This document shows positions 1-35,618 of a stretch of DNA of 35,618 bases, in pieces. The notes beneath the pieces are model-generated. The model was not told where the DNA came from. It did not search any database and saw nothing but the letters and a program-made list of their open reading frames with translations. This DNA comes from Nitrosomonadales bacterium. GTDB lineage: Bacteria > Pseudomonadota > Gammaproteobacteria > Burkholderiales > Gallionellaceae. Numbering within the stretch: the first letter of the stretch is position 1; each line of letters opens with the position of its first letter. The position numbers were made by a program, and so were the translations under genes. Location of the stretch: the NCBI GenBank assembly GCA_025350915.1, contig JANXWX010000014.1:1-35618 (forward strand). The letters run 5' to 3'.

Positions 1-86
1 GCTGTATCCTGCTTCGCTTATATGTTGTGGCAACTGATGAAACTCAAAATAAATCAATTAGTCGCGCAAGCTCATGCTTACTCCTT

Positions 87-278
87 TCATAGTTCCTTCG
101 TAATCGCCGAATTGATAGCATTTGCAATTATTAAGAAATACTCCGTGTCTATAACCTGTGAGGGTTCTTTTTTCCCGCCTACCAATATTGTGAGCAGAGT
201 AAATTCTGGGTGCACATGTGCCTGTTCGATGTTTTCACCATCGGTATGCAGGGTAATTGTGAAAGGTTCAAATTTCAT
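87..278 (-). CDS. Small conserved accessory protein (63 aa), left paralogue
   Basis: I do not recognise a function. The chosen ATG (278) follows a clear ribosome site, AGGAGAG, and skips a poorly supported upstream start. The protein begins MKFEPFTITLH and is very similar, residue for residue over about 58 positions, to the product at 33746-33964. The DNA similarity starts in the leader, in a shared pyrimidine-rich stretch before the ribosome site, and stops near the 3' end. It therefore looks like two copies of one mobile unit. It lies downstream of an attC-like site (303-389). It is soluble, with no membrane segment and no cysteine motif. Confidence 0.75.
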   Translation of the reverse strand: MKFEPFTITLHTDGENIEQAHVHPEFTLLTILVGGKKEPSQVIDTEYFLIIANAINSAITKEL

Positions 279-302
279 TTTCTCTCCTCGTAGTAAAAAG
301 AC

Positions 303-389
303 GCACAACCCATCAAGGCTGTATCTCCATTCCGTTTATCATTTGTGGCGGCTTTCATTGGGTTTTAGGGTGCCTATTCTGTGTTGGGC
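303..389 (-). repeat. attC-like recombination site (imperfect, 87 bp)
   Basis: Read on the minus strand it starts with GCCCAAC, fitting the integron R'' box RYYYAAC, and ends with GTTGTGC, a near match to the R' box GTTRRRY. Inner arms ATAGGC and GCCTTGAT can pair with bulges. The site overlaps the 3' end of the 87-aa gene and ends just before the leader of the 63-aa gene, where an integron attC should be. The R' box deviates by one base and the inner stem is weak, so this is the least certain of the three long sites. Confidence 0.4.
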
Positions 390-637
390 GTCGGCTCTGC
401 TAGCTCTACCACCGCCGCCATAATCATCATCATGTCCATGCCAATCAATTCACGTTTTTTGCAAACCTCAGTTGCTACTGCCAGTATGCTTTTTTTGTCA
501 CGGTCTGCTGTCATGCGCAAAATCTTTCCAAGCTCTGCCATGTGCGGCTTATACTTGTCGCCCAACAATCGCCGTGCCTTGTCACGCATGTCATAAAGTT
601 GTGCTGCCATGCTTACTTGCTGTTCAGTTGCCTGCAT
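374..637 (-). CDS. Hypothetical protein, 87 aa, in an attC-bounded unit
   Basis: Function unknown. The ATG at 637 has a GGAGAAC ribosome site. The product is helical and charged, with a Met-rich stretch near residue 70, and has no membrane segment or obvious fold. The unit carrying it begins with GTTGGGCGGC (minus strand, from 666) and its 3' end carries GACGCCCAAC (392-383), complementary at 9 of 10 positions. This is the relationship expected between the two ends of one integron cassette. The reading frame ends within the downstream attC-like site, as in many integron cassettes. Confidence 0.7.
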   Translation of the reverse strand: MQATEQQVSMAAQLYDMRDKARRLLGDKYKPHMAELGKILRMTADRDKKSILAVATEVCKKRELIGMDMMMIMAAVVELAEPTPNTE

Positions 638-659
638 TTTGTTCTCCGTTGAAAAAGCC

Positions 660-720
660 GCCCAACCAGGCGGTCAAGCGGGACTGCCGCAAGCGTCAGC
701 CCCTTACCTCTGCGTTACGC
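660..720 (-). repeat. attC-like integron recombination site (61 bp)
   Basis: Minus-strand order: R'' GCGTAAC, spacer GCAGA, L'' GGTAAGGGGCTG, a 10-nt loop, L' CAGTCCCGCTTGACC, spacer GCCTG, R' GTTGGGC. L'' pairs with L' along its whole length, leaving three single unpaired bases in one arm. These match the extrahelical bases that IntI recombinases use to recognise folded attC strands. The length is in the normal attC range. R'' has one base outside the RYYYAAC consensus. The site overlaps the last codons of the 94-aa membrane gene and precedes the 87-aa gene. Confidence 0.75.
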
Positions 721-980
721 ATCTTGCGGTTAAGCAATCTGGTTAATCTTGGATGTGCCCACATGCTGGTCGTGATGCCAAACGGGCCACCCATGACGAA
801 GGCGGTGATCTCGCTCCAGCTTGCGTGCGGTGCCAGCTTGAACAGCACCATTTGGCTGCTGCCGATGGCAAAACTGGTTAAGGCAGCAGCCCAGTAGTGG
901 CCGTTGTTTACGTTGAGTGATTGCGCGCCGAGGGCAAATACTAGGATGAAGGTGCTGGCAAAGAGGGTGAGTTCGGTCAT
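696..980 (-). CDS. Small inner-membrane protein, 94 aa
   Basis: Two hydrophobic segments (about residues 5-22 and 30-48) and a short third stretch around 58-72 suggest an integral membrane protein with a basic C-terminal tail. The family resembles short proteins seen in early regions of betaproteobacterial phages; I know no function. It is the last gene of the compact PL operon before the attC-like array, and its 3' end runs into the attC-like site at 660-720. The ribosome site is weak (AAAGAAAA). Confidence 0.7.
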   Translation of the reverse strand: MTELTLFASTFILVFALGAQSLNVNNGHYWAAALTSFAIGSSQMVLFKLAPHASWSEITAFVMGGPFGITTSMWAHPRLTRLLNRKMRNAEVRG

Positions 981-996
981 GATTTTCTTTTAGTGG

Positions 997-1431
997 TTAA
1001 AGTGTTTCGCCAATTGCAACTCTGCGCTTTACTTCGTTGAGCGCCTTTATCACTTGGCTTCGGGTTGCAATTTTTAGTTGTTCATCATGGAGATTGGTGG
1101 CTGCGAGCGTGGCTTTAATGCCGCTACCATCAAATGCCCAGGTCTTAAATTTTGCAGCGCGAGTGTGTGATCTGAGCAGGGCTTCTTGAGATTCCTTTAT
1201 GGTGCCCATGGCGTGAGGCAATACGCCTTCTTCGGCCAATATCAGCGCGATGTTGAGCGCACAAGATACGGTGCTCCATGTTTGTTCGGTACCGTATCCG
1301 CGTAGCATGGCTTGCAGGCTGGCGCGATAGGCTATGCCGATATCACGCTGCTGGTCGCCCGCTAGTGGCATGGCCTTGTTGATCCAGGCCATGGGGTCGC
1401 GGATGATGCGGTGGGTTGCTTTGCGGCCCAT
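997..1431 (-). CDS. Conserved phage protein of unknown function, 144 aa
   Basis: Begins MGRKATHRIIRDPMAWI, an opening I associate with a conserved but uncharacterised family in phages of Burkholderiales and relatives. It is helical and soluble, with a basic N-terminus. The ATG at 1431 has no good ribosome site of its own. It lies one base after the stop of a 13-codon leader (1433-1474) that has a strong site, so translation is probably coupled. No in-frame upstream start exists because a TGA precedes it. Confidence 0.75.
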   Translation of the reverse strand: MGRKATHRIIRDPMAWINKAMPLAGDQQRDIGIAYRASLQAMLRGYGTEQTWSTVSCALNIALILAEEGVLPHAMGTIKESQEALLRSHTRAAKFKTWAFDGSGIKATLAATNLHDEQLKIATRSQVIKALNEVKRRVAIGETL

Positions 1432-1432
1432 T

Positions 1433-1474
1433 TTAGATGATGTGGCGAAGCGTGTCTGTGATTGATCTTTTCAT
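1433..1474 (-). CDS. Putative 13-aa leader peptide coupled to the next gene
   Basis: ATG at 1474 follows a good ribosome site (ACGGGAGCACAAC). The frame reads MKRSITDTLRHII and stops one base before the ATG of the 144-aa gene, which lacks its own ribosome site. This arrangement suggests re-initiation. The peptide has no other sign of function, and a chance ORF cannot be excluded. Confidence 0.4.
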   Translation of the reverse strand: MKRSITDTLRHII

Positions 1475-1541
1475 GTTGTGCTCCCGTTATTCTGCTGAGG
1501 ATCGGCAGCAAGTTCCGTTTTTTTGATATATTTGATCGTGT

Positions 1542-1721
1542 TCAATTTTTGCTCCAGTCCGGTTTGCTGTTTACTTCAATTTTACAAGTGCCCTCGATGA
1601 TATCGGTTAGGGTAGTGCAGGGTGCGCCAAAGTTTTCGGGAAGCCACCATTTATAATCCAGTTGTTCCGGTATTGCTGTGCCGGGTATTAACATGGTTAA
1701 AATGGTCAGCAGGATTTTCAT
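1542..1721 (-). CDS. Small secreted protein with signal peptide, 59 aa
   Basis: The frame starts MKILLTILTMLIPGTAIPEQ, a signal-peptide-like beginning: a lysine, a hydrophobic core, then small residues before a likely cleavage near residue 16-18. The mature part is about 42 residues, rich in Trp, Asp and Glu, with two cysteines (35 and 47) that could form a disulfide in the periplasm. The ribosome site GGATGA overlaps the end of the upstream membrane gene. Its place beside two tiny membrane proteins suggests an envelope role, for example exclusion of other phages; this is inference. Confidence 0.6.
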   Translation of the reverse strand: MKILLTILTMLIPGTAIPEQLDYKWWLPENFGAPCTTLTDIIEGTCKIEVNSKPDWSKN

Positions 1722-1722
1722 T

Positions 1723-1872
1723 TCATCCGATCGGATAATATCTGGCTAGCCATTCGCTTATCTTTGATATTGCCAAAATTACTACCACAACGATTGCGGT
1801 ATCGCGTAAAAAAATAACCGTCGCGTAGCCATACTGAATACGCATGCGGTGGAGGTGGTGGATAATTTTCAT
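1723..1872 (-). CDS. Single-span membrane protein, 49 aa
   Basis: The ATG at 1872 overlaps the stop of the upstream 36-aa gene as ATGA, so translational coupling is likely. A basic, His-rich N-terminus (about 22 residues) is followed by one hydrophobic segment (about residues 24-38) and a short tail ending in IG. The longer frame that begins with four consecutive histidines is rejected, because it runs through the upstream gene. Function unknown. Confidence 0.55.
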   Translation of the reverse strand: MKIIHHLHRMRIQYGYATVIFLRDTAIVVVVILAISKISEWLARYYPIG

Positions 1873-1979
1873 TTTCCAACGCTCACAAGCACTGCGATAA
1901 TAATCAGTATGATGATGATGTACCATCCAACTGGTTTCTTTTTTTCTACAAAAATCATCCGGCGATATTTTGTTACCAT
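1869..1979 (-). CDS. Tiny single-span membrane protein, 36 aa
   Basis: Reads MVTKYRRMIFVEKKKPVGWY followed by a strongly hydrophobic Ile/Leu/Val stretch (about residues 20-33). The basic N-terminus predicts a cytoplasmic N end. A good ribosome site (AAAGGATCG) precedes the ATG. Its start overlaps the end of the 56-aa gene and its stop overlaps the 49-aa gene as ATGA, so it is a tightly packed operon member. It could be a small regulator of a membrane complex or a toxin-like peptide; neither is shown. Confidence 0.55.
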   Translation of the reverse strand: MVTKYRRMIFVEKKKPVGWYIIIILIIIAVLVSVGK

Positions 1980-2143
1980 GGCGCGATCCTTTCTATAGGT
2001 TTGCAAAAAACTGACAGAGGCAGGGTTTCTTTTTTGTTGAAGAACGCCATGCCAGTGATTAATGCCGAAATCGAGTCGCTAGCAATGACGCGCCTGGTGG
2101 TGCGGGCTTTGTCGTGGATGATGGTGATCTCGAATATGTTCAT
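1973..2143 (-). CDS. Hypothetical protein, 56 aa
   Basis: Starts MNIFEITIIHDKARTTRRVI. The ATG at 2143 has a strong site (GGAAGGCGAAG) and overlaps the upstream stop as ATGA. The pattern of beta-strand then basic turn, then an alpha stretch near SISALITGMAFF, suggests a small alpha/beta fold. No catalytic motif is visible. Its codon pattern matches its neighbours. Function unknown; it belongs to the PL early operon. Confidence 0.65.
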   Translation of the reverse strand: MNIFEITIIHDKARTTRRVIASDSISALITGMAFFNKKETLPLSVFCKPIERIAPW

Positions 2144-2388
2144 TCTTCGCCTTCCGCGCACACGCATTGGCCTGCGGCCTGTATCTTGCAGATGTCATCA
2201 GCGGTGTCATTTTTGCCATACACCTGGTCAACGCTGCTCTCAGCAAGCTGCATGGCGATGTTGTGCAGGTCATTAACATATTGGGTGGCCTCTGCCCGGC
2301 ACAGATCGCTGATGTGGGGTGTTTGTTTTAACCAATCCATGCAGCATGCTGCTTCTGCAATTTTGTGCGCCATCACGAGCTTGTCCAT
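2140..2388 (-). CDS. Hypothetical Cys-containing protein, 82 aa
   Basis: The ATG at 2388 has a good site (AAGGGGAC). The product is helical, with cysteines at 15, 16, 29, 66, 74 and 76; the last pair sits near the acidic C-terminus. The spacing does not match a classical zinc ribbon, so metal binding is only possible. It is followed by an ATGA overlap with the 56-aa gene. No family recognised. Confidence 0.65.
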   Translation of the reverse strand: MDKLVMAHKIAEAACCMDWLKQTPHISDLCRAEATQYVNDLHNIAMQLAESSVDQVYGKNDTADDICKIQAAGQCVCAEGEE

Positions 2389-2405
2389 GCGTGTCCCCTT
2401 GCGTT

Positions 2406-2603
2406 TTAAAATAGTGCCTGCTGTAATGGTGCAGGCTTGCCGTGTTGCTGTAAATATTTGCGGTGCGCGATTACTTGCATGTGCAGACTACGTTCGACAT
2501 TGGGCGTGGCAATCGCCTTGAGATAGCTCCAGCCATCGCGCCACAACCCGCTGCGGGTAAAGGCTGCGCGTAACTCCCGAATGCTGGCGGCTTCTGTTTC
2601 CAT
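2406..2603 (-). CDS. Hypothetical protein, 65 aa, first protein gene of the PL operon
   Basis: The ATG at 2603 (METEAASIREL) is preceded by GAGGTAG at good spacing. A longer open frame extends upstream into the tRNA gene; that part is an artefact of reading through the tRNA. A GTG near 2669 is a possible alternative start. The protein is basic and helical, with Trp-rich centre LWRDGWSYLKAI. It could bind nucleic acid, but no helix-turn-helix is convincing. Confidence 0.6.
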   Translation of the reverse strand: METEAASIRELRAAFTRSGLWRDGWSYLKAIATPNVERSLHMQVIAHRKYLQQHGKPAPLQQALF

Positions 2604-2713
2604 CGCTACCTCATCAAATAGGTGTGCGTGCCTGCTAGGGAGATCATCACGCACTGCGCGCCGGTGTATGGTCACCTTTGCGCCTTTCGCCGCCAGATGA
2701 CGGCAATTCAATT

Positions 2714-2789
2714 TGGTTGCAGGGGCAGGACTCGAACCTGCGACCTTCTGGTTATGAGCCAGACGAGCTGCCAACTGCTCTACCCTGCG
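2714..2789 (-). tRNA. tRNA-Met (CAT), initiator-like
   Basis: A complete 76-nt cloverleaf can be drawn: acceptor CGCAGGG/CCCTGCA, D-stem GAGC/GCTC, anticodon stem TCTGG/CCAGA around CTCATAA, T-arm GCAGG/CCTGC and an encoded CCA. Two initiator hallmarks are present: an unpaired C1-A72 and the A11-U24 pair. The third, three consecutive G-C pairs in the anticodon stem, is reduced to two, with U29-A41 replacing the usual G-C. It sits directly downstream of PL as the first gene of the early operon, so it would be made during lytic growth. Confidence 0.92.
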
Positions 2790-2920
2790 TTAGTTGATTC
2801 ATTTGCTAATTCGCGCCCCGTGCGGATTCATCGAAATCCTTCCGCTTCACTATGACCGCGCTGCACCGAAGTGCTGGCCTGCCAGGTTTGCTGCTTTACA
2901 GCAAAGGTTTGGTTTGCTGA
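2790..2920 (-). other. PL leader region before the tRNA
   Basis: No convincing gene lies here. The transcript from PL would cross a small hairpin (TTTGCTG with CAGCAAA, around 2888-2906). There is also a possible 10-codon mini-ORF (2831-2799) with a good ribosome site, GGAAGGA. I see no classical boxA or boxB antitermination site. Confidence 0.35.
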
Positions 2921-2927
2921 TATGGAA

Positions 2928-2957
2928 ATTAAACCACAGTTAAAACGGCTCTGTCAA
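2928..2957 (-). promoter_or_regulatory. Promoter PL of the leftward early operon
   Basis: A perfect -35 TTGACA (2957-2952), an 18-bp spacer and a -10 TTTAAT (2933-2928) face left. Repressor-operator copies cover both the -35 and the -10. Transcription would start near 2921, about 130 bp before the tRNA. The -10 hexamer and spacing are the same as in PR and PRM. Confidence 0.75.
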
Positions 2958-2970
2958 CCACAGTTTAATA
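2928..2970. promoter_or_regulatory. OL: two repressor operator sites
   Basis: Two copies of an imperfect dyad with consensus TTAAAC-N4-GTTTAA occur here: ATTAAACCACAGTTAAAA (2928-2945) and GTCAACCACAGTTTAATA (2953-2970). The 4-bp centre is CACA in both. Two related copies lie between cI and cro (4414-4455). This mirrors the OL/OR pairing of lambda, and CI and Cro are the likely ligands. Confidence 0.75.
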
Positions 2971-3048
2971 TTTTGCAGTAAAAGTGTATTTTTTAATATT
3001 AACTGCAATAAAACAGTGATCAATAATTGAATTTAAATGCGACAGTCG

Positions 3049-3073
3049 AAAAAAAACCGCCGAGAGGCGGTTT
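3049..3073 (-). terminator. Rho-independent terminator of the cI operon
   Basis: The stem AAACCGCC/GGCGGTTT with loop GAGA lies at 3054-3073. On the minus strand it is followed by an eight-base T run. It lies just downstream of the lipoprotein gene and ends leftward transcription from PRM before the OL region. Confidence 0.9.
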
Positions 3074-3094
3074 GATGATGGTTGTTGGTATTGT

Positions 3095-3640
3095 TTAAGG
3101 CTTGAGTTCAGTGAGTTTATTTAGGAATGGTTCGAATTTTCCTGATGCTGGCACAAAAGGATATTCCTTTCCAAAACGAGAAGTATATTCTTTGCCGTTT
3201 GCTGTAATTCGGTATTTAACGATATGGGCGGCGGCAATCTTTTTAAAATCCGCTAGAGTAATTTTAAAGCGATTGCTAGAGTTTGTTCCAAAGTATTTGG
3301 TTGTTTTGAAGGTTGTTAATATATCAATTGGTTGGCCTGCTGTTATTGGAATTTCGTCGGCAATGAATTCTGCGGCTTGAACGTTCGCTATGTCCCCGGC
3401 AACGCCTACGGTGAGATATATTTCATTGGGAGTTTTTGACTCCCAGTTAAACCCCAATTGATTCCTTGCATCGCTTGTAGATAAGGATGGTCTGTTTGCT
3501 CCAACGACGGGTTGCGATATGAATTTCGTTCCATCAAAGTCACTTTCTGAAACCTGCAATCCTGGGGTCATTGCATCATTAAGTGATGCGCATCCAGAAA
3601 TAATAATTGTGATCAATATAGTAAATATTATGATTCGCAT
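3095..3640 (-). CDS. Lipoprotein in the rex position (181 aa)
   Basis: The chosen ATG (3640, site GAGAGG) gives a classic lipoprotein signal: MRIIIFTILITIIISGCAS, with a lipobox ending ISGC and the lipidated Cys at residue 16. Ala at +2 predicts the outer membrane. The mature part is polar, with beta-strand character; I recognise no family. It is the last gene of the cI operon, after the zinc-ribbon membrane protein, and a terminator follows. It should therefore be expressed in lysogens, as rexA/rexB are in lambda. Superinfection exclusion is a reasonable guess but is not shown. Confidence 0.75.
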   Translation of the reverse strand: MRIIIFTILITIIISGCASLNDAMTPGLQVSESDFDGTKFISQPVVGANRPSLSTSDARNQLGFNWESKTPNEIYLTVGVAGDIANVQAAEFIADEIPITAGQPIDILTTFKTTKYFGTNSSNRFKITLADFKKIAAAHIVKYRITANGKEYTSRFGKEYPFVPASGKFEPFLNKLTELKP

Positions 3641-3653
3641 GATGAAGGCCTCT

Positions 3654-4001
3654 CTATTCGGTAACGTCTGCAAATTTTTTAATTAAAAGTTTACCATTTG
3701 GACTATTCGTTTTTATCATTTCCGGAAGTCCGCATGATAGACAACCTTGTTGTTTGGTAGTCATTCGCCAAAGTGAATAAATAATACCTGGAATCAAAAA
3801 ACATAGCCACAGCACAATTTCAATGGCGAGGCTACCTTTTGTAATGGTCTTTGGTTCGCCTTGTGTGCCACAATTCTGGCAGATCATCGATCCTGTTTTA
3901 GATATGGTGCCCTTGTTCCCAACACTTCCGCGAATTACTTTGAATAACAAATAAGCGATTCCGAGAAAAATAAGCCAGTGTATTAAAGAAAATGATCCCA
4001 T
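3654..4001 (-). CDS. Membrane-associated zinc-ribbon protein, 115 aa
   Basis: One hydrophobic segment at the N-terminus (about residues 6-23), a first cysteine pair (CQNC, about 41-44), a second hydrophobic hairpin (about 58-80) and a second pair (CLSC, about 87-90). The hydrophobic loop sits between two CxxC knuckles, an arrangement seen in a widespread family of small membrane zinc-ribbon proteins. The core motif of a polar TKGS followed by WLCFLIPG supports that family. The ribosome site GAGAGGAC is strong. It is co-transcribed with cI and the lipoprotein, so the two envelope proteins may act together in lysogens. Confidence 0.75.
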   Translation of the reverse strand: MGSFSLIHWLIFLGIAYLLFKVIRGSVGNKGTISKTGSMICQNCGTQGEPKTITKGSLAIEIVLWLCFLIPGIIYSLWRMTTKQQGCLSCGLPEMIKTNSPNGKLLIKKFADVTE

Positions 4002-4050
4002 ATTGTCCTCTCAAAAATTGAACTTCAATTGAATTTGTAATTGAATCACA

Positions 4051-4389
4051 TTATTGTGTACCGTTGGAGCTTTCTTCTGGTTCAGCAAGCGCAGTGCTAG
4101 TTTTTACAAGTACGTCTTTTTTATATTCAGGCATTGTTTGCATGGCAAAATAAACCGCCATTGCTTTGTGGTCTTTTTTCTTTTCCCCTTTCCCGCTGAT
4201 TATCCATCTGGCTTCAAAATTGGTAATCCTCGCCAATTCAACAAGGTGTTCACCTGCTATTGTCTTTGATAGGCCGTTTATCCATTTATAAACAGCCTGC
4301 ACAGAAATTCCGCATGCTTTTGCTACTTGTTGAACATCAACGCCTGATTCATTAATTGCTTTGGTAACTCGCTCGGACAATGTATTCAT
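4051..4389 (-). CDS. CI-like repressor with XRE helix-turn-helix (112 aa)
   Basis: Starts MNTLSERVTKAINESGVD. The helix-turn-helix lies at about residues 18-40 (VAKACGISVQAVYKWINGLS). The C-terminal part is short, and there is no S24 peptidase domain with Ser-Lys dyad. LexA/RecA-style self-cleavage is therefore unlikely, and induction may rely on another factor such as Rha or Cro. It is divergent from the cro-like gene, with four operator-like sites nearby. No ribosome site precedes this ATG. An in-frame ATG at 4410 lies near the PRM -10 box, so the exact start is uncertain. Confidence 0.85.
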   Translation of the reverse strand: MNTLSERVTKAINESGVDVQQVAKACGISVQAVYKWINGLSKTIAGEHLVELARITNFEARWIISGKGEKKKDHKAMAVYFAMQTMPEYKKDVLVKTSTALAEPEESSNGTQ

Positions 4390-4413
4390 GCGGCAGGATG
4401 CTACAGGCATTCG

Positions 4414-4443
4414 ATTAAACTGGGGTTGCATTAAATGTGTAAA
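4414..4443 (-). promoter_or_regulatory. Promoter PRM for cI
   Basis: Leftward -35 TTTACA (4443-4438), 18-bp spacer, -10 TTTAAT (4419-4414). The -10 lies inside one operator dyad and the -35 inside the other. The predicted start near 4407 leaves a leader of about 18 nt. The elements overlap PR, so the two promoters compete. Confidence 0.6.
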
Positions 4444-4455
4444 CTGTGGTTTAAT
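4426..4455 (+). promoter_or_regulatory. Promoter PR for cro and the early rightward operon
   Basis: Rightward -35 TTGCAT (4426-4431), 18-bp spacer, -10 TTTAAT (4450-4455). The predicted start is near 4462, only about four bases before the cro ATG at 4466. The cro mRNA would therefore be leaderless or nearly so, in agreement with the absence of a ribosome site. Confidence 0.65.
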
Positions 4456-4465
4456 ATTTAGCATC

Positions 4466-4699
4466 ATGGAAATTAAAGAAATCACAAAAGGAAAATTGAC
4501 TGTCAAGGATGCCGCGCTGATATGCGATTTGTCCGTTCAGGCGATTTACAAATGGGAGAAAACTGGAAAGGTGCCGCCCGGGCATGTTATTGCGATTTCT
4601 CGCGCGACGGGCTGGCTTGTAACTCCTTACGATCTTCGCCCGGATATCTATCCGCATCCTGATGACGGGTTGCCTAAAATTCATGAGGCGGCAGCATGA
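4466..4699 (+). CDS. Cro/YdaS-like HTH regulator, 77 aa
   Basis: A helix-turn-helix spans about residues 12-34 (VKDAALICDLSVQAIYKWEK). It is followed by the turn and short tail typical of the YdaS-like Cro family, including the DLRPDIYP stretch. It is divergent from the CI-like gene. The ATG at 4466 lacks a ribosome site and lies beside the predicted PR start, so leaderless translation is likely. Its stop overlaps the next small ORF as ATGA. Role: represses PRM/PR early in lytic growth (family knowledge). Confidence 0.8.
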   Translation: MEIKEITKGKLTVKDAALICDLSVQAIYKWEKTGKVPPGHVIAISRATGWLVTPYDLRPDIYPHPDDGLPKIHEAAA

Positions 4700-4788
4700 A
4701 AAATATCTCCCCGAGCAGGGCCTTCGCGCAGCAATCGTCAGCAAACTGGCGACCTGCGCTTTTTTTATTTCAGCGAGGTGTGTTGTGA
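4696..4788 (+). CDS. Possible 30-aa coupled ORF after cro
   Basis: The ATG overlaps the cro stop (ATGA). The frame is open for 30 codons and its TGA overlaps the GTG start of the next ORF. The sequence is Ser/Ala/Arg-rich, with a hydrophobic tail, and shows no domain. It may serve mainly to couple translation. Confidence 0.3.
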   Translation: MKNISPSRAFAQQSSANWRPALFLFQRGVL

Positions 4789-4898
4789 GCAAAAAACTCA
4801 ATGTGTGCGCGGTTTGTTTTCCATCCAAATTGCCGTTGTCGTTGTTCATGCGTCAACTTTGCGACAAACGCGCGCGTCAGTCCACGTTAAAAAATTAG
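4785..4898 (+). CDS. Small cysteine protein, 37 aa (GTG start)
   Basis: The GTG at 4785 follows GCGAGG at good spacing. The product has a CAVC pair at residues 8-11 and a third Cys near 26, then a basic tail (DKRARQSTLKN). It resembles tiny zinc-binding proteins in early operons of related phages, but I cannot name it. It ends ten bases before the CII-like gene. Confidence 0.45.
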   Translation: MSKKLNVCAVCFPSKLPLSLFMRQLCDKRARQSTLKN

Positions 4899-4908
4899 GT
4901 GAAATAAC

Positions 4909-5364
4909 ATGCCAAGCAATGTAATCGATGCGGCCTACATGACTGCCCACGAATATCCAGGTGGCGCCACTGCGCTTGCGGTGCGCTTGGGGGTTAATGC
5001 AGCCGTTCTTTCAAATCGGCTCAATCCAAATAATAACGACCATCACCTGTATGTGCGCGACCTGATGGCCATCATGACCATCAGCGGGGACCATAGGGCA
5101 TTGCATGCGGCCTGCCTTGAGCTGGGTTATACGGCCATGCCATTACCAGATAGCAGCAGCAAGCAAACCACCTCAGAGGCATTGACCAGTACCTGCAAGG
5201 AGTTCTCGGACTATCTGCAGAGCGTAAGTGGTGCGCTGGCTGATAACAAGGTCACTGCGATAGAACTGCGCTGTGTGCGCCAACACTTGGGTGAGATGGT
5301 AGCTGCAGCAGGCAACCTCGAATCAATACTCGAAGCCATAGAGCAGAAGGCCATTCGCCCATGA
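4909..5364 (+). CDS. CII-like phage regulatory protein (151 aa)
   Basis: The N-terminal half (about residues 7-45) contains the atypical helix-turn-helix of the phage regulatory protein CII (CP76) family, seen in GGATALAVRLGVNAAVLSNR and the following NPNNNDHHLYVRDLMAIM. The C-terminal half is helical and probably oligomerises. The ribosome site AGGTGAAATAAC precedes the ATG. In P2- and lambda-like phages CII helps establish lysogeny or controls early transcription. Here it follows cro, as in lambda. Confidence 0.8.
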   Translation: MPSNVIDAAYMTAHEYPGGATALAVRLGVNAAVLSNRLNPNNNDHHLYVRDLMAIMTISGDHRALHAACLELGYTAMPLPDSSSKQTTSEALTSTCKEFSDYLQSVSGALADNKVTAIELRCVRQHLGEMVAAAGNLESILEAIEQKAIRP

Positions 5365-5564
5365 TGCGTCGCCCAATCCCCGCGCCCCTTGTTAGGCAAG
5401 CCGCTGTTGCTGGGCGATCAGTTGCACAAATTGCAACAAGCGTGCAACTCACCCCCCCCCGGGTATTGGGTCCTTCTGCCAACTTTCCCCTGCGGGTTAT
5501 TCGTATCACGGTTTTTCGGCAGGGTATGGCTTTTAAAATTTGGTCAACTGGGAACTTGGGCTGA
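5361..5564 (+). CDS. Hypothetical protein, 67 aa, spanning a C9 tract
   Basis: The ATGATG start overlaps the CII stop, and the TGA overlaps the next ATG (TGATG). Coupling on both sides supports real translation. The first 35 residues look like a small helix-turn-helix (IPAPLVRQAAVAGRSVAQIA). The rest follows a run of nine C (5452-5460) and looks less protein-like, so the frame after the run may be shifted. This stretch also resembles cos-flanking DNA. Confidence 0.4.
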   Translation: MMRRPIPAPLVRQAAVAGRSVAQIATSVQLTPPRVLGPSANFPLRVIRITVFRQGMAFKIWSTGNLG

Positions 5565-6334
5565 TGGATATTCAGGTTGACTTCAGTGATTTGGCGATGA
5601 ACCTCAAGGGCGATCTTGAAAATGTTCAAAAGCAAATCAATTTTGCCACGATGCGCGCGCTAAATGCCGGCGCATACAAGGCATCAAAGGATACAGCAAG
5701 GGAAATTGAGCAAGTTTTCAAAAGCCCGACACCGTGGGTTATGAGTTCTATTCGTTATCGCAAGGCAACCAAAGAAAAGCTGGAGTCACGAGTCGATTTT
5801 GATGGCTGGGGAAATAAGCAGGGCGTGACGGTTTCGCAAGTTTTGCGCGCAGAGATTGAGGGCGGCGAGCGACGCTTGAAGCGCCACGAAATTGCACTGC
5901 AACGGGCTGGCGTTTTGCCAGCAGGTATGGCAATTGTTCCTGGGCCTGCTTCACAAAAAGATTCCTACGGAAACATGCCCGTTTCGCAGATAAATCAGAT
6001 CATGTCGTATTTTCAGGCCTTCGGCCAGCAGGGCTACAGCGCAAACATGCGCGATGGCGGCAAGCGGCTGGCGCGCGGCAATAAAAAATCTGGCGCCCGT
6101 GGGTTTGTCTATTTTGTGCTGCAAAAGCCGCATGGAAAATTACATGCAGGCGTTTATCAGCGGGTGAGTTTTGGCGGGCTAGGCAGCGCAATCAAGCCAA
6201 TTATGTATTTTGTACCTATGCCTCGGTACAGAAAAGCTTTCGCTTTTTACACCATCGCATACCAATCAGGCCGGGAAGAGTTTAATAAACAATATCCAGT
6301 GATGCTGAGAGAAGCATTCAGGACGGCGCGATGA
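5564..6334 (+). CDS. Putative virion morphogenesis / minor tail-like protein (256 aa)
   Basis: The ATG at 5564 overlaps the upstream stop. Conserved-looking features are an N-terminal helical region, a central YGNMPVSQINQIMSYF motif, and a C-terminal GVYQR element followed by MYFVP. I associate this pattern with phage head-tail or minor tail proteins of unclear function. It is far from the other structural genes, between cII and the primase, which is odd. It may be an early-expressed structural or packaging accessory protein. Function not proven. Confidence 0.5.
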   Translation: MDIQVDFSDLAMNLKGDLENVQKQINFATMRALNAGAYKASKDTAREIEQVFKSPTPWVMSSIRYRKATKEKLESRVDFDGWGNKQGVTVSQVLRAEIEGGERRLKRHEIALQRAGVLPAGMAIVPGPASQKDSYGNMPVSQINQIMSYFQAFGQQGYSANMRDGGKRLARGNKKSGARGFVYFVLQKPHGKLHAGVYQRVSFGGLGSAIKPIMYFVPMPRYRKAFAFYTIAYQSGREEFNKQYPVMLREAFRTAR

Positions 6335-8754
6335 GCTACTCCAATTACGATGACGTGCTGGTGCAGCTGCGCTGCTATGGTCTGTTGCTGGATGGCATCG
6401 ATGTGGACACGGCTCGTCCGCGCCGTTGCCGTGTCGAGGGCGACAAGTCACGCGAGAGGCGCGGCTGGTTTTGGCTTTCCAGTTTTCAGGTAGACGGTGA
6501 GCAGCTGATCATCGGAGCCTATGGCATCTATCAGGGCAATGATTCTGGTAAACAGACGATCAAGCTGCCGAAGGATAAGCGCGACCGGCTTACGCCAGAG
6601 CAAATCGAGGCGCAGAAGGCGCGTCAGCGTGAGGCGCAGAAGCGGGCCGAGGCCGAGCGTCAGCGCGAGGCAGATTCTGCTGCTGCGCGGGCACGATCGG
6701 TTTGGAATAAATGCCTGGAGACTGGCGCCAGCGAGTACCTCGATCGCAAACAGATCCACGCGCATGGCGTGCGCTTTTCAGACACCGGCGCATTGGTCGT
6801 GCCGATGACGGACGCGAAGGATACCCTGCGCGGCCTACAGTTCATCCTACCCAAGGGCCACGCGCGCCGCGCCAAAACCGGGCGCGACAAGGAGTTCTGG
6901 CCAGCCGGTCTGCAGATGCAGGGCACGTTCCACCTGGTAGGCGGGATTCCGCGCGACGTGCTGCTGGTGGCTGAGGGATATGCCACGGCGTCCAGCCTGC
7001 ACGAGGCCACTGGCCTGCCATGCGCGGTGGTTTGGTCGGCCAATAACATCATGCCGGCCTGCCAGGTGCTAAAGAAGAAGTTCAAGCGCGCGCGCCAGCT
7101 GATCTGCGCGGACGACGATTGGCTGCAAAAGTGCAACGACTGCGGAAAATATACGCCCGTGGCCACGGATACCTGCGCGCATTGCGGAAAAGAGCACGGA
7201 AAACAAAATGCCGGGTGGCTCAATGCAGAGGCGACTGCGGTGGCCGTCGGTGGCGCCTGGCTGGCACCGGTATTCAAGGACGCGCGCCCGGCCGACAAGA
7301 AGGGCCCGACCGATTTTAACGACCTGCACGTCATCGAATCCCTAAGCTCGGTTCATGGTCAGATCGAGGCCAAGATCGATGCACTGAAATGGCGCGGCGA
7401 AGAGCCGCGCGGGGAAGTTATAACTGGGGGGGAGGGGGATGCTCGCAAGCCTGCTCAGGCTGTGATGGACATCTATGACGCCATCGCGCGTTTTATCCCG
7501 ATCGATGATGGCACCGGCAAGACATTGTTCGATACATGGACCAACAAGCTGGCGATGAAGGAATCCATGCTCTCGCTGTTGGCGGCTGGAGTGCGCTGGG
7601 ATGATGTGAAGCGCGATGGCACATGGGTGGGCCGTGGCGCCTATTATCTGGATGAGGTTGGCTTCGACCCTTCGGGCACGGATGAGTACGTGCGCCTGAA
7701 TACCTGGAACGGCTGGCCAATGCAGCCGAAAAAAGGCCGATGCGATCTGATCATTGATCTCATCCAGTACCTCTGCAGCGACGAAGAAAACAGTCATGAG
7801 GTATTCAACTGGCTGATCCGCTGGATGGCCTACCCACTGCAAAATCCCGGCGCGAAGATGACCTCTGCCGTCATCATGCACGGCCCGCAGGGAACCGGCA
7901 AAAGCATGGTGTTCAAGACGCTGGCGAAAATCTACGGGGTAGGACATCCGCGCAAGGATTACGCCGTCATCCTGGACCAGAAAGCTCTGCAATCCACCTT
8001 TAATTCTGACTGGGAGAACGTCCTTTTTGTCCTGGCTGAAGAGGTGGTGAACAGCTCCGACAAATGGCAGTTGAAGAATGAGCTGAAAGAGCTTATCAGC
8101 GGAGACCGCATCCGAATCGAAAAAAAATTCGTCGATGCTTACTCGCAGAAGAACATCTGCAACATGGTATTCCTGTCCAACGAAGATCAGCCCATCCCGA
8201 TCGACAACGACGACCGGCGCCATGCGGTTATCTGGACGCCGCCGCAGCTCTCGGAAGATTACTACCTGCCCATCATCAATCAACTTGAAGACGGTGGCGT
8301 GGCGGCATTCTATTACTACCTGATGACGCTCGATCTCGGCGGCTTCAACCCAAAGAGCCGCCCGCCGATGACAAATTCTAAGCAAAAGCTGATCACCCTG
8401 AGCAACAGCGGCGAGCGCGAATTCATCAACCAGTATCTAGGCATGGAAACGGATTTCCCAGTCTGCGTCAGCGAGTGCAAAGATTTATTTTCTGCTTACA
8501 TGATTTGGGTCAGAAAGTCGAACGAGCGTAACCCGAGATCTGATCGACAGTTCGGCCACATGATCGCCAGGCTGCACGGCTGGGAACGTAAAAAAGCGCA
8601 GGTCTACAACTCATCCATGGGCAGAAAAGCAGTGTGGGTATACGTCCCGCCTCAAGAATTCATGCTGGAAAACAGAAAAAATGAAAGCGAGAGCGAATCA
8701 AAATGGATCAGCGACAGCGTTGAAAAATTCAAAAAATCACTTTTAAGCGAATAA
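6331..8754 (+). CDS. Phage replicative primase-helicase (807 aa)
   Basis: Order of domains: an N-terminal region with an Arg/Gln/Glu-rich coil (about 88-120); a Toprim primase core with catalytic Glu215 (LLVAEGYATA) and the DDD triad at 261-263; a zinc knuckle inserted in the Toprim loop (Cys268, 271, 282, 285); and a helicase with Walker A GPQGTGKS (518-525), acidic LAEEV (568-572) and sensor NMVFLSNED (611-619), like the phage/plasmid DUF5906 class. It would prime and unwind DNA at the origin. The iteron-rich inverted repeat begins about 20 bp after its stop, the likely binding target. The start overlaps the previous gene as ATGA. Confidence 0.9.
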   Translation: MSYSNYDDVLVQLRCYGLLLDGIDVDTARPRRCRVEGDKSRERRGWFWLSSFQVDGEQLIIGAYGIYQGNDSGKQTIKLPKDKRDRLTPEQIEAQKARQREAQKRAEAERQREADSAAARARSVWNKCLETGASEYLDRKQIHAHGVRFSDTGALVVPMTDAKDTLRGLQFILPKGHARRAKTGRDKEFWPAGLQMQGTFHLVGGIPRDVLLVAEGYATASSLHEATGLPCAVVWSANNIMPACQVLKKKFKRARQLICADDDWLQKCNDCGKYTPVATDTCAHCGKEHGKQNAGWLNAEATAVAVGGAWLAPVFKDARPADKKGPTDFNDLHVIESLSSVHGQIEAKIDALKWRGEEPRGEVITGGEGDARKPAQAVMDIYDAIARFIPIDDGTGKTLFDTWTNKLAMKESMLSLLAAGVRWDDVKRDGTWVGRGAYYLDEVGFDPSGTDEYVRLNTWNGWPMQPKKGRCDLIIDLIQYLCSDEENSHEVFNWLIRWMAYPLQNPGAKMTSAVIMHGPQGTGKSMVFKTLAKIYGVGHPRKDYAVILDQKALQSTFNSDWENVLFVLAEEVVNSSDKWQLKNELKELISGDRIRIEKKFVDAYSQKNICNMVFLSNEDQPIPIDNDDRRHAVIWTPPQLSEDYYLPIINQLEDGGVAAFYYYLMTLDLGGFNPKSRPPMTNSKQKLITLSNSGEREFINQYLGMETDFPVCVSECKDLFSAYMIWVRKSNERNPRSDRQFGHMIARLHGWERKKAQVYNSSMGRKAVWVYVPPQEFMLENRKNESESESKWISDSVEKFKKSLLSE

Positions 8755-8772
8755 AACGGCCATGAAAATCGA

Positions 8773-9040
8773 AGTGTTCCTATTAAAACAGCGAAGTGTT
8801 CCTATTAATAGGAACACTTTTACCCCTGTAAACACAGGGCTGTTCCTATTGTTCCTATTGTTCCTATCAAAAAACCATGTACGCGAGACGTGCGCACATG
8901 CACACGCGCGCATTGAAAATTTATTTATCTCTCTCACATACACGCGTAATAGGAACAATAGGAACAATAGGAACAGCCCTGTGTTTACAGGGGTAAAACT
9001 GTTCCTATTAATAGGAACACTTTTGAGGTTAATAGGAACA
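8773..9040. repeat. Putative replication origin: inverted repeat of iterons
   Basis: Arms 8794-8867 and 8949-9022 are 74-bp inverted repeats with one mismatch, separated by an 81-bp spacer that has a GC-rich half and an AT-rich half. The arms are built from a GTTCCTATT iteron. I count twelve copies in both orientations, six per side, including outer copies near 8775 and 9030. Three tandem copies at 9-bp spacing lie at each inner edge. The region is noncoding; open frames across it mirror each other because of the palindrome. Its position directly after the primase-helicase recalls the iteron origin of satellite phage P4. Confidence 0.75.
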
Positions 9041-9067
9041 GCATTGAAAGTAAAAGGAATTTTAAAA

Positions 9068-9301
9068 ATGAATCTCCGCGAAGCCATGCCCATCGTCACC
9101 GAGTTCATCGACGCCTGCCGTGTCGCCTTTGGCGCTTCCAGCGTCAACGAAAGCATTAAGGCAGGAATGCAGGGCTTTGAAACGTTCTACGCCAGCGAAA
9201 ACGGCCACACCATCGGCACACCAATACCAGAGCCGAAGATTTACACCACCATGCGCCGCGACATTCAGCCGCTGGTCATCGCAAAGCGAGGCCGCCAATG
9301 A
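9068..9301 (+). CDS. Hypothetical protein, 77 aa
   Basis: Starts MNLREAMPIVTEFIDACR after an AAGGA site; the longer frame upstream runs through the origin palindrome and is rejected. The first 12 residues resemble the start of the 35-aa product at 32566-32673 (NLRESMPIVT), hinting at a shared short motif. The protein is soluble with no known domain. It ends with an ATGA overlap into the terminase small subunit gene. Confidence 0.7.
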   Translation: MNLREAMPIVTEFIDACRVAFGASSVNESIKAGMQGFETFYASENGHTIGTPIPEPKIYTTMRRDIQPLVIAKRGRQ

Positions 9302-9840
9302 GCCAGCACGTCACCCAGGCCGAATTTTCCCGCCTGCAGGGCGTGGATAAATCGCATGTCACCCGCCTCAAGCAAGCCGGGCGACTGGTAACGGTAGACG
9401 GCAAGGTCGATGTCGAAGCCAGCCGCGCGCTCATCGCGCAGACGGCAGACACCCGCTACAGCAGCAAAACCGCACAAAACGCGCAACAAGGCGACAACGC
9501 ATCCGCCAAAGTATCCACCCCACAAGACCAAACCGAACGCGCAGCCATGAGCCTACAAGCCGCCCGCGCGGTCAAAGAAAACTACACCGCTCGCATGGCG
9601 AAGCTCCTATTCGAGCGGGAAAGCGGCAAACTAGTCGAAGCCGACGCGGTTCGCCTGTTCGCCGCCGACTTGGGAGCAACTTTCCGCAGCTCACTGGAAA
9701 TCCTGCCCGACCGCATTGCGGCCGAGCTGGTACCTCTAAACGACACAGACTCCATCCGCGCGGTGCTGGTGGAATACATCGAACAGATACTCAGCGACCT
9801 GTCGGAAAAAATCGAGAAAGGAATTAAACATGCAAATTGA
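9298..9840 (+). CDS. Terminase small subunit (Nu1-like), 180 aa
   Basis: The N-terminal winged-helix-like segment (about residues 5-35, QAEFSRLQGVDKSHVTRLKQ) fits Nu1-type DNA-binding packaging proteins. The middle is a Gln/Ala-rich linker (to about 75) and the C-terminal helices (about 85-175) carry the long AARAVKENYTARMAKL helix typical of the family. It recognises cos and recruits the large subunit. It lies 2.5 kb upstream of the large subunit, separated by rha and an accessory insertion. Confidence 0.8.
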   Translation: MSQHVTQAEFSRLQGVDKSHVTRLKQAGRLVTVDGKVDVEASRALIAQTADTRYSSKTAQNAQQGDNASAKVSTPQDQTERAAMSLQAARAVKENYTARMAKLLFERESGKLVEADAVRLFAADLGATFRSSLEILPDRIAAELVPLNDTDSIRAVLVEYIEQILSDLSEKIEKGIKHAN

Positions 9841-9859
9841 ATGCGGGGCGATAGCATGA
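9830..9859 (+). CDS. Putative 9-aa leader ORF (MQIECGAIA)
   Basis: It has a strong ribosome site (AAAGGAATTAAAC) and lies in the 3' end of the terminase small subunit gene. Its TGA overlaps the ATG at 9856 of the next ORF (ATGA). The next ORF has no other ribosome site, so this mini-ORF may feed ribosomes to it and set the fold of the structured leader. Confidence 0.35.
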   Translation: MQIECGAIA

Positions 9860-10134
9860 CCCGCTTTACACGCCGCCCAAACTTGGACTACCATGCTCCC
9901 GCTGGCACAGATTGCCAGTCGGGTTTGGAAGCCCGAGAGTACGGCGGACAGGCCGCCAGCAAGCGGCCATTTTCACGTTCGTTAGCATCGCACCCAGTTT
10001 GGGCGGCGATGTGGGGAGCCTTCGGGCTCGCCGGTTCCGTCTCCCGGTCTTCCAACCTGCATCGCCGTCCTCCTTCATTTGGAAGTGAGCGAGGATGGCT
10101 TAATCAACCCGATACGGAGATTAACCATGTCTAA
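9856..10134 (+). CDS. Possible Ash-like ORF, 92 aa
   Basis: The frame starts MTRFTRRPN, is Arg/Ser/Gly-rich and low in order. It overlaps the rha start. Such ORFs upstream of phage regulators are often called Ash-family proteins. The same DNA is full of inverted repeats, so the real product may be RNA rather than protein. I cannot tell from sequence alone. Confidence 0.35.
   Translation: MTRFTRRPNLDYHAPAGTDCQSGLEAREYGGQAASKRPFSRSLASHPVWAAMWGAFGLAGSVSRSSNLHRRPPSFGSERGWLNQPDTEINHV
9871..10067 (+). ncRNA. Structured RNA leader upstream of rha
   Basis: A perfect 13-bp pair joins 9871-9883 (CGCCGCCCAAACT) with 9996-10008. A second perfect 8-bp pair joins 10004-10011 (CGGCGATG) with 10060-10067. 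These two share bases 10004-10008 and so exclude each other, as in an attenuator switch. Smaller hairpins occur inside (CTGGC/GCCAG at 9902-9918; GGCGG/CCGCC at 9943-9957). No T-run terminator is visible. Confidence 0.5.
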
Positions 10135-10804
10135 CACACTCGCACGCCCTCAACTCACCGTGGTCAACGGCCACGCAACAACCACCAGCAATCAGATCGC
10201 CGAGCATTTCGGCAAACGTCACGATGTTGTCTTGCGCGCCATCCGCAATTTAGATTGCACGCAGGAATTCAACGCCCACAATTTTGCGGCGGTTGAGTAT
10301 ATCGATCCCAAAGGCGAAAAACGCCCTGCCTACACCATCACCCGCGACGGCTTCGTTTTTCTGGCGATGGGTTTTACCGGCAAACAAGCCGCCCAGTGGA
10401 AGGAAGCCTACATCACCGCTTTCAACGCGATGGAATCCGAACTAGCCAAACCAGCCGCCAAACCTGCCACATTGCCCGCCGCCAACCACCTGAATCGCGA
10501 TTCCATGCACCGCATCAACAAGCGCGCCTGGGCGCTGGCGCAAGCGGCCTATGAGGATTTCCGCACCCGCATGCAGCGCGACATCATGGTCAGCGGCGGA
10601 CACACCTCGCCAGAAGACTGGCGCCCGGAAGAAACGCGCCGCGAGGTGTTGGTGGATATTGAGATAACGGCGTTGATTATGGAGTCGAATGCGAACATGT
10701 TAAGGAAGCGCGGAAAACGCCTCGCAAAAATGGTTGAGGAAGATTTTGACGAATCGGTGAACGAATTCAGGCCGGAAAGGAAAAAACAAAATGAGCGAAC
10801 TTGA
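10127..10804 (+). CDS. rha: Rha-family phage regulatory protein (225 aa)
   Basis: The ATG at 10127 follows CGGAGATTAACC. Residues about 10-105 form the pRha domain, recognisable by TTSNQIAEHFGKRHDVVLRA, then YTITRDGFVFLAMGFTG and KEAYITAFNAME. The rest is a helical, basic C-terminal region. Rha proteins interfere with phage growth in some hosts and are used as antirepressor-like regulators. The gene sits between the terminase subunits behind a structured leader, which may control it. Confidence 0.85.
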   Translation: MSNTLARPQLTVVNGHATTTSNQIAEHFGKRHDVVLRAIRNLDCTQEFNAHNFAAVEYIDPKGEKRPAYTITRDGFVFLAMGFTGKQAAQWKEAYITAFNAMESELAKPAAKPATLPAANHLNRDSMHRINKRAWALAQAAYEDFRTRMQRDIMVSGGHTSPEDWRPEETRREVLVDIEITALIMESNANMLRKRGKRLAKMVEEDFDESVNEFRPERKKQNERT

Positions 10805-11072
10805 AGATATCGGCAGGTTTCACCAGCTTGCCGACAAGGCAAAGGCCGCGCTGTTCAGGCGAGATGATCATCTGAGCCGGGTGGCGGCGATCATCCGCGC
10901 CGCCACCGAAGAGCCGCGTAGTAGCGCGGCGCTCGGCAAGCGCTGCAACTTCGATGCGATCGAGCGCATCGTCAGCGAGGCGCGGGCAGAACATGAGGCG
11001 CTGCTCGCCATGCTGGACGAAATGCGCGCGCTGGCGCCGGTGGCCAATAAGCCAGAGCCAAATCTTGAATAA
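10791..11072 (+). CDS. Hypothetical helical protein, 93 aa
   Basis: The site AAAGGAAAAAAC precedes the ATG, which overlaps the end of rha. The protein is Ala/Glu/Arg-rich and almost entirely helical, and is probably a small coiled-coil. No family recognised. It directly precedes the duplicated 5' end of the large terminase gene (11074). It was therefore probably the immediate upstream neighbour of terL before the insertion. Confidence 0.6.
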   Translation: MSELEDIGRFHQLADKAKAALFRRDDHLSRVAAIIRAATEEPRSSAALGKRCNFDAIERIVSEARAEHEALLAMLDEMRALAPVANKPEPNLE

Positions 11073-11073
11073 T

Positions 11074-11139
11074 ATGAACGCCCCCATTTCACCCTCCGCC
11101 CACACCATCATGGCCACCGCCTGCGCCCGCGCCCTGCGC
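11074..11139 (+). pseudogene. Duplicated 5' end of the large terminase gene (66 bp)
   Basis: It matches 12315-12380 at 64 of 66 positions and encodes MNAPISPSAHTIMATACARA before the match ends. This is the original or the copied start of terL; the rest of the gene lies about 1.2 kb away after an antisense cassette. The frame stays open far beyond the match only because it runs antisense through the cassette genes. Confidence 0.85.
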
Positions 11140-11180
11140 GAGACAACGACGATGTTGGCGGGCGGTGGGCAGGCATCCAT
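11140..11180 (-). pseudogene. Truncated 5' end of a fourth cassette gene
   Basis: ATG at 11180 follows the stop of the XRE gene immediately and has a perfect GGAGGA site inside that gene. About 13 codons (MDACPPPANIVVV) precede the terL duplication, after which the frame is antisense to terL. This suggests that the inserted block is a fragment of a longer operon cut at 11140. Confidence 0.5.
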
Positions 11181-11402
11181 TTACAATCCTCCTATTTTAT
11201 TTTTAAAAAGTTCCCACAAACCAGGGTGCATCCGCGCGATGCCGGCTTCCCAATCCTGCCATGTGCGCAGGGTGGAGTGGATGAGTTCGGCGGCGGCGGT
11301 CTGCGATAGTCCCGCCGCCTTGCGGGCTGAGCGGATTTCCTCGGGCTTCGGGTTACGCGCCGGATTATCCGCCCGGCGCGAGCGGTTCGGGTGGCTAACC
11401 AT
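11181..11402 (-). CDS. Small XRE-type HTH regulator, 73 aa
   Basis: The helix-turn-helix is at about residues 22-50 (IRSARKAAGLSQTAAAELIH and the following STLRTWQDWEAG). The N-terminus is basic. The start overlaps the upstream stop and has a GGAGG site. It is the third gene of an antisense cassette driven by a promoter with a palindromic operator at 12187-12205. It is the obvious candidate for that operator's repressor, giving autoregulation. Confidence 0.75.
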   Translation of the reverse strand: MVSHPNRSRRADNPARNPKPEEIRSARKAAGLSQTAAAELIHSTLRTWQDWEAGIARMHPGLWELFKNKIGGL

Positions 11403-11751
11403 TCCAGTCCTCCATCTGCTCGCCTATCACGCGCGCCAGGCGCGCGAGCGCGCTGGCATCCGTCATTGTGATGCGCCTCGGCTCGCAGAGCTGATAACAG
11501 GAACACATCACAAGCCACACCTCACCGTCGGCGTTGGCGAGCCACACCTTGGCGTTCTCAAGCGCCTCATCGGCCATGTCCTGGATATCTTCCCGGTAGT
11601 CTACCTCAGTCGGGTCGAAGAGCTGGACGAGCGCGCCATCCACGAAGCGGGCGAGCTTCCATCCCGCTCCCGTGTAAATGTCCTTCTCGGCCTGGCTGAG
11701 GTTGATCGCCTCGCAGGCCGGGACCTGCTCGATACGGTCTTTTACTTTCAT
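11395..11751 (-). CDS. Hypothetical protein, 118 aa, antisense cassette
   Basis: The ATG at 11751 has a strong site (AAAGGGGATC). The product is acidic and mixed alpha/beta, with a patch VWLVMCSCYQLCEP (three cysteines, about residues 78-91) in the last third. No family recognised. It lies between the 128-aa gene and the XRE regulator, and overlaps the latter. The trio may be a defence or toxin-antitoxin-like unit, but no toxin motif is visible. Confidence 0.65.
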   Translation of the reverse strand: MKVKDRIEQVPACEAINLSQAEKDIYTGAGWKLARFVDGALVQLFDPTEVDYREDIQDMADEALENAKVWLANADGEVWLVMCSCYQLCEPRRITMTDASALARLARVIGEQMEDWNG

Positions 11752-11763
11752 GGTGATCCCCTT

Positions 11764-12150
11764 TCAAATAAAGCCGTGCATTTCGCGATGCGACCGCGCG
11801 TCGCGTGCGCGGTCTCCGCGCGCATGTTTTTCATCAGTTGCCTGGTGGCGGAACGACTGATCCGCCCACTGCTTGCGATACGTGCCGCTGGCGTACAGGT
11901 TGCGCCCTTTGATGCGCAACTCGCCGCCATCGGCCAGTTCCAAGGTGAAGGTGTGTTGCTGTTTGTCACGTCCGTAGCTATCGCGGACGATCCTTCCGGT
12001 GATCATCTCGAATCCGGCGAATTTTGCGTTTCGAAAACTGCCAGAGAATGTGGCGCGCTCGAAGCGCACCTCGTCGCCAACCACGGCATCGCCGGTGCAG
12101 TTGATGCAAAATTCGTCGTCACCGACGTAGGTGGAAGTTTGGTAAGCCAT
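11764..12150 (-). CDS. Hypothetical protein, 128 aa, first gene of the antisense cassette
   Basis: The ATG at 12150 has an excellent site, GAGGAGATTTAAA; an upstream in-frame ATG is rejected. The protein starts MAYQTSTYVGDDEFCINCTG and looks rich in beta-strands for about 95 residues, with a CINC pair, then a charged, His/Arg-rich tail. I have a vague memory of similar proteins on plasmids and phages, none with a function. It is transcribed from the strong promoter at 12212-12239. Confidence 0.7.
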   Translation of the reverse strand: MAYQTSTYVGDDEFCINCTGDAVVGDEVRFERATFSGSFRNAKFAGFEMITGRIVRDSYGRDKQQHTFTLELADGGELRIKGRNLYASGTYRKQWADQSFRHQATDEKHARGDRARDARSHREMHGFI

Positions 12151-12186
12151 TTTAAATCTCCTCAAGCCCCTGTTCCCGAGGCGCGG

Positions 12187-12239
12187 TGTGAACGTTTTGT
12201 TCACAGTTCCCATTATATACGGATTCCGTGCGTCGTCAA
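12187..12239 (-). promoter_or_regulatory. Strong promoter and palindromic operator of the antisense cassette
   Basis: Leftward -35 TTGACG (12239-12234), 16-bp spacer, -10 TATAAT (12217-12212). The predicted start lies at the first base of a perfect dyad, TGTGAAC-N5-GTTCACA (12187-12205). A repressor bound there would block initiation. The dyad is unlike the OL/OR operator, so the cassette is regulated independently of the phage repressor. Confidence 0.8.
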
Positions 12240-12314
12240 GCGTTTTTTAACATTTTTACAACATATTGAATTTATTAAATATTTTACCACGTACCGCACC
12301 ACATGGAGCGCCGC

Positions 12315-14279
12315 ATGAACGCCCCTATTTCACCCTCCGCCCACGCCATCATGGCCACCGCCTGCGCCCGCGCCCTGCGCCCGCGTGAGCGCCTAACCGT
12401 CAGCCAATGGGCAGACCGGCACCGCATCCTCACCAGCAAGCAGTCCGGAGAGGCTGGCCGCTGGCGCACGGCGCGCAACCCCATGCTGCGCGAAATTATG
12501 GATTGCCTGTCGGCTCACTCCACCGTGCGCGAGGTGACGGTGATGAAATCCTCGCAGGTAGGTGTCACTGAAATGTCGGTGAACTGGATCGGCTACATTA
12601 TCGAGCATGCGCATTATCCGGCTATGGTGTTGATGCCCACGCTGGAGAGCCGCGACACCTGGAAGGCACAGAAGCTCAACCCGCTGCTGTCCGATACCGA
12701 ATGCGTGCGCGACATCCTCGGTGGCATCCGCTCGCGCGACGCGACCAACAGCAAAGATATGATCGACTACCCAGGCGGCATCCTGTTCCTGGCGGGCGGC
12801 AATTCGCCAAACAGCTACGCGCAAAAGTCGGTACGCTTTTTGATGCTGGACGATCTCGACCGCTTCCCGATGGTGGTCGGCGATGAGGGTGATCCGGTGG
12901 AGCTGGCGCGTAGTCGCGTAAAGGCCTTCCCGCGCTATAAAATTTTGCTTGCCAGTACGCCCACGCTCAAGGGTGCATCGTTGATCGAGCGCGAATACGA
13001 GGCGGGCGACCAGCGCCGCTACCAGGTGCCGTGCCCGCACTGCGGTGAGCGTCTGGTGCTGCGCTGGAGTAACGTCAAGGCCAACGCGCAGCTCACGGAG
13101 GCATGGTACCAGTGCGAGCATAACGGCTGCATCATTGAAGAGCACTACAAGCCCGCCATGCTGGCGGACGGTATATGGATACCCGAAAAGCCGGAGATAA
13201 AAAACCACCGAAGCTACCACATCAGCGCCATCTACGCCCCAATCGGCCTCGGCCCTTCCTGGCTCGACCTGATGATCCAGTTCAAGCGCGTGCACAAAGA
13301 CCCGCAGCAGCTCAAGACCTTCATCAACTCCAACCTGGGCGAGAGCTGGGAAGACCAAACCAACAAACTCAAACCGCACGACCTCGCCAAGCGCATGGGT
13401 GATCACACCCTCGGCATCATCCCGCCCGGTTGCCTGGCGCTCACCGTCGGCATCGATACCCAAGACAAATGGCTCGCTATCACCATGTTGGGCTGGGGCG
13501 CACCTGCGCACGAAAACGGCCCAGCCAGATTATGGATACTGGACTGGACTGAAATTCAGGGCGATACCACCAACCCCGAAGTATGGAATGAACTAGAGGC
13601 ATATCTCCATCGCCCGCTGCTAAACAGCTTTGGCAAGGAAATAAAAATACGTGCCGCCGCCATCGACTCACGCGGCCACCGCACAGAGCAGGTTAAGGAC
13701 TTCGTCATGCGCACCAGCTTGCGCATCCGTGTGTATTCCGTACAGGGCGCCACCAACCGCATCGGCCGTGCCATCGCCCAGGCCGGCAGCTACCCCAATA
13801 AAAATTATATTGGTAAAGTCATCAAGCATGGCTACTGTGTGTGGAACGTCGGTACTGAGCACTGTAAAGACTTTATCTTTGCCAACCTCGCCGCCGATGG
13901 CGAGCGTATTCCAAGCGATCGCGTTTTTAATTTTCCCCAAGGCCTTGAAGACGAATACTTCAACGGCCTGCTATCCGAAGTCTACGATCCAGAAAAAAAA
14001 CGTTACATCATGCGCATCGGCGCCAAACACAAGCGCAACGAACCGCTGGATACAGCGGTATATGCCTGGGCTATCGGCCACCACCGCGATATAAACATCG
14101 GAAGAGGCAGGGCAGGCAGGCCGGATCCAAAGTATTGGACGCGGCTGGAAGCGATGCTCGAAAGTGGGGAGACGGTAGAGGTACATGAGCCTACAACGCC
14201 ATATATTGCACCGCCTCAGCTAGCCGCCAAGCAATCCAGAAATCGTCCTCGCGTAATCAGGAAGGGACAGCATGATTAA
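12315..14279 (+). CDS. Terminase large subunit, GpA family (654 aa)
   Basis: Packaging ATPase and nuclease. A degenerate Walker A SSQVGVTE is at residues 79-86 and a Walker B-like MLDDLD at about 178-182. A zinc-like pair, CPHC at 240-243 with CEHNGC at 267-272, is typical of the lambda gpA family. The C-terminal half is the nuclease, with acidic residues in TVGIDTQDK and AAAIDSRG. The ATG at 12315 is chosen because GGAG lies 7 bases upstream; ATG 12303 is an alternative. GpA terminases cut at cos, so cohesive ends are expected. The first 66 bp are duplicated at 11074. Confidence 0.92.
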   Translation: MNAPISPSAHAIMATACARALRPRERLTVSQWADRHRILTSKQSGEAGRWRTARNPMLREIMDCLSAHSTVREVTVMKSSQVGVTEMSVNWIGYIIEHAHYPAMVLMPTLESRDTWKAQKLNPLLSDTECVRDILGGIRSRDATNSKDMIDYPGGILFLAGGNSPNSYAQKSVRFLMLDDLDRFPMVVGDEGDPVELARSRVKAFPRYKILLASTPTLKGASLIEREYEAGDQRRYQVPCPHCGERLVLRWSNVKANAQLTEAWYQCEHNGCIIEEHYKPAMLADGIWIPEKPEIKNHRSYHISAIYAPIGLGPSWLDLMIQFKRVHKDPQQLKTFINSNLGESWEDQTNKLKPHDLAKRMGDHTLGIIPPGCLALTVGIDTQDKWLAITMLGWGAPAHENGPARLWILDWTEIQGDTTNPEVWNELEAYLHRPLLNSFGKEIKIRAAAIDSRGHRTEQVKDFVMRTSLRIRVYSVQGATNRIGRAIAQAGSYPNKNYIGKVIKHGYCVWNVGTEHCKDFIFANLAADGERIPSDRVFNFPQGLEDEYFNGLLSEVYDPEKKRYIMRIGAKHKRNEPLDTAVYAWAIGHHRDINIGRGRAGRPDPKYWTRLEAMLESGETVEVHEPTTPYIAPPQLAAKQSRNRPRVIRKGQHD

Positions 14280-14293
14280 GGGAAAAATTTAAC

Positions 14294-14566
14294 ATGAGTG
14301 ACATTATTCGCCGCGCCGCAATCAATATTGTTAGCTCTAAAGCATTTTTAGACACGTTCAGCAATCTGCTGACAACAGAAATTGAACGCCAGCTGCGCGC
14401 AGAAGCGGGTGGCGATCGGCTTTATATTGCAAAAACCTGCGATAGTGCAGAAAAATGTGACCGTGACTCTCTTATAAAATCTGAGTTCACCGGCAATAAT
14501 CTTGCCCAGTTGGCAAAAAAACACAACCTCAGTCATAGGCAAATTCGCAGAATATGTAAAAAGTGA
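14294..14566 (+). CDS. Mor-like HTH protein, 90 aa
   Basis: The C-terminal third has the pattern of Mor/C transcription activators of Mu: SEFTGNNLAQLAKKHNLSHR followed by QIRRICKK, where the helix-turn-helix is about residues 66-88. A helical N-terminal region may dimerise. It sits inside the late operon between terL and the gpW-position gene, a likely place for a late-gene regulator. The stop is inside an 8-bp inverted repeat that recurs after the portal gene. Confidence 0.6.
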   Translation: MSDIIRRAAINIVSSKAFLDTFSNLLTTEIERQLRAEAGGDRLYIAKTCDSAEKCDRDSLIKSEFTGNNLAQLAKKHNLSHRQIRRICKK

Positions 14567-14590
14567 CATCCTTGGCTAAAGATGTCACAA
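14563..14590. repeat. 28-bp stem-loop repeat, copy 1
   Basis: Arms GTGACATC and GATGTCAC flank the loop CTTGGCTAAA. Copy 2 at 16712-16739 differs by one base in the loop. There is no T run, so it is not a clear terminator. The two copies bracket the gpW-position and portal genes. Confidence 0.8.
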
Positions 14591-14611
14591 CATTGTCCCT
14601 AATCTGCGGGC

Positions 14612-15175
14612 ATGGCGAAAATCCCAACCTCCGAACCTCTCAGCATTATTGCCGGTGATACCCTCACCTGGCAAAAATCAGTCGTTAATTATCCGGCCAG
14701 CCAAGGCTGGACACTCCACTATCGCCTAATTAATACCGCAGGGAATATCGATATCACCGGCGCTGCCAGTGGGGATGATCATTTAATCAGCGTTGCTGCC
14801 GCAACCAGCGCGGCCTATGTGGCAGGCGAGTACGACTGGCAATCCTATGTCACCAATGTCGGCGGCGAACGCTACACAATCAGTGTTGGCAGTATTGAAG
14901 TAAAGGCCAATTGGGCCGCCGCTGCAGTCGGCCTGGAAACCCGCAGCACCGCCCGCAAAATCCTCGACGCACTAGAAGCAGCCTGGCTTGTTGCAGCCTC
15001 CAAACGAAGCTACGTCATGGAATATCAAATCGCCAATCGCAAAATGCGCTTTGCCACCCGTGGCGAATGGATCGCGGAATTGGACTACTGGCGCCGCGAA
15101 GTTCGCCGCGAAGAACGCGCCCAAAGAATCGCCGCAGGCTTGCCCAGTGGCGCAAAAGTTTACATGAGGTTTTAA
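14612..15175 (+). CDS. Putative head-tail connector / head completion protein (187 aa)
   Basis: It lies between terL and portal, where lambda has gpW. The first half is beta-rich (IIAGDTLTWQKSVVNYPASQ opening), and the second half is a helical region (about 110-170) with a repeated Arg/Glu pattern in a probable coiled coil. I associate this combination with a conserved protein of unknown function beside portal genes. Start choice is supported only by the position after the hairpin; the ribosome site is weak. It ends four bases before the portal ATG. Confidence 0.65.
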   Translation: MAKIPTSEPLSIIAGDTLTWQKSVVNYPASQGWTLHYRLINTAGNIDITGAASGDDHLISVAAATSAAYVAGEYDWQSYVTNVGGERYTISVGSIEVKANWAAAAVGLETRSTARKILDALEAAWLVAASKRSYVMEYQIANRKMRFATRGEWIAELDYWRREVRREERAQRIAAGLPSGAKVYMRF

Positions 15176-16753
15176 ATGGCGAAAAACTGGTACAACGAAG
15201 CGCGCGTTAAGCAGCCTGGCAGTATCGTGCTAAAAGAGTGGAACGAAAAGCGCGAAAACGAGCGCAATATTGCCAACCGTGTGGCACAACATGCAGCCGC
15301 CCAAAAGCGCAGCTTTTCCGGTGGGTTGCCATCGCGCCTCACGGGCAGCTTCAACGCCTTCAACACCAGCCTGGATGCCGATCTCTACACCACGCTCAAT
15401 ACACTACGTGCGCGCAGCCGCCAGCTCACGCAAAACAATCCTTATGCGCAAAAGTTTCTGCGCATGGTCGCCAGCAACGTAGTAGGGCAGGGCTTCACCC
15501 TGCAAAATCGGGCCCAGGACAAAGGCCAACCAGATCAGATTGATTCAAAGGCAATAGAATCTTCCTTTGCTGCCTGGTCACGCCGTGGCCAATGTGACGT
15601 TACCGGGCAGCTTGCCTTTTCTGAGCTATGCCGATTGATCTTGCGCACTGTCGCGCAAGATGGCGAAGTGCTTATCCGGCGTGTGCGCGGCCGCAAGGTT
15701 AATAAATTTGGTTTTGCCCTGCAGATCCTCGATATAGATCGACTCATGGTGCAGGACCAGCGCAAGCTCGACAACGGCAACGTCGTGCGCATGGGCGTTG
15801 AGATCGATACCTTTGGCAAGCCAGTGGCTTATTGGGTGCGGCAGTCTCACCCCTATGATCCCTTTATGCAAATGACCGTGCCGACGATGGAGCGTATCCC
15901 GGCAGAGGATATTTTCCATTTTTTCATCCCGATGCGCCCCGAACAACGGCGCGGCGTGCCGTGGATGCACGCGGCGATCGAGCGGCTCTATCACATCGGT
16001 GAGCTGGACCAGTCCGCGTTGATCGCGGCGCGGAAAGGTGCGGATACCCTGGGATTTTTCACCTCACCAAATGGCTTGCCGCCAGATCCCAATTCATCAG
16101 GTAGCGATGCCCAGGCAATCGAGGTCAGTGTTCCCGGCACCTATGACACGCTGCCCGAGGGCTACGACTTTAAATCATACGACTCGAAATATCCCAACGA
16201 CGTTTACCCCACCTTCATCAAGTCTGCCTTGCGTGCTGTGGCTTCTGCCATCGGCGTGGCCTACAACGGCCTGGCGAATGATCTTGAGGGTGTTAACTAT
16301 TCAAGCATCCGCAGCGGCGTGCTGGAAGAACGCGAATTCTGGATGGAACTGCAAGATTGGTTTGCCGAGGCTTTCCTGATACCGCTGTATGAAGATTGGC
16401 TGTTAATGGCGCTTGGAAATGGCGCCATTGCCGGCCCAACCGGATTCCAGCTGCCTGCGACTAAATATCAAAAATTTGTCGCACATAATTGGCAGGGCAG
16501 ACGCTGGCAGTGGGTCGATCCGCTGGGTGATATGCAGGCCAACATTCTGGCGATGAATAACGGACTCAAGAGCCGCACGCAAATTTGCGCAGAAACTGGA
16601 GCCGATCGTGAGTCTGTCTGGCTAGAGTTGCAACGCGAAGCCGAAGAAATGAAAAAGATGAACCTTAATTTAGCCGGTCCGCCTGCAACCAATCCACCCG
16701 TACAAAATATTGTGACATCCTTGGCTGAAGATGTCACAAAAAATCAAGGATGA
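15176..16753 (+). CDS. Portal protein, lambda family (525 aa)
   Basis: Forms the dodecameric ring at the capsid vertex. The N-terminal ARSRQLTQNNPYAQKFLRMV and the following NVVGQGFTLQ match the lambda-type portal family, as do RRVRG, the GVPWMHAAIERLYHIGELDQ region and the C-terminal NLAGP tail. The length of about 525 aa is normal. The last codons run through the second 28-bp stem-loop repeat (SLAEDVTKNQG), so the repeat altered or supplies the C-terminus. Confidence 0.92.
   Translation: MAKNWYNEARVKQPGSIVLKEWNEKRENERNIANRVAQHAAAQKRSFSGGLPSRLTGSFNAFNTSLDADLYTTLNTLRARSRQLTQNNPYAQKFLRMVASNVVGQGFTLQNRAQDKGQPDQIDSKAIESSFAAWSRRGQCDVTGQLAFSELCRLILRTVAQDGEVLIRRVRGRKVNKFGFALQILDIDRLMVQDQRKLDNGNVVRMGVEIDTFGKPVAYWVRQSHPYDPFMQMTVPTMERIPAEDIFHFFIPMRPEQRRGVPWMHAAIERLYHIGELDQSALIAARKGADTLGFFTSPNGLPPDPNSSGSDAQAIEVSVPGTYDTLPEGYDFKSYDSKYPNDVYPTFIKSALRAVASAIGVAYNGLANDLEGVNYSSIRSGVLEEREFWMELQDWFAEAFLIPLYEDWLLMALGNGAIAGPTGFQLPATKYQKFVAHNWQGRRWQWVDPLGDMQANILAMNNGLKSRTQICAETGADRESVWLELQREAEEMKKMNLNLAGPPATNPPVQNIVTSLAEDVTKNQG
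16712..16739. repeat. 28-bp stem-loop repeat, copy 2
   Basis: Arms GTGACATC and GATGTCAC flank the loop CTTGGCTGAA. It is 27/28 identical to copy 1 (14563-14590) and is translated as the last part of the portal protein. Direct-repeat flanks of a two-gene module suggest a recombination boundary or a bound regulatory site. Confidence 0.8.
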
Positions 16754-16760
16754 TAAACCC

Positions 16761-18650
16761 ATGAAAAAAGAGATCATTAAAACCACTCAATTATTCCGCA
16801 ACATGCAGTTCGACCGAGCTAGCGCCAATTCGGAAGATCGCACTGTTGAGCTGTCATTTTCATCCGAGTTACCAATCACTCGTTGGTTTGGTGTAGAAGT
16901 GCTTGATCACAACCCGGCATCGTGCGACCTATCGCGCTTAAATAACGGTGGCGCATTACTGGACAACCATGATCAAGACGAACAAATCGGCGTGGTTGTT
17001 TCCGGTACCGCCCGCATCGACCCAGACCGCATCGGTCGCGCAGTCGTAAAATTTAGCCGCTCACAAGAAGGCGAAGAGAAATTTCAGGACGTGCAGGACG
17101 GCATCATCACCAACTGCAGCGTTGGATATCAAATTAAGCAAATGGTCGAAACCACCACCACGGATGCCAGTGGCGACGAGGATACTATTTGTAGAGTCAT
17201 GTCGTGGACCCCGCTGGAAATTAGCTTGGTCGCTATCCCAGCGGACCCGACTGTGGGAGTAGGCCGTTCAGCGGGAGCTGAAGAGATCGAAACCGTGTTT
17301 CAACGCAGAGAAGCACCTGCGCCGGTAGTAATCCCCCCCCCACAAGAAACAACCGAAAGGATCAACATCATGTTAGAAGATAATCAAGACTTGAAGGTCG
17401 AACAAAAACGCGTTTCCGAACTCATGTCGCTTGCCGATACCTATGCCAAATATGGCGCCCGTGAGCTGGTCGGCGACTTTGTGCGCGGCGATAAGTCTGT
17501 TCTGGATTTCCAGAACGCCATCATGGCCAAAATGGAAACCCGCCATTCCGATGCCCGCGACCTGGCAATTGGCATGAACGATACCGAGGTGAAAAGCTAC
17601 TCATTGATCCGCGCAATCAATGCGGCAGCTAACAAGGACTGGAGCAAAGCTGGCCTTGAGCGTGCCGCATCCGAAGCCGTTGCCAAGCGCACTGGCATGT
17701 CGCCAGAAGGCTTCTTTATCCCGGCCGAAGCAATGAATCTCATGAGCGCAAAGCGTGCTTTTGACGCCAGCACTGCGGGCAACGCTGGCAACCTGATCCA
17801 ATCCTCAGTATTGGGTAGCGAATTTGTTGACGTACTGCGCAATGCGCTAGTGCTCAACAAAATGGGCATCAAGGTACTGGGCGGCTTGACATCAAATATT
17901 TTGATTCCCCGCAAAACAGCGGCATCTACCACGCAAAATCTGCCTGAGTTGACGCAATACACAGCCACCAATCCAACGACAACACAGATCTCCCTTACAC
18001 CGCACCGCGTTGGCGGAACGATCCCCTATTCAAAACAGGCATTGATCCAGTCCAGCCTCGATGTTGAATCCATGTTGTACAACGATTTGAACATGAGCAT
18101 TGCAGTGATGATCGACAACCTCGGCATCAACGGCACCGGCACTGCTCCCGCGCCACGCGGTCTGGTTAACCAGTCCGGAATTGGCGCAGTGGTAGGCGGC
18201 GTTAACGGCTTGCAAATCGCCTGGGCGCATCTGGTTGGCCTGGAATCAGCCTGCGCGAACGTCAACGCGGAGCCTGATGAATTGGCTGGCTACATCGTCA
18301 ACACCAAGTCACGCGGCTGGATGAAGCAGACGCAAAAGGCAACCTACCTACCTTATTTGTGGGACGTGTTGCAAGCAGCGCAGCCAATTAACGGTTATCG
18401 CGCTGCCGTAACAAATAACCTGCCTTCCAACGGCACCAAGGGCACTGCAGCCGGAATCTGTAGCACGCTGGCATTCAGCTCTGACTGGAGCAACTTCATT
18501 CTGGCATTGTTCGGCGGCCTGGATATCGTAGTTGATCCATATAGCCTGGCAGACAGCGGCCAGGTGAAACTGACAGCCAACCAATTCATCGACGTTGGCC
18601 TGCGCAACCCGGCATGCTTCGCAGTGATGACTGATGCGCTGACAGCTTAA
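16761..18650 (+). CDS. Fused prohead protease and HK97-fold major capsid protein (629 aa)
   Basis: Residues about 1-165 are an S78-type prohead protease: His70 in ALLDNHDQDE, Ser120 in IITNCSVGYQ, and the conserved LEISLVAIPADP at 152-163. After a linker (about 170-200, containing PPP) comes a capsid part with a helical delta-like segment (205-300) and the HK97 fold (about 330-629, GGTIPYSKQALIQSSLDVES in its centre). An internal ATG at 17370 with AAAGGATCAACATC could start a 426-aa capsid protein alone. The linker codes through a C9 tract (17333-17341). Shifted frames would stop right at that ATG. Confidence 0.9.
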   Translation: MKKEIIKTTQLFRNMQFDRASANSEDRTVELSFSSELPITRWFGVEVLDHNPASCDLSRLNNGGALLDNHDQDEQIGVVVSGTARIDPDRIGRAVVKFSRSQEGEEKFQDVQDGIITNCSVGYQIKQMVETTTTDASGDEDTICRVMSWTPLEISLVAIPADPTVGVGRSAGAEEIETVFQRREAPAPVVIPPPQETTERINIMLEDNQDLKVEQKRVSELMSLADTYAKYGARELVGDFVRGDKSVLDFQNAIMAKMETRHSDARDLAIGMNDTEVKSYSLIRAINAAANKDWSKAGLERAASEAVAKRTGMSPEGFFIPAEAMNLMSAKRAFDASTAGNAGNLIQSSVLGSEFVDVLRNALVLNKMGIKVLGGLTSNILIPRKTAASTTQNLPELTQYTATNPTTTQISLTPHRVGGTIPYSKQALIQSSLDVESMLYNDLNMSIAVMIDNLGINGTGTAPAPRGLVNQSGIGAVVGGVNGLQIAWAHLVGLESACANVNAEPDELAGYIVNTKSRGWMKQTQKATYLPYLWDVLQAAQPINGYRAAVTNNLPSNGTKGTAAGICSTLAFSSDWSNFILALFGGLDIVVDPYSLADSGQVKLTANQFIDVGLRNPACFAVMTDALTA

Positions 18651-18663
18651 TCGCAGTCGATTT

Positions 18664-18689
18664 GATAGGCGGGTAACCGCCTATCTTTT
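18664..18689 (+). terminator. Stem-loop with short T tract after the capsid gene
   Basis: GATAGGCGG and CCGCCTATC form a 9-bp stem with loop GTAA, followed by TTTT. The T run is short. It may act as a partial terminator or as an mRNA end stabiliser that keeps capsid expression above that of the downstream genes. Confidence 0.7.
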
Positions 18690-18710
18690 AAACCCAACAA
18701 GGAGATTCAA

Positions 18711-18929
18711 ATGCCAAAAATTTATGCAACCGAACCCGTCATGCACGACGGCCAAGTTTATTTACCCGGTGAAGCGATGGATGTGGATGTGAATGACGGC
18801 ATGGCCATCATTGGCTCCGGTCGCGGCACAGAAAATGCAGATGCGGCAAAAGCCGCCAAGAAGCAATACGCCCAAGCCCAGGCAACAGCGGCTACATCAA
18901 TAGCTGATAACAACAGCGCGCAAGGCTAA
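18711..18929 (+). CDS. Small head-associated protein, 72 aa
   Basis: It has an excellent site (AAGGAGATTCAA). The first half is beta-like (KIYATEPVMHDGQVYLPGEA) and the tail is Ala/Gln/Asn-rich and flexible. It lies directly after the capsid gene, where phages often carry small head or fibre-related proteins. No further assignment. Confidence 0.65.
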   Translation: MPKIYATEPVMHDGQVYLPGEAMDVDVNDGMAIIGSGRGTENADAAKAAKKQYAQAQATAATSIADNNSAQG

Positions 18930-18933
18930 CACC

Positions 18934-19215
18934 ATGGCATTCACCGAAGACAGCGCCATGTTCATAAACGATGGCACGCCTAATTATGTTCAGGCAGTCA
19001 CCGGGGCTGCATTGGTAGATGCCCTTTTAATCGATAACTTTGCCGACGACTATGGCGTTGGCGGGTTCTCCAGAGAATTGCATTGCATCCCGTCGCAAGT
19101 TGCGGCGGTGGCACGCGGCACAGCACTGAGCATAGGCGTGGTGAATTATAAAGTGCGTGAAACACCCGACACCTCAGACCATGGCATCACCATTTTGAAG
19201 CTGGAAAAAGCGTAA
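18934..19215 (+). CDS. Putative head-tail joining protein (FII-like), 93 aa
   Basis: The small beta-rich protein with SRELHCIPSQVAAVARGTAL and a C-terminal HGITILKLEKA matches in size and position the lambda gpFII family, which binds the head-tail interface. It overlaps the next gene start by one base. The ribosome site is weak, so coupling to the previous gene is likely. Confidence 0.6.
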   Translation: MAFTEDSAMFINDGTPNYVQAVTGAALVDALLIDNFADDYGVGGFSRELHCIPSQVAAVARGTALSIGVVNYKVRETPDTSDHGITILKLEKA

Positions 19216-19682
19216 TGGCCAATCATATAAAAACGCAAATTCGAGATGCCTTTGTCACGCTGGTCACCGGATTACCTACCACCGGCGCCCGTGTTTTTAA
19301 AGACCGTGAACACCCGCTGGCAGAGGCTGACATGCCTGGCATGCGGGTTTACACAACCGATGAGCGCATGAACGACAGCCTGGACAACCAGTCAACGGAT
19401 GCGGCCACACCCTACCTGCAAAAACGCGAAATCAGCCTAGTGTGCGAAGTGCTGGCCAAGGCGAATAGCGCGCTGGACGACACACTGGCGCAGGCGCAAA
19501 AAGAGATCGAAGCAGCCATTGCCACCAATCCAACATTGGGCGGGCTGGCAAAGCTGCATTGCCGTTTGCAGCAGGCTACTACAGCAGTCGGTTACAACAC
19601 CGAAGTAGCAGCCGGCCAAAGCATGCTGACATTCAGGGTAACTGCCTACACCATGAGTAACGCGCCAGACATTGCTATTTAA
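19215..19682 (+). CDS. Putative tail terminator protein (gpU-like), 155 aa
   Basis: Starts MANHIKTQIRDAFVTLVTGL, followed by a beta-strand and the RVYTTDERM stretch, then helix and the closing ATNPTLGGLAKLHCRLQQAT region. These are features of the tail terminator family. It caps the tail tube and joins it to the head. It lies between FII-like and tube genes, as in lambda. Confidence 0.7.
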   Translation: MANHIKTQIRDAFVTLVTGLPTTGARVFKDREHPLAEADMPGMRVYTTDERMNDSLDNQSTDAATPYLQKREISLVCEVLAKANSALDDTLAQAQKEIEAAIATNPTLGGLAKLHCRLQQATTAVGYNTEVAAGQSMLTFRVTAYTMSNAPDIAI

Positions 19683-19692
19683 GGGGAAGTAT

Positions 19693-19809
19693 ATGAAAAA
19701 TGAAGTGCAAGAAGAGTCACAAAACAATGAACCTGAAGCTGCGCCGGTAAAAAATCCCGATGAGCCCGTTCAAACAGAATCACTCAACCCACGCGAAGCG
19801 CAGGAGTAA
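19693..19809 (+). CDS. Small acidic disordered protein, 38 aa
   Basis: It has a good site (AAGGGGAAGTAT) and reads MKNEVQEESQNNEPEAAPVK, then more Glu/Pro/Asn residues. It is entirely polar and probably unstructured. It is placed between the tail terminator and tail tube genes; phages often carry such short tail-region proteins. Function unknown. Confidence 0.55.
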   Translation: MKNEVQEESQNNEPEAAPVKNPDEPVQTESLNPREAQE

Positions 19810-19812
19810 ACC

Positions 19813-20721
19813 ATGACTACTATTTTTAACCGGCTGTTACTGGCAAAAGTTGAAACTACCAAAGGTACTGATCCCGTACCGGTTGTAGGCACCAATGCCA
19901 TCCGCATAAAATCCGGCAAGATCGTGCTGACGCAAGATTCGATTGCGCTCAATGCAGTCAAGCAGACCATGGGAAAACTTCCGCATCTCGTCGGCAAGCA
20001 AACCGTCCAGCTTGATATAGAAGTTGATCTAAAGGGTTCTGGCGCTGCCGGTACCGCACCTGAAGCCGGCATCCTGTTACAAGGTTGCGGCCTTCTGGAA
20101 ACGATTGTGGCGGTCACTTCTGCCTCATACGACCCCGCAACGGCCAACCAGAAATCACTTACCCTATACTGGTATGAAGATGGCCTGCTGTGGAAGCTGC
20201 TTGGCGCCGTCGGCAAGTGTAGCCTCAATGCGCAAATTGGCGCGCAGCCATCGCTCAAGTTCACATTTAGCGCTGCCTACGCCGTGCCTACGGCAGTTAC
20301 CTGCCCAACTGGCGCGGTATATCAATCCGCCGCGCCTATCGTCATGTCCAGCGCCGACATTATCAACGATGGCAGCGCCATCAAGGTCGGCGCATTCTCG
20401 CTGGATGACGGCAATACCGTCCAGCACCACTACACCACAAGCAATAGTGAATTTGTGATTGCTGACCGCGCTCCCAAAGTCAAGATCACCAAAGACAGCG
20501 TTAGCACTATCGCGGAGTGGACCGCGCTTAATGCCGGTACCAATGCGGCGCTGTCTGCCCAGTTTGGCGCCACGACCGGCAACAAGCTGGTTGTCAGCGC
20601 ACCGGTAGCTCGCCGTGAAAGCGTCGCCAGCACTGCCCGCGCAGATCGCCCAACGCTGGACACCTCATGGGGCCTTTACGAAAGTACGGGCGACGATCAA
20701 TTTAAATTCCTGTTCAACTAA
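19813..20721 (+). CDS. Major tail tube protein (302 aa)
   Basis: A long beta-rich protein with an N-terminal IFNRLLLAKVETTKGTDP, an early KQTMGKLPHLVGKQTVQLDI strand region, and a second beta domain (about 150-240) before an RRESVASTARADRP segment. This fits long-tail tube proteins of siphoviruses. It polymerises around the tape measure protein. It is followed by the tail chaperone gene, as expected. Confidence 0.8.
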   Translation: MTTIFNRLLLAKVETTKGTDPVPVVGTNAIRIKSGKIVLTQDSIALNAVKQTMGKLPHLVGKQTVQLDIEVDLKGSGAAGTAPEAGILLQGCGLLETIVAVTSASYDPATANQKSLTLYWYEDGLLWKLLGAVGKCSLNAQIGAQPSLKFTFSAAYAVPTAVTCPTGAVYQSAAPIVMSSADIINDGSAIKVGAFSLDDGNTVQHHYTTSNSEFVIADRAPKVKITKDSVSTIAEWTALNAGTNAALSAQFGATTGNKLVVSAPVARRESVASTARADRPTLDTSWGLYESTGDDQFKFLFN

Positions 20722-20723
20722 TC

Positions 20724-21041
20724 ATGAAACTACTCAACGACGAACGCATTGAAAAAGAAGAAGGCGACATCAAGTTCACCATGCGCCCGGTAACCACCTC
20801 GCAACAAGCGCGCCTGGTAGAGCTGGGCTCAAGAGCCGGCATCGCAGCCCGCATCGAATTATCGGTGTACTGCCTCAATACTTGTATCGAAAAAATCAAC
20901 ATCAAAGGTGTGGACTACAAGCCGACTGAGCTAGCCAACAAATCCAACCTGTCGGATATCGATACGTTATCTACCCTGTTCCTTGTAGGCCAGCTGGTTA
21001 CAGATGCGGCCTTTGCAAAGGAGGATGACTTAAAAAAGTAA
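20724..21041 (+). CDS. Tail assembly chaperone, G-like (105 aa)
   Basis: A mostly helical protein that binds the tape measure protein during tail assembly. The final codons TTA AAA AAG TAA include a slippery heptamer A AAA AAG at 21032-21038. A strong ribosome-like sequence AAAGGAGG (21017-21024) lies 7 bases before it, an arrangement like the dnaX frameshift stimulator. Ribosomes that slip -1 make the longer G-T product ending at 21313. Confidence 0.85.
   Translation: MKLLNDERIEKEEGDIKFTMRPVTTSQQARLVELGSRAGIAARIELSVYCLNTCIEKINIKGVDYKPTELANKSNLSDIDTLSTLFLVGQLVTDAAFAKEDDLKK
21032..21038 (+). promoter_or_regulatory. -1 ribosomal frameshift site
   Basis: Slippery heptamer A AAA AAG in frame with the tail chaperone, just before its stop. 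It has an upstream stimulatory ribosome-binding sequence AAAGGAGG. Downstream, a possible stem joins GGGGCA (21049-21054) with TGCCCC (about 21079-21084). Position and form match the G/GT frameshift of lambda tail assembly. Confidence 0.9.
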
Positions 21042-21313
21042 AAGCGGCGGGGCAGGCATGGGGGCAAAAAAGCTGTGACAAATGCCCCAACAAAATGCAC
21101 AAGCCGCAGGCCTGCAAGCACGAAGCGGAATGGATAGACGGGCTGGTTACAGAAGAATGCCCAATATTGTGGCTGGCTGATTTTAATCAAATTGCCCACG
21201 CTTATTTGTTTGTGGAAAAAGGCATATTGCCGCACTCAGGCGGCTGGGCAGACCAACCCGGCGTGATGATGCAACTGGTGGAAAATTTTTCAAGCGGAGT
21301 AAAACGTGGCTGA
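21039..21313 (+). CDS. T extension of the tail chaperone (about 91 aa, -1 frame)
   Basis: Translated as a fusion after -1 slippage on the G gene, giving a total of about 196 residues. The frame relation is exactly -1. The extension has four cysteines near its start (SCDKCPNKMHKPQACKHE), a possible zinc site, then an aromatic helical tail. The extension recruits tail tube subunits to the tape measure in lambda. It overlaps the tape measure gene by 8 bp. Confidence 0.85.
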
Positions 21314-23423
21314 AGGCGGCTCATCAAATTACGAAATAGTCCTTACCGCTACCGACAAAACGCGGGAGGCGTTCGAGGCCGTTAAAGAAAGCACCGGCAC
21401 CCTCACCGATAAGCTCGGCATCATGAGCCTGGCTTTTGCCGCCACCGCCATTGCCTCCGCCACTGCTGTGGCGGTAATGGTAAAGGGCGCAATCAACTCT
21501 GCCGATGAAATGAGCAAGGCCGCGCAGAAGGTAGGCACCACTACCGAAATGCTCTCTGGCTTGAAATATGCCGCAGAGCTATCGGATGTCTCCTTCGAGT
21601 CCCTGCAAAAATCCATGGGTAAGCTCTCGCAAAACGCATTTAAAGCCGCTACTGCTGGCGATGAGGCCGGTACTGCATTTGCAACACTTGGAATCAAGGT
21701 AAAAGGTTCTGATGGCCACCTAAAAGATAGTAGTGCCTTATTGGGAGAGGTTGCAGATAAGTTTTCAAAAATGCCGAATAGCACAGAAAAAACTGCGCTT
21801 GCGATGCAACTTTTTGGCAAGGCTGGGATGGAAATGATCCCAATGTTAAATGGCGGAAGCGATGGCCTTGCAAAAATCCAAGATGCTTTGCAAAAGATGG
21901 GCGGGGTGATCAGCACCGAAACCGGATTAAGAGCGGAGGAATTTAACGACAGTCTAAACGCAATTAAAAAATCTTCTGGAAGCCTTACAAATCAGCTTAT
22001 GACAGATCTTCTGCCAGCGCTTGGCGAGGTCGCTAAATATTTTGAAGAATCAAGCAAGAATGGCAGCAGCCTTACATCTATATCCGGCGGCATTAAAACC
22101 GTATTTGAAACTATTGTTATCCTAGCAGCCAATGTAGCCTATACATTTAAGGCGGTCGGCAATGAAATTGGCGGTCTAACTGCCCAAATGGTTGAGCTGG
22201 TAAGCGGAGACTGGATACATGGCAAGTCAAACTTTACGCTTATAGGCGAGCAAATGAAAAAGGATGCCGCAGAGGCGCGCGCATCTTTGGATGCCTTCGA
22301 ACAGCGCATCCTCAATCCGCCCAAGTTGGAAGCGCCTGAAAAAAAATCCAGCGGCAATCTTCCCGGCATCGATACCGAAAAAACCAACAAAGCCCTCGAT
22401 GACCTGCTGAAAAAATCACAATCTTTTGCTTCGGAGCTGGTGATTTCGCACGAAAGTGCGTTTGACAAAATTGTCAGCAAATATGTAGCCATGGATGCAG
22501 AGCTGAGCAAGGCCGGTGCCGCAGGCACCGCGCAGCGCAAGGCTTTATACAAGTCTTTTGAGGCATACATGCTTGACGAGCAGGATAAGCGCACCGCCGA
22601 AATTGCAGCCAATGCCGAAAAGGAAGCGGCAGTCAACAGCAAGCTGATTGAGATGCAGCAGGAAAAATTTACCAAGATGAAAGAAAAGGCCGACGAAGCC
22701 TCGGTATTTGATGAGGCGCGCGAAAACAAACGTTACGAAGCGCAGCAGCGGGAGCTGGAAAAAGACCGCCAGGTGCTGGAAGAAAAGCATTTGTGGAATC
22801 TGCAATCAGAAAAAAAATACCTGGATGCTAAAGAGGCCCTGGAAAAAGAGCATCAAACAAAAATGTCTCAAACCAGTAAGACATTTGGTGTTTCGCTAGT
22901 GCAATTTGAAGCTCAAAATGCCACACAGCGCACGCAAACATTTGCTGCCGGGCTGGCGCAAATGACCGCTGTTGGCGCCCAGAAAAATCGTGCGCTATTT
23001 GAAATCAACAAAATTGCCTCTGCAGCCAACGCAACAATATCTGGTATACAGGCTGTGCAGGATTCGTTTGCTTTTGGCGCTAGATGGGGTGGTCCAATCG
23101 GTGGTGCCGCAATGGCAGCGATTGCGGTTGCCGCAACCCTCGCCAACATTGAAGCCATCAACGGTACCCAATTCGGCGGTGGCGCGCCCAACGTCGGCGG
23201 CGGTGGCGTGCCCAGCATGTCCACCTCACCCGGCATTCCCGTCGCGCCTCAACCAGCACCGGCCACTCCCACCCAGGCCGTAGCCGCCAGCGAATCCCGC
23301 CAGGTGAATTTCTACATCCCCGGCGGGCTGTCTATCGTAAATTTGCAACAATTCACACGCGACCACCTCATCCCGGCATGGAATGAAGCCGTTGGCGATG
23401 GTGTAGTTATTAACGTAGTTTAG
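21306..23423 (+). CDS. Tape measure protein (705 aa)
   Basis: A long helical protein: residues 1-35 are polar, two hydrophobic stretches follow (about 38-62), then a KAAQKVGTTTEMLSGLKYAA tape-measure-like repeat, a long coiled-coil region (about 370-530), and a hydrophobic region (about 590-630). The C-terminus is Gly/Pro-rich, followed by a beta-like tail. It sets tail length; with the usual 0.15 nm per residue, a tail of about 105 nm is expected. It overlaps the T frame. Confidence 0.9.
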   Translation: MAEGGSSNYEIVLTATDKTREAFEAVKESTGTLTDKLGIMSLAFAATAIASATAVAVMVKGAINSADEMSKAAQKVGTTTEMLSGLKYAAELSDVSFESLQKSMGKLSQNAFKAATAGDEAGTAFATLGIKVKGSDGHLKDSSALLGEVADKFSKMPNSTEKTALAMQLFGKAGMEMIPMLNGGSDGLAKIQDALQKMGGVISTETGLRAEEFNDSLNAIKKSSGSLTNQLMTDLLPALGEVAKYFEESSKNGSSLTSISGGIKTVFETIVILAANVAYTFKAVGNEIGGLTAQMVELVSGDWIHGKSNFTLIGEQMKKDAAEARASLDAFEQRILNPPKLEAPEKKSSGNLPGIDTEKTNKALDDLLKKSQSFASELVISHESAFDKIVSKYVAMDAELSKAGAAGTAQRKALYKSFEAYMLDEQDKRTAEIAANAEKEAAVNSKLIEMQQEKFTKMKEKADEASVFDEARENKRYEAQQRELEKDRQVLEEKHLWNLQSEKKYLDAKEALEKEHQTKMSQTSKTFGVSLVQFEAQNATQRTQTFAAGLAQMTAVGAQKNRALFEINKIASAANATISGIQAVQDSFAFGARWGGPIGGAAMAAIAVAATLANIEAINGTQFGGGAPNVGGGGVPSMSTSPGIPVAPQPAPATPTQAVAASESRQVNFYIPGGLSIVNLQQFTRDHLIPAWNEAVGDGVVINVV

Positions 23424-23434
23424 CGGGAGTAAAA

Positions 23435-23884
23435 ATGACCACAGCAATCGTAACGAGAACAGTAAAAGGCGCCGAGCTCACATGGAATGAGATGGATGCC
23501 AACTTTAGAAATTTGCAGGCGACGGCGGATGGAGCTATTCCTGTTGTAAATGGTACATGGACCCCGGTTATAACTGCTGGATCAGGTGCATTTACAACGG
23601 TTTCAGCTAGTGGATTTTATAATAAAATAGGTAATACCTATTTTATACGCGGCCGCATTACCATTACAAATGTAGGAACAGCGGCTATATTTACATTGGT
23701 ATCTCTGCCAGCAGTTGCCAATGGTGATGCGGTGCTATTAGGTCGTGAATTTGCGCTAACAGGAGTAATCTTTTCAGGTCAACTGGAAAGTGGTTCTAGC
23801 GTATTACCTCTTCTTACATACAATAATTTTTTTGGTCTGACAAATAATTCTGTACTGATTTTCTCCGGGAGCTTCAATGTATAA
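23435..23884 (+). CDS. Putative receptor-related tail protein, 149 aa
   Basis: The opening MTTAIVTRTVKGAELTWNEM followed by DANFRNLQ is a common tail-fibre N-terminal tag. The rest is beta-rich and low in charge (TPVITAGSGAFTTVSASGFY). The codon composition is more AT-rich than its neighbours, a sign of recent transfer of tip genes. It has a GGGAG ribosome site. It is followed by a fibre-assembly-like gene that overlaps it. Confidence 0.55.
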   Translation: MTTAIVTRTVKGAELTWNEMDANFRNLQATADGAIPVVNGTWTPVITAGSGAFTTVSASGFYNKIGNTYFIRGRITITNVGTAAIFTLVSLPAVANGDAVLLGREFALTGVIFSGQLESGSSVLPLLTYNNFFGLTNNSVLIFSGSFNV

Positions 23885-24392
23885 GCTGACTAATTTTAAT
23901 TGTGTTATAGAAATAACCTCGGGTTTGAAAATATGGTTCAACGATGGCGAACCTAAATATCATGATTATAAATCCTGGCTTGCTGCGGGCAATACACCTC
24001 TTCCAGCTGATTTAATCCCACTGGCAGTAACTCAAACAGCTGCATTTGCAGTAGTTGATGCTGCTGCAGGTGCAGCGCGCGCGCGATACATCACAATTGC
24101 CCCCGGTCAGGAAGCAACCTATTTAATCAAGGCCGCACAAGCCGCTGCGTTTAAAGCGGGCGGATATGCCGGAGCAACACCCGGACTGGTGCAAGCCGAG
24201 GTTGATGCCACTGGCGCTACCGCTCAATCGGCTGCAGACTCAATTCTCACCCAGCAAGCTGCATGGGAATTTAAAGCAGGTCAAATCGAAAGCGTGCGCA
24301 GAAGCGCAAAAGTGTTGGTGGCAGCAGCCACAACAGAGGCTGGTATTAAATCAATTATTGATGCTGCCCTGCTTAAATTGGGCGCGTTGTAA
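23877..24392 (+). CDS. Tail fibre assembly-like protein, 171 aa
   Basis: An N-terminal beta strand (KIWFNDGEPKYHDYKSWLA) is followed by an Ala-rich, helical C-terminal half. The RYITIAPGQEATYLIKAAQA segment resembles a motif common in phage fibre chaperones with a bundle of helices. It overlaps the preceding receptor-related gene by 8 bp, so they are probably paired as fibre and chaperone. Confidence 0.5.
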   Translation: MYKLTNFNCVIEITSGLKIWFNDGEPKYHDYKSWLAAGNTPLPADLIPLAVTQTAAFAVVDAAAGAARARYITIAPGQEATYLIKAAQAAAFKAGGYAGATPGLVQAEVDATGATAQSAADSILTQQAAWEFKAGQIESVRRSAKVLVAAATTEAGIKSIIDAALLKLGAL

Positions 24393-24394
24393 TC

Positions 24395-25201
24395 ATGGGC
24401 TATGCCGCGCCAGGTTATGTCGCAGTCGGCTATATTGCCGATCATGCCATAAGATATAACCCGTTCATTGCCTGGGATAACCGTCTAGGAGATGCGGTGC
24501 CTGTTGCCAGCTCCACCACTTCAGGCGCAGCCGCCAACCTATCTGATTTTAGGCCTTATACCTCATGGAAGCCGGGCGCAATTCCGGCGACGATCACGGT
24601 CGATTGCGGCGCTGCAAAGAGCGCAAACAGCCTGAGCGTATTTAATCATGATCTTTTTTCCAATAGTTGCTGGCTCGAGGTGCGCGGCTCGACAGACAAT
24701 TTTGTGTCCTCAGATAATCTGCTCGCCACTTTTTTTCCGCTTTCGGACAAGCCATTCTGCAAATACTTTAATGCGGCCAGCTATCGTTATTGGCGCATTC
24801 GTGTGGTTGGCAACAGCCTGCCTACCTTGTCGGTTGTCGCCATAGGAACTGCGCTGGAGTTTCCTATAGGCTTGCCTTACGGCTTTGATCCATTGGGCCG
24901 CAAGGCATTCGGTCAGACCAATATCAGCGAGGCAGGATTGCCCTTGGGCAAAGCGATTTTATTCAGGCAGTGGGATCAAACGCTGAATTTTGCCACAGTC
25001 GATAGCGACTGGTTGCGTTCTACTTTCGTGCCTGCATGGACTAACGGGCTGGAAGGTAATCCTTTTCTGTTTGCGTGGAATTTGACGGATTTTCCAAATG
25101 ACGTATGGCTGCTAGAGGCAGGGGATAGCTTCAAGGCGCCGCAGACTTTACCCACCTATAACCAGTTGAGTTTTGCGGTGAAAGGGGTGGCACTACCATG
25201 A
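24395..25201 (+). CDS. Minor tail protein with discoidin-like domain (268 aa)
   Basis: Residues about 45-150 look like a discoidin / F5-8C-like beta sandwich: WKPGAIPATITVDCGAAKSA, SLSVFNHDLF and YRYWRIRVVG. The remaining half is a distal-tail-like fold ending in a strand, QLSFAVKGVALP. It probably sits at the tail tip and helps attach to surface glycans. It overlaps the next gene start as ATGA. Confidence 0.6.
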   Translation: MGYAAPGYVAVGYIADHAIRYNPFIAWDNRLGDAVPVASSTTSGAAANLSDFRPYTSWKPGAIPATITVDCGAAKSANSLSVFNHDLFSNSCWLEVRGSTDNFVSSDNLLATFFPLSDKPFCKYFNAASYRYWRIRVVGNSLPTLSVVAIGTALEFPIGLPYGFDPLGRKAFGQTNISEAGLPLGKAILFRQWDQTLNFATVDSDWLRSTFVPAWTNGLEGNPFLFAWNLTDFPNDVWLLEAGDSFKAPQTLPTYNQLSFAVKGVALP

Positions 25202-27180
25202 ACACGCTGCCTACCACTGCTGCGCGCACTGCCGCAATGCTCAAGCAGACGCGCTACCCCTGCAATGTTTTGGCGCTGGTAGTGGATAAATGCGCGAACA
25301 GATATGGTAGTGCGCCGTGTACCGCCACCGCTGCGGTGGGCAATGAGTGTTACAACACTTATTCAACTTGCCAGGATAAAGCCAATTACGTTAAAACCAC
25401 GCAGACGATTAATATTGTTTCACGCGGCGCGTTGTCGCTTGGACTTGGCTTGCGTCCTTATCTGCTGGGCGCGGTGAGTGCGCCTGCGGTGCTGGATTTT
25501 GAAGCGGGGCTGGCTCCGCGCAGCAATGTATCAATCTCGCTGGCGGATGAAACAGACAACGATTCTGATCAAGACCCGTACTGGGCCACGCGCCCGGTAA
25601 AAGCTTCCGGCACTTTCTGGGGGCGATTTCTGGCGCGCAACAAGAATTACTACGGGCGTGTAGCTTTGCTGCGCAAGGGGTTCGTCGCCACGCCGTGGGA
25701 TTGGAATTTATTCTTGGACGAGTTGTATATCATCGATTCAATCAGCATGGAAGGCGCGGGTACCGCCAAAATGCTTTTGAAGGACCCGCTCAAGCTGGTG
25801 GATAACAATACCATCCCGTTGCCGACTTCCGGCGCGATCTCAGCCGATTTGAAAGCCATTGAAAACACCGGAACCGCCGTAGCTGGCGGCGCGTCTACCA
25901 TTACACTGATAGCGGGTGCCTCGGCTGTGGACAGCTACTATAACGGAATGGAAGTTTACATTTACGCGAACACCGGCGCAGGGCAGCGGCGCGTTGTAGC
26001 CAGCTATGTGGGTGCCACCCGCGTCGCTACACTTACAGCGGCCTGGTCAGTGGTGCCGGATACCACCAGCGCCTATCAGGTGGCTGCGCTCAATGTAACG
26101 CTGGATACGGGCAAGGGCGCGCAATATACCAACCCCGCTACATCTGGCAAGGCCGAATATATCCGCATTGGCTCCGAGATAATTCGCTACACGGCCAAGG
26201 CTGGCGATGTGTTGAGCTGGACGGATACTACCTACCGGGCGCAGTTTGGCACCACCAAAGCAGATCAATCATCAGCTAGCACGGTGCAGCTGTGCCGCGC
26301 TTTTATTAACCAATCGGTTGCCAATGTATTAACTGCGCTGCTGACTGAAAATAAAGGCGTACCTTCCACTTACCTTTCCACCACCATTGCCAGCGAATGT
26401 GCGTCCTGGTATGGCTCGACTTTCAACATCACCGCTTGCCTTTCTGCCCCCGAAAAAGCCAGCGGCTTGATTACCGAGATACTTAAACAAATCGGCGCGG
26501 TGATGTGGTGGTCGGCTCAGACGCAGAAGGTCGAAATGAAGGCAATCATGCCGAACAACTCAGCCTATCCTTCCTGGACAGATACAACAACTATTATCCA
26601 GGGCAGCATGTCCGTAAAAAATATTGACAGCTTGCGCATTACCGAGGCGGCTATTTCCTACGCGCAGCGAGATGCCACCTCAAATATGACTGAGCCGCGC
26701 AGTTTTTTACGAACTGACGTGATCGTGAACCTGAATGCGGAATCAACCAATGAATTCGGCGACATCAGGCCGCAGCTTGCGTATTCGCGCTGGTTTGGCG
26801 TGGCCAACTCAACCGCGATGGTGGCCTGCGCCACGCGCAAGATAAACCGCCTATACAACCCGCCCAAGGTATTTGCCTTCAAGATTGATCATAAGGATTA
26901 CACCGAAGCGCTTGGGGCAACCGTTGGGATATCGAGTTACAAGTCTGCCGGGGTGACCGGCGCGCCCAAGGAAGAGCTGTGCTTTATCATCAAAATCGAC
27001 GATGCAAAAACGCATGTCGATATTCAGGCACGGTCTGCCAATTTTGGCTCACGCTATGCCTACATTGCGCCCAACGGCCAGCCGGACTACGGCGCAGCCA
27101 GCGCAGCGCAACGTAATTATGCCTATCTATCCAATGGCGGCGTGATGAGCGATGGCAGTCCGCCGTATTTGATTATTTAA
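25198..27180 (+). CDS. Tail tip / central hub protein (660 aa)
   Basis: The N-terminal part contains cysteines at 22, 32, 41, 51 and 58 with spacing like the metal-binding, gpL-like tip proteins. A long beta-rich body follows, with a helical element near 370-440. The C-terminal RSANFGSRYAYIAPNGQPDY is typical of baseplate-like hubs. It is the largest tip gene and lies directly before the fibre. An Fe-S or zinc cluster at the N-terminus is possible by analogy only. Confidence 0.7.
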   Translation: MNTLPTTAARTAAMLKQTRYPCNVLALVVDKCANRYGSAPCTATAAVGNECYNTYSTCQDKANYVKTTQTINIVSRGALSLGLGLRPYLLGAVSAPAVLDFEAGLAPRSNVSISLADETDNDSDQDPYWATRPVKASGTFWGRFLARNKNYYGRVALLRKGFVATPWDWNLFLDELYIIDSISMEGAGTAKMLLKDPLKLVDNNTIPLPTSGAISADLKAIENTGTAVAGGASTITLIAGASAVDSYYNGMEVYIYANTGAGQRRVVASYVGATRVATLTAAWSVVPDTTSAYQVAALNVTLDTGKGAQYTNPATSGKAEYIRIGSEIIRYTAKAGDVLSWTDTTYRAQFGTTKADQSSASTVQLCRAFINQSVANVLTALLTENKGVPSTYLSTTIASECASWYGSTFNITACLSAPEKASGLITEILKQIGAVMWWSAQTQKVEMKAIMPNNSAYPSWTDTTTIIQGSMSVKNIDSLRITEAAISYAQRDATSNMTEPRSFLRTDVIVNLNAESTNEFGDIRPQLAYSRWFGVANSTAMVACATRKINRLYNPPKVFAFKIDHKDYTEALGATVGISSYKSAGVTGAPKEELCFIIKIDDAKTHVDIQARSANFGSRYAYIAPNGQPDYGAASAAQRNYAYLSNGGVMSDGSPPYLII

Positions 27181-27189
27181 GGAGCAAAA

Positions 27190-27399
27190 ATGATAAAAGT
27201 TGAAGTGCCATCCAGCGCATTGGTGCATTGTCCGAAGGTTGACTACAAACTTGCCCGCGTTGTGGCGTGTGTGGGCTGCGAGCATTTTGAGGGTCTGGAA
27301 GATCGCTTCCCGGATAGCGATGTGAAATTATATCTGCGCTTTGGCGTTAAATGCCGCCATACCGCGATTACCAGAGAAATGAAGGAGCTTGCAGAATGA
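27190..27399 (+). CDS. Small cysteine-containing tail-region protein, 69 aa
   Basis: It has a good site (AAGGAGCAAAA). Four cysteines at 14, 27, 30 and 55 (CVGC central pair) could bind a metal ion. It is otherwise beta-like and mildly charged. Its stop overlaps the fibre start as ATGA. Small Cys proteins of this kind accompany tip genes in related phages; function unknown. Confidence 0.65.
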   Translation: MIKVEVPSSALVHCPKVDYKLARVVACVGCEHFEGLEDRFPDSDVKLYLRFGVKCRHTAITREMKELAE

Positions 27400-28571
27400 C
27401 TACCCCAGTTAATGCCTGGACAGCGATTGCCTCAACCGCAATCGACCCGGATTCCCCGGTCGATTCCGCCCTTATTACCGCGCTGCGCAACAACCAACTG
27501 CGCATCCGTGAAATGCTGTGCGGATCATATTTGGCAGGAGAATCGATCGACCATAACCATGATGGAATCAACTCGGCTCTTGTACCGATAGGGCCAAATT
27601 TTTTACGCAATGGCTCGTTTGAAAGCGGCACCTCTGCTTGGACAGTAACCACTTATACAGGTGGCACAGTTACGGTACAGGCAGCTGGCAATATGAATGG
27701 ATCCAATTGTGTCGCGCTAACAAGTACGGTGCTGGCTAACGGTGGCGGTAATGTACAGAGTAATGAATTTGTTCCTATAACTGGTGGTAATGTGTATTCA
27801 CTTTTTGGAGCAATCAAAGCAAGCACAGCCAATGTTTCTAGCAAAATTGAAATTATCTGGTTTGATAATGCGTATTCTCAAATTTCTGCAAGCACTGTTT
27901 ATTCATCAAGTAACACCCCGACAACATTATCGGATGTTGGCAATCCAATATCCGCTCCTGTAAGCGCCAGATTTATGCGTGTCAAATTAACGGGGGGCGT
28001 TCCATCTATTGGAAGTGCCACAGGAGTTATCTATTTCGATGGATTACGGCTTGCATTTGCAGATAAATTAATGACCTGGGATATACCTGGAAACTATAAC
28101 TTCACGATGCCGACAGATCGCGTATATATTTGCGTACAAGGTGCCGGTGGATCTGGCAATTCAGGCGGATATTCTGGAAATTCTGGAGGATATGGTGAGG
28201 GCTGGGTATATGCACCGAAGGGAACAATAGTCAGTATTTCAGTTGCAGCTGGACTTGCATTAAATGCGGGGGGAAATGCCGGCACAACATATTTTGGTAG
28301 CTACCTTGTTGTGACAGGTGCTGGAGTAGATCAATCAACAACAACACCAGCTATTGCTGGCCCCGGTGCGCCATTTAATATTTTAATGCAAGGATCAACT
28401 GGTCTAACTCTATACAGAGACGGATACTCAGCCTGGCTTAACAATACAAACGGTATTTATAACACAGCAGGAAAATCTTCAGATGGTATTTATGGCGGTG
28501 GCGGTGCTGCTACAGGGGCAAGCTCAGGCACCGGCAAGGGTGGTGATGGCTTTGTTTCGGTTAAATGGTAG
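27396..28571 (+). CDS. Receptor-binding tail fibre with Gly-rich domain (391 aa)
   Basis: The N-terminus (about 1-65) is a conserved tag that includes NAWTAIASTAIDPDSPVDSA. The middle (about 68-225) is a beta-sandwich resembling carbohydrate-binding modules (NFLRNGSFESGTSAWTVTTY). The end (about 235-391) is a Gly-rich domain with SGNSGGYSGNSGGYGEGW and further GGGG clusters, like other glycine-rich phage tip proteins. This is the probable host-range determinant. The start ATGA overlaps the small Cys gene. Confidence 0.75.
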   Translation: MTTPVNAWTAIASTAIDPDSPVDSALITALRNNQLRIREMLCGSYLAGESIDHNHDGINSALVPIGPNFLRNGSFESGTSAWTVTTYTGGTVTVQAAGNMNGSNCVALTSTVLANGGGNVQSNEFVPITGGNVYSLFGAIKASTANVSSKIEIIWFDNAYSQISASTVYSSSNTPTTLSDVGNPISAPVSARFMRVKLTGGVPSIGSATGVIYFDGLRLAFADKLMTWDIPGNYNFTMPTDRVYICVQGAGGSGNSGGYSGNSGGYGEGWVYAPKGTIVSISVAAGLALNAGGNAGTTYFGSYLVVTGAGVDQSTTTPAIAGPGAPFNILMQGSTGLTLYRDGYSAWLNNTNGIYNTAGKSSDGIYGGGGAATGASSGTGKGGDGFVSVKW

Positions 28572-28573
28572 CC

Positions 28574-29011
28574 ATGAGAGTCGCCCTCTACAAAGGCACT
28601 CAACCCGGCATCCCTGGCCTCTACAACCGCATCGTGCGCTGGTGGGAGCCTGGGCAATATAGCCACTGCGAGTTGATTTTTAGTGATGGTATGGCGGCAT
28701 CCAGCTCCTTCATGGATGGCGGCGTGCGCTTCAAGCAGATTGATTTTGACCCGATGCGCTGGGATTTTATCGAGCTGCCCGCGTACTTGGAGCGGGATGC
28801 CCACACATGGTTTCTGTCGCATACCGGCGAAGCCTACGACCTGATCGGTAACTTTCGTTTTATTTTCGATTTTTTACGCAACCGTAACGGCAAGTGGTTT
28901 TGCAGCGAGGCGGTGGGTGAATCACTAGGGATGGTTGAATCTTGGCGGCTGGGGCCGAATGGGCTGGCGGCAACACTTATAAATTTAAAAATAATAATGG
29001 AGCAAAAATGA
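28574..29011 (+). CDS. Permuted papain-like (YiiX/NlpC-type) hydrolase, 145 aa
   Basis: His31 in YSHCELIF comes before Cys110 in WFCSEAVGES. That His-before-Cys order is the mark of circularly permuted papain-like NlpC/P60 relatives such as YiiX. The YDLIGNF segment precedes the Cys. It may cleave peptidoglycan at the tail tip or during lysis; it is placed between fibre and holin. An in-frame ATG at 28565 overlapping the fibre stop is an alternative start. Confidence 0.7.
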   Translation: MRVALYKGTQPGIPGLYNRIVRWWEPGQYSHCELIFSDGMAASSSFMDGGVRFKQIDFDPMRWDFIELPAYLERDAHTWFLSHTGEAYDLIGNFRFIFDFLRNRNGKWFCSEAVGESLGMVESWRLGPNGLAATLINLKIIMEQK

Positions 29012-29376
29012 TCGATCAACACTCAACAATTGCAGGTGCAGCAGCGGGTGGGGTGACCAGCACCATCAGCATTTTTATGGGCGCTCAGGTCGATGCCCTG
29101 GTCATTGGCCTGATTGCCGCCGTTTTTGTCTCGATCCAGCTGGACATGATCGATAACCGGATCAAAGCCGCCTCGGCGGTGTTGTTTGCCTCACTGTTGG
29201 CAGGCTATGGTAGCCCGGTGGTGGCAGAGTGGGTGGCCAGCAACACAACATCGATTGCGGCCAATGCAGAGGCGCTACGCCTGCTGGCTGCGTTAATTAT
29301 CGGCGGCAGCGCGCCCAGCCTGGTGCCGCTGGGTATTAAATTCCTGGGTAAAAAAATCAATGGAGAGGCGCAATGA
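29008..29376 (+). CDS. Holin-like membrane protein (122 aa)
   Basis: The ATG at 29008 follows TGGAGCAAAA and overlaps the previous stop as ATGA. Three or more hydrophobic segments are visible (about residues 8-26, 29-48, 56-72, 90-112), with short polar ends and a basic C-terminus (KFLGKKINGEAQ). It is followed by another small membrane protein and the endolysin, the usual lysis order. Holin role by position and topology. Confidence 0.7.
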   Translation: MIDQHSTIAGAAAGGVTSTISIFMGAQVDALVIGLIAAVFVSIQLDMIDNRIKAASAVLFASLLAGYGSPVVAEWVASNTTSIAANAEALRLLAALIIGGSAPSLVPLGIKFLGKKINGEAQ

Positions 29377-29612
29377 ATCTCATCCTGATAGTGGCCGCAG
29401 GCATCATCCTCATGCGCTGCACGTGCATCGTCGCAAAACTCAGCCCACGCAACTGGTATGGCCACCGGCTACAGTTCTTGGGTCTGGCCAGCTCATATTC
29501 GTTTATCGCTGGCGGTGCGGTCGGCACTGCCTTCGCCTGGCACCTTGGCCCCTCATTTCTACTAGTTGGCCTCGCCGGTCTGGTGTTGTTTGATAGGAGG
29601 ATCAGACTATGA
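29373..29612 (+). CDS. Second small membrane protein of the lysis cassette (79 aa)
   Basis: Overlaps the upstream stop as ATGA. It has an N-terminal hydrophobic segment (1-15), a second (about 36-55) and a third (60-73). It ends in RRIRL and its stop overlaps the endolysin start. It could be a holin partner or antiholin; the sequence does not decide. Confidence 0.6.
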   Translation: MNLILIVAAGIILMRCTCIVAKLSPRNWYGHRLQFLGLASSYSFIAGGAVGTAFAWHLGPSFLLVGLAGLVLFDRRIRL

Positions 29613-30205
29613 TCACCGCCGCCGATATCGTCAAAATAATGGGCTGCAGCCTTGGGCGCGCCACCCTGTGGCAACCTCACTTGGCGCATGCAATGGATGT
29701 GTTCGACATCGATAGCCCGCTGAGGGCATCCGCATTCCTGGCGCAGGTTGGGCACGAATCTGGGCGGCTGCAATACGTGCGGGAGATCTGGAACCCGGTG
29801 CAATGCCCGTGGCAGCTGCGCTACAACGGCAAGGCCGATCTCGGCAATATAAAGCCACAAGCCATCACCATCGCCGCCAACCATGGAAGTACGCCGGGCC
29901 CTTGGTGGAAAGGCCACGGACTTATACAAATAACCGGCTACGACAACCATTTTGCCTGCGGTGAAGCGCTTAACCTGGACCTGCTTAACTACCCCGAGTT
30001 ACTGGAGCAGCCTGCAAACGCCGCCCTATCGGCTGGCTGGTTTTGGGCGACACATGGCTGTAGCAAATTTGCCGATGCGGGTGACCTGGATGGCGTGAGT
30101 GATGTGATCAACATCGGCCGCAAAACCCAGCACATCGGCGATGCAAACGGCTATGCCGACCGGCTGGCTATTTACAAAAAAGCCTGCGAGGTACTCTCTG
30201 CATGA
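29609..30205 (+). CDS. Endolysin, glycoside hydrolase family 19 (198 aa)
   Basis: GH19 chitinase-like muramidase that cuts the glycan backbone of peptidoglycan. The likely catalytic Glu is residue 50 in VGHESGRLQY. Other family marks are WQLRYNGKADLGN, the GLIQITGYDNHF region, and SAGWFWATHGCSKFADAGDL. There is no signal peptide, so it needs the holin for export. ATGA overlap at both ends. Confidence 0.92.
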   Translation: MITAADIVKIMGCSLGRATLWQPHLAHAMDVFDIDSPLRASAFLAQVGHESGRLQYVREIWNPVQCPWQLRYNGKADLGNIKPQAITIAANHGSTPGPWWKGHGLIQITGYDNHFACGEALNLDLLNYPELLEQPANAALSAGWFWATHGCSKFADAGDLDGVSDVINIGRKTQHIGDANGYADRLAIYKKACEVLSA

Positions 30206-30768
30206 GTCCCTATCCATACCGTATAAGGCTGCTGATAGACGGCATACTCATCGTCGTTATTTTTTGCGCCGGCGCGTTGGTCAGTCATCATTATTTTGCA
30301 ACACCGGCCAGCGCCCCTATTGAAAAATGGATCCCTGCCCAGTCCGCACCGCAAATTGACACGGTACCCAAGCAGATAATCACCCCGCCCGCCGTGCAGG
30401 TCTACACGCCCGCAGCAAAGCAAAAGCTGCAGCTGCCGGATGAGATCCAGAGCGACCCCAACCTCTACGTCCTGCAATCCGCCCGCCTGCCCGCCGATAC
30501 TCACCCGGCCACCGTCACCACCATCATCGATCAGCAGACCGGCGAGGTGCAGACGTATGTGCGCCGCGAGCCGCTGCCCTGGTTTGCGCTGGGGCAAACG
30601 GGCGAAGTGCGCATCGACTACGGCATCAAGCCGATCACCGGCACCGTAACCAGATTATCTGTGCGCGAAGATGTGCTACAGGTCAAAGCACTACATCTTG
30701 GCATCAATGCCAGCCTGGATACGGATGGCGAGATATTCGTCGGGGTTGGGATTGGGTATAGGTGGTGA
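30202..30768 (+). CDS. Membrane-anchored protein in the Rz position (188 aa)
   Basis: One N-terminal hydrophobic segment (about residues 9-27) is followed by a Pro/Gln-rich linker (28-80) and a beta-rich C-terminal domain that ends in GVGIGYRW, like outer-membrane beta proteins. It follows the endolysin, where spanin Rz is normally found. There is no coiled coil and no lipobox, so it is not a typical i-spanin or u-spanin. It may replace the spanins; this is inference. Confidence 0.55.
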   Translation: MSPYPYRIRLLIDGILIVVIFCAGALVSHHYFATPASAPIEKWIPAQSAPQIDTVPKQIITPPAVQVYTPAAKQKLQLPDEIQSDPNLYVLQSARLPADTHPATVTTIIDQQTGEVQTYVRREPLPWFALGQTGEVRIDYGIKPITGTVTRLSVREDVLQVKALHLGINASLDTDGEIFVGVGIGYRW

Positions 30769-30801
30769 GTAATAAAGGGTCAGTCATGGACAAGCGTCTA
30801 G

Positions 30802-30945
30802 ATGATAAATAAATCCAAGCTTCCGGTTTTTGATCCCGCCAAGGATGGTAACCCGTTCTGGTGGATCATCCAGACGGCGGATCAGGTGAGGCAGCAGCGG
30901 GATGCTGAGCGGGGCAAGGTGGTGAAGCAGCACCGGAAATTCTGA
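30802..30945 (+). CDS. Small hypothetical protein, 47 aa, end of lysis operon
   Basis: Reads MINKSKLPVFDPAKDGNPFW, then helical WIIQTADQVRQQRDAERGK and a basic tail. The sequence looks protein-like. It has no ribosome site of its own. An 8-codon ORF with AAAGGG (start 30786) overlaps its start and could couple translation. It lies just before the attP arms. Confidence 0.45.
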   Translation: MINKSKLPVFDPAKDGNPFWWIIQTADQVRQQRDAERGKVVKQHRKF

Positions 30946-31038
30946 CCATCAAGGGCGAATTGCGGAGCAACATTAAAATTGCGGAGCAGACTGACGGCTT
31001 TTTGATCTAGAATTCGTGCCGCAACTTATTGAATTGTT

Positions 31039-31096
31039 TGGTGCCCGGGACCGGAATTGAACCGGTATGACCATTACAGTCGAGGGATTTTAAGTC
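31039..31096 (-). other. att core: 3' part of tRNA-Leu (TAA)
   Basis: On the minus strand, the sequence from GGACTTAAAATCCC through the variable arm and T-arm ACCGG/CCGGT to the acceptor CCCGGGC and ACCA matches the 3' part of a bacterial tRNA-Leu. The 5' half of the tRNA is missing; unrelated AT-rich DNA replaces it. The phage thus probably integrates into tRNA-Leu and restores its 3' end. The exact crossover is not visible. Confidence 0.85.
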
Positions 31097-31163
31097 CGCA
31101 TTCAAATTTAAATAAAACATTAGCTTAGATCAAAAACCGCTCCGCAAAATCTATTTTTTCGCG

Positions 31164-31201
31164 CCCCGCAAGCCTTATTCTTGCGGGGCTTTCTTTTTTT
31201 T
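31164..31201 (+). terminator. Strong Rho-independent terminator
   Basis: CCCCGCAAG and CTTGCGGGG form a 9-bp stem with a 7-nt loop, followed by a long pyrimidine/T tract. It points rightward and would stop late transcription before it runs into the oppositely directed integrase gene. It is nested between the 17-bp inverted arm sites. Confidence 0.9.
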
Positions 31202-31278
31202 GCGGAGCGGTTTTATTTTGTTTTTTATGTAATTTCAGCGGCCCATGCGCCACGCATTTTTTCGGAACTTGTCAAGCG

Positions 31279-32313
31279 TTATTTTGTGGGTGTTACTTTT
31301 TTCCCGATCCTATCCCGCACATAGTGCTCGGTCATCGTAATTGTGGTGTGGCCAAGCTGGTCTTGTGCCTGGCGAATATCGCCGGTGGATTCGGCCTTGT
31401 CGGTTGCGGCTTTGGCGCGAATATCCCGTAGCTGGAATTTATCTTTGTCGATGCCAGCGGCAGTGCGCGCAGTGTCGAAGTGCCCGCACAGCATGTGATA
31501 GGTGAAGGGCTGGCCGTTGGCATCTATCACGAGGTGCAGGCTGTGCACTTTGAAAGTAGACTTGCGCAGGCGGATGCGTTCGACCAGGCTGGCCAGCTCG
31601 CCCTCGATGCTGATGCGCAGCTTCTTGCCGGTCTTGCGCTGCTTGACGTGCAGCAGGCCGTCTTTGATATCGGTCTCGGTCATGCCGAGCATGTCTGATG
31701 GCCGCTGGCCGGTGAGGTAGGCGAGATCCAACGCGTCTCGAAGCGGCTGACTGGCCAGCTGGTGCACAGCGCGGAACATATCATCCTCGATGTAAACGTC
31801 TGCGCGGCCTTTTTCGCTAAAACCTTTGATGCCGGCGCAGGGGTTGGGCTGGTCGGTATAGCCCCAGTTTCTGGCCATGTTCCAGATGTGGCTGAACAGG
31901 GCCTTTTCGCGGTTAGCGCGGGTTTTTGCGGCCTTGCGCCAGTCCATATACTGGCGGATGTGCAGGGGCTTGATGCCATCGAGTGGGGCGGGTGGGTTGT
32001 CAAAAAACTGGTAGAGATTGGCCAGCTCGCGCAGGTTGTCTTTTTGCGTAGCCGGCGCTTTACCGGGAAGCATCTCGCGGATGTAGCGTTCGGCGGCATT
32101 GCGGAAGGTGATGATGGCGCTGGACATGGCCTGGTCGATCTGTAGCTCTGCCCACTTCTTGATCGCCAGCGCATAGTCGCTGCCCAGGGGAATTTCCTTG
32201 CGCGGCTTGCCGCCGGCATCAAAATAATAAAACGTTTGCTTCCAGCGCGTGCGGGCGCGCATACGGGATGGAAGGTTGAGGTTTTTGGTCGGTTTGCGTC
32301 CCATGGCAGGCAT
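31279..32313 (-). CDS. int: Phage integrase, tyrosine recombinase (344 aa)
   Basis: Inserts the phage at tRNA-Leu. The start at 32313 has GGAGGTAGT; the longer frame upstream is rejected. The N-terminal basic arm-binding region (1-45) is followed by a SAM-like core-binding domain (about 75-165) and the catalytic domain. Catalytic residues: Arg204 (TGQRPSD), Lys227, Arg299 (LRDIRAKA), His322 (LGHTTITM) and Tyr331. The position normally His before the second Arg is Arg296, as in a known phage subgroup. It is unlike integron integrases, which carry an extra helix insert. Confidence 0.93.
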   Translation of the reverse strand: MPAMGRKPTKNLNLPSRMRARTRWKQTFYYFDAGGKPRKEIPLGSDYALAIKKWAELQIDQAMSSAIITFRNAAERYIREMLPGKAPATQKDNLRELANLYQFFDNPPAPLDGIKPLHIRQYMDWRKAAKTRANREKALFSHIWNMARNWGYTDQPNPCAGIKGFSEKGRADVYIEDDMFRAVHQLASQPLRDALDLAYLTGQRPSDMLGMTETDIKDGLLHVKQRKTGKKLRISIEGELASLVERIRLRKSTFKVHSLHLVIDANGQPFTYHMLCGHFDTARTAAGIDKDKFQLRDIRAKAATDKAESTGDIRQAQDQLGHTTITMTEHYVRDRIGKKVTPTK

Positions 32314-32338
32314 ACTACCTCCAGATTGGTTTGAATGT

Positions 32339-32569
32339 CTATTGTCGTAGTCCGCCCGCGATGACTGACGGTGTCCAAGTTGTTGGTTGTACCGGTGCAG
32401 ATATTCCACTATTTCCCTCAACAGCGGCGCGTGTGACTACTGGTCTGCCATGTCCGTTTATACGGAATACCATGCCCATGGTGCGCAGCTGGGTGATCTG
32501 CTTGTCCTTGAGGGCGAAGCCTGTCAGGTCGCGCAGCTCTTCGGGGGTTAGGAAAAGTGGAATGGTCAT
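32339..32569 (-). CDS. DUF4224-type small protein, possible excisionase (76 aa)
   Basis: The start MTIPLFLTPEELRDLTGFAL followed by KDKQITQLRTMGMVFRING matches the DUF4224 pattern, a short helix-turn-helix-like domain commonly encoded right upstream of phage integrases. It may direct excision or regulate int; this is inference by position. Start overlaps the 35-aa gene as ATGA. Confidence 0.75.
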   Translation of the reverse strand: MTIPLFLTPEELRDLTGFALKDKQITQLRTMGMVFRINGHGRPVVTRAAVEGNSGISAPVQPTTWTPSVIAGGLRQ

Positions 32570-32673
32570 GGTTTATTTAAACCTGCTGCCCATTTTCTGG
32601 CCTGGGTAAATATTTTGGTAATGGACGCGGTGACGATGGGCATCGATTCGCGTAGATTTGCGTGGGCGTTCAT
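32566..32673 (-). CDS. Tiny protein, 35 aa, sharing a motif with the 9068 gene
   Basis: Reads MNAHANLRESMPIVTASITK, then a basic helical end. The NLRESMPIVT stretch resembles NLREAMPIVT at the start of the 77-aa protein at 9068. It has no separate ribosome site; coupling to the upstream DUF1737 gene and the ATGA overlap with DUF4224 suggest translation. Function unknown. Confidence 0.5.
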   Translation of the reverse strand: MNAHANLRESMPIVTASITKIFTQARKWAAGLNKP

Positions 32674-32676
32674 GGT

Positions 32677-32874
32677 TCAGACGGCTTTTGCCATGGCGTG
32701 CGCGGCGAAGTAGTAGTCTTCACCCACCATCCCCTTAGGCAGCTTCATAAAAAACAGGCAGGCGGCACCCATGGGCAGCCAGCCTTCCGCCATTTGCTCA
32801 CTTACATCTTTCGCAAGGCATTCCAACGCTTCTGAAGCGTCCGTTCTTTGAACTTCCATGATCTTATATTTCAT
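32677..32874 (-). CDS. DUF1737-like protein, 65 aa
   Basis: The opening MKYKIMEVQRTDASEALECL and the QMAEGWLPMGAACLF motif match the small DUF1737 alpha/beta family found in phages and bacteria, of unknown function. GAGGTGCCAA precedes the ATG. The ribosome site lies inside the 3' end of the upstream gene, which overlaps it by 11 bp. It is the first gene after the last attC-like motif before int. Confidence 0.7.
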   Translation of the reverse strand: MKYKIMEVQRTDASEALECLAKDVSEQMAEGWLPMGAACLFFMKLPKGMVGEDYYFAAHAMAKAV

Positions 32875-33094
32875 TTGGCACCTCAATTTGGACGTTAGGC
32901 GCCTGCGGTCTTTCGCCATAAGCAAACCAAATTATTGTATTCAGCGCAGATTCGAATGGCGATGGCCCCATCTGAATGAGTTGATTGGGTGAAAAACAAT
33001 CTATTAATTTCGGCATCAAAATTTTCATGTGTCGATGCATTGACATGATTTTCGGCAATCCGGATTCTTTTATGGAATTTATTTTTACTTGCAT
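32864..33094 (-). CDS. Hypothetical protein, 76 aa, in a cassette-like unit
   Basis: The ATG at 33094 has GGAGAAAA. The unit begins GTTAGGCGC (minus strand from 33119) and its 3' end has GCGCCTAAC (32902-32894), a perfect 9-bp complement inside the coding frame. That is the signature of a circularisable integron cassette. The protein is helical and basic, with PSPFESALNTIIWFAYGERP in the last half; no domain recognised. Confidence 0.65.
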   Translation of the reverse strand: MQVKINSIKESGLPKIMSMHRHMKILMPKLIDCFSPNQLIQMGPSPFESALNTIIWFAYGERPQAPNVQIEVPNEI

Positions 33095-33112
33095 TATTTT
33101 CTCCGTGTTTGC

Positions 33113-33143
33113 GCCTAACCTGGCGCTCAACTATGCGTTATGT
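33113..33143 (-). repeat. Short attC-like site (31 bp), copy 1
   Basis: On the minus strand it runs from ACATAAC, GCATAG and GAGCG to R' GTTAGGC. It matches the 31-bp site at 33755-33785 at about two-thirds of positions, with identical spacing of the end boxes. Compared with the two full sites it lacks the inner stem. It overlaps the stop of the methyltransferase and precedes the 76-aa gene. Confidence 0.5.
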
Positions 33144-33749
33144 CAAAAACATCGCTATTTGTGCTGTCGCTTGCTCAAATCTCTTCTTAGCTGCTTCAAA
33201 ATAATCCTTGTCCAACTCGCACCCAACAAAATCAACCCCAAAATAGTGCGCGGCTATCGCACTGCTTCCGCTGCCGAGGTGTGTATCTAAAATCTTTTGC
33301 CCAGGCTTCGCATAGTTTGTTAAAAGCCATTCATAGAGCTTTATTGGTTTCTGGCAAACATGGATTCTTTTCTCTGTTGTATTTCTAATATGCTTAAAAA
33401 TCTTTGCATTCCTATCCATCGAAGTCCATGCCATCTCGCAATCTGCAAGAGTGTCCATGTGTGCAACTTTGTCCCAAATCAAAAAACATCTTGTCGGTGG
33501 CAAGTCAAAATAATTTCCACCCCAAACAATCTGATCCTTGCTTACCCTGCGAAGCTCATCAAAAAACTGCCTTCTAGGGGCAACGTCCCATGCAGAATCT
33601 GCCTTTGTCAGTTTCGCTGCCCATGTTCCACCGTTTGTTATTTTTTCCCCAAGACCATACGGCGGGTCAACAATCGCCAGATCAAAAGCTTTGTCTGGTA
33701 ATATTGCCATGTATGCCATGCAATCTATGTTCAAAAGTTCTATGCTCAC
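33138..33749 (-). CDS. Orphan DNA adenine/cytosine-N4 methyltransferase (203 aa)
   Basis: Class beta amino-methyltransferase: catalytic DPPY at 28-31 comes before the AdoMet-binding DTHLGSGSS at 155-163. There is no partner endonuclease nearby, so it is orphan. It may protect phage DNA from host restriction or regulate promoters. It is flanked by the two short attC-like sites, so it looks like a mobile cassette gene. The target sequence cannot be read from the protein. Confidence 0.88.
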   Translation of the reverse strand: MSIELLNIDCMAYMAILPDKAFDLAIVDPPYGLGEKITNGGTWAAKLTKADSAWDVAPRRQFFDELRRVSKDQIVWGGNYFDLPPTRCFLIWDKVAHMDTLADCEMAWTSMDRNAKIFKHIRNTTEKRIHVCQKPIKLYEWLLTNYAKPGQKILDTHLGSGSSAIAAHYFGVDFVGCELDKDYFEAAKKRFEQATAQIAMFLT

Positions 33750-33964
33750 TCTCGCCCTAACCCGTCGCTCGTGTTTGCGTTATCCGTCATCGCCGAATTG
33801 ACAGCATTTGCAATTATTAAGAAATACTTCGTGTCTATCACACGTGAGGGTTCTTTTGTCCCGCCTACCGACATCGTAAGCATAGTAAGTTCTGGGTGCA
33901 CATGTGCTTGTTCGATGCTTTCACCATCGTTATGCAGGGTAATTGTGAAAGGTTCAAATTCCAT
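33746..33964 (-). CDS. Small conserved accessory protein (72 aa), right paralogue
   Basis: Close homologue of the product at 87-278; it starts MEFEPFTITLH with an AGGATAG site. The similarity ends near residue 59, after which this copy runs into its attC-like tail (NANTSDGLGRE). The unit carrying it starts GTTATCCGTC (33995-33986) and ends GACGGATAAC (33788-33779), a perfect 10-bp complement. Function unknown; soluble. Confidence 0.75.
   Translation of the reverse strand: MEFEPFTITLHNDGESIEQAHVHPELTMLTMSVGGTKEPSRVIDTKYFLIIANAVNSAMTDNANTSDGLGRE
33755..33785 (-). repeat. Short attC-like site (31 bp), copy 2
   Basis: On the minus strand: R'' GGATAAC, GCAAAC, GAGCG and R' GTTAGGG. It lies over the 3' end of the right paralogue and just before the methyltransferase start. 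Its R'' is complementary to the R' at the start of the same unit (33995). It resembles 33113-33143. Confidence 0.55.
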
Positions 33965-33988
33965 TTTCTATCCTCGTAGTAAAAAGAC

Positions 33989-34044
33989 GGATAACCCGTC
34001 AATCAACCCGGACAGCTTCGCTGCCGGTGACTTCTGCGTTAAGC
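33989..34044 (-). repeat. attC-like integron recombination site (56 bp)
   Basis: Minus-strand order: R'' GCTTAAC (fits RYYYAAC exactly), spacer GCAGA, L'' AGTCACCGGCAGC, loop GAA, L' GCTGTCCGGGTTGATT, spacer, R' GTTATCC. L'' and L' pair over their length with an unpaired T and a short bulge. This gives an attC-like hairpin with extrahelical bases. It overlaps the end of the 95-aa gene and precedes the right paralogue unit. Confidence 0.7.
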
Positions 34045-34286
34045 GCCGAACAATCCCAGGCTTTATTGAATGCCCATATTGCTTTACGCGGGGTTTCCCC
34101 AAAGCCACAAATACCAGATTGAATATTATCTCCGTGCAAAACACACCAACGGTTTTCGTTCTGGAAAAGTCTCGGCTTTAGAATTGCAAACAAAGTCATT
34201 TCTTCCGCTTCCACTGCGGCATTAAGTCTGCTTTGCCCTATCTTGTCTTCCCAGAATATTTGTCGTATTTCAGCTTCATTCATCAT
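33999..34286 (-). CDS. Hypothetical protein, 95 aa
   Basis: MMNEAEIRQIFWEDKIGQSR start, with AGAGGTGAATT as ribosome site (second ATG possible). The centre, NRWCVLHGDNIQSGICGFGE, followed by TPRKAIWAFNKAW, looks like a compact alpha/beta fold of the type seen in small phage proteins. The 3' end runs into the attC-like site at 33989-34044. Function unknown. Confidence 0.7.
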   Translation of the reverse strand: MMNEAEIRQIFWEDKIGQSRLNAAVEAEEMTLFAILKPRLFQNENRWCVLHGDNIQSGICGFGETPRKAIWAFNKAWDCSALNAEVTGSEAVRVD

Positions 34287-34306
34287 AATTCACCTCTTGC
34301 AGTTGT

Positions 34307-34423
34307 TTATTTGTCATTCTGCGTTCGCGCCACCGGTTTTGAGTTCAGTGCAAACCCAAAAACGTGAGGTGCGAACCTACCAAGTGGAACATTGTTAACT
34401 AACCACATCGCGAATTTCCTCAT
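34307..34423 (-). CDS. Small hypothetical protein, 38 aa
   Basis: Reads MRKFAMWLVNNVPLGRFAPH followed by VFGFALNSKP. The Trp/Leu-rich, amphipathic start with the VNNVPLG motif resembles tiny proteins I have seen beside phage regulators and integrases, probably membrane-associated. It overlaps the upstream 16-codon ORF as ATGA. A GCGAACGCAGAA motif lies at its 3' end, like the attC-like starts. Confidence 0.6.
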   Translation of the reverse strand: MRKFAMWLVNNVPLGRFAPHVFGFALNSKPVARTQNDK

Positions 34424-34470
34424 GCTTGTTGTGAAACCATGAATACCATTACTCTCTCAGCTTCCGTCAT
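34420..34470 (-). CDS. Possible 16-aa coupled ORF
   Basis: MTEAERVMVFMVSQQA. Its ATG overlaps the stop of the 26-aa ORF (TAATG) and its TGA overlaps the next ATG. It is probably a link in translational coupling. Confidence 0.3.
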   Translation of the reverse strand: MTEAERVMVFMVSQQA

Positions 34471-34550
34471 TATCTTCCCTTTCTTCGATTATTTCCCAAG
34501 CATGCGTTCAACTCGAACCATGCAATATCATATTTCTCTGTTACCAACAT
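34470..34550 (-). CDS. Possible 26-aa ORF
   Basis: MLVTEKYDIAWFELNACLGN start with GGAGATAAAATC as ribosome site. The frame is short but is linked by overlaps to the next two small ORFs. No domain. Confidence 0.4.
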   Translation of the reverse strand: MLVTEKYDIAWFELNACLGNNRRKGR

Positions 34551-34554
34551 GATT

Positions 34555-34779
34555 TTATCTCCGAGGTAATCTGCCTGCTAATAGCAGCGGCCTGCCGCTT
34601 ATCTTTGCGTTCGGCACCCGCCATGCTTGCCATGCGACCAATAGCGCAAAACTCTGAAACCAGCTTCTATCAACAGCCACACCCCAGTTTGGGGCATCCT
34701 TGAAAAAATACTGGTACGAAAAGTTTGCTATCACCATCGACAATATTGTAGTCATTACTTGAATCCAGTTATTCCGCAT
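34555..34779 (-). CDS. Small single-span membrane protein, 74 aa
   Basis: The ATG at 34779 has a GGGGG-rich site. A hydrophobic segment (about residues 8-25) and a second, weaker one (about 42-52) are followed by a basic tail that reads through an attC-like motif: GCCGAACGCAAAG, then AGCGG/CCGCT. The tail may therefore be partly a by-product of the recombination site. Function unknown. Confidence 0.6.
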   Translation of the reverse strand: MRNNWIQVMTTILSMVIANFSYQYFFKDAPNWGVAVDRSWFQSFALLVAWQAWRVPNAKISGRPLLLAGRLPRR

Positions 34780-34787
34780 TACACCCC

Positions 34788-34859
34788 CTATTGTTTAGTA
34801 ACCAACCTGACAAATTCAATCACTTCAGCAGGCAATCCATCTACCAAGAACTCATCCAC
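34788..34859 (-). CDS. Possible 23-aa ORF (GTG start)
   Basis: Reads MDEFLVDGLPAEVIEFVRLV if GTG is the start. The ribosome site is weak. It looks protein-like and fills the gap between two larger genes of the same strand. Confidence 0.35.
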   Translation of the reverse strand: MDEFLVDGLPAEVIEFVRLVTKQ

Positions 34860-34879
34860 TCTTTAGTTATTGATATACG

Positions 34880-35143
34880 CTATGCGTTAGGAATGATTGG
34901 TTTTACTTCCAGTATTTCCATTTTATTGTCGAGTGCCTCTTGCCAACATTCAGCGCAAGCAGGAAGTTCCTCAATTTTTTCTTGTTCCACTCTCAATACG
35001 ACAATCGCATTGTTGTCACATTGCGCCCATTTAACAGGCCCGAATGTGAATGCTCCCCCGTAGCGTCTCCAACCCTCGCATCTCATCCCTAACCCTACGG
35101 TCAAGTCGCCAGCGTCTCTGTTTTCGGTTTGTGATTGTTCCAT
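34880..35143 (-). CDS. Hypothetical protein, 87 aa
   Basis: The ATG at 35143 has AAGGAGTGATAAAA; an upstream GTG is less likely. It is acidic, with a Trp-rich centre (MRCEGWRRYGGAFTFGPVKW) and a CAEC pair near residue 64 that might bind a metal ion. The 3' end carries CCTAACGCATAG, like the attC-like starts. Function unknown. Confidence 0.65.
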   Translation of the reverse strand: MEQSQTENRDAGDLTVGLGMRCEGWRRYGGAFTFGPVKWAQCDNNAIVVLRVEQEKIEELPACAECWQEALDNKMEILEVKPIIPNA

Positions 35144-35187
35144 TTTTATCACTCCTTTTTAGTTGTTGATCGGTTGCCGAACTTTAA

Positions 35188-35334
35188 TCACGACTCGTTT
35201 CTTTCTAAACCTTGGCATTCCGGTTCTTCGGCAGCATGGCAGTTAATTTCTCCGCAGAGTTGACACTCGGTATGGGTCAATGCCGATAACGGTCCCTTCC
35301 AAATAACTACTCCACCACATATGCTACAAATCAT
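35188..35334 (-). CDS. Small zinc-ribbon protein, 48 aa
   Basis: MICSICGGVVIWKGPLSALT start, with a first CSIC pair (3-6) and a second CQLC pair (24-27), typical of a zinc ribbon; further Cys at 32 and 40. The site AAGGAAGCTGTA is good. It is too short to be an enzyme and probably acts as a nucleic-acid or protein-binding element. Function unknown. Confidence 0.7.
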   Translation of the reverse strand: MICSICGGVVIWKGPLSALTHTECQLCGEINCHAAEEPECQGLERNES

Positions 35335-35421
35335 TACAGCTTCCTTTCTTCTTTAAAGTTGCGTTATTTTATCGCTGTTTTGGTTATAACGCGTAAAATT
35401 CCATAGCTACTCCAAGCATCT

Positions 35422-35618
35422 CTATCTGTCTCTATCTCTATCTATATAACAACGCATTTCAGCAATATGGTCTCTGAGGGACTCATGCTGTCTTTCAACT
35501 TCCGCTTCCAGTCTTTTAACTTCGTTTTCAAGCCTTTCAATCACCGGGCGCATCGCATCTTCAAATTCTTGGCGTTGCTGTAATGCCAAAGCCTTTTCCA
35601 AACAAGGCTTACATAACA
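35422..35618 (-). CDS. Partial coiled-coil protein, cut by the window edge (at least 65 aa)
   Basis: The frame is open at the right edge. It begins here with LCKPCLEKALALQQRQEFED and has a CxxC pair, then a strongly heptad-patterned helix (IERLENEVKRLEAEVERQHE). It ends in a repeat of DRDRDR encoded by a TCTATC microsatellite. If the molecule is circular, the start would lie at the left edge, but no ATG is in this frame there. A TTG or an internal ATG is then possible. Confidence 0.5.
   Translation of the reverse strand, partial: LCKPCLEKALALQQRQEFEDAMRPVIERLENEVKRLEAEVERQHESLRDHIAEMRCYIDRDRDR

Follow-up and report, generated by a model that had tools for sequence, protein, structure and literature searches.

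Gene cassettes of the integron type were found in a contig with the gene set of a temperate phage, and their genes lie inverted relative to the attC sites that bound them. The contig (the window, 35,618 bp, analysed over its entire length) comes from a 2.97 Mb draft genome. The flipped layout recurs in dozens of other viruses, and some of these encode an integron integrase (IntI), which suggests that viruses run a separate version of integron gene swapping. In our assessment it is likely that the window belongs to a phage-specific integron lineage as a partly decayed member without IntI, with its cassettes read from the phage left operon.

The window as a temperate phage

The genes of the window include those for a large terminase subunit (12303-14279, plus strand; phrog_15, 1e-196), portal, capsid, tape measure, primase, repressor (4051-4389, minus strand; phrog_2328, 1e-12), endolysin and integrase (31279-32313, minus strand; phrog_1, 7e-44). 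Terminase, portal, capsid, integrase, repressor and an attP site, the marks of a temperate tailed phage, were all present. The attP core, 59 bp on the minus strand (31039-31097), is identical at 59/59 positions to the 3' end of a host tRNA-Leu, and four TTGCGGAGC arm repeats, the only copies in the window, lie on both sides of the core (30960-31208). Because this attP is intact and integration through it would split it, the contig is most simply read as an unintegrated phage, and we regard it as probably temperate and not integrated. A C4 antisense RNA was also detected at 9996-10075, between the small and large terminase genes (Rfam RF01695, 58.7 bits), as was a tRNA-Met gene on the minus strand at 2714-2789, in the phage left operon. 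In the host, an integrase-like gene of another element directly follows the tRNA-Leu that matches the phage core (L011 5090-6005, G000:C232), so this attachment site looks already occupied.

attC sites in the window

Sites were searched for with two covariance models, R1, trained on 33 attC sites from the host's family with phage sequence excluded from training, and R2, built from 95 sites of phages that encode IntI; the E-values of the models are rough. An intact attC was found at 660-720, with 52.8 bits under R1 (E=2e-11, 55 kb searched) and 58.8 bits under R2 (E=1.5e-13). Its boxes on the plus strand are R'' GCCCAAC, L'' GGTcAAGcGGGaCTG, L' CAG-CCC-CTTACC and R' GTTACGC, and one arm has three single unpaired bases. 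A sequence-only reading of this DNA had described a complete attC-like fold here, which the models bear out. It had proposed to run them on the minus strand; the match is significant, but the canonical attC lies on the plus strand, with the minus strand as the folding, or bottom, strand. Folding of 660-720 as single-stranded DNA, which that reading had also proposed, gave no complete attC fold (best z -2.7, on the minus strand); the evidence for the site therefore comes from the covariance models.

Another attC lies on the plus strand at 33989-34044 (R2 39.3 bits, E=2.4e-8; R1 E=3.6e-4). Two decayed sites without the central hairpin were found at 33113-33143 (R2 E=0.0013) and 33755-33785 (R2 E=0.0075), and two doubtful remnants at 34494-34615 (R2 E=0.2) and 303-389 (R2 E=0.47), the latter with an R' box at 383-389 that opens the next cassette; all four are on the plus strand. 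Every R1 match with E<=5 was on this strand and inside the array regions, and unfiltered R2 gave just one sub-threshold match outside them (E=0.96). The sites at 33113, 33755 and 33989 fall inside 1 kb (R2 E<0.01), as in a CALIN, which has at least two attC sites within a few kb; two of this trio are decayed, and the 660-720 site is at the opposite contig end. With two good sites only, and two others lacking the hairpin, the window array may now be largely inert.

No intI was found in the window, as had been claimed from the sequence: the best match to the IntI model in this unclosed contig, 21 bits, lies inside the phage integrase. Nor was an attI of phage type found in the window, and the pair that makes a complete integron, intI and attI, was seen instead in related phages. 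Since the contig is unclosed and both of its ends lie within the array, cassettes or an intI could be missing.

The cassette array

The array extends from a holin-like phage gene at its border (696-980, minus strand; phrog_7045, 2e-9), whose 3' end overlaps the 660-720 attC, across the contig ends to the integrase, and its right-hand part occupies 32.6-35.6 kb. All of its genes are on the minus strand, in agreement with the single gene direction proposed earlier. The proposal that a phage accessory region holds a cassette array of the integron type was also right. The sequence-only reading had overlooked that the genes are inverted relative to attC and that several sites are decayed. The left part that it described is real, but its continuation at 32.6-35.6 kb and the IntI of the host had escaped it.

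One cassette runs from the TT of R' to the G of its own attC (384-714, plus strand), and its ends pair at 7/7 positions, GTTGGGC (383-389) with GCCCAAC (660-666). Another (33780-34038, plus strand) also pairs at 7/7, GTTATCC (33779-33785) with GGATAAC (33989-33995), and is duplicated at 99-316 with 90% identity. The inner gene is inverted in both, and the complementarity of cassette ends claimed before thus holds in two window cassettes. Among the cassette genes, all on the minus strand, the one at 374-637 is of unknown function and has relatives in four viral contigs, one of which adjoins an attC of the same polarity. A gene at 87-278, also of unknown function, was identified by gene calling, and its near-copy at 33746-33964 by gene calling and the alignment of the duplicate. 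The 3' end of a further called gene (33999-34286) runs into an attC. A DNA methyltransferase gene (33138-33719; Pfam N6_N4_Mtase, 2e-16) has its stop codon inside an R' box, and its best matches are in CALIN-type phages, TJE1 among them. These window genes are antisense to attC, and so depart from the usual, though not universal, arrangement of integron cassettes, in which the gene is sense.

A second contig of the same genome, C116, has its own attC array with genes on the minus strand and shares array pieces with the window, and one block of homology between them stops exactly at the R' box at 383-389. C116 appears to be a phage, mainly from one head-protein match (phrog_9953); the terminase- and portal-sized neighbours of that gene gave no match. 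We also observed scattered collinear matches between window positions 34798-35618 and L029 16020-16760, both from phage contigs, with a gene deleted in the window copy.

Cassette polarity in viruses and hosts

One pattern scan of IMG/VR returned 63 stretches with such attC sites, from contigs that IMG/VR classes as viral automatically; the phage gene sets of G036 and of the window are clear. R1 found 285 sites across 69 searched sources, almost all viral, and one phage attC searched in 50,697 deposited phages gave no match. Where a viral contig held several of the 150 best sites, they were on a single strand (38/38 contigs).

Gene orientation was taken from our own codon-bias gene caller; a count from longest open reading frames had come to about 50:50, because shadow frames beat short genes, and was discarded. 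The genes that neighbour attC in viral contigs were antisense in 257 cases and sense in 4, with antisense polarity in 61/62 contigs. In host integrons beside IntI, by contrast, 106 were sense and 22 antisense. Both counts come from the same attC model, so this contrast is independent of how orientation is named. Mixed polarity was seen at IntI loci from named genomes (130 sense, 52 antisense), with weaker gene calls. The phage gene typically starts 14-29 nt outside R'', and its stop codon is commonly on the TTA of the R' box. This inverted polarity of phage cassettes appears to be new. The host genome of the window encodes an intact IntI with adjoining attC, and in the two of its chromosomal arrays that we checked the genes are sense to attC.

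The contig might be host chromosome, with a prophage inside a chromosomal integron and host DNA as the flanking cassettes, since the host has such an integron and cassette-like DNA of one direction stands at both contig ends. However, the intact attP with arm repeats on both sides indicates that the phage is not integrated through attP, the cassette genes, in contrast to those of host cassettes, are antisense to attC, and the same layout recurs within many viral contigs. We rejected this explanation as very improbable. The near identity of some phage and host attC sequences might also point to passive capture of an ordinary host cassette block, with no phage-specific pool and no selection for polarity, as might the excess of IntI-less over IntI-bearing phages in the attC scan (full IntI in 3/50 records, many of which are fragments). 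Genes stay sense to attC when a block is captured or is inverted as a whole, so the antisense polarity of 61 of the 62 contigs cannot arise in this way, and the phage IntI proteins form a clade of their own. Passive capture was likewise rejected, and we hold it to be highly unlikely.

Phages with intI and attI

IntI relatives were encoded by 53 viral contigs. The attC sites of these contigs have normal integron geometry in 93/95 cases, and their cassette genes are inverted in 171 cases versus sense in 4. A phage IntI clade comprising 27 of the proteins has support 99/94, and the IntI of the host family falls outside this main phage clade. In a wider quick tree the clade has support 84, and the genome contigs inside it are two only, one of them a prophage. 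Just before intI there is a conserved phage attI, with constant sequence to its right and wholly variable sequence to its left, and at most loci the R'' of the first cassette matches the attI R box at a fixed position. A search for R'' partners anywhere near intI has a background of 0.54 and is by itself unspecific; the case for attI is made from the fixed position together with the conserved alignment. One IntI-bearing phage, G036, encodes terminase, portal, tail proteins and integrase, and another phage with intI and an array has a TerL 72% identical to that of the window.

Virus Rctr41k (KX853513; L153 4680-5678) encodes an IntI relative, annotated as xerD and co-directional with its neighbours, and R1 gave no attC match in this virus. 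In a host-family genome (L141, G113:C86), an IntI near the phage clade was seen to adjoin transposition genes that are perhaps Tn7-like.

Cassette exchange and cargo

Complementarity of R' and R'' within a cassette is, judged from sequence, the mark expected of units that were once circular. Its mean was 6.26/7 in 66 phage cassettes and 5.29 after shuffling, with a value as high in 0/2000 shuffles, so the shuffled control proposed in the sequence-only reading came out in favour of true cassette ends. A further figure for phage arrays was 6.51/7 versus 4.96 shuffled (0/2000), and both phage values come close to the 6.68 of host integrons. Site-by-site comparison of pairs with one neighbour in common and the other different showed that homology parts at G|TT. 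Enrichment of BLAST match ends at G|TT was also tried, but 70 ends were too few, and the site-by-site comparison was used instead. An attC body stays with the gene that begins beside it: median body identity was 0.76, against 0.63 for pairs with the other neighbour in common and 0.60 in the background.

These results bear on whether the sites are instead regulatory hairpins, or patches of homology for the shuffling of early genes. The PeSL shuffling cassettes of T4-type phages likewise occupy a variable part of the phage genome, where hairpins separate small early genes, and the sites described here sit among small early genes, beside ribosome-binding sites. The T4 PeSL cassettes, however, are without attC boxes, attI or integrase. 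In both sequence and structure the phage sites agree with attC sites of host integrons, their cassettes have complementary R' and R'', homology breaks at G|TT, and related phages have intI with attI. We rejected the hairpin explanation as very unlikely and read the sites as attC.

We scanned 126 cassette proteins, most of which were without any match. Those recognised were mainly DNA methyltransferases and Mom-type DNA modification proteins, with one Lar anti-restriction protein. Such cargo fits counter-defence, and we infer that the cassettes serve this role.

Proposed mechanism

We propose that the window is a temperate lambda-like phage, apparently of a Gallionellaceae-type betaproteobacterium, in which an attC-bounded cassette array has been set between left-operon phage genes and the integrase. 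Each cassette holds an inverted gene, with attC immediately ahead of the start codon and a stop codon that falls inside the R' box or close to it, and the array would be transcribed leftward as a single operon from a promoter of the phage, not from an integron Pc. In cassette exchange, as predicted from the sites, an integron integrase would cut the R' box at G|TT, with the bottom strand folded. Since the window phage is without IntI, the enzyme would have to act in trans, supplied either by the chromosomal integron of the host or by a co-infecting phage from the lineage that bears IntI. The window phage seems to have retained the array without intI, its sites now decaying.

In bacterial integrons, intI has one promoter and the cassettes another, and their transcription is separate. 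In the related phages, with their intI, attI and inverted cassettes, intI stands last in the operon of the cassettes, and one promoter at the far operon end would serve the cassettes and then intI. If intI is read from a phage promoter in this way, canonical cassettes would be misdirected, and inverted ones alone would be useful or expressed. Polarity might instead be favoured because it lessens the harm that attC does to translation or transcription, or because it makes the coding strand the one that folds, and not by promoter position. With attC directly before each start codon its RNA fold would matter, but host cassettes, of opposite polarity, are expressed. This explanation seems unlikely to us as the cause, and it is compatible with the promoter-based reading that we prefer.

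More broadly, we think it more likely than not that betaproteobacterial phages run their own integron economy, with a dedicated IntI clade and attI. Their pool of inverted cassettes would share its recombination chemistry with the host but be silent in host integrons, and vice versa, so that polarity separates two gene pools, and through the phage pool unrelated phages would trade early genes, those for anti-restriction among them. Integrons are known as gene banks of bacteria, and phage examples to date have the look of captured pieces. If a phage lineage does have its own integrase, attI and flipped cassettes, the same machine would serve phage early genes. Such a lineage would allow a direct test of whether promoter placement dictates cassette polarity, a test of cassette birth, a long-standing question, and a mechanism for fast, precise swaps of anti-restriction genes between unrelated phages.

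Comparison with known systems

As in the phage integrons, intI in the integrons of Spirochaetota is co-directional with the cassette genes. There it is the integrase gene that is flipped, whereas in the phages intI and attC have their normal geometry and it is the cassette genes that are turned round. The reversed intI of Spirochaetota integrons has been noted (PMC9668308).

The sequence-only reading knew of no such arrays in phages, but attC arrays without IntI have already been published: Qi et al. 2023 (PMC9892861) reported 17 of these CALINs in 10,705 phage genomes, together with four temperate-phage integrons or In0 elements. In their experiments IntI1 used 5/6 tested phage attC sites. 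The window resembles their CALINs as an IntI-less attC array in a phage and in its methyltransferase cargo, whereas inverted polarity, a phage intI clade and a phage attI are absent from their description, which gives the typical cassette direction for TJE1 and PH101. With our models, their phages TJE1 and M16-3 gave weak attC matches of sense polarity. A search of the open literature, with preprints and most subscription journals outside its scope, returned no paper that describes inverted cassettes or a clade of phage IntI.

The chromosomal integrons of the host family share their attC sequences, R'/R'' signature and IntI family with the phage arrays. They differ in that their genes are sense to attC and point away from intI, and in that their IntI lies outside the main phage clade. 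A lone attC was also seen in the host chromosome, after an apparently truncated response-regulator gene (L030 4438-4500, G000:C181).

Follow-up and report, generated by a model that had tools for sequence, protein, structure and literature searches.

The DNA-packaging gene terL of a prophage in a Nitrosomonadales bacterium (contig JANXWX010000014.1, from a draft assembly of 263 contigs; the window, that is, the whole stretch of DNA analysed, comprises 35,618 nucleotides) is adjoined by a three-gene antisense insert, which raises the question of what this insert encodes and how it came to lie there. The insert is very probably an Aca10-type, self-regulating and modular early counter-defence operon that was acquired by recombination.

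Organization of the terminase region

The region contains the following genes and elements.

9298–9840, plus strand: terS, terminase small subunit (PHROG 57, E = 4e-27)
9996–10075, plus strand: C4 antisense RNA, 5′ of rha (RF01695, 58.7 bits against a gathering threshold of 45)
10079–10804, plus strand: rha-family antirepressor/regulator between terS and terL (PF09669, E = 4e-31; PHROG 995)
10791–11072, plus strand: orf93, forward accessory gene directly 5′ of the partial terL copy
11074–11139, plus strand: vestigial terL, first 22 codons, the left repeat copy (64/66 identical to 12315–12380)
11181–11402, minus strand: aca10-like gene, predicted 73-aa HTH repressor, last complete operon gene (phmmer to 7xi5; HTH_31)
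11395–11751, minus strand: orf118, middle operon gene, AcrIIC1-like and a candidate type II-C Cas9 inhibitor (AF2 model, Foldseek, VIA, profile search)
11764–12150, minus strand: DUF7699 protein, 128 aa, first operon gene, candidate counter-defence (PF24766, E = 5e-17)
12157–12162, minus strand: GAGGAG, ribosome-binding site of the first gene
12212–12239, minus strand: sigma-70-like promoter, TTGACG-N16-TATAAT
12305–12308, plus strand: GGAG preceding intact terL
12315–14279, plus strand: terL, intact GpA-type large terminase (PF05876, E = 3e-79; PF20454, E = 2e-60)

The original prediction of an antisense accessory cassette between two copies of the first 66 bp of terL, at 11074 and 12315, was borne out, in that this is by far the longest repeat within 10500–13200, with copies that differ at 2 sites and have unique flanks. 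The three complete reverse genes between the copies, their own promoter, and the GGAG beside the terL start (6 nt 5′ of the ATG at 12315) were likewise recovered, and neither a transposase nor inverted ends were found in the insert. Empty sites were sought among relatives, and in ~13 related loci, a number that includes some near-copies, terS overlaps terL directly; the same three genes, sought elsewhere, are present at another place in locus L030. The insert also holds 41 bp (11140–11180, minus strand) from the 5′ end of a truncated fourth gene. The prediction missed this piece, and it also did not recognize the genes as an operon whose regulator is anti-CRISPR-associated and of the Aca10 type.

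As for the neighboring elements, the true start of rha may be an ATG near 10127, and the a1/b1 target of the C4 antisense RNA has a weaker match at 9888–9939 (RF03163, 29.8 bits, below gathering). A search for relatives of orf93 found none. The terS–terL junction carries other genes in L016, L019, L030, and L035.

Ends and probable origin of the insert

The left end is made up of two elements.

11136–11139, plus strand: GCGC microhomology at the illegitimate junction (present in both terL, ...CTGCGC, and L017, ...GGGCGCGAGACAACGACGATGT)
11140–11180, minus strand: truncated fourth operon gene, first 13–14 codons (MDACPPPANIVVVS; homologue intact in L017, 4274–4005, minus strand)

The ATG of the fourth gene comes after the stop codon of the aca10-like gene, and 20 nucleotides identical to the intact homologue in L017 reach the junction, where the truncated gene is fused to terL codon 22 at GCGC. 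The right end is flush with intact terL, and in L015 and L032 this promoter region likewise immediately precedes terL. The insert is thus a piece of a leftward phage operon, rather than a transposon.

The original reading, a duplication of the 5′ part of terL upon insertion, is not the one that fits best. It would require an insertion element, or a small mobile cassette placed at terL codon 22 by a recombinase perhaps acting in trans, with duplication of the 66-bp target. The insert is indeed flanked by direct repeats, and its three genes recur in L030; however, it contains no integrase, transposase, or inverted ends, its left edge falls inside a gene that is intact in L017, and the related operon before terL in L015 and L032 has no repeat there. 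The operon of L030 is located 5′ of terS and has one gene more, so that its ends differ from those of the insert. We therefore rejected target-site duplication by a transposon, considering it quite improbable in view of the missing recombinase and the truncated gene. Even less credit is due to the view that no biological operon transfer took place and that the repeat arose from misassembly or from an erroneous tandem duplication; the assembly is a draft, but the two mismatches and the unique flanks of the copies, and a junction that holds an L017 gene homologue, are not something an assembler would invent.

A junction of two related phages, with one illegitimate end and one shared terL end, fits better than target-site duplication, and is preferred because of the truncated L017-type gene at the left edge and the L015/L032 promoter region flush with terL. 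In this recombination, the operon would have reached terL by a one-sided illegitimate exchange in which the terL end was shared, and the other end was joined at GCGC, cutting the fourth gene and leaving 66 bp of the recipient terL. The junction structure is read from the sequence, and we infer the order of the recombination events. The presumed recipient arrangement, terS–rha–orf93–terL, was not found as such among the relatives, orf93 itself having none. The insert resembles morons between conserved phage genes in carrying accessory genes with an independent promoter at a variable junction, but differs from them in that one of its ends is an illegitimate joint, with a partial copy of terL left behind.

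Aca10-like regulator and its operator

The last complete gene encodes a protein that matches the Aca10 chain 7xi5 (PMC9410881) over residues 16–69, the HTH domain (phmmer, E = 3.2e-22), and is on this match an Aca10 homologue. Aca10 is the repressor of the acrIC7–acrIC6–aca10 operon of Pseudomonas citronellolis (PMC9410881, PMC7913775); it contacts DNA with Gln22, Arg34, Gln37, and Arg44, and binds a palindrome between the –35 and –10 elements (PMC9410881). The aca10-like protein keeps Gln22, Arg34, and Gln37 and has Ala at position 44, and the Ala44 clade has its own operator core.

12219–12229, minus strand: putative operator palindrome ACGGA-A-TCCGT, full 15-mer GCACGGAATCCGTAT, between –35 and –10 (same layout in ~30 Aca10-like loci)

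A palindrome is found between –35 and –10 in ~30 independent Aca10-like loci, and that of P. citronellolis L111 matches the published site; the Arg44-type site is GCGCATTGCGC. In the first operator scan, promoters were picked by consensus. Across ~40 operons, changes in the palindrome accompany changes at Aca10 residues 38 and 44. With Gln at residue 38, position 5 of the half-site is G in all of 20 half-sites, and with Asp (the residue in the regulator here) or Glu it is A in 36 of 40; the tree shows several changes at residue 38. With Ala at residue 44, position 2 is G in both half-sites in 9 of 10 operators, compared with none of 31 with Arg, an association that is confined to one clade and hence represents one event. 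The first genes in L178 and L192 are of one family, but the two loci differ in their regulators and, correspondingly, in their operators. The aca10-like protein may repress the operon.

The layout is the same as in the P. citronellolis acrIC7–acrIC6–aca10 operon, with small genes first, an Aca10 family gene last, and a palindromic operator overlapping the –35/–10 region. It differs in that the cargo here is DUF7699 and an AcrIIC1-like gene, the regulator has Ala44 instead of Arg44 with ACGGA half-sites in the operator, and the leader in P. citronellolis has diverged and lacks the CCGCGCCTCGGG core.

Conserved leader of the operon

12166–12186, minus strand: leader core CCGCGCCTCGGGAACAGGGGC (one match in the window, none in 100 shuffles)
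12187–12205, minus strand: leader hairpin 1, TGTGAAC-AAAAC-GTTCACA, 7-bp stem (39 of 73 leaders have a stem in this position, 6 expected)

The leader pattern CCGCGCCTCGGG-n-CAGGGGC-n-GAG occurs exactly in 73 viral stretches, mostly before unrelated first genes, and 60 unrelated first-gene clusters were counted among 76 leaders. In a scan made without use of aca10, 40 of the 49 leaders with 700 bp or more of downstream sequence had an aca10-like gene in the same orientation no more than 2 kb downstream, compared with no such gene on the upstream side or the opposite strand. Among the first genes that follow the leader are ones encoding ArdC-like, DUF932, DUF3560, and methyltransferase-like proteins; AcrIC5 was dropped as a first-gene assignment, its similarity being below the family cut-off. 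No Rfam 15 family matched 12150–12210 up to E = 0.1, and, within literature searches limited to open papers, neither of the two Aca10 papers describes a leader.

The leader, with two hairpins before the Shine–Dalgarno sequence, would insulate or tune translation of any first gene plugged in, a role that would explain why it is constant while the genes change. Were the leader instead purely a DNA element and not an RNA regulator, for example a longer operator or a hot spot at which recombination swaps first genes, its nearly invariant core would be accounted for, since a recombination joint would be similarly invariant; an N-terminal NHPNR box is also common to unrelated operon proteins. This explanation is possible but seems the less probable, because the leader follows the promoter and is separated from the Shine–Dalgarno sequence by a constant spacing, and the stem of the adjoining hairpin 1 is retained in 31 sequence variants. 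Stem counts were used here, as a whole-structure RNAalifold of the complete leader set recovered hairpin 2 but not hairpin 1, whose length varies.

Cargo genes

The AF2 model of orf118 has a pLDDT of 91.5. With this model, Foldseek placed AcrIIC1 at ranks 1–3 (best E = 4.5e-3, moderate), and VIA at ranks 1–7 (Z = 6.0 to 4.3, the value of 6 being below the level the tool calls clear). A profile search against all PDB sequences gave AcrIIC1 as the top three matches, weakly (E = 0.02–0.04); a single-sequence search gave no AcrIIC1 match, and no Pfam or NCBIfam family names the protein. AcrIIC1 acts at the HNH domain of Cas9 through Ser79 and Cys80 in the Nme protein (PMC9674691). Ser84–Cys85 of orf118 aligns with this pair, and Ser84 is invariant in six relatives. 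Compared with AcrIIC1 from Nme, Boe, and Vei (PMC9674691; PDB 5vgb, 9j2g, 9j1y), orf118 shares the predicted core fold, the GxGW.LA...dG motif, and Ser–Cys at the HNH contact position; it differs in its ~23–27% identity, in an extra C-terminal helix, and in Ala replacing Cys17 in this copy (Cys in L095). The modeled protein therefore resembles the Cas9 inhibitor AcrIIC1, and may have anti-Cas9 activity.

The host has type II-C genes, cas9–cas1–cas2, with an array of 36-bp repeats. Its cas9 has an in-frame TAA, and its two readable spacers have at least 10 mismatches each to the window, with no match to the prophage; an active target in this host is therefore only putative. Co-occurrence with Cas9 was dropped as a test, since orf118 has two bearers among 399 genomes, the other of which, G422, has no clear Cas9.

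The fold of the DUF7699 protein is barrel-like, with no convincing PDB match, and the domain also lies within giant fused proteins in L084 and L091. DUF7699 and orf118 are again neighbors in L030 and, in another genome, in L252. None of DUF7699, orf118, and the leader was found in cultured phage records.

Proposed function of the operon

The insert has the features of an acr–aca operon, namely small uncharacterized genes that precede an aca gene within a single operon carried by a mobile element. Its homologies, operator layout, covariation with the regulator, leader recurrence, and junction structure are established by sequence comparison. Upon phage entry or induction, the strong sigma-70-like promoter (12239–12212, minus strand) would fire, giving a short transcript in the order leader, DUF7699 gene, AcrIIC1-like gene, and aca10-like gene. 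The AcrIIC1-like protein would block type II-C Cas9 at the HNH domain, and the DUF7699 protein would counter another defence; the Aca10-like dimer would then bind the palindrome between –35 and –10 and shut the operon off.

It is conceivable, if rather unlikely, that the same architecture carries genes other than anti-CRISPRs, as a general early accessory operon for DNA metabolism, anti-restriction, or superinfection control under an Aca10-like autoregulator. Aca-like genes do occur without known acr genes (PMC9410906), the leader precedes ArdC-like, DUF932, DUF3560, and methyltransferase-like first genes, the similarity to AcrIC5 is subthreshold, and DUF7699 is unsolved and present in large fused proteins. 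Against this, AcrIIC1 was ranked first for orf118 by every method, and the P. citronellolis aca10 is accompanied by validated acr genes.

Beyond this locus, we give an even chance to the broader view that the RNA leader, with its two hairpins and conserved core, defines a large, exchangeable counter-defence operon family across many proteobacterial phages, in which Aca10-like control, readable from residues 38 and 44, would be combined with post-transcriptional control by the leader, and the cargo would include a new AcrIIC1-related family. Such a family would resemble the archaeal virus anti-defence genes (PMC11065993), where diverse small early genes have one common regulatory sequence, but it is found in bacterial (pro)phages, its common sequence is a hairpin-bearing leader located after the promoter, and an Aca10-like regulator is encoded in cis.

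Genes for anti-CRISPRs and other counter-defence functions have no common sequence and are difficult to detect, and the leader may serve as a probe for more of them. Since it precedes no fewer than 60 first-gene families unrelated to one another and is almost always followed by an aca10-like gene, a simple DNA pattern would list candidates, which include known anti-defence kinds in a weak form (ArdC-like, AcrIC5-like). Because regulator and operator covary, direct tests of the DNA specificity of Aca10 repressors become possible. Should orf118 prove to be a relative of AcrIIC1, the small family of Cas9 inhibitors would be widened to uncultured iron/sulfur-cycle Proteobacteria.

Structure of the terS–terL junction

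The region around the start of terL contains the following elements.

10791..11072 (+), orf93, before the partial terL copy
11074-11139, first copy of the terL start (partial)
11395..11751 (-), orf118, middle gene of the insert
12166..12186 (-), core of the leader between the operon promoter and its first gene
12315-12380, second copy of the terL start

The two copies are identical at 64/66 positions and enclose three complete minus-strand genes, both as stated in the original prediction; behind the second copy stands an intact terL of the GpA type. The arrangement of relatives does not refute that prediction either: at ~13 related loci, a set that includes near-copies, the junction is empty and terS overlaps the terL start without intervening DNA. 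The terS–terL junction is a variable site, and in other relatives it holds a PP-loop enzyme-like gene (L016 and L019), a methyltransferase-like gene (L030), or an ASCH-like gene (L035), with functions assigned from sequence motifs only.

Between terS and terL (9888-10804), rha lies behind a C4 antisense RNA (RF01695) and its a1/b1 target-like site, an arrangement like the antirepressor control of the P1/P7 type; several other family members contain similar DNA. A near-identical direct repeat lies close to both contig ends (117-275 and 33803-33960), possibly tied to the prophage ends, and a further short repeat is found at 8797/9000.

Identity of the operon

The product of the last complete gene of the insert, 73 aa long, matches chain 7xi5 of a crystal structure (E 3e-22); this entry is Aca10, which represses acrIC7-acrIC6-aca10 in Pseudomonas citronellolis (PMC9410881). 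The first gene encodes a DUF7699 protein, and family searches assigned no family to orf118. In L030 these three genes occur again, in unchanged order, upstream of terS; the promoter region matches that of the insert, and one additional gene (220 aa) is present. In L015 and L032, the promoter region of the insert stands directly before terL and the aca10-like gene comes last, abutting terS, with a cargo gene that differs from that of the insert. Constant ends with changing cargo are the pattern of acr-aca operons.

Across L072, L128, L180, L184, L185, L187, L214, L239, and L250, the N-terminal box M-x-NHPNR of Aca10-like proteins recurs in ten unrelated proteins of the operons, a pattern that would fit an exchange of genes at their starts.

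Operator and regulator specificity

The insert promoter, TTGACG-N16-TATAAT, holds ACGGA-A-TCCGT in its spacer, at the same promoter position as the published Aca10 binding site AATACGCTCATTGAGCGTATT (PMC9410881); the latter is present in L111 (P. citronellolis), and a scan of Aca10-like loci found a palindrome at this position in ~30 of them. The operator half-sites vary with regulator residues 38 and 44. Half-site position 5 is G in 20/20 half-sites when residue 38 is Gln, and A in 36/40 when it is Asp or Glu; half-site position 2 is G on both sides in 9/10 operators when residue 44 is Ala, and in 0/31 when it is Arg. Since the A44 proteins form one clade on the tree, the association of residue 44 counts as one event, whereas residue 38 changes several times, so that its association rests on several events. 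With D38 and A44, the insert regulator has an operator, GCACGGAATCCGTAT, that follows this rule. The first genes of L178 and L192 belong to one family, yet the two loci differ in regulator type and operator. The R44Y change in Aca10 abolishes binding to its own site (PMC9410881), which suggests that the A44 regulators switched DNA specificity rather than losing it.

The Aca10-like genes of L130, L133, L134, and L136-L138 have very long palindromic promoters (arms of 17-19 bp), two per locus in opposite orientation, and look like a separate small element.

A conserved leader

The stretch from the insert promoter to the first gene contains CCGCGCCTCGGG-AA-CAGGGGC, after which comes a Shine-Dalgarno sequence. 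The motif CCGCGCCTCGGG-N2-5-CAGGGGCTGGAG matched 73 viral stretches exactly; a looser form occurred in 2/158 host-family genomes, namely that of the host and another from its genus. In the window this form appeared once, versus 0 in 100 shuffles. In a leader scan run without aca10 as bait, 41 of the 57 distinct leaders were followed within 2 kb by an aca10-like gene in the same orientation (40/49 among those with at least 700 bp downstream), and no leader had such a gene upstream or on the opposite strand. Of the 57, 45 had a promoter consensus of at least 9/12 (shuffled mean, 5) and 26 had palindromes whose arms were at least 5 long (shuffled mean, 0.8). Coding homology cannot explain the leader, because the first genes behind 76 leaders fall into 60 unrelated clusters. 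A stem of at least 5 pairs stands directly upstream of the core in 39/73 leaders, versus 6 after shuffling; these stems comprise 31 distinct sequences. The core itself can fold GCCTC with GGGGC beside the Shine-Dalgarno sequence. The leader may act in translational insulation or control. It is widespread, is covered by no Rfam family and goes unmentioned in two papers on Aca10, and cultured phage records gave no match.

In one conjugative Citrobacter plasmid, pTTHS031_GES (L250, 2950-3750), the leader precedes a gene related to the L032 cargo, and a ribbon-helix-helix-like protein replaces Aca10; an ampC gene lies 1.4 kb downstream.

Arrival of the operon at terL

The original prediction, that an insertion had duplicated the terL start, is reinterpreted here. 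Immediately after the stop of the aca10-like gene, an ATG begins 41 bp coding for MDACPPPANIVVVS, and the sequence then passes into terL codon 22. An intact gene that begins with MIDTCPPPPPAHIVVVS is present in L017; 20 nucleotides are identical, up to the point where the terL copy begins, and GCGC occurs at the joint in both sequences. The left end is thus an illegitimate joint within a fourth operon gene. At the right end, similarity to L032 spans the start of the first gene to within ~30 bp of the terL ATG, whereas that to L030, with its operon facing terS, ends earlier. In the simplest history, a phage with the operon flush against terL would have recombined with one whose gene order was terS-rha-orf93-terL, and 66 bp of the second phage's terL would have stayed behind. 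This history is an inference, as neither parent phage was found and searches gave no relatives of orf93.

Cargo genes and the host CRISPR system

The AlphaFold2 model of orf118 is confident (pLDDT 91.5). In a Foldseek search of the PDB, AcrIIC1 from three sources took ranks 1-3 (best E 4.5e-3), with more AcrIIC1 chains down to rank 10, and by VIA AcrIIC1 took ranks 1 to 7 (Z 6.0 to 4.3). A profile of six orf118 relatives against all PDB sequences gave AcrIIC1 as its top three (E 0.02-0.04), and no other match below E 1.9. Each score is modest, and the agreement between methods is specific. AcrIIC1 uses Ser79 and Cys80 in its HNH contact (PMC9674691); S84-C85 of orf118 aligns with this pair, and S84 is invariant across the family. 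It is probable that orf118 is an AcrIIC1-related cargo.

DUF7699 adjoins orf118 also in L252, and in L084 and L091 it forms part of multi-domain fusion proteins of very large size (>1,400 aa in L091). Among the other first genes behind the leader are one for an ArdC-like protein and one with a weak similarity to AcrIC5 that falls short of the family cut-off. In L174 (10649-11512), an ArdC-like anti-restriction domain protein directly follows the leader, with no aca10-like gene within the stretch examined; the first genes of L017 (4708-5274, upstream of terS) and L201 (12770-13246, after the leader) are related.

The host encodes cas9, cas1, and cas2 with a 36-bp repeat array, of which only two full repeats are visible at the contig end. 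Its type II-C cas9 (L099; contig C161, 684-3719) is split in the HNH region by one in-frame TAA (2421-2423), which leaves two possibilities, an inactive system or an assembly error at that base. The insert itself is an operon of the acr-aca kind with a probable AcrIIC1-related cargo and the widespread leader.

Follow-up and report, generated by a model that had tools for sequence, protein, structure and literature searches.

Clusters of attC sites that lack an integron-integrase gene (CALINs) have been described in phages, namely TJE1, PH101, P12002L, and MW202573 (Qi et al. 2023, PMC9892861). Like the sequence analyzed here, a stretch of 35,618 nt hereafter called the window, these phage CALINs are devoid of intI and hold methyltransferase cassettes (PMC9892861), and the three attCs of MW202573 belong to the same family as those of the window. 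The cassettes of TJE1, whose polarity is canonical, and of PH101 are typically oriented and inverted polarity was not reported (PMC9892861), whereas the genes in the window and in most phages with the same attC type lie on the attC bottom strand.

In the host family, sedentary chromosomal integrons resemble the window in their attC hairpin (63 nt, AGGGGC...GTCCC[G/T]CT[T/C]GA, with an extrahelical T and G). Unlike the window array, they possess intI and carry genes encoded by the top strand of attC in 54 of 62 called cassettes, the other 8 being inverted. Few host-family integron sites have the sequence AACGC behind the R box (5 of 97), but it is common at phage sites (78 of 209). The moron and accessory regions of lambdoid PL operons are also similar to the window in that small variable genes, shuffled among phages, occupy the space from the early leftward promoter to xis and int. 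These lambdoid regions are not known to have integron attC sites between their genes.

The array in the window is a phage-borne CALIN and thus of a kind already known; what is new is the polarity of the genes on attC.

The window is an excised phage genome

The window represents a lambda-like temperate phage in its excised circular form, the host of which probably belongs to Nitrosomonadales. Excision follows from an uninterrupted attP on the contig together with an intact tRNA-Leu attB in the host: in a sequence comparison with the host contigs, the rightward genes, attP, and int were contiguous on the phage contig and attB was unbroken. The integration module consists of the following features.

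31039-31097, no strand assigned: attP core, 59 bp identical to the 3' part of the host tRNA-Leu (attB, C232:19118-19176)
31279-32421, minus strand: phage tyrosine integrase, not IntI (Pfam PF00589; PHROG integrase)
32339-32569, minus strand: excisionase (phrog_8896, E 9e-17)

The circular molecule that had been predicted is supported by the intact attP beside int and the intact attB, though not down to its exact junction: when position 35618 is joined directly to position 1, the right-end reading frame has no start codon across the junction and no intact gene results, so that some sequence may be missing there. No contig bridging the two ends was found. Both ends hold parts of one leftward accessory region lying between the early leftward operon and xis and int, much as the original prediction had proposed.

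attC sites and cassette genes

Because an attC grammar written by hand proved overly strict and did not recover the site at 660-720, we adopted a covariance model (R1; 22 pairs), which was built from 17 attCs taken solely from integrons of other host-family genomes. R1 recognized three sites, in agreement with the attC-like repeats claimed earlier; they are listed first below, followed by two degenerate candidates.

660-720, minus (bottom) strand: attC, 61 nt (54.7 bits, E 2.3e-12), overlapping the 3' end of gene 696-980
33989-34044, minus strand: attC, 56 nt (34.4 bits, E 5.3e-7), overlapping the 3' end of gene 33999-34286
33113-33143, minus strand: short or truncated attC (17.7 bits, E 0.013) at the 3' end of the methyltransferase gene, with both R boxes kept but the inner hairpin lost
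33754-33784, minus strand: degenerate attC remnant, read from the sequence and not scored by R1, GATAACGCA...GGGTTAGGGC, with both R boxes and no hairpin
303-389, minus strand: possible degenerate attC (12.1 bits, E 0.42) between genes 374-637 and 87-308

Site 660-720 displays the full attC anatomy (RYYYAAC/GTTRRRY boxes, L boxes, extrahelical bases, and a variable loop) and is 79% identical, from R box to R box, to an attC on a second phage contig, C116. Site 33989-34044 forms the hairpin CCGG-CAGC-GAA-GCTG-T-CCGG with one extrahelical T and reaches its score although it has no standard L-box pair; its core is 89% identical to C116:14162-14198. The short form of the remnant at 33754-33784 also occurs in C116 (L005:7101-7133), and positions 308-385 are 91% identical to C116:13568-13645, with the similarity ending at the R-box GTT. 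R1 gave only 11 matches in the 2.97 Mb host genome, the two phage contigs C212 and C116 accounting for 5, and one across 1.94 Mb around related integrases. An Rfam scan of the window returned no attC family, only a tRNA and a C4 RNA.

The motif TGCGTT is present at every position named for it in the original prediction (711, 33134, 33776, 34035, 34320, 34606, and 34883) and additionally at 34503 and 35360. Between 32864 and 35618, it occurs 8 times on the plus strand against 1.2 expected, a count reached by none of 5000 dinucleotide shuffles, and once on the opposite strand. Its predicted association with leftward gene ends was seen in a set of 13 leftward ORFs from the array and its surroundings, 6 of which have it within 60 bp of the stop, compared to 2 of 29 rightward genes, but across the window as a whole the motif shows no enrichment (26 found and 30 expected on both strands). 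The claim that a spacer box follows the motif as in attC applies to only some of the sites, about half of the named motifs belonging to a recognizable attC: R1 scores attCs at 711, at 34035, and in truncated form at 33134, whereas 33776 has both R boxes but no hairpin and 34320, 34606, and 34883 carry the motif with no recognizable second half (34512-34615 attains only 9.3 bits with R1). With two full sites and one truncated site as the only clear attCs and several junctions reduced to the motif, the array may be largely decayed.

A CALIN has at least two attCs close together; here 33989-34044 and the truncated 33113-33143 lie 850 bp apart, with 660-720 located across the circle, and the count of full sites depends on circularity. 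A search with an IntI model found no intI on the contig, where the best match is the phage integrase at 21 bits against a cut-off of 265, which rules this enzyme out as IntI; the array is thus not a complete integron with intI and attI in cis. The genes of the array are as follows.

33138-33749, minus strand: cassette gene for an orphan DNA N6/N4 methyltransferase (PF01555, E 2e-16; PHROG 67)
33746-33964, minus strand: cassette gene, duplicated at 87-308
87-308, minus strand: second copy of gene 33746-33964, by nucleotide identity
33999-34286, minus strand: cassette ORF with its stop within attC 33989-34044
34555-34779, minus strand: cassette ORF with the YAACGCA motif on its 3' side, without a full attC
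34880-35152, minus strand: cassette ORF with the YAACGCA motif at its stop, without a full attC
35188-35334, minus strand: cassette ORF with a homologue in viral contig L370 (65% over 46 aa)
374-637, minus strand: cassette ORF after attC 660-720, with a ribosome binding site
696-980, minus strand: holin-like gene (phrog_7045, E 2e-9) with its 3' end inside attC 660-720

The duplicated gene expected to be common to both parts of the array is found in them (33785-34002 and 99-316, 90% nucleotide identity); a search of viral contigs for relatives of the small protein encoded at 33746-33964 found none. The methyltransferase is 48% identical to the methylase that phage TJE1 carries in its CALIN, and the L370 homologue of ORF 35188-35334 is flanked by two attC sites with the same inverted polarity.

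Inverted cassettes in related phage arrays

Phages with a related int (L079, with seven sites, and L086) carry arrays at the same place and with the same polarity as the window. Arrays of 3-12 attC sites were found in other phage contigs, adjoining terminase, portal, head, tail, RecE/RecT, NinG, or int genes. In an R1 scan of 156 further loci, 155 had no array, including the two closest by int (L183 and L184), which rules out that phages of this integrase family generally carry one.

Typical integron cassettes have their gene encoded by the top strand of attC, whereas in the window the genes and the attC bottom strands are both leftward. We surveyed this polarity for one attC family with mechanical gene calling in IMG/VR contigs, some of which may be chromosomal integrons (four carry intI), and found 92 of 125 genes on the bottom strand and 33 in the canonical orientation; the contrast with the host-family integrons, a control set from one bacterial family, has an odds ratio of 19 (Fisher p = 1e-15). 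A majority call was possible for 32 viral contigs, and in 26 it is inverted. As a set, 49 bottom-strand ORFs matched 30 PHROG and 7 Pfam families, and 41 top-strand ORFs matched none. The independent GenBank annotation of MW202573 likewise places the genes on the bottom strand of its three attCs, and the chromosomal cassettes on C105 and C16, from the same genome as the phage contig, are canonical. That gene polarity in the window runs against the usual attC polarity had escaped the original prediction.

A search for cassettes common to the window phage and the host-family integrons found none, leaving no candidate for host-to-phage transfer of the window's cassettes. The reversal of genes in the window and in most of the related viral arrays examined suggests that phages hold their own pool of exchangeable, partly anti-defense cassettes.

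Proposed function and alternative explanations

We are fairly confident that the window represents an excised lambda-like phage with a CALIN as its accessory operon, in which inverted cassettes would be exchanged by IntI in trans and kept as a counter-defense store. Upstream of xis and int, its leftward accessory operon comprises small moron genes, among them an orphan DNA methyltransferase gene, divided by attCs, which are predicted to fold as bottom-strand hairpins recognizable by a host-encoded IntI, allowing cassettes to be gained, lost, and shuffled in trans. The genes on the attC bottom strand run in the same direction as the phage operon on which their expression depends, and selection for this expression, in a cassette lineage apart from that of the host, may have produced the reversed polarity. 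The likely use of such an operon would be a variable stock of phage morons and counter-defense genes. The host genome carrying the phage contig encodes an intact IntI (479 bits with the IntI model), and among the attCs of three other phages that were assayed, 5 of 6 were IntI1 substrates (PMC9892861).

Exchange in trans appears likely because the phage attCs keep their hairpin: over 150 phage sites the AAC/GTT cores are conserved at about 99-100%, the extrahelical G at 95%, and the extrahelical T at 87%, and covariation is 0.446 versus 0.142 after shuffling. The same data weigh against a rather unlikely alternative, in which the attCs stem from a one-time capture of cassettes by the phage lineage and now serve as short conserved linkers where homologous recombination between co-infecting phages reassorts morons while IntI is inactive. 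The loss of the hairpin at several window junctions would fit such a fossil, as would the short segments common to the window and C116 that start or stop at R boxes or in gene starts, and the truncated gene starts that C116 retains beside its sites. However, extrahelical bases, which matter for bottom-strand recombination, are irrelevant to homology and are nevertheless kept together with compensating pairs, and it is common to find arrays with as many as 12 sites and unrelated genes. It is very improbable that the hairpins are terminators or mRNA stabilizers merely resembling attC: they do lie at the ends of operon genes and would fold as RNA too, but the attC-specific R boxes and extrahelical bases are almost invariant, no T-run follows, and R1 was derived from integron attCs adjoining intI.

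Gene and attC usually hold a fixed relative polarity, and since they travel together, cassettes taken from a host integron would stay canonical in a phage. This argues against a standard CALIN without special polarity, passively acquired from a host integron as in Vibrio anguillarum prophages, an explanation that we hold to be improbable even though phage CALINs are known (PMC9892861) and TJE1 has the canonical polarity. Not only are the genes inverted in the window and in the majority of called viral contigs, but where proteins match from one phage array to another, both partners are inverted, save two small nucleotide-identity shadows, whereas in the single match with a host-family integron both partners are canonical.

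Beyond the reading of the window as an excised phage with an exchangeable CALIN operon, we tentatively raise the possibility of an inverted cassette pool that host IntI exchanges among phages, largely apart from the canonical pool, with the attC bottom strand as the coding strand of the operon. If true, the inversion could couple recombination to phage transcription and leave phage genes silent or unselected in host integrons. It would also bear on how a gene comes by an attC and turns into a cassette, as a second pool of opposite polarity concentrated in phages would suggest either that cassettes arise by a separate route or that polarity is under strong selection in phages. Integrons may then be a shared ground of phage-host conflict, where hosts store cassettes and phages may store counter-defense cassettes using the host integrase; the phage cassette pool includes methyltransferases, an anti-defense protein, and nucleases.

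A partly decayed attC array

The original prediction placed an attC-like array, recognized by TGCGTT on the plus strand (YAACGCA on the other), at the right end of the window and joined it in a circle to the left end. TGCGTT is indeed present at the positions named. The motif is not enriched over the whole window, and region 32864–35618 contains eight plus-strand copies against 1.2 expected, a count reached in none of 5000 shuffles, with one copy on the opposite strand. As predicted, it favors the ends of leftward genes, lying within 60 bp of the stop in 6 of the 13 leftward ORFs listed for the array and its surroundings compared to 2 of 29 rightward genes.

attC sites were identified with a covariance model, R1, built from 17 aligned attCs taken from arrays beside IntI in integrons of other host-family genomes, with no sequence from the window or its own genome included. 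IntI passed the curated threshold in 83 of 158 genomes, and covariation in the alignment supports a structure of two helices with extrahelical T and G. In a search with filters off, the best three R1 matches in the window each overlap the 3' end of a leftward gene.

attC sites in the window
660–720, minus strand, 54.7 bits, E 2e-12
33989–34044, minus strand, 34.4 bits, E 5e-7
33113–33143, minus strand, 17.7 bits, E 0.013

R1 found 11 sites in the whole host genome, namely these three, two on contig C116, one beside an intact intI (C201), and the remaining five distributed over C105, C181, and C16. Only a single site was found in 1.94 Mb around phage-integrase relatives, indicating that false positives are rare. 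The attC assignment held for three of the predicted sites; the other motifs listed are degenerate: the one at 33776 keeps both R boxes without the hairpin, and those at 34320, 34606, and 34883 consist of the motif alone. The array is therefore real but partly decayed. AACGC after the R box, the motif originally noticed, occurs at 78 of 209 phage sites versus 5 of 97 host sites in a comparison that mixes taxa, and is itself a phage-biased variant.

The contig as an excised circle

The window, one of 263 contigs in the 2.97-Mb assembly, encodes a tailed temperate phage according to gene annotation by profile matches.

Layout of the phage genome
left part, minus strand: leftward early genes
rightward, plus strand: CII-like activator, primase, terminase, portal, head, and tape-measure genes
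31039–31097: 59-bp attP core, between the last rightward genes and int
right part, leftward: integrase and excisionase

The attP core matches at every base the 3' part of a tRNA-Leu gene on host contig C232, where that gene is intact. The contig is not an integrated prophage cut from a chromosome. Rightward genes, attP, and int follow one another without a break, so what was assembled is the excised circle, cut open within the accessory region with a putative end-to-end join; the proposal of a circular molecule is backed to this extent. The integrases most similar to that of the phage come from Nitrosomonadales and Gallionella records, so the host probably belongs to the Nitrosomonadales. At the tRNA-Leu attB (C232:19118–19176), the broken integrase of another element follows, so the site is common to more than one element.

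Inverted cassette polarity

In a textbook integron, the gene lies on the attC top strand, i.e. the strand opposite the R1 match (canonical polarity). As R1 is asymmetric, the strand of each attC was called without ambiguity. Host-family integrons have 54 canonical and 8 inverted cassettes, whereas viral contigs treated by the identical procedure have 33 and 92 (odds ratio 18.8, p = 1e-15), in a survey that covers a single attC family, compares it with a single host family, and uses mechanically called genes and IMG/VR labels. The majority is inverted in 26 of the 32 viral contigs having a majority, and inverted polarity is likewise seen in the window, in C116, and in the viral contigs L079 and L086.

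A homology test without gene prediction used the longest ORFs between neighboring attCs in viral contigs lacking intI. The bottom-strand ORFs (n = 49) matched 30 PHROG families, including methyltransferases and HNH endonucleases, and 7 Pfam families, including Dam, Tad2-like, RNA ligase, DHHA1, and GIY-YIG, whereas the top-strand ORFs (n = 41) matched no PHROG or Pfam family. The two tests agree on the inverted viral polarity. Both polarities occur within one host genome, with the chromosomal cassettes on C105 and C16 canonical by our reading and those of the two phages inverted. MW202573, a public record of a complete circular P22-like phage with third-party annotation, has three R1 sites (63.9, 55.4, and 45.7 bits), and every annotated gene of its attC stretch is on the bottom strand. 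Phage TJE1 differs in being canonical, the left arm of its gene strand bearing an extrahelical C, so inversion is neither universal in phages nor forced by the method. Phage CALINs (attC clusters without IntI) are already known (PMC9892861), and no report of inverted polarity was found in the literature searched, with subscription papers and preprints outside the search.

Arrays in other viral contigs

L079 and L086, whose int is 57–65% identical to that of the window over the best aligned part, carry seven and at least three attC sites, respectively, just upstream of int in the same place and polarity. R1 found no array in L183 and L184, which have the two closest integrases; arrays thus come and go. 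In L086:4444–5984, several tandem paralogues share the C-terminal motif YWS.TQHAG..S..AW.Q.F..G.....Y.KSCECRARPVR and are possibly receptor-binding or variable proteins.

An IMG/VR pattern scan for both arms of the window's attC type returned at least 120 stretches. Among those listed, many hold arrays of 3–12 sites by R1, and four carry intI. Several array contigs are certainly phage by gene content: L288 (terminase, portal, and head genes), L331 (RecE and phage integrase), L308 (NinG and primosomal protein), L270 (RecE and RecT), and L296 (tail protein).

Across 150 phage-contig sites, the AAC and GTT cores are 99–100% conserved and the extrahelical G and T are present in 95% and 87%, percentages biased towards the model to which the alignment was fitted, with shuffle and slide controls far lower. 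The base-pair covariation score is 0.446 versus 0.142 when shuffled, with double-sided changes in 561 versus 186 cells. The conserved cores, extrahelical bases, and covarying pairs are features of a bottom-strand recombination substrate. Cassette protein matches across different phage contigs are inverted to inverted (24 pairs, some overlapping entries), except for two tiny nucleotide-identity shadows, and the only match between viral and host-family integron cassettes is canonical to canonical; these pool comparisons mix taxa and use unmatched samples.

Host integrases and a probable mechanism

The window phage carries its attC sites in a leftward accessory operon and itself encodes no IntI. 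The host has an intact integron integrase (C201:490–1431, 479 bits) with an attC beside it at the contig end; a second intI (C172:204–1105) is frameshifted. C116, a second phage contig of this host, likewise carries an inverted array (L005:5588–7620), and sequence comparison revealed segments common to both phages. In C116, a gene start also recurs as a perfect 96-bp direct repeat (14073 and 14740), and gene starts that adjoin attC sites are truncated.

IntI1 recombines attCs of other phages (PMC9892861). Host IntI probably acts in trans on the phage attC sites, allowing co-resident phages, here C212 (the window) and C116, to swap cassettes that the leftward phage operon would express. Cassette methyltransferases (window 33138–33749, L005:7078–7614 on C116, and two in L079) could guard against restriction. 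Since gene and attC move together, IntI recombination cannot flip one relative to the other, which leaves two routes to the inverted polarity: phage genes may have been turned into cassettes already inverted, or rare inverted cassettes may have been selected because only they are readable from the phage operon.

Other features of the phage genome

A tRNA-Met (CAU) gene lies in the early leftward region (2714–2789, minus strand). A 266-bp near-palindrome (8775–9040), in which repeated TGTTCCTATT / AATAGGAACA units flank a short center, separates the primase gene from the one that follows and is possibly a replication origin or a regulator-binding array. A C4 antisense RNA (9996–10075; Rfam RF01695, 58.7 bits) resembles those of P1/P7/N15-type immunity regions. 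A 66-bp direct repeat (97%; 11074–11139 and 12315–12380) gives two adjacent genes a common N-terminal stretch at or close to their start, and the 28-bp repeat GTGACATCCTTGGCT(A/G)AAGATGTCACAA, with a hairpin in each copy, occurs at boundaries around the portal and head genes (14563–14590 and 16712–16739). A 38-bp inverted repeat (87%; 9071–9108 and 32621–32658) connects an early gene with the xis-adjacent region, perhaps as a remnant of gene duplication.
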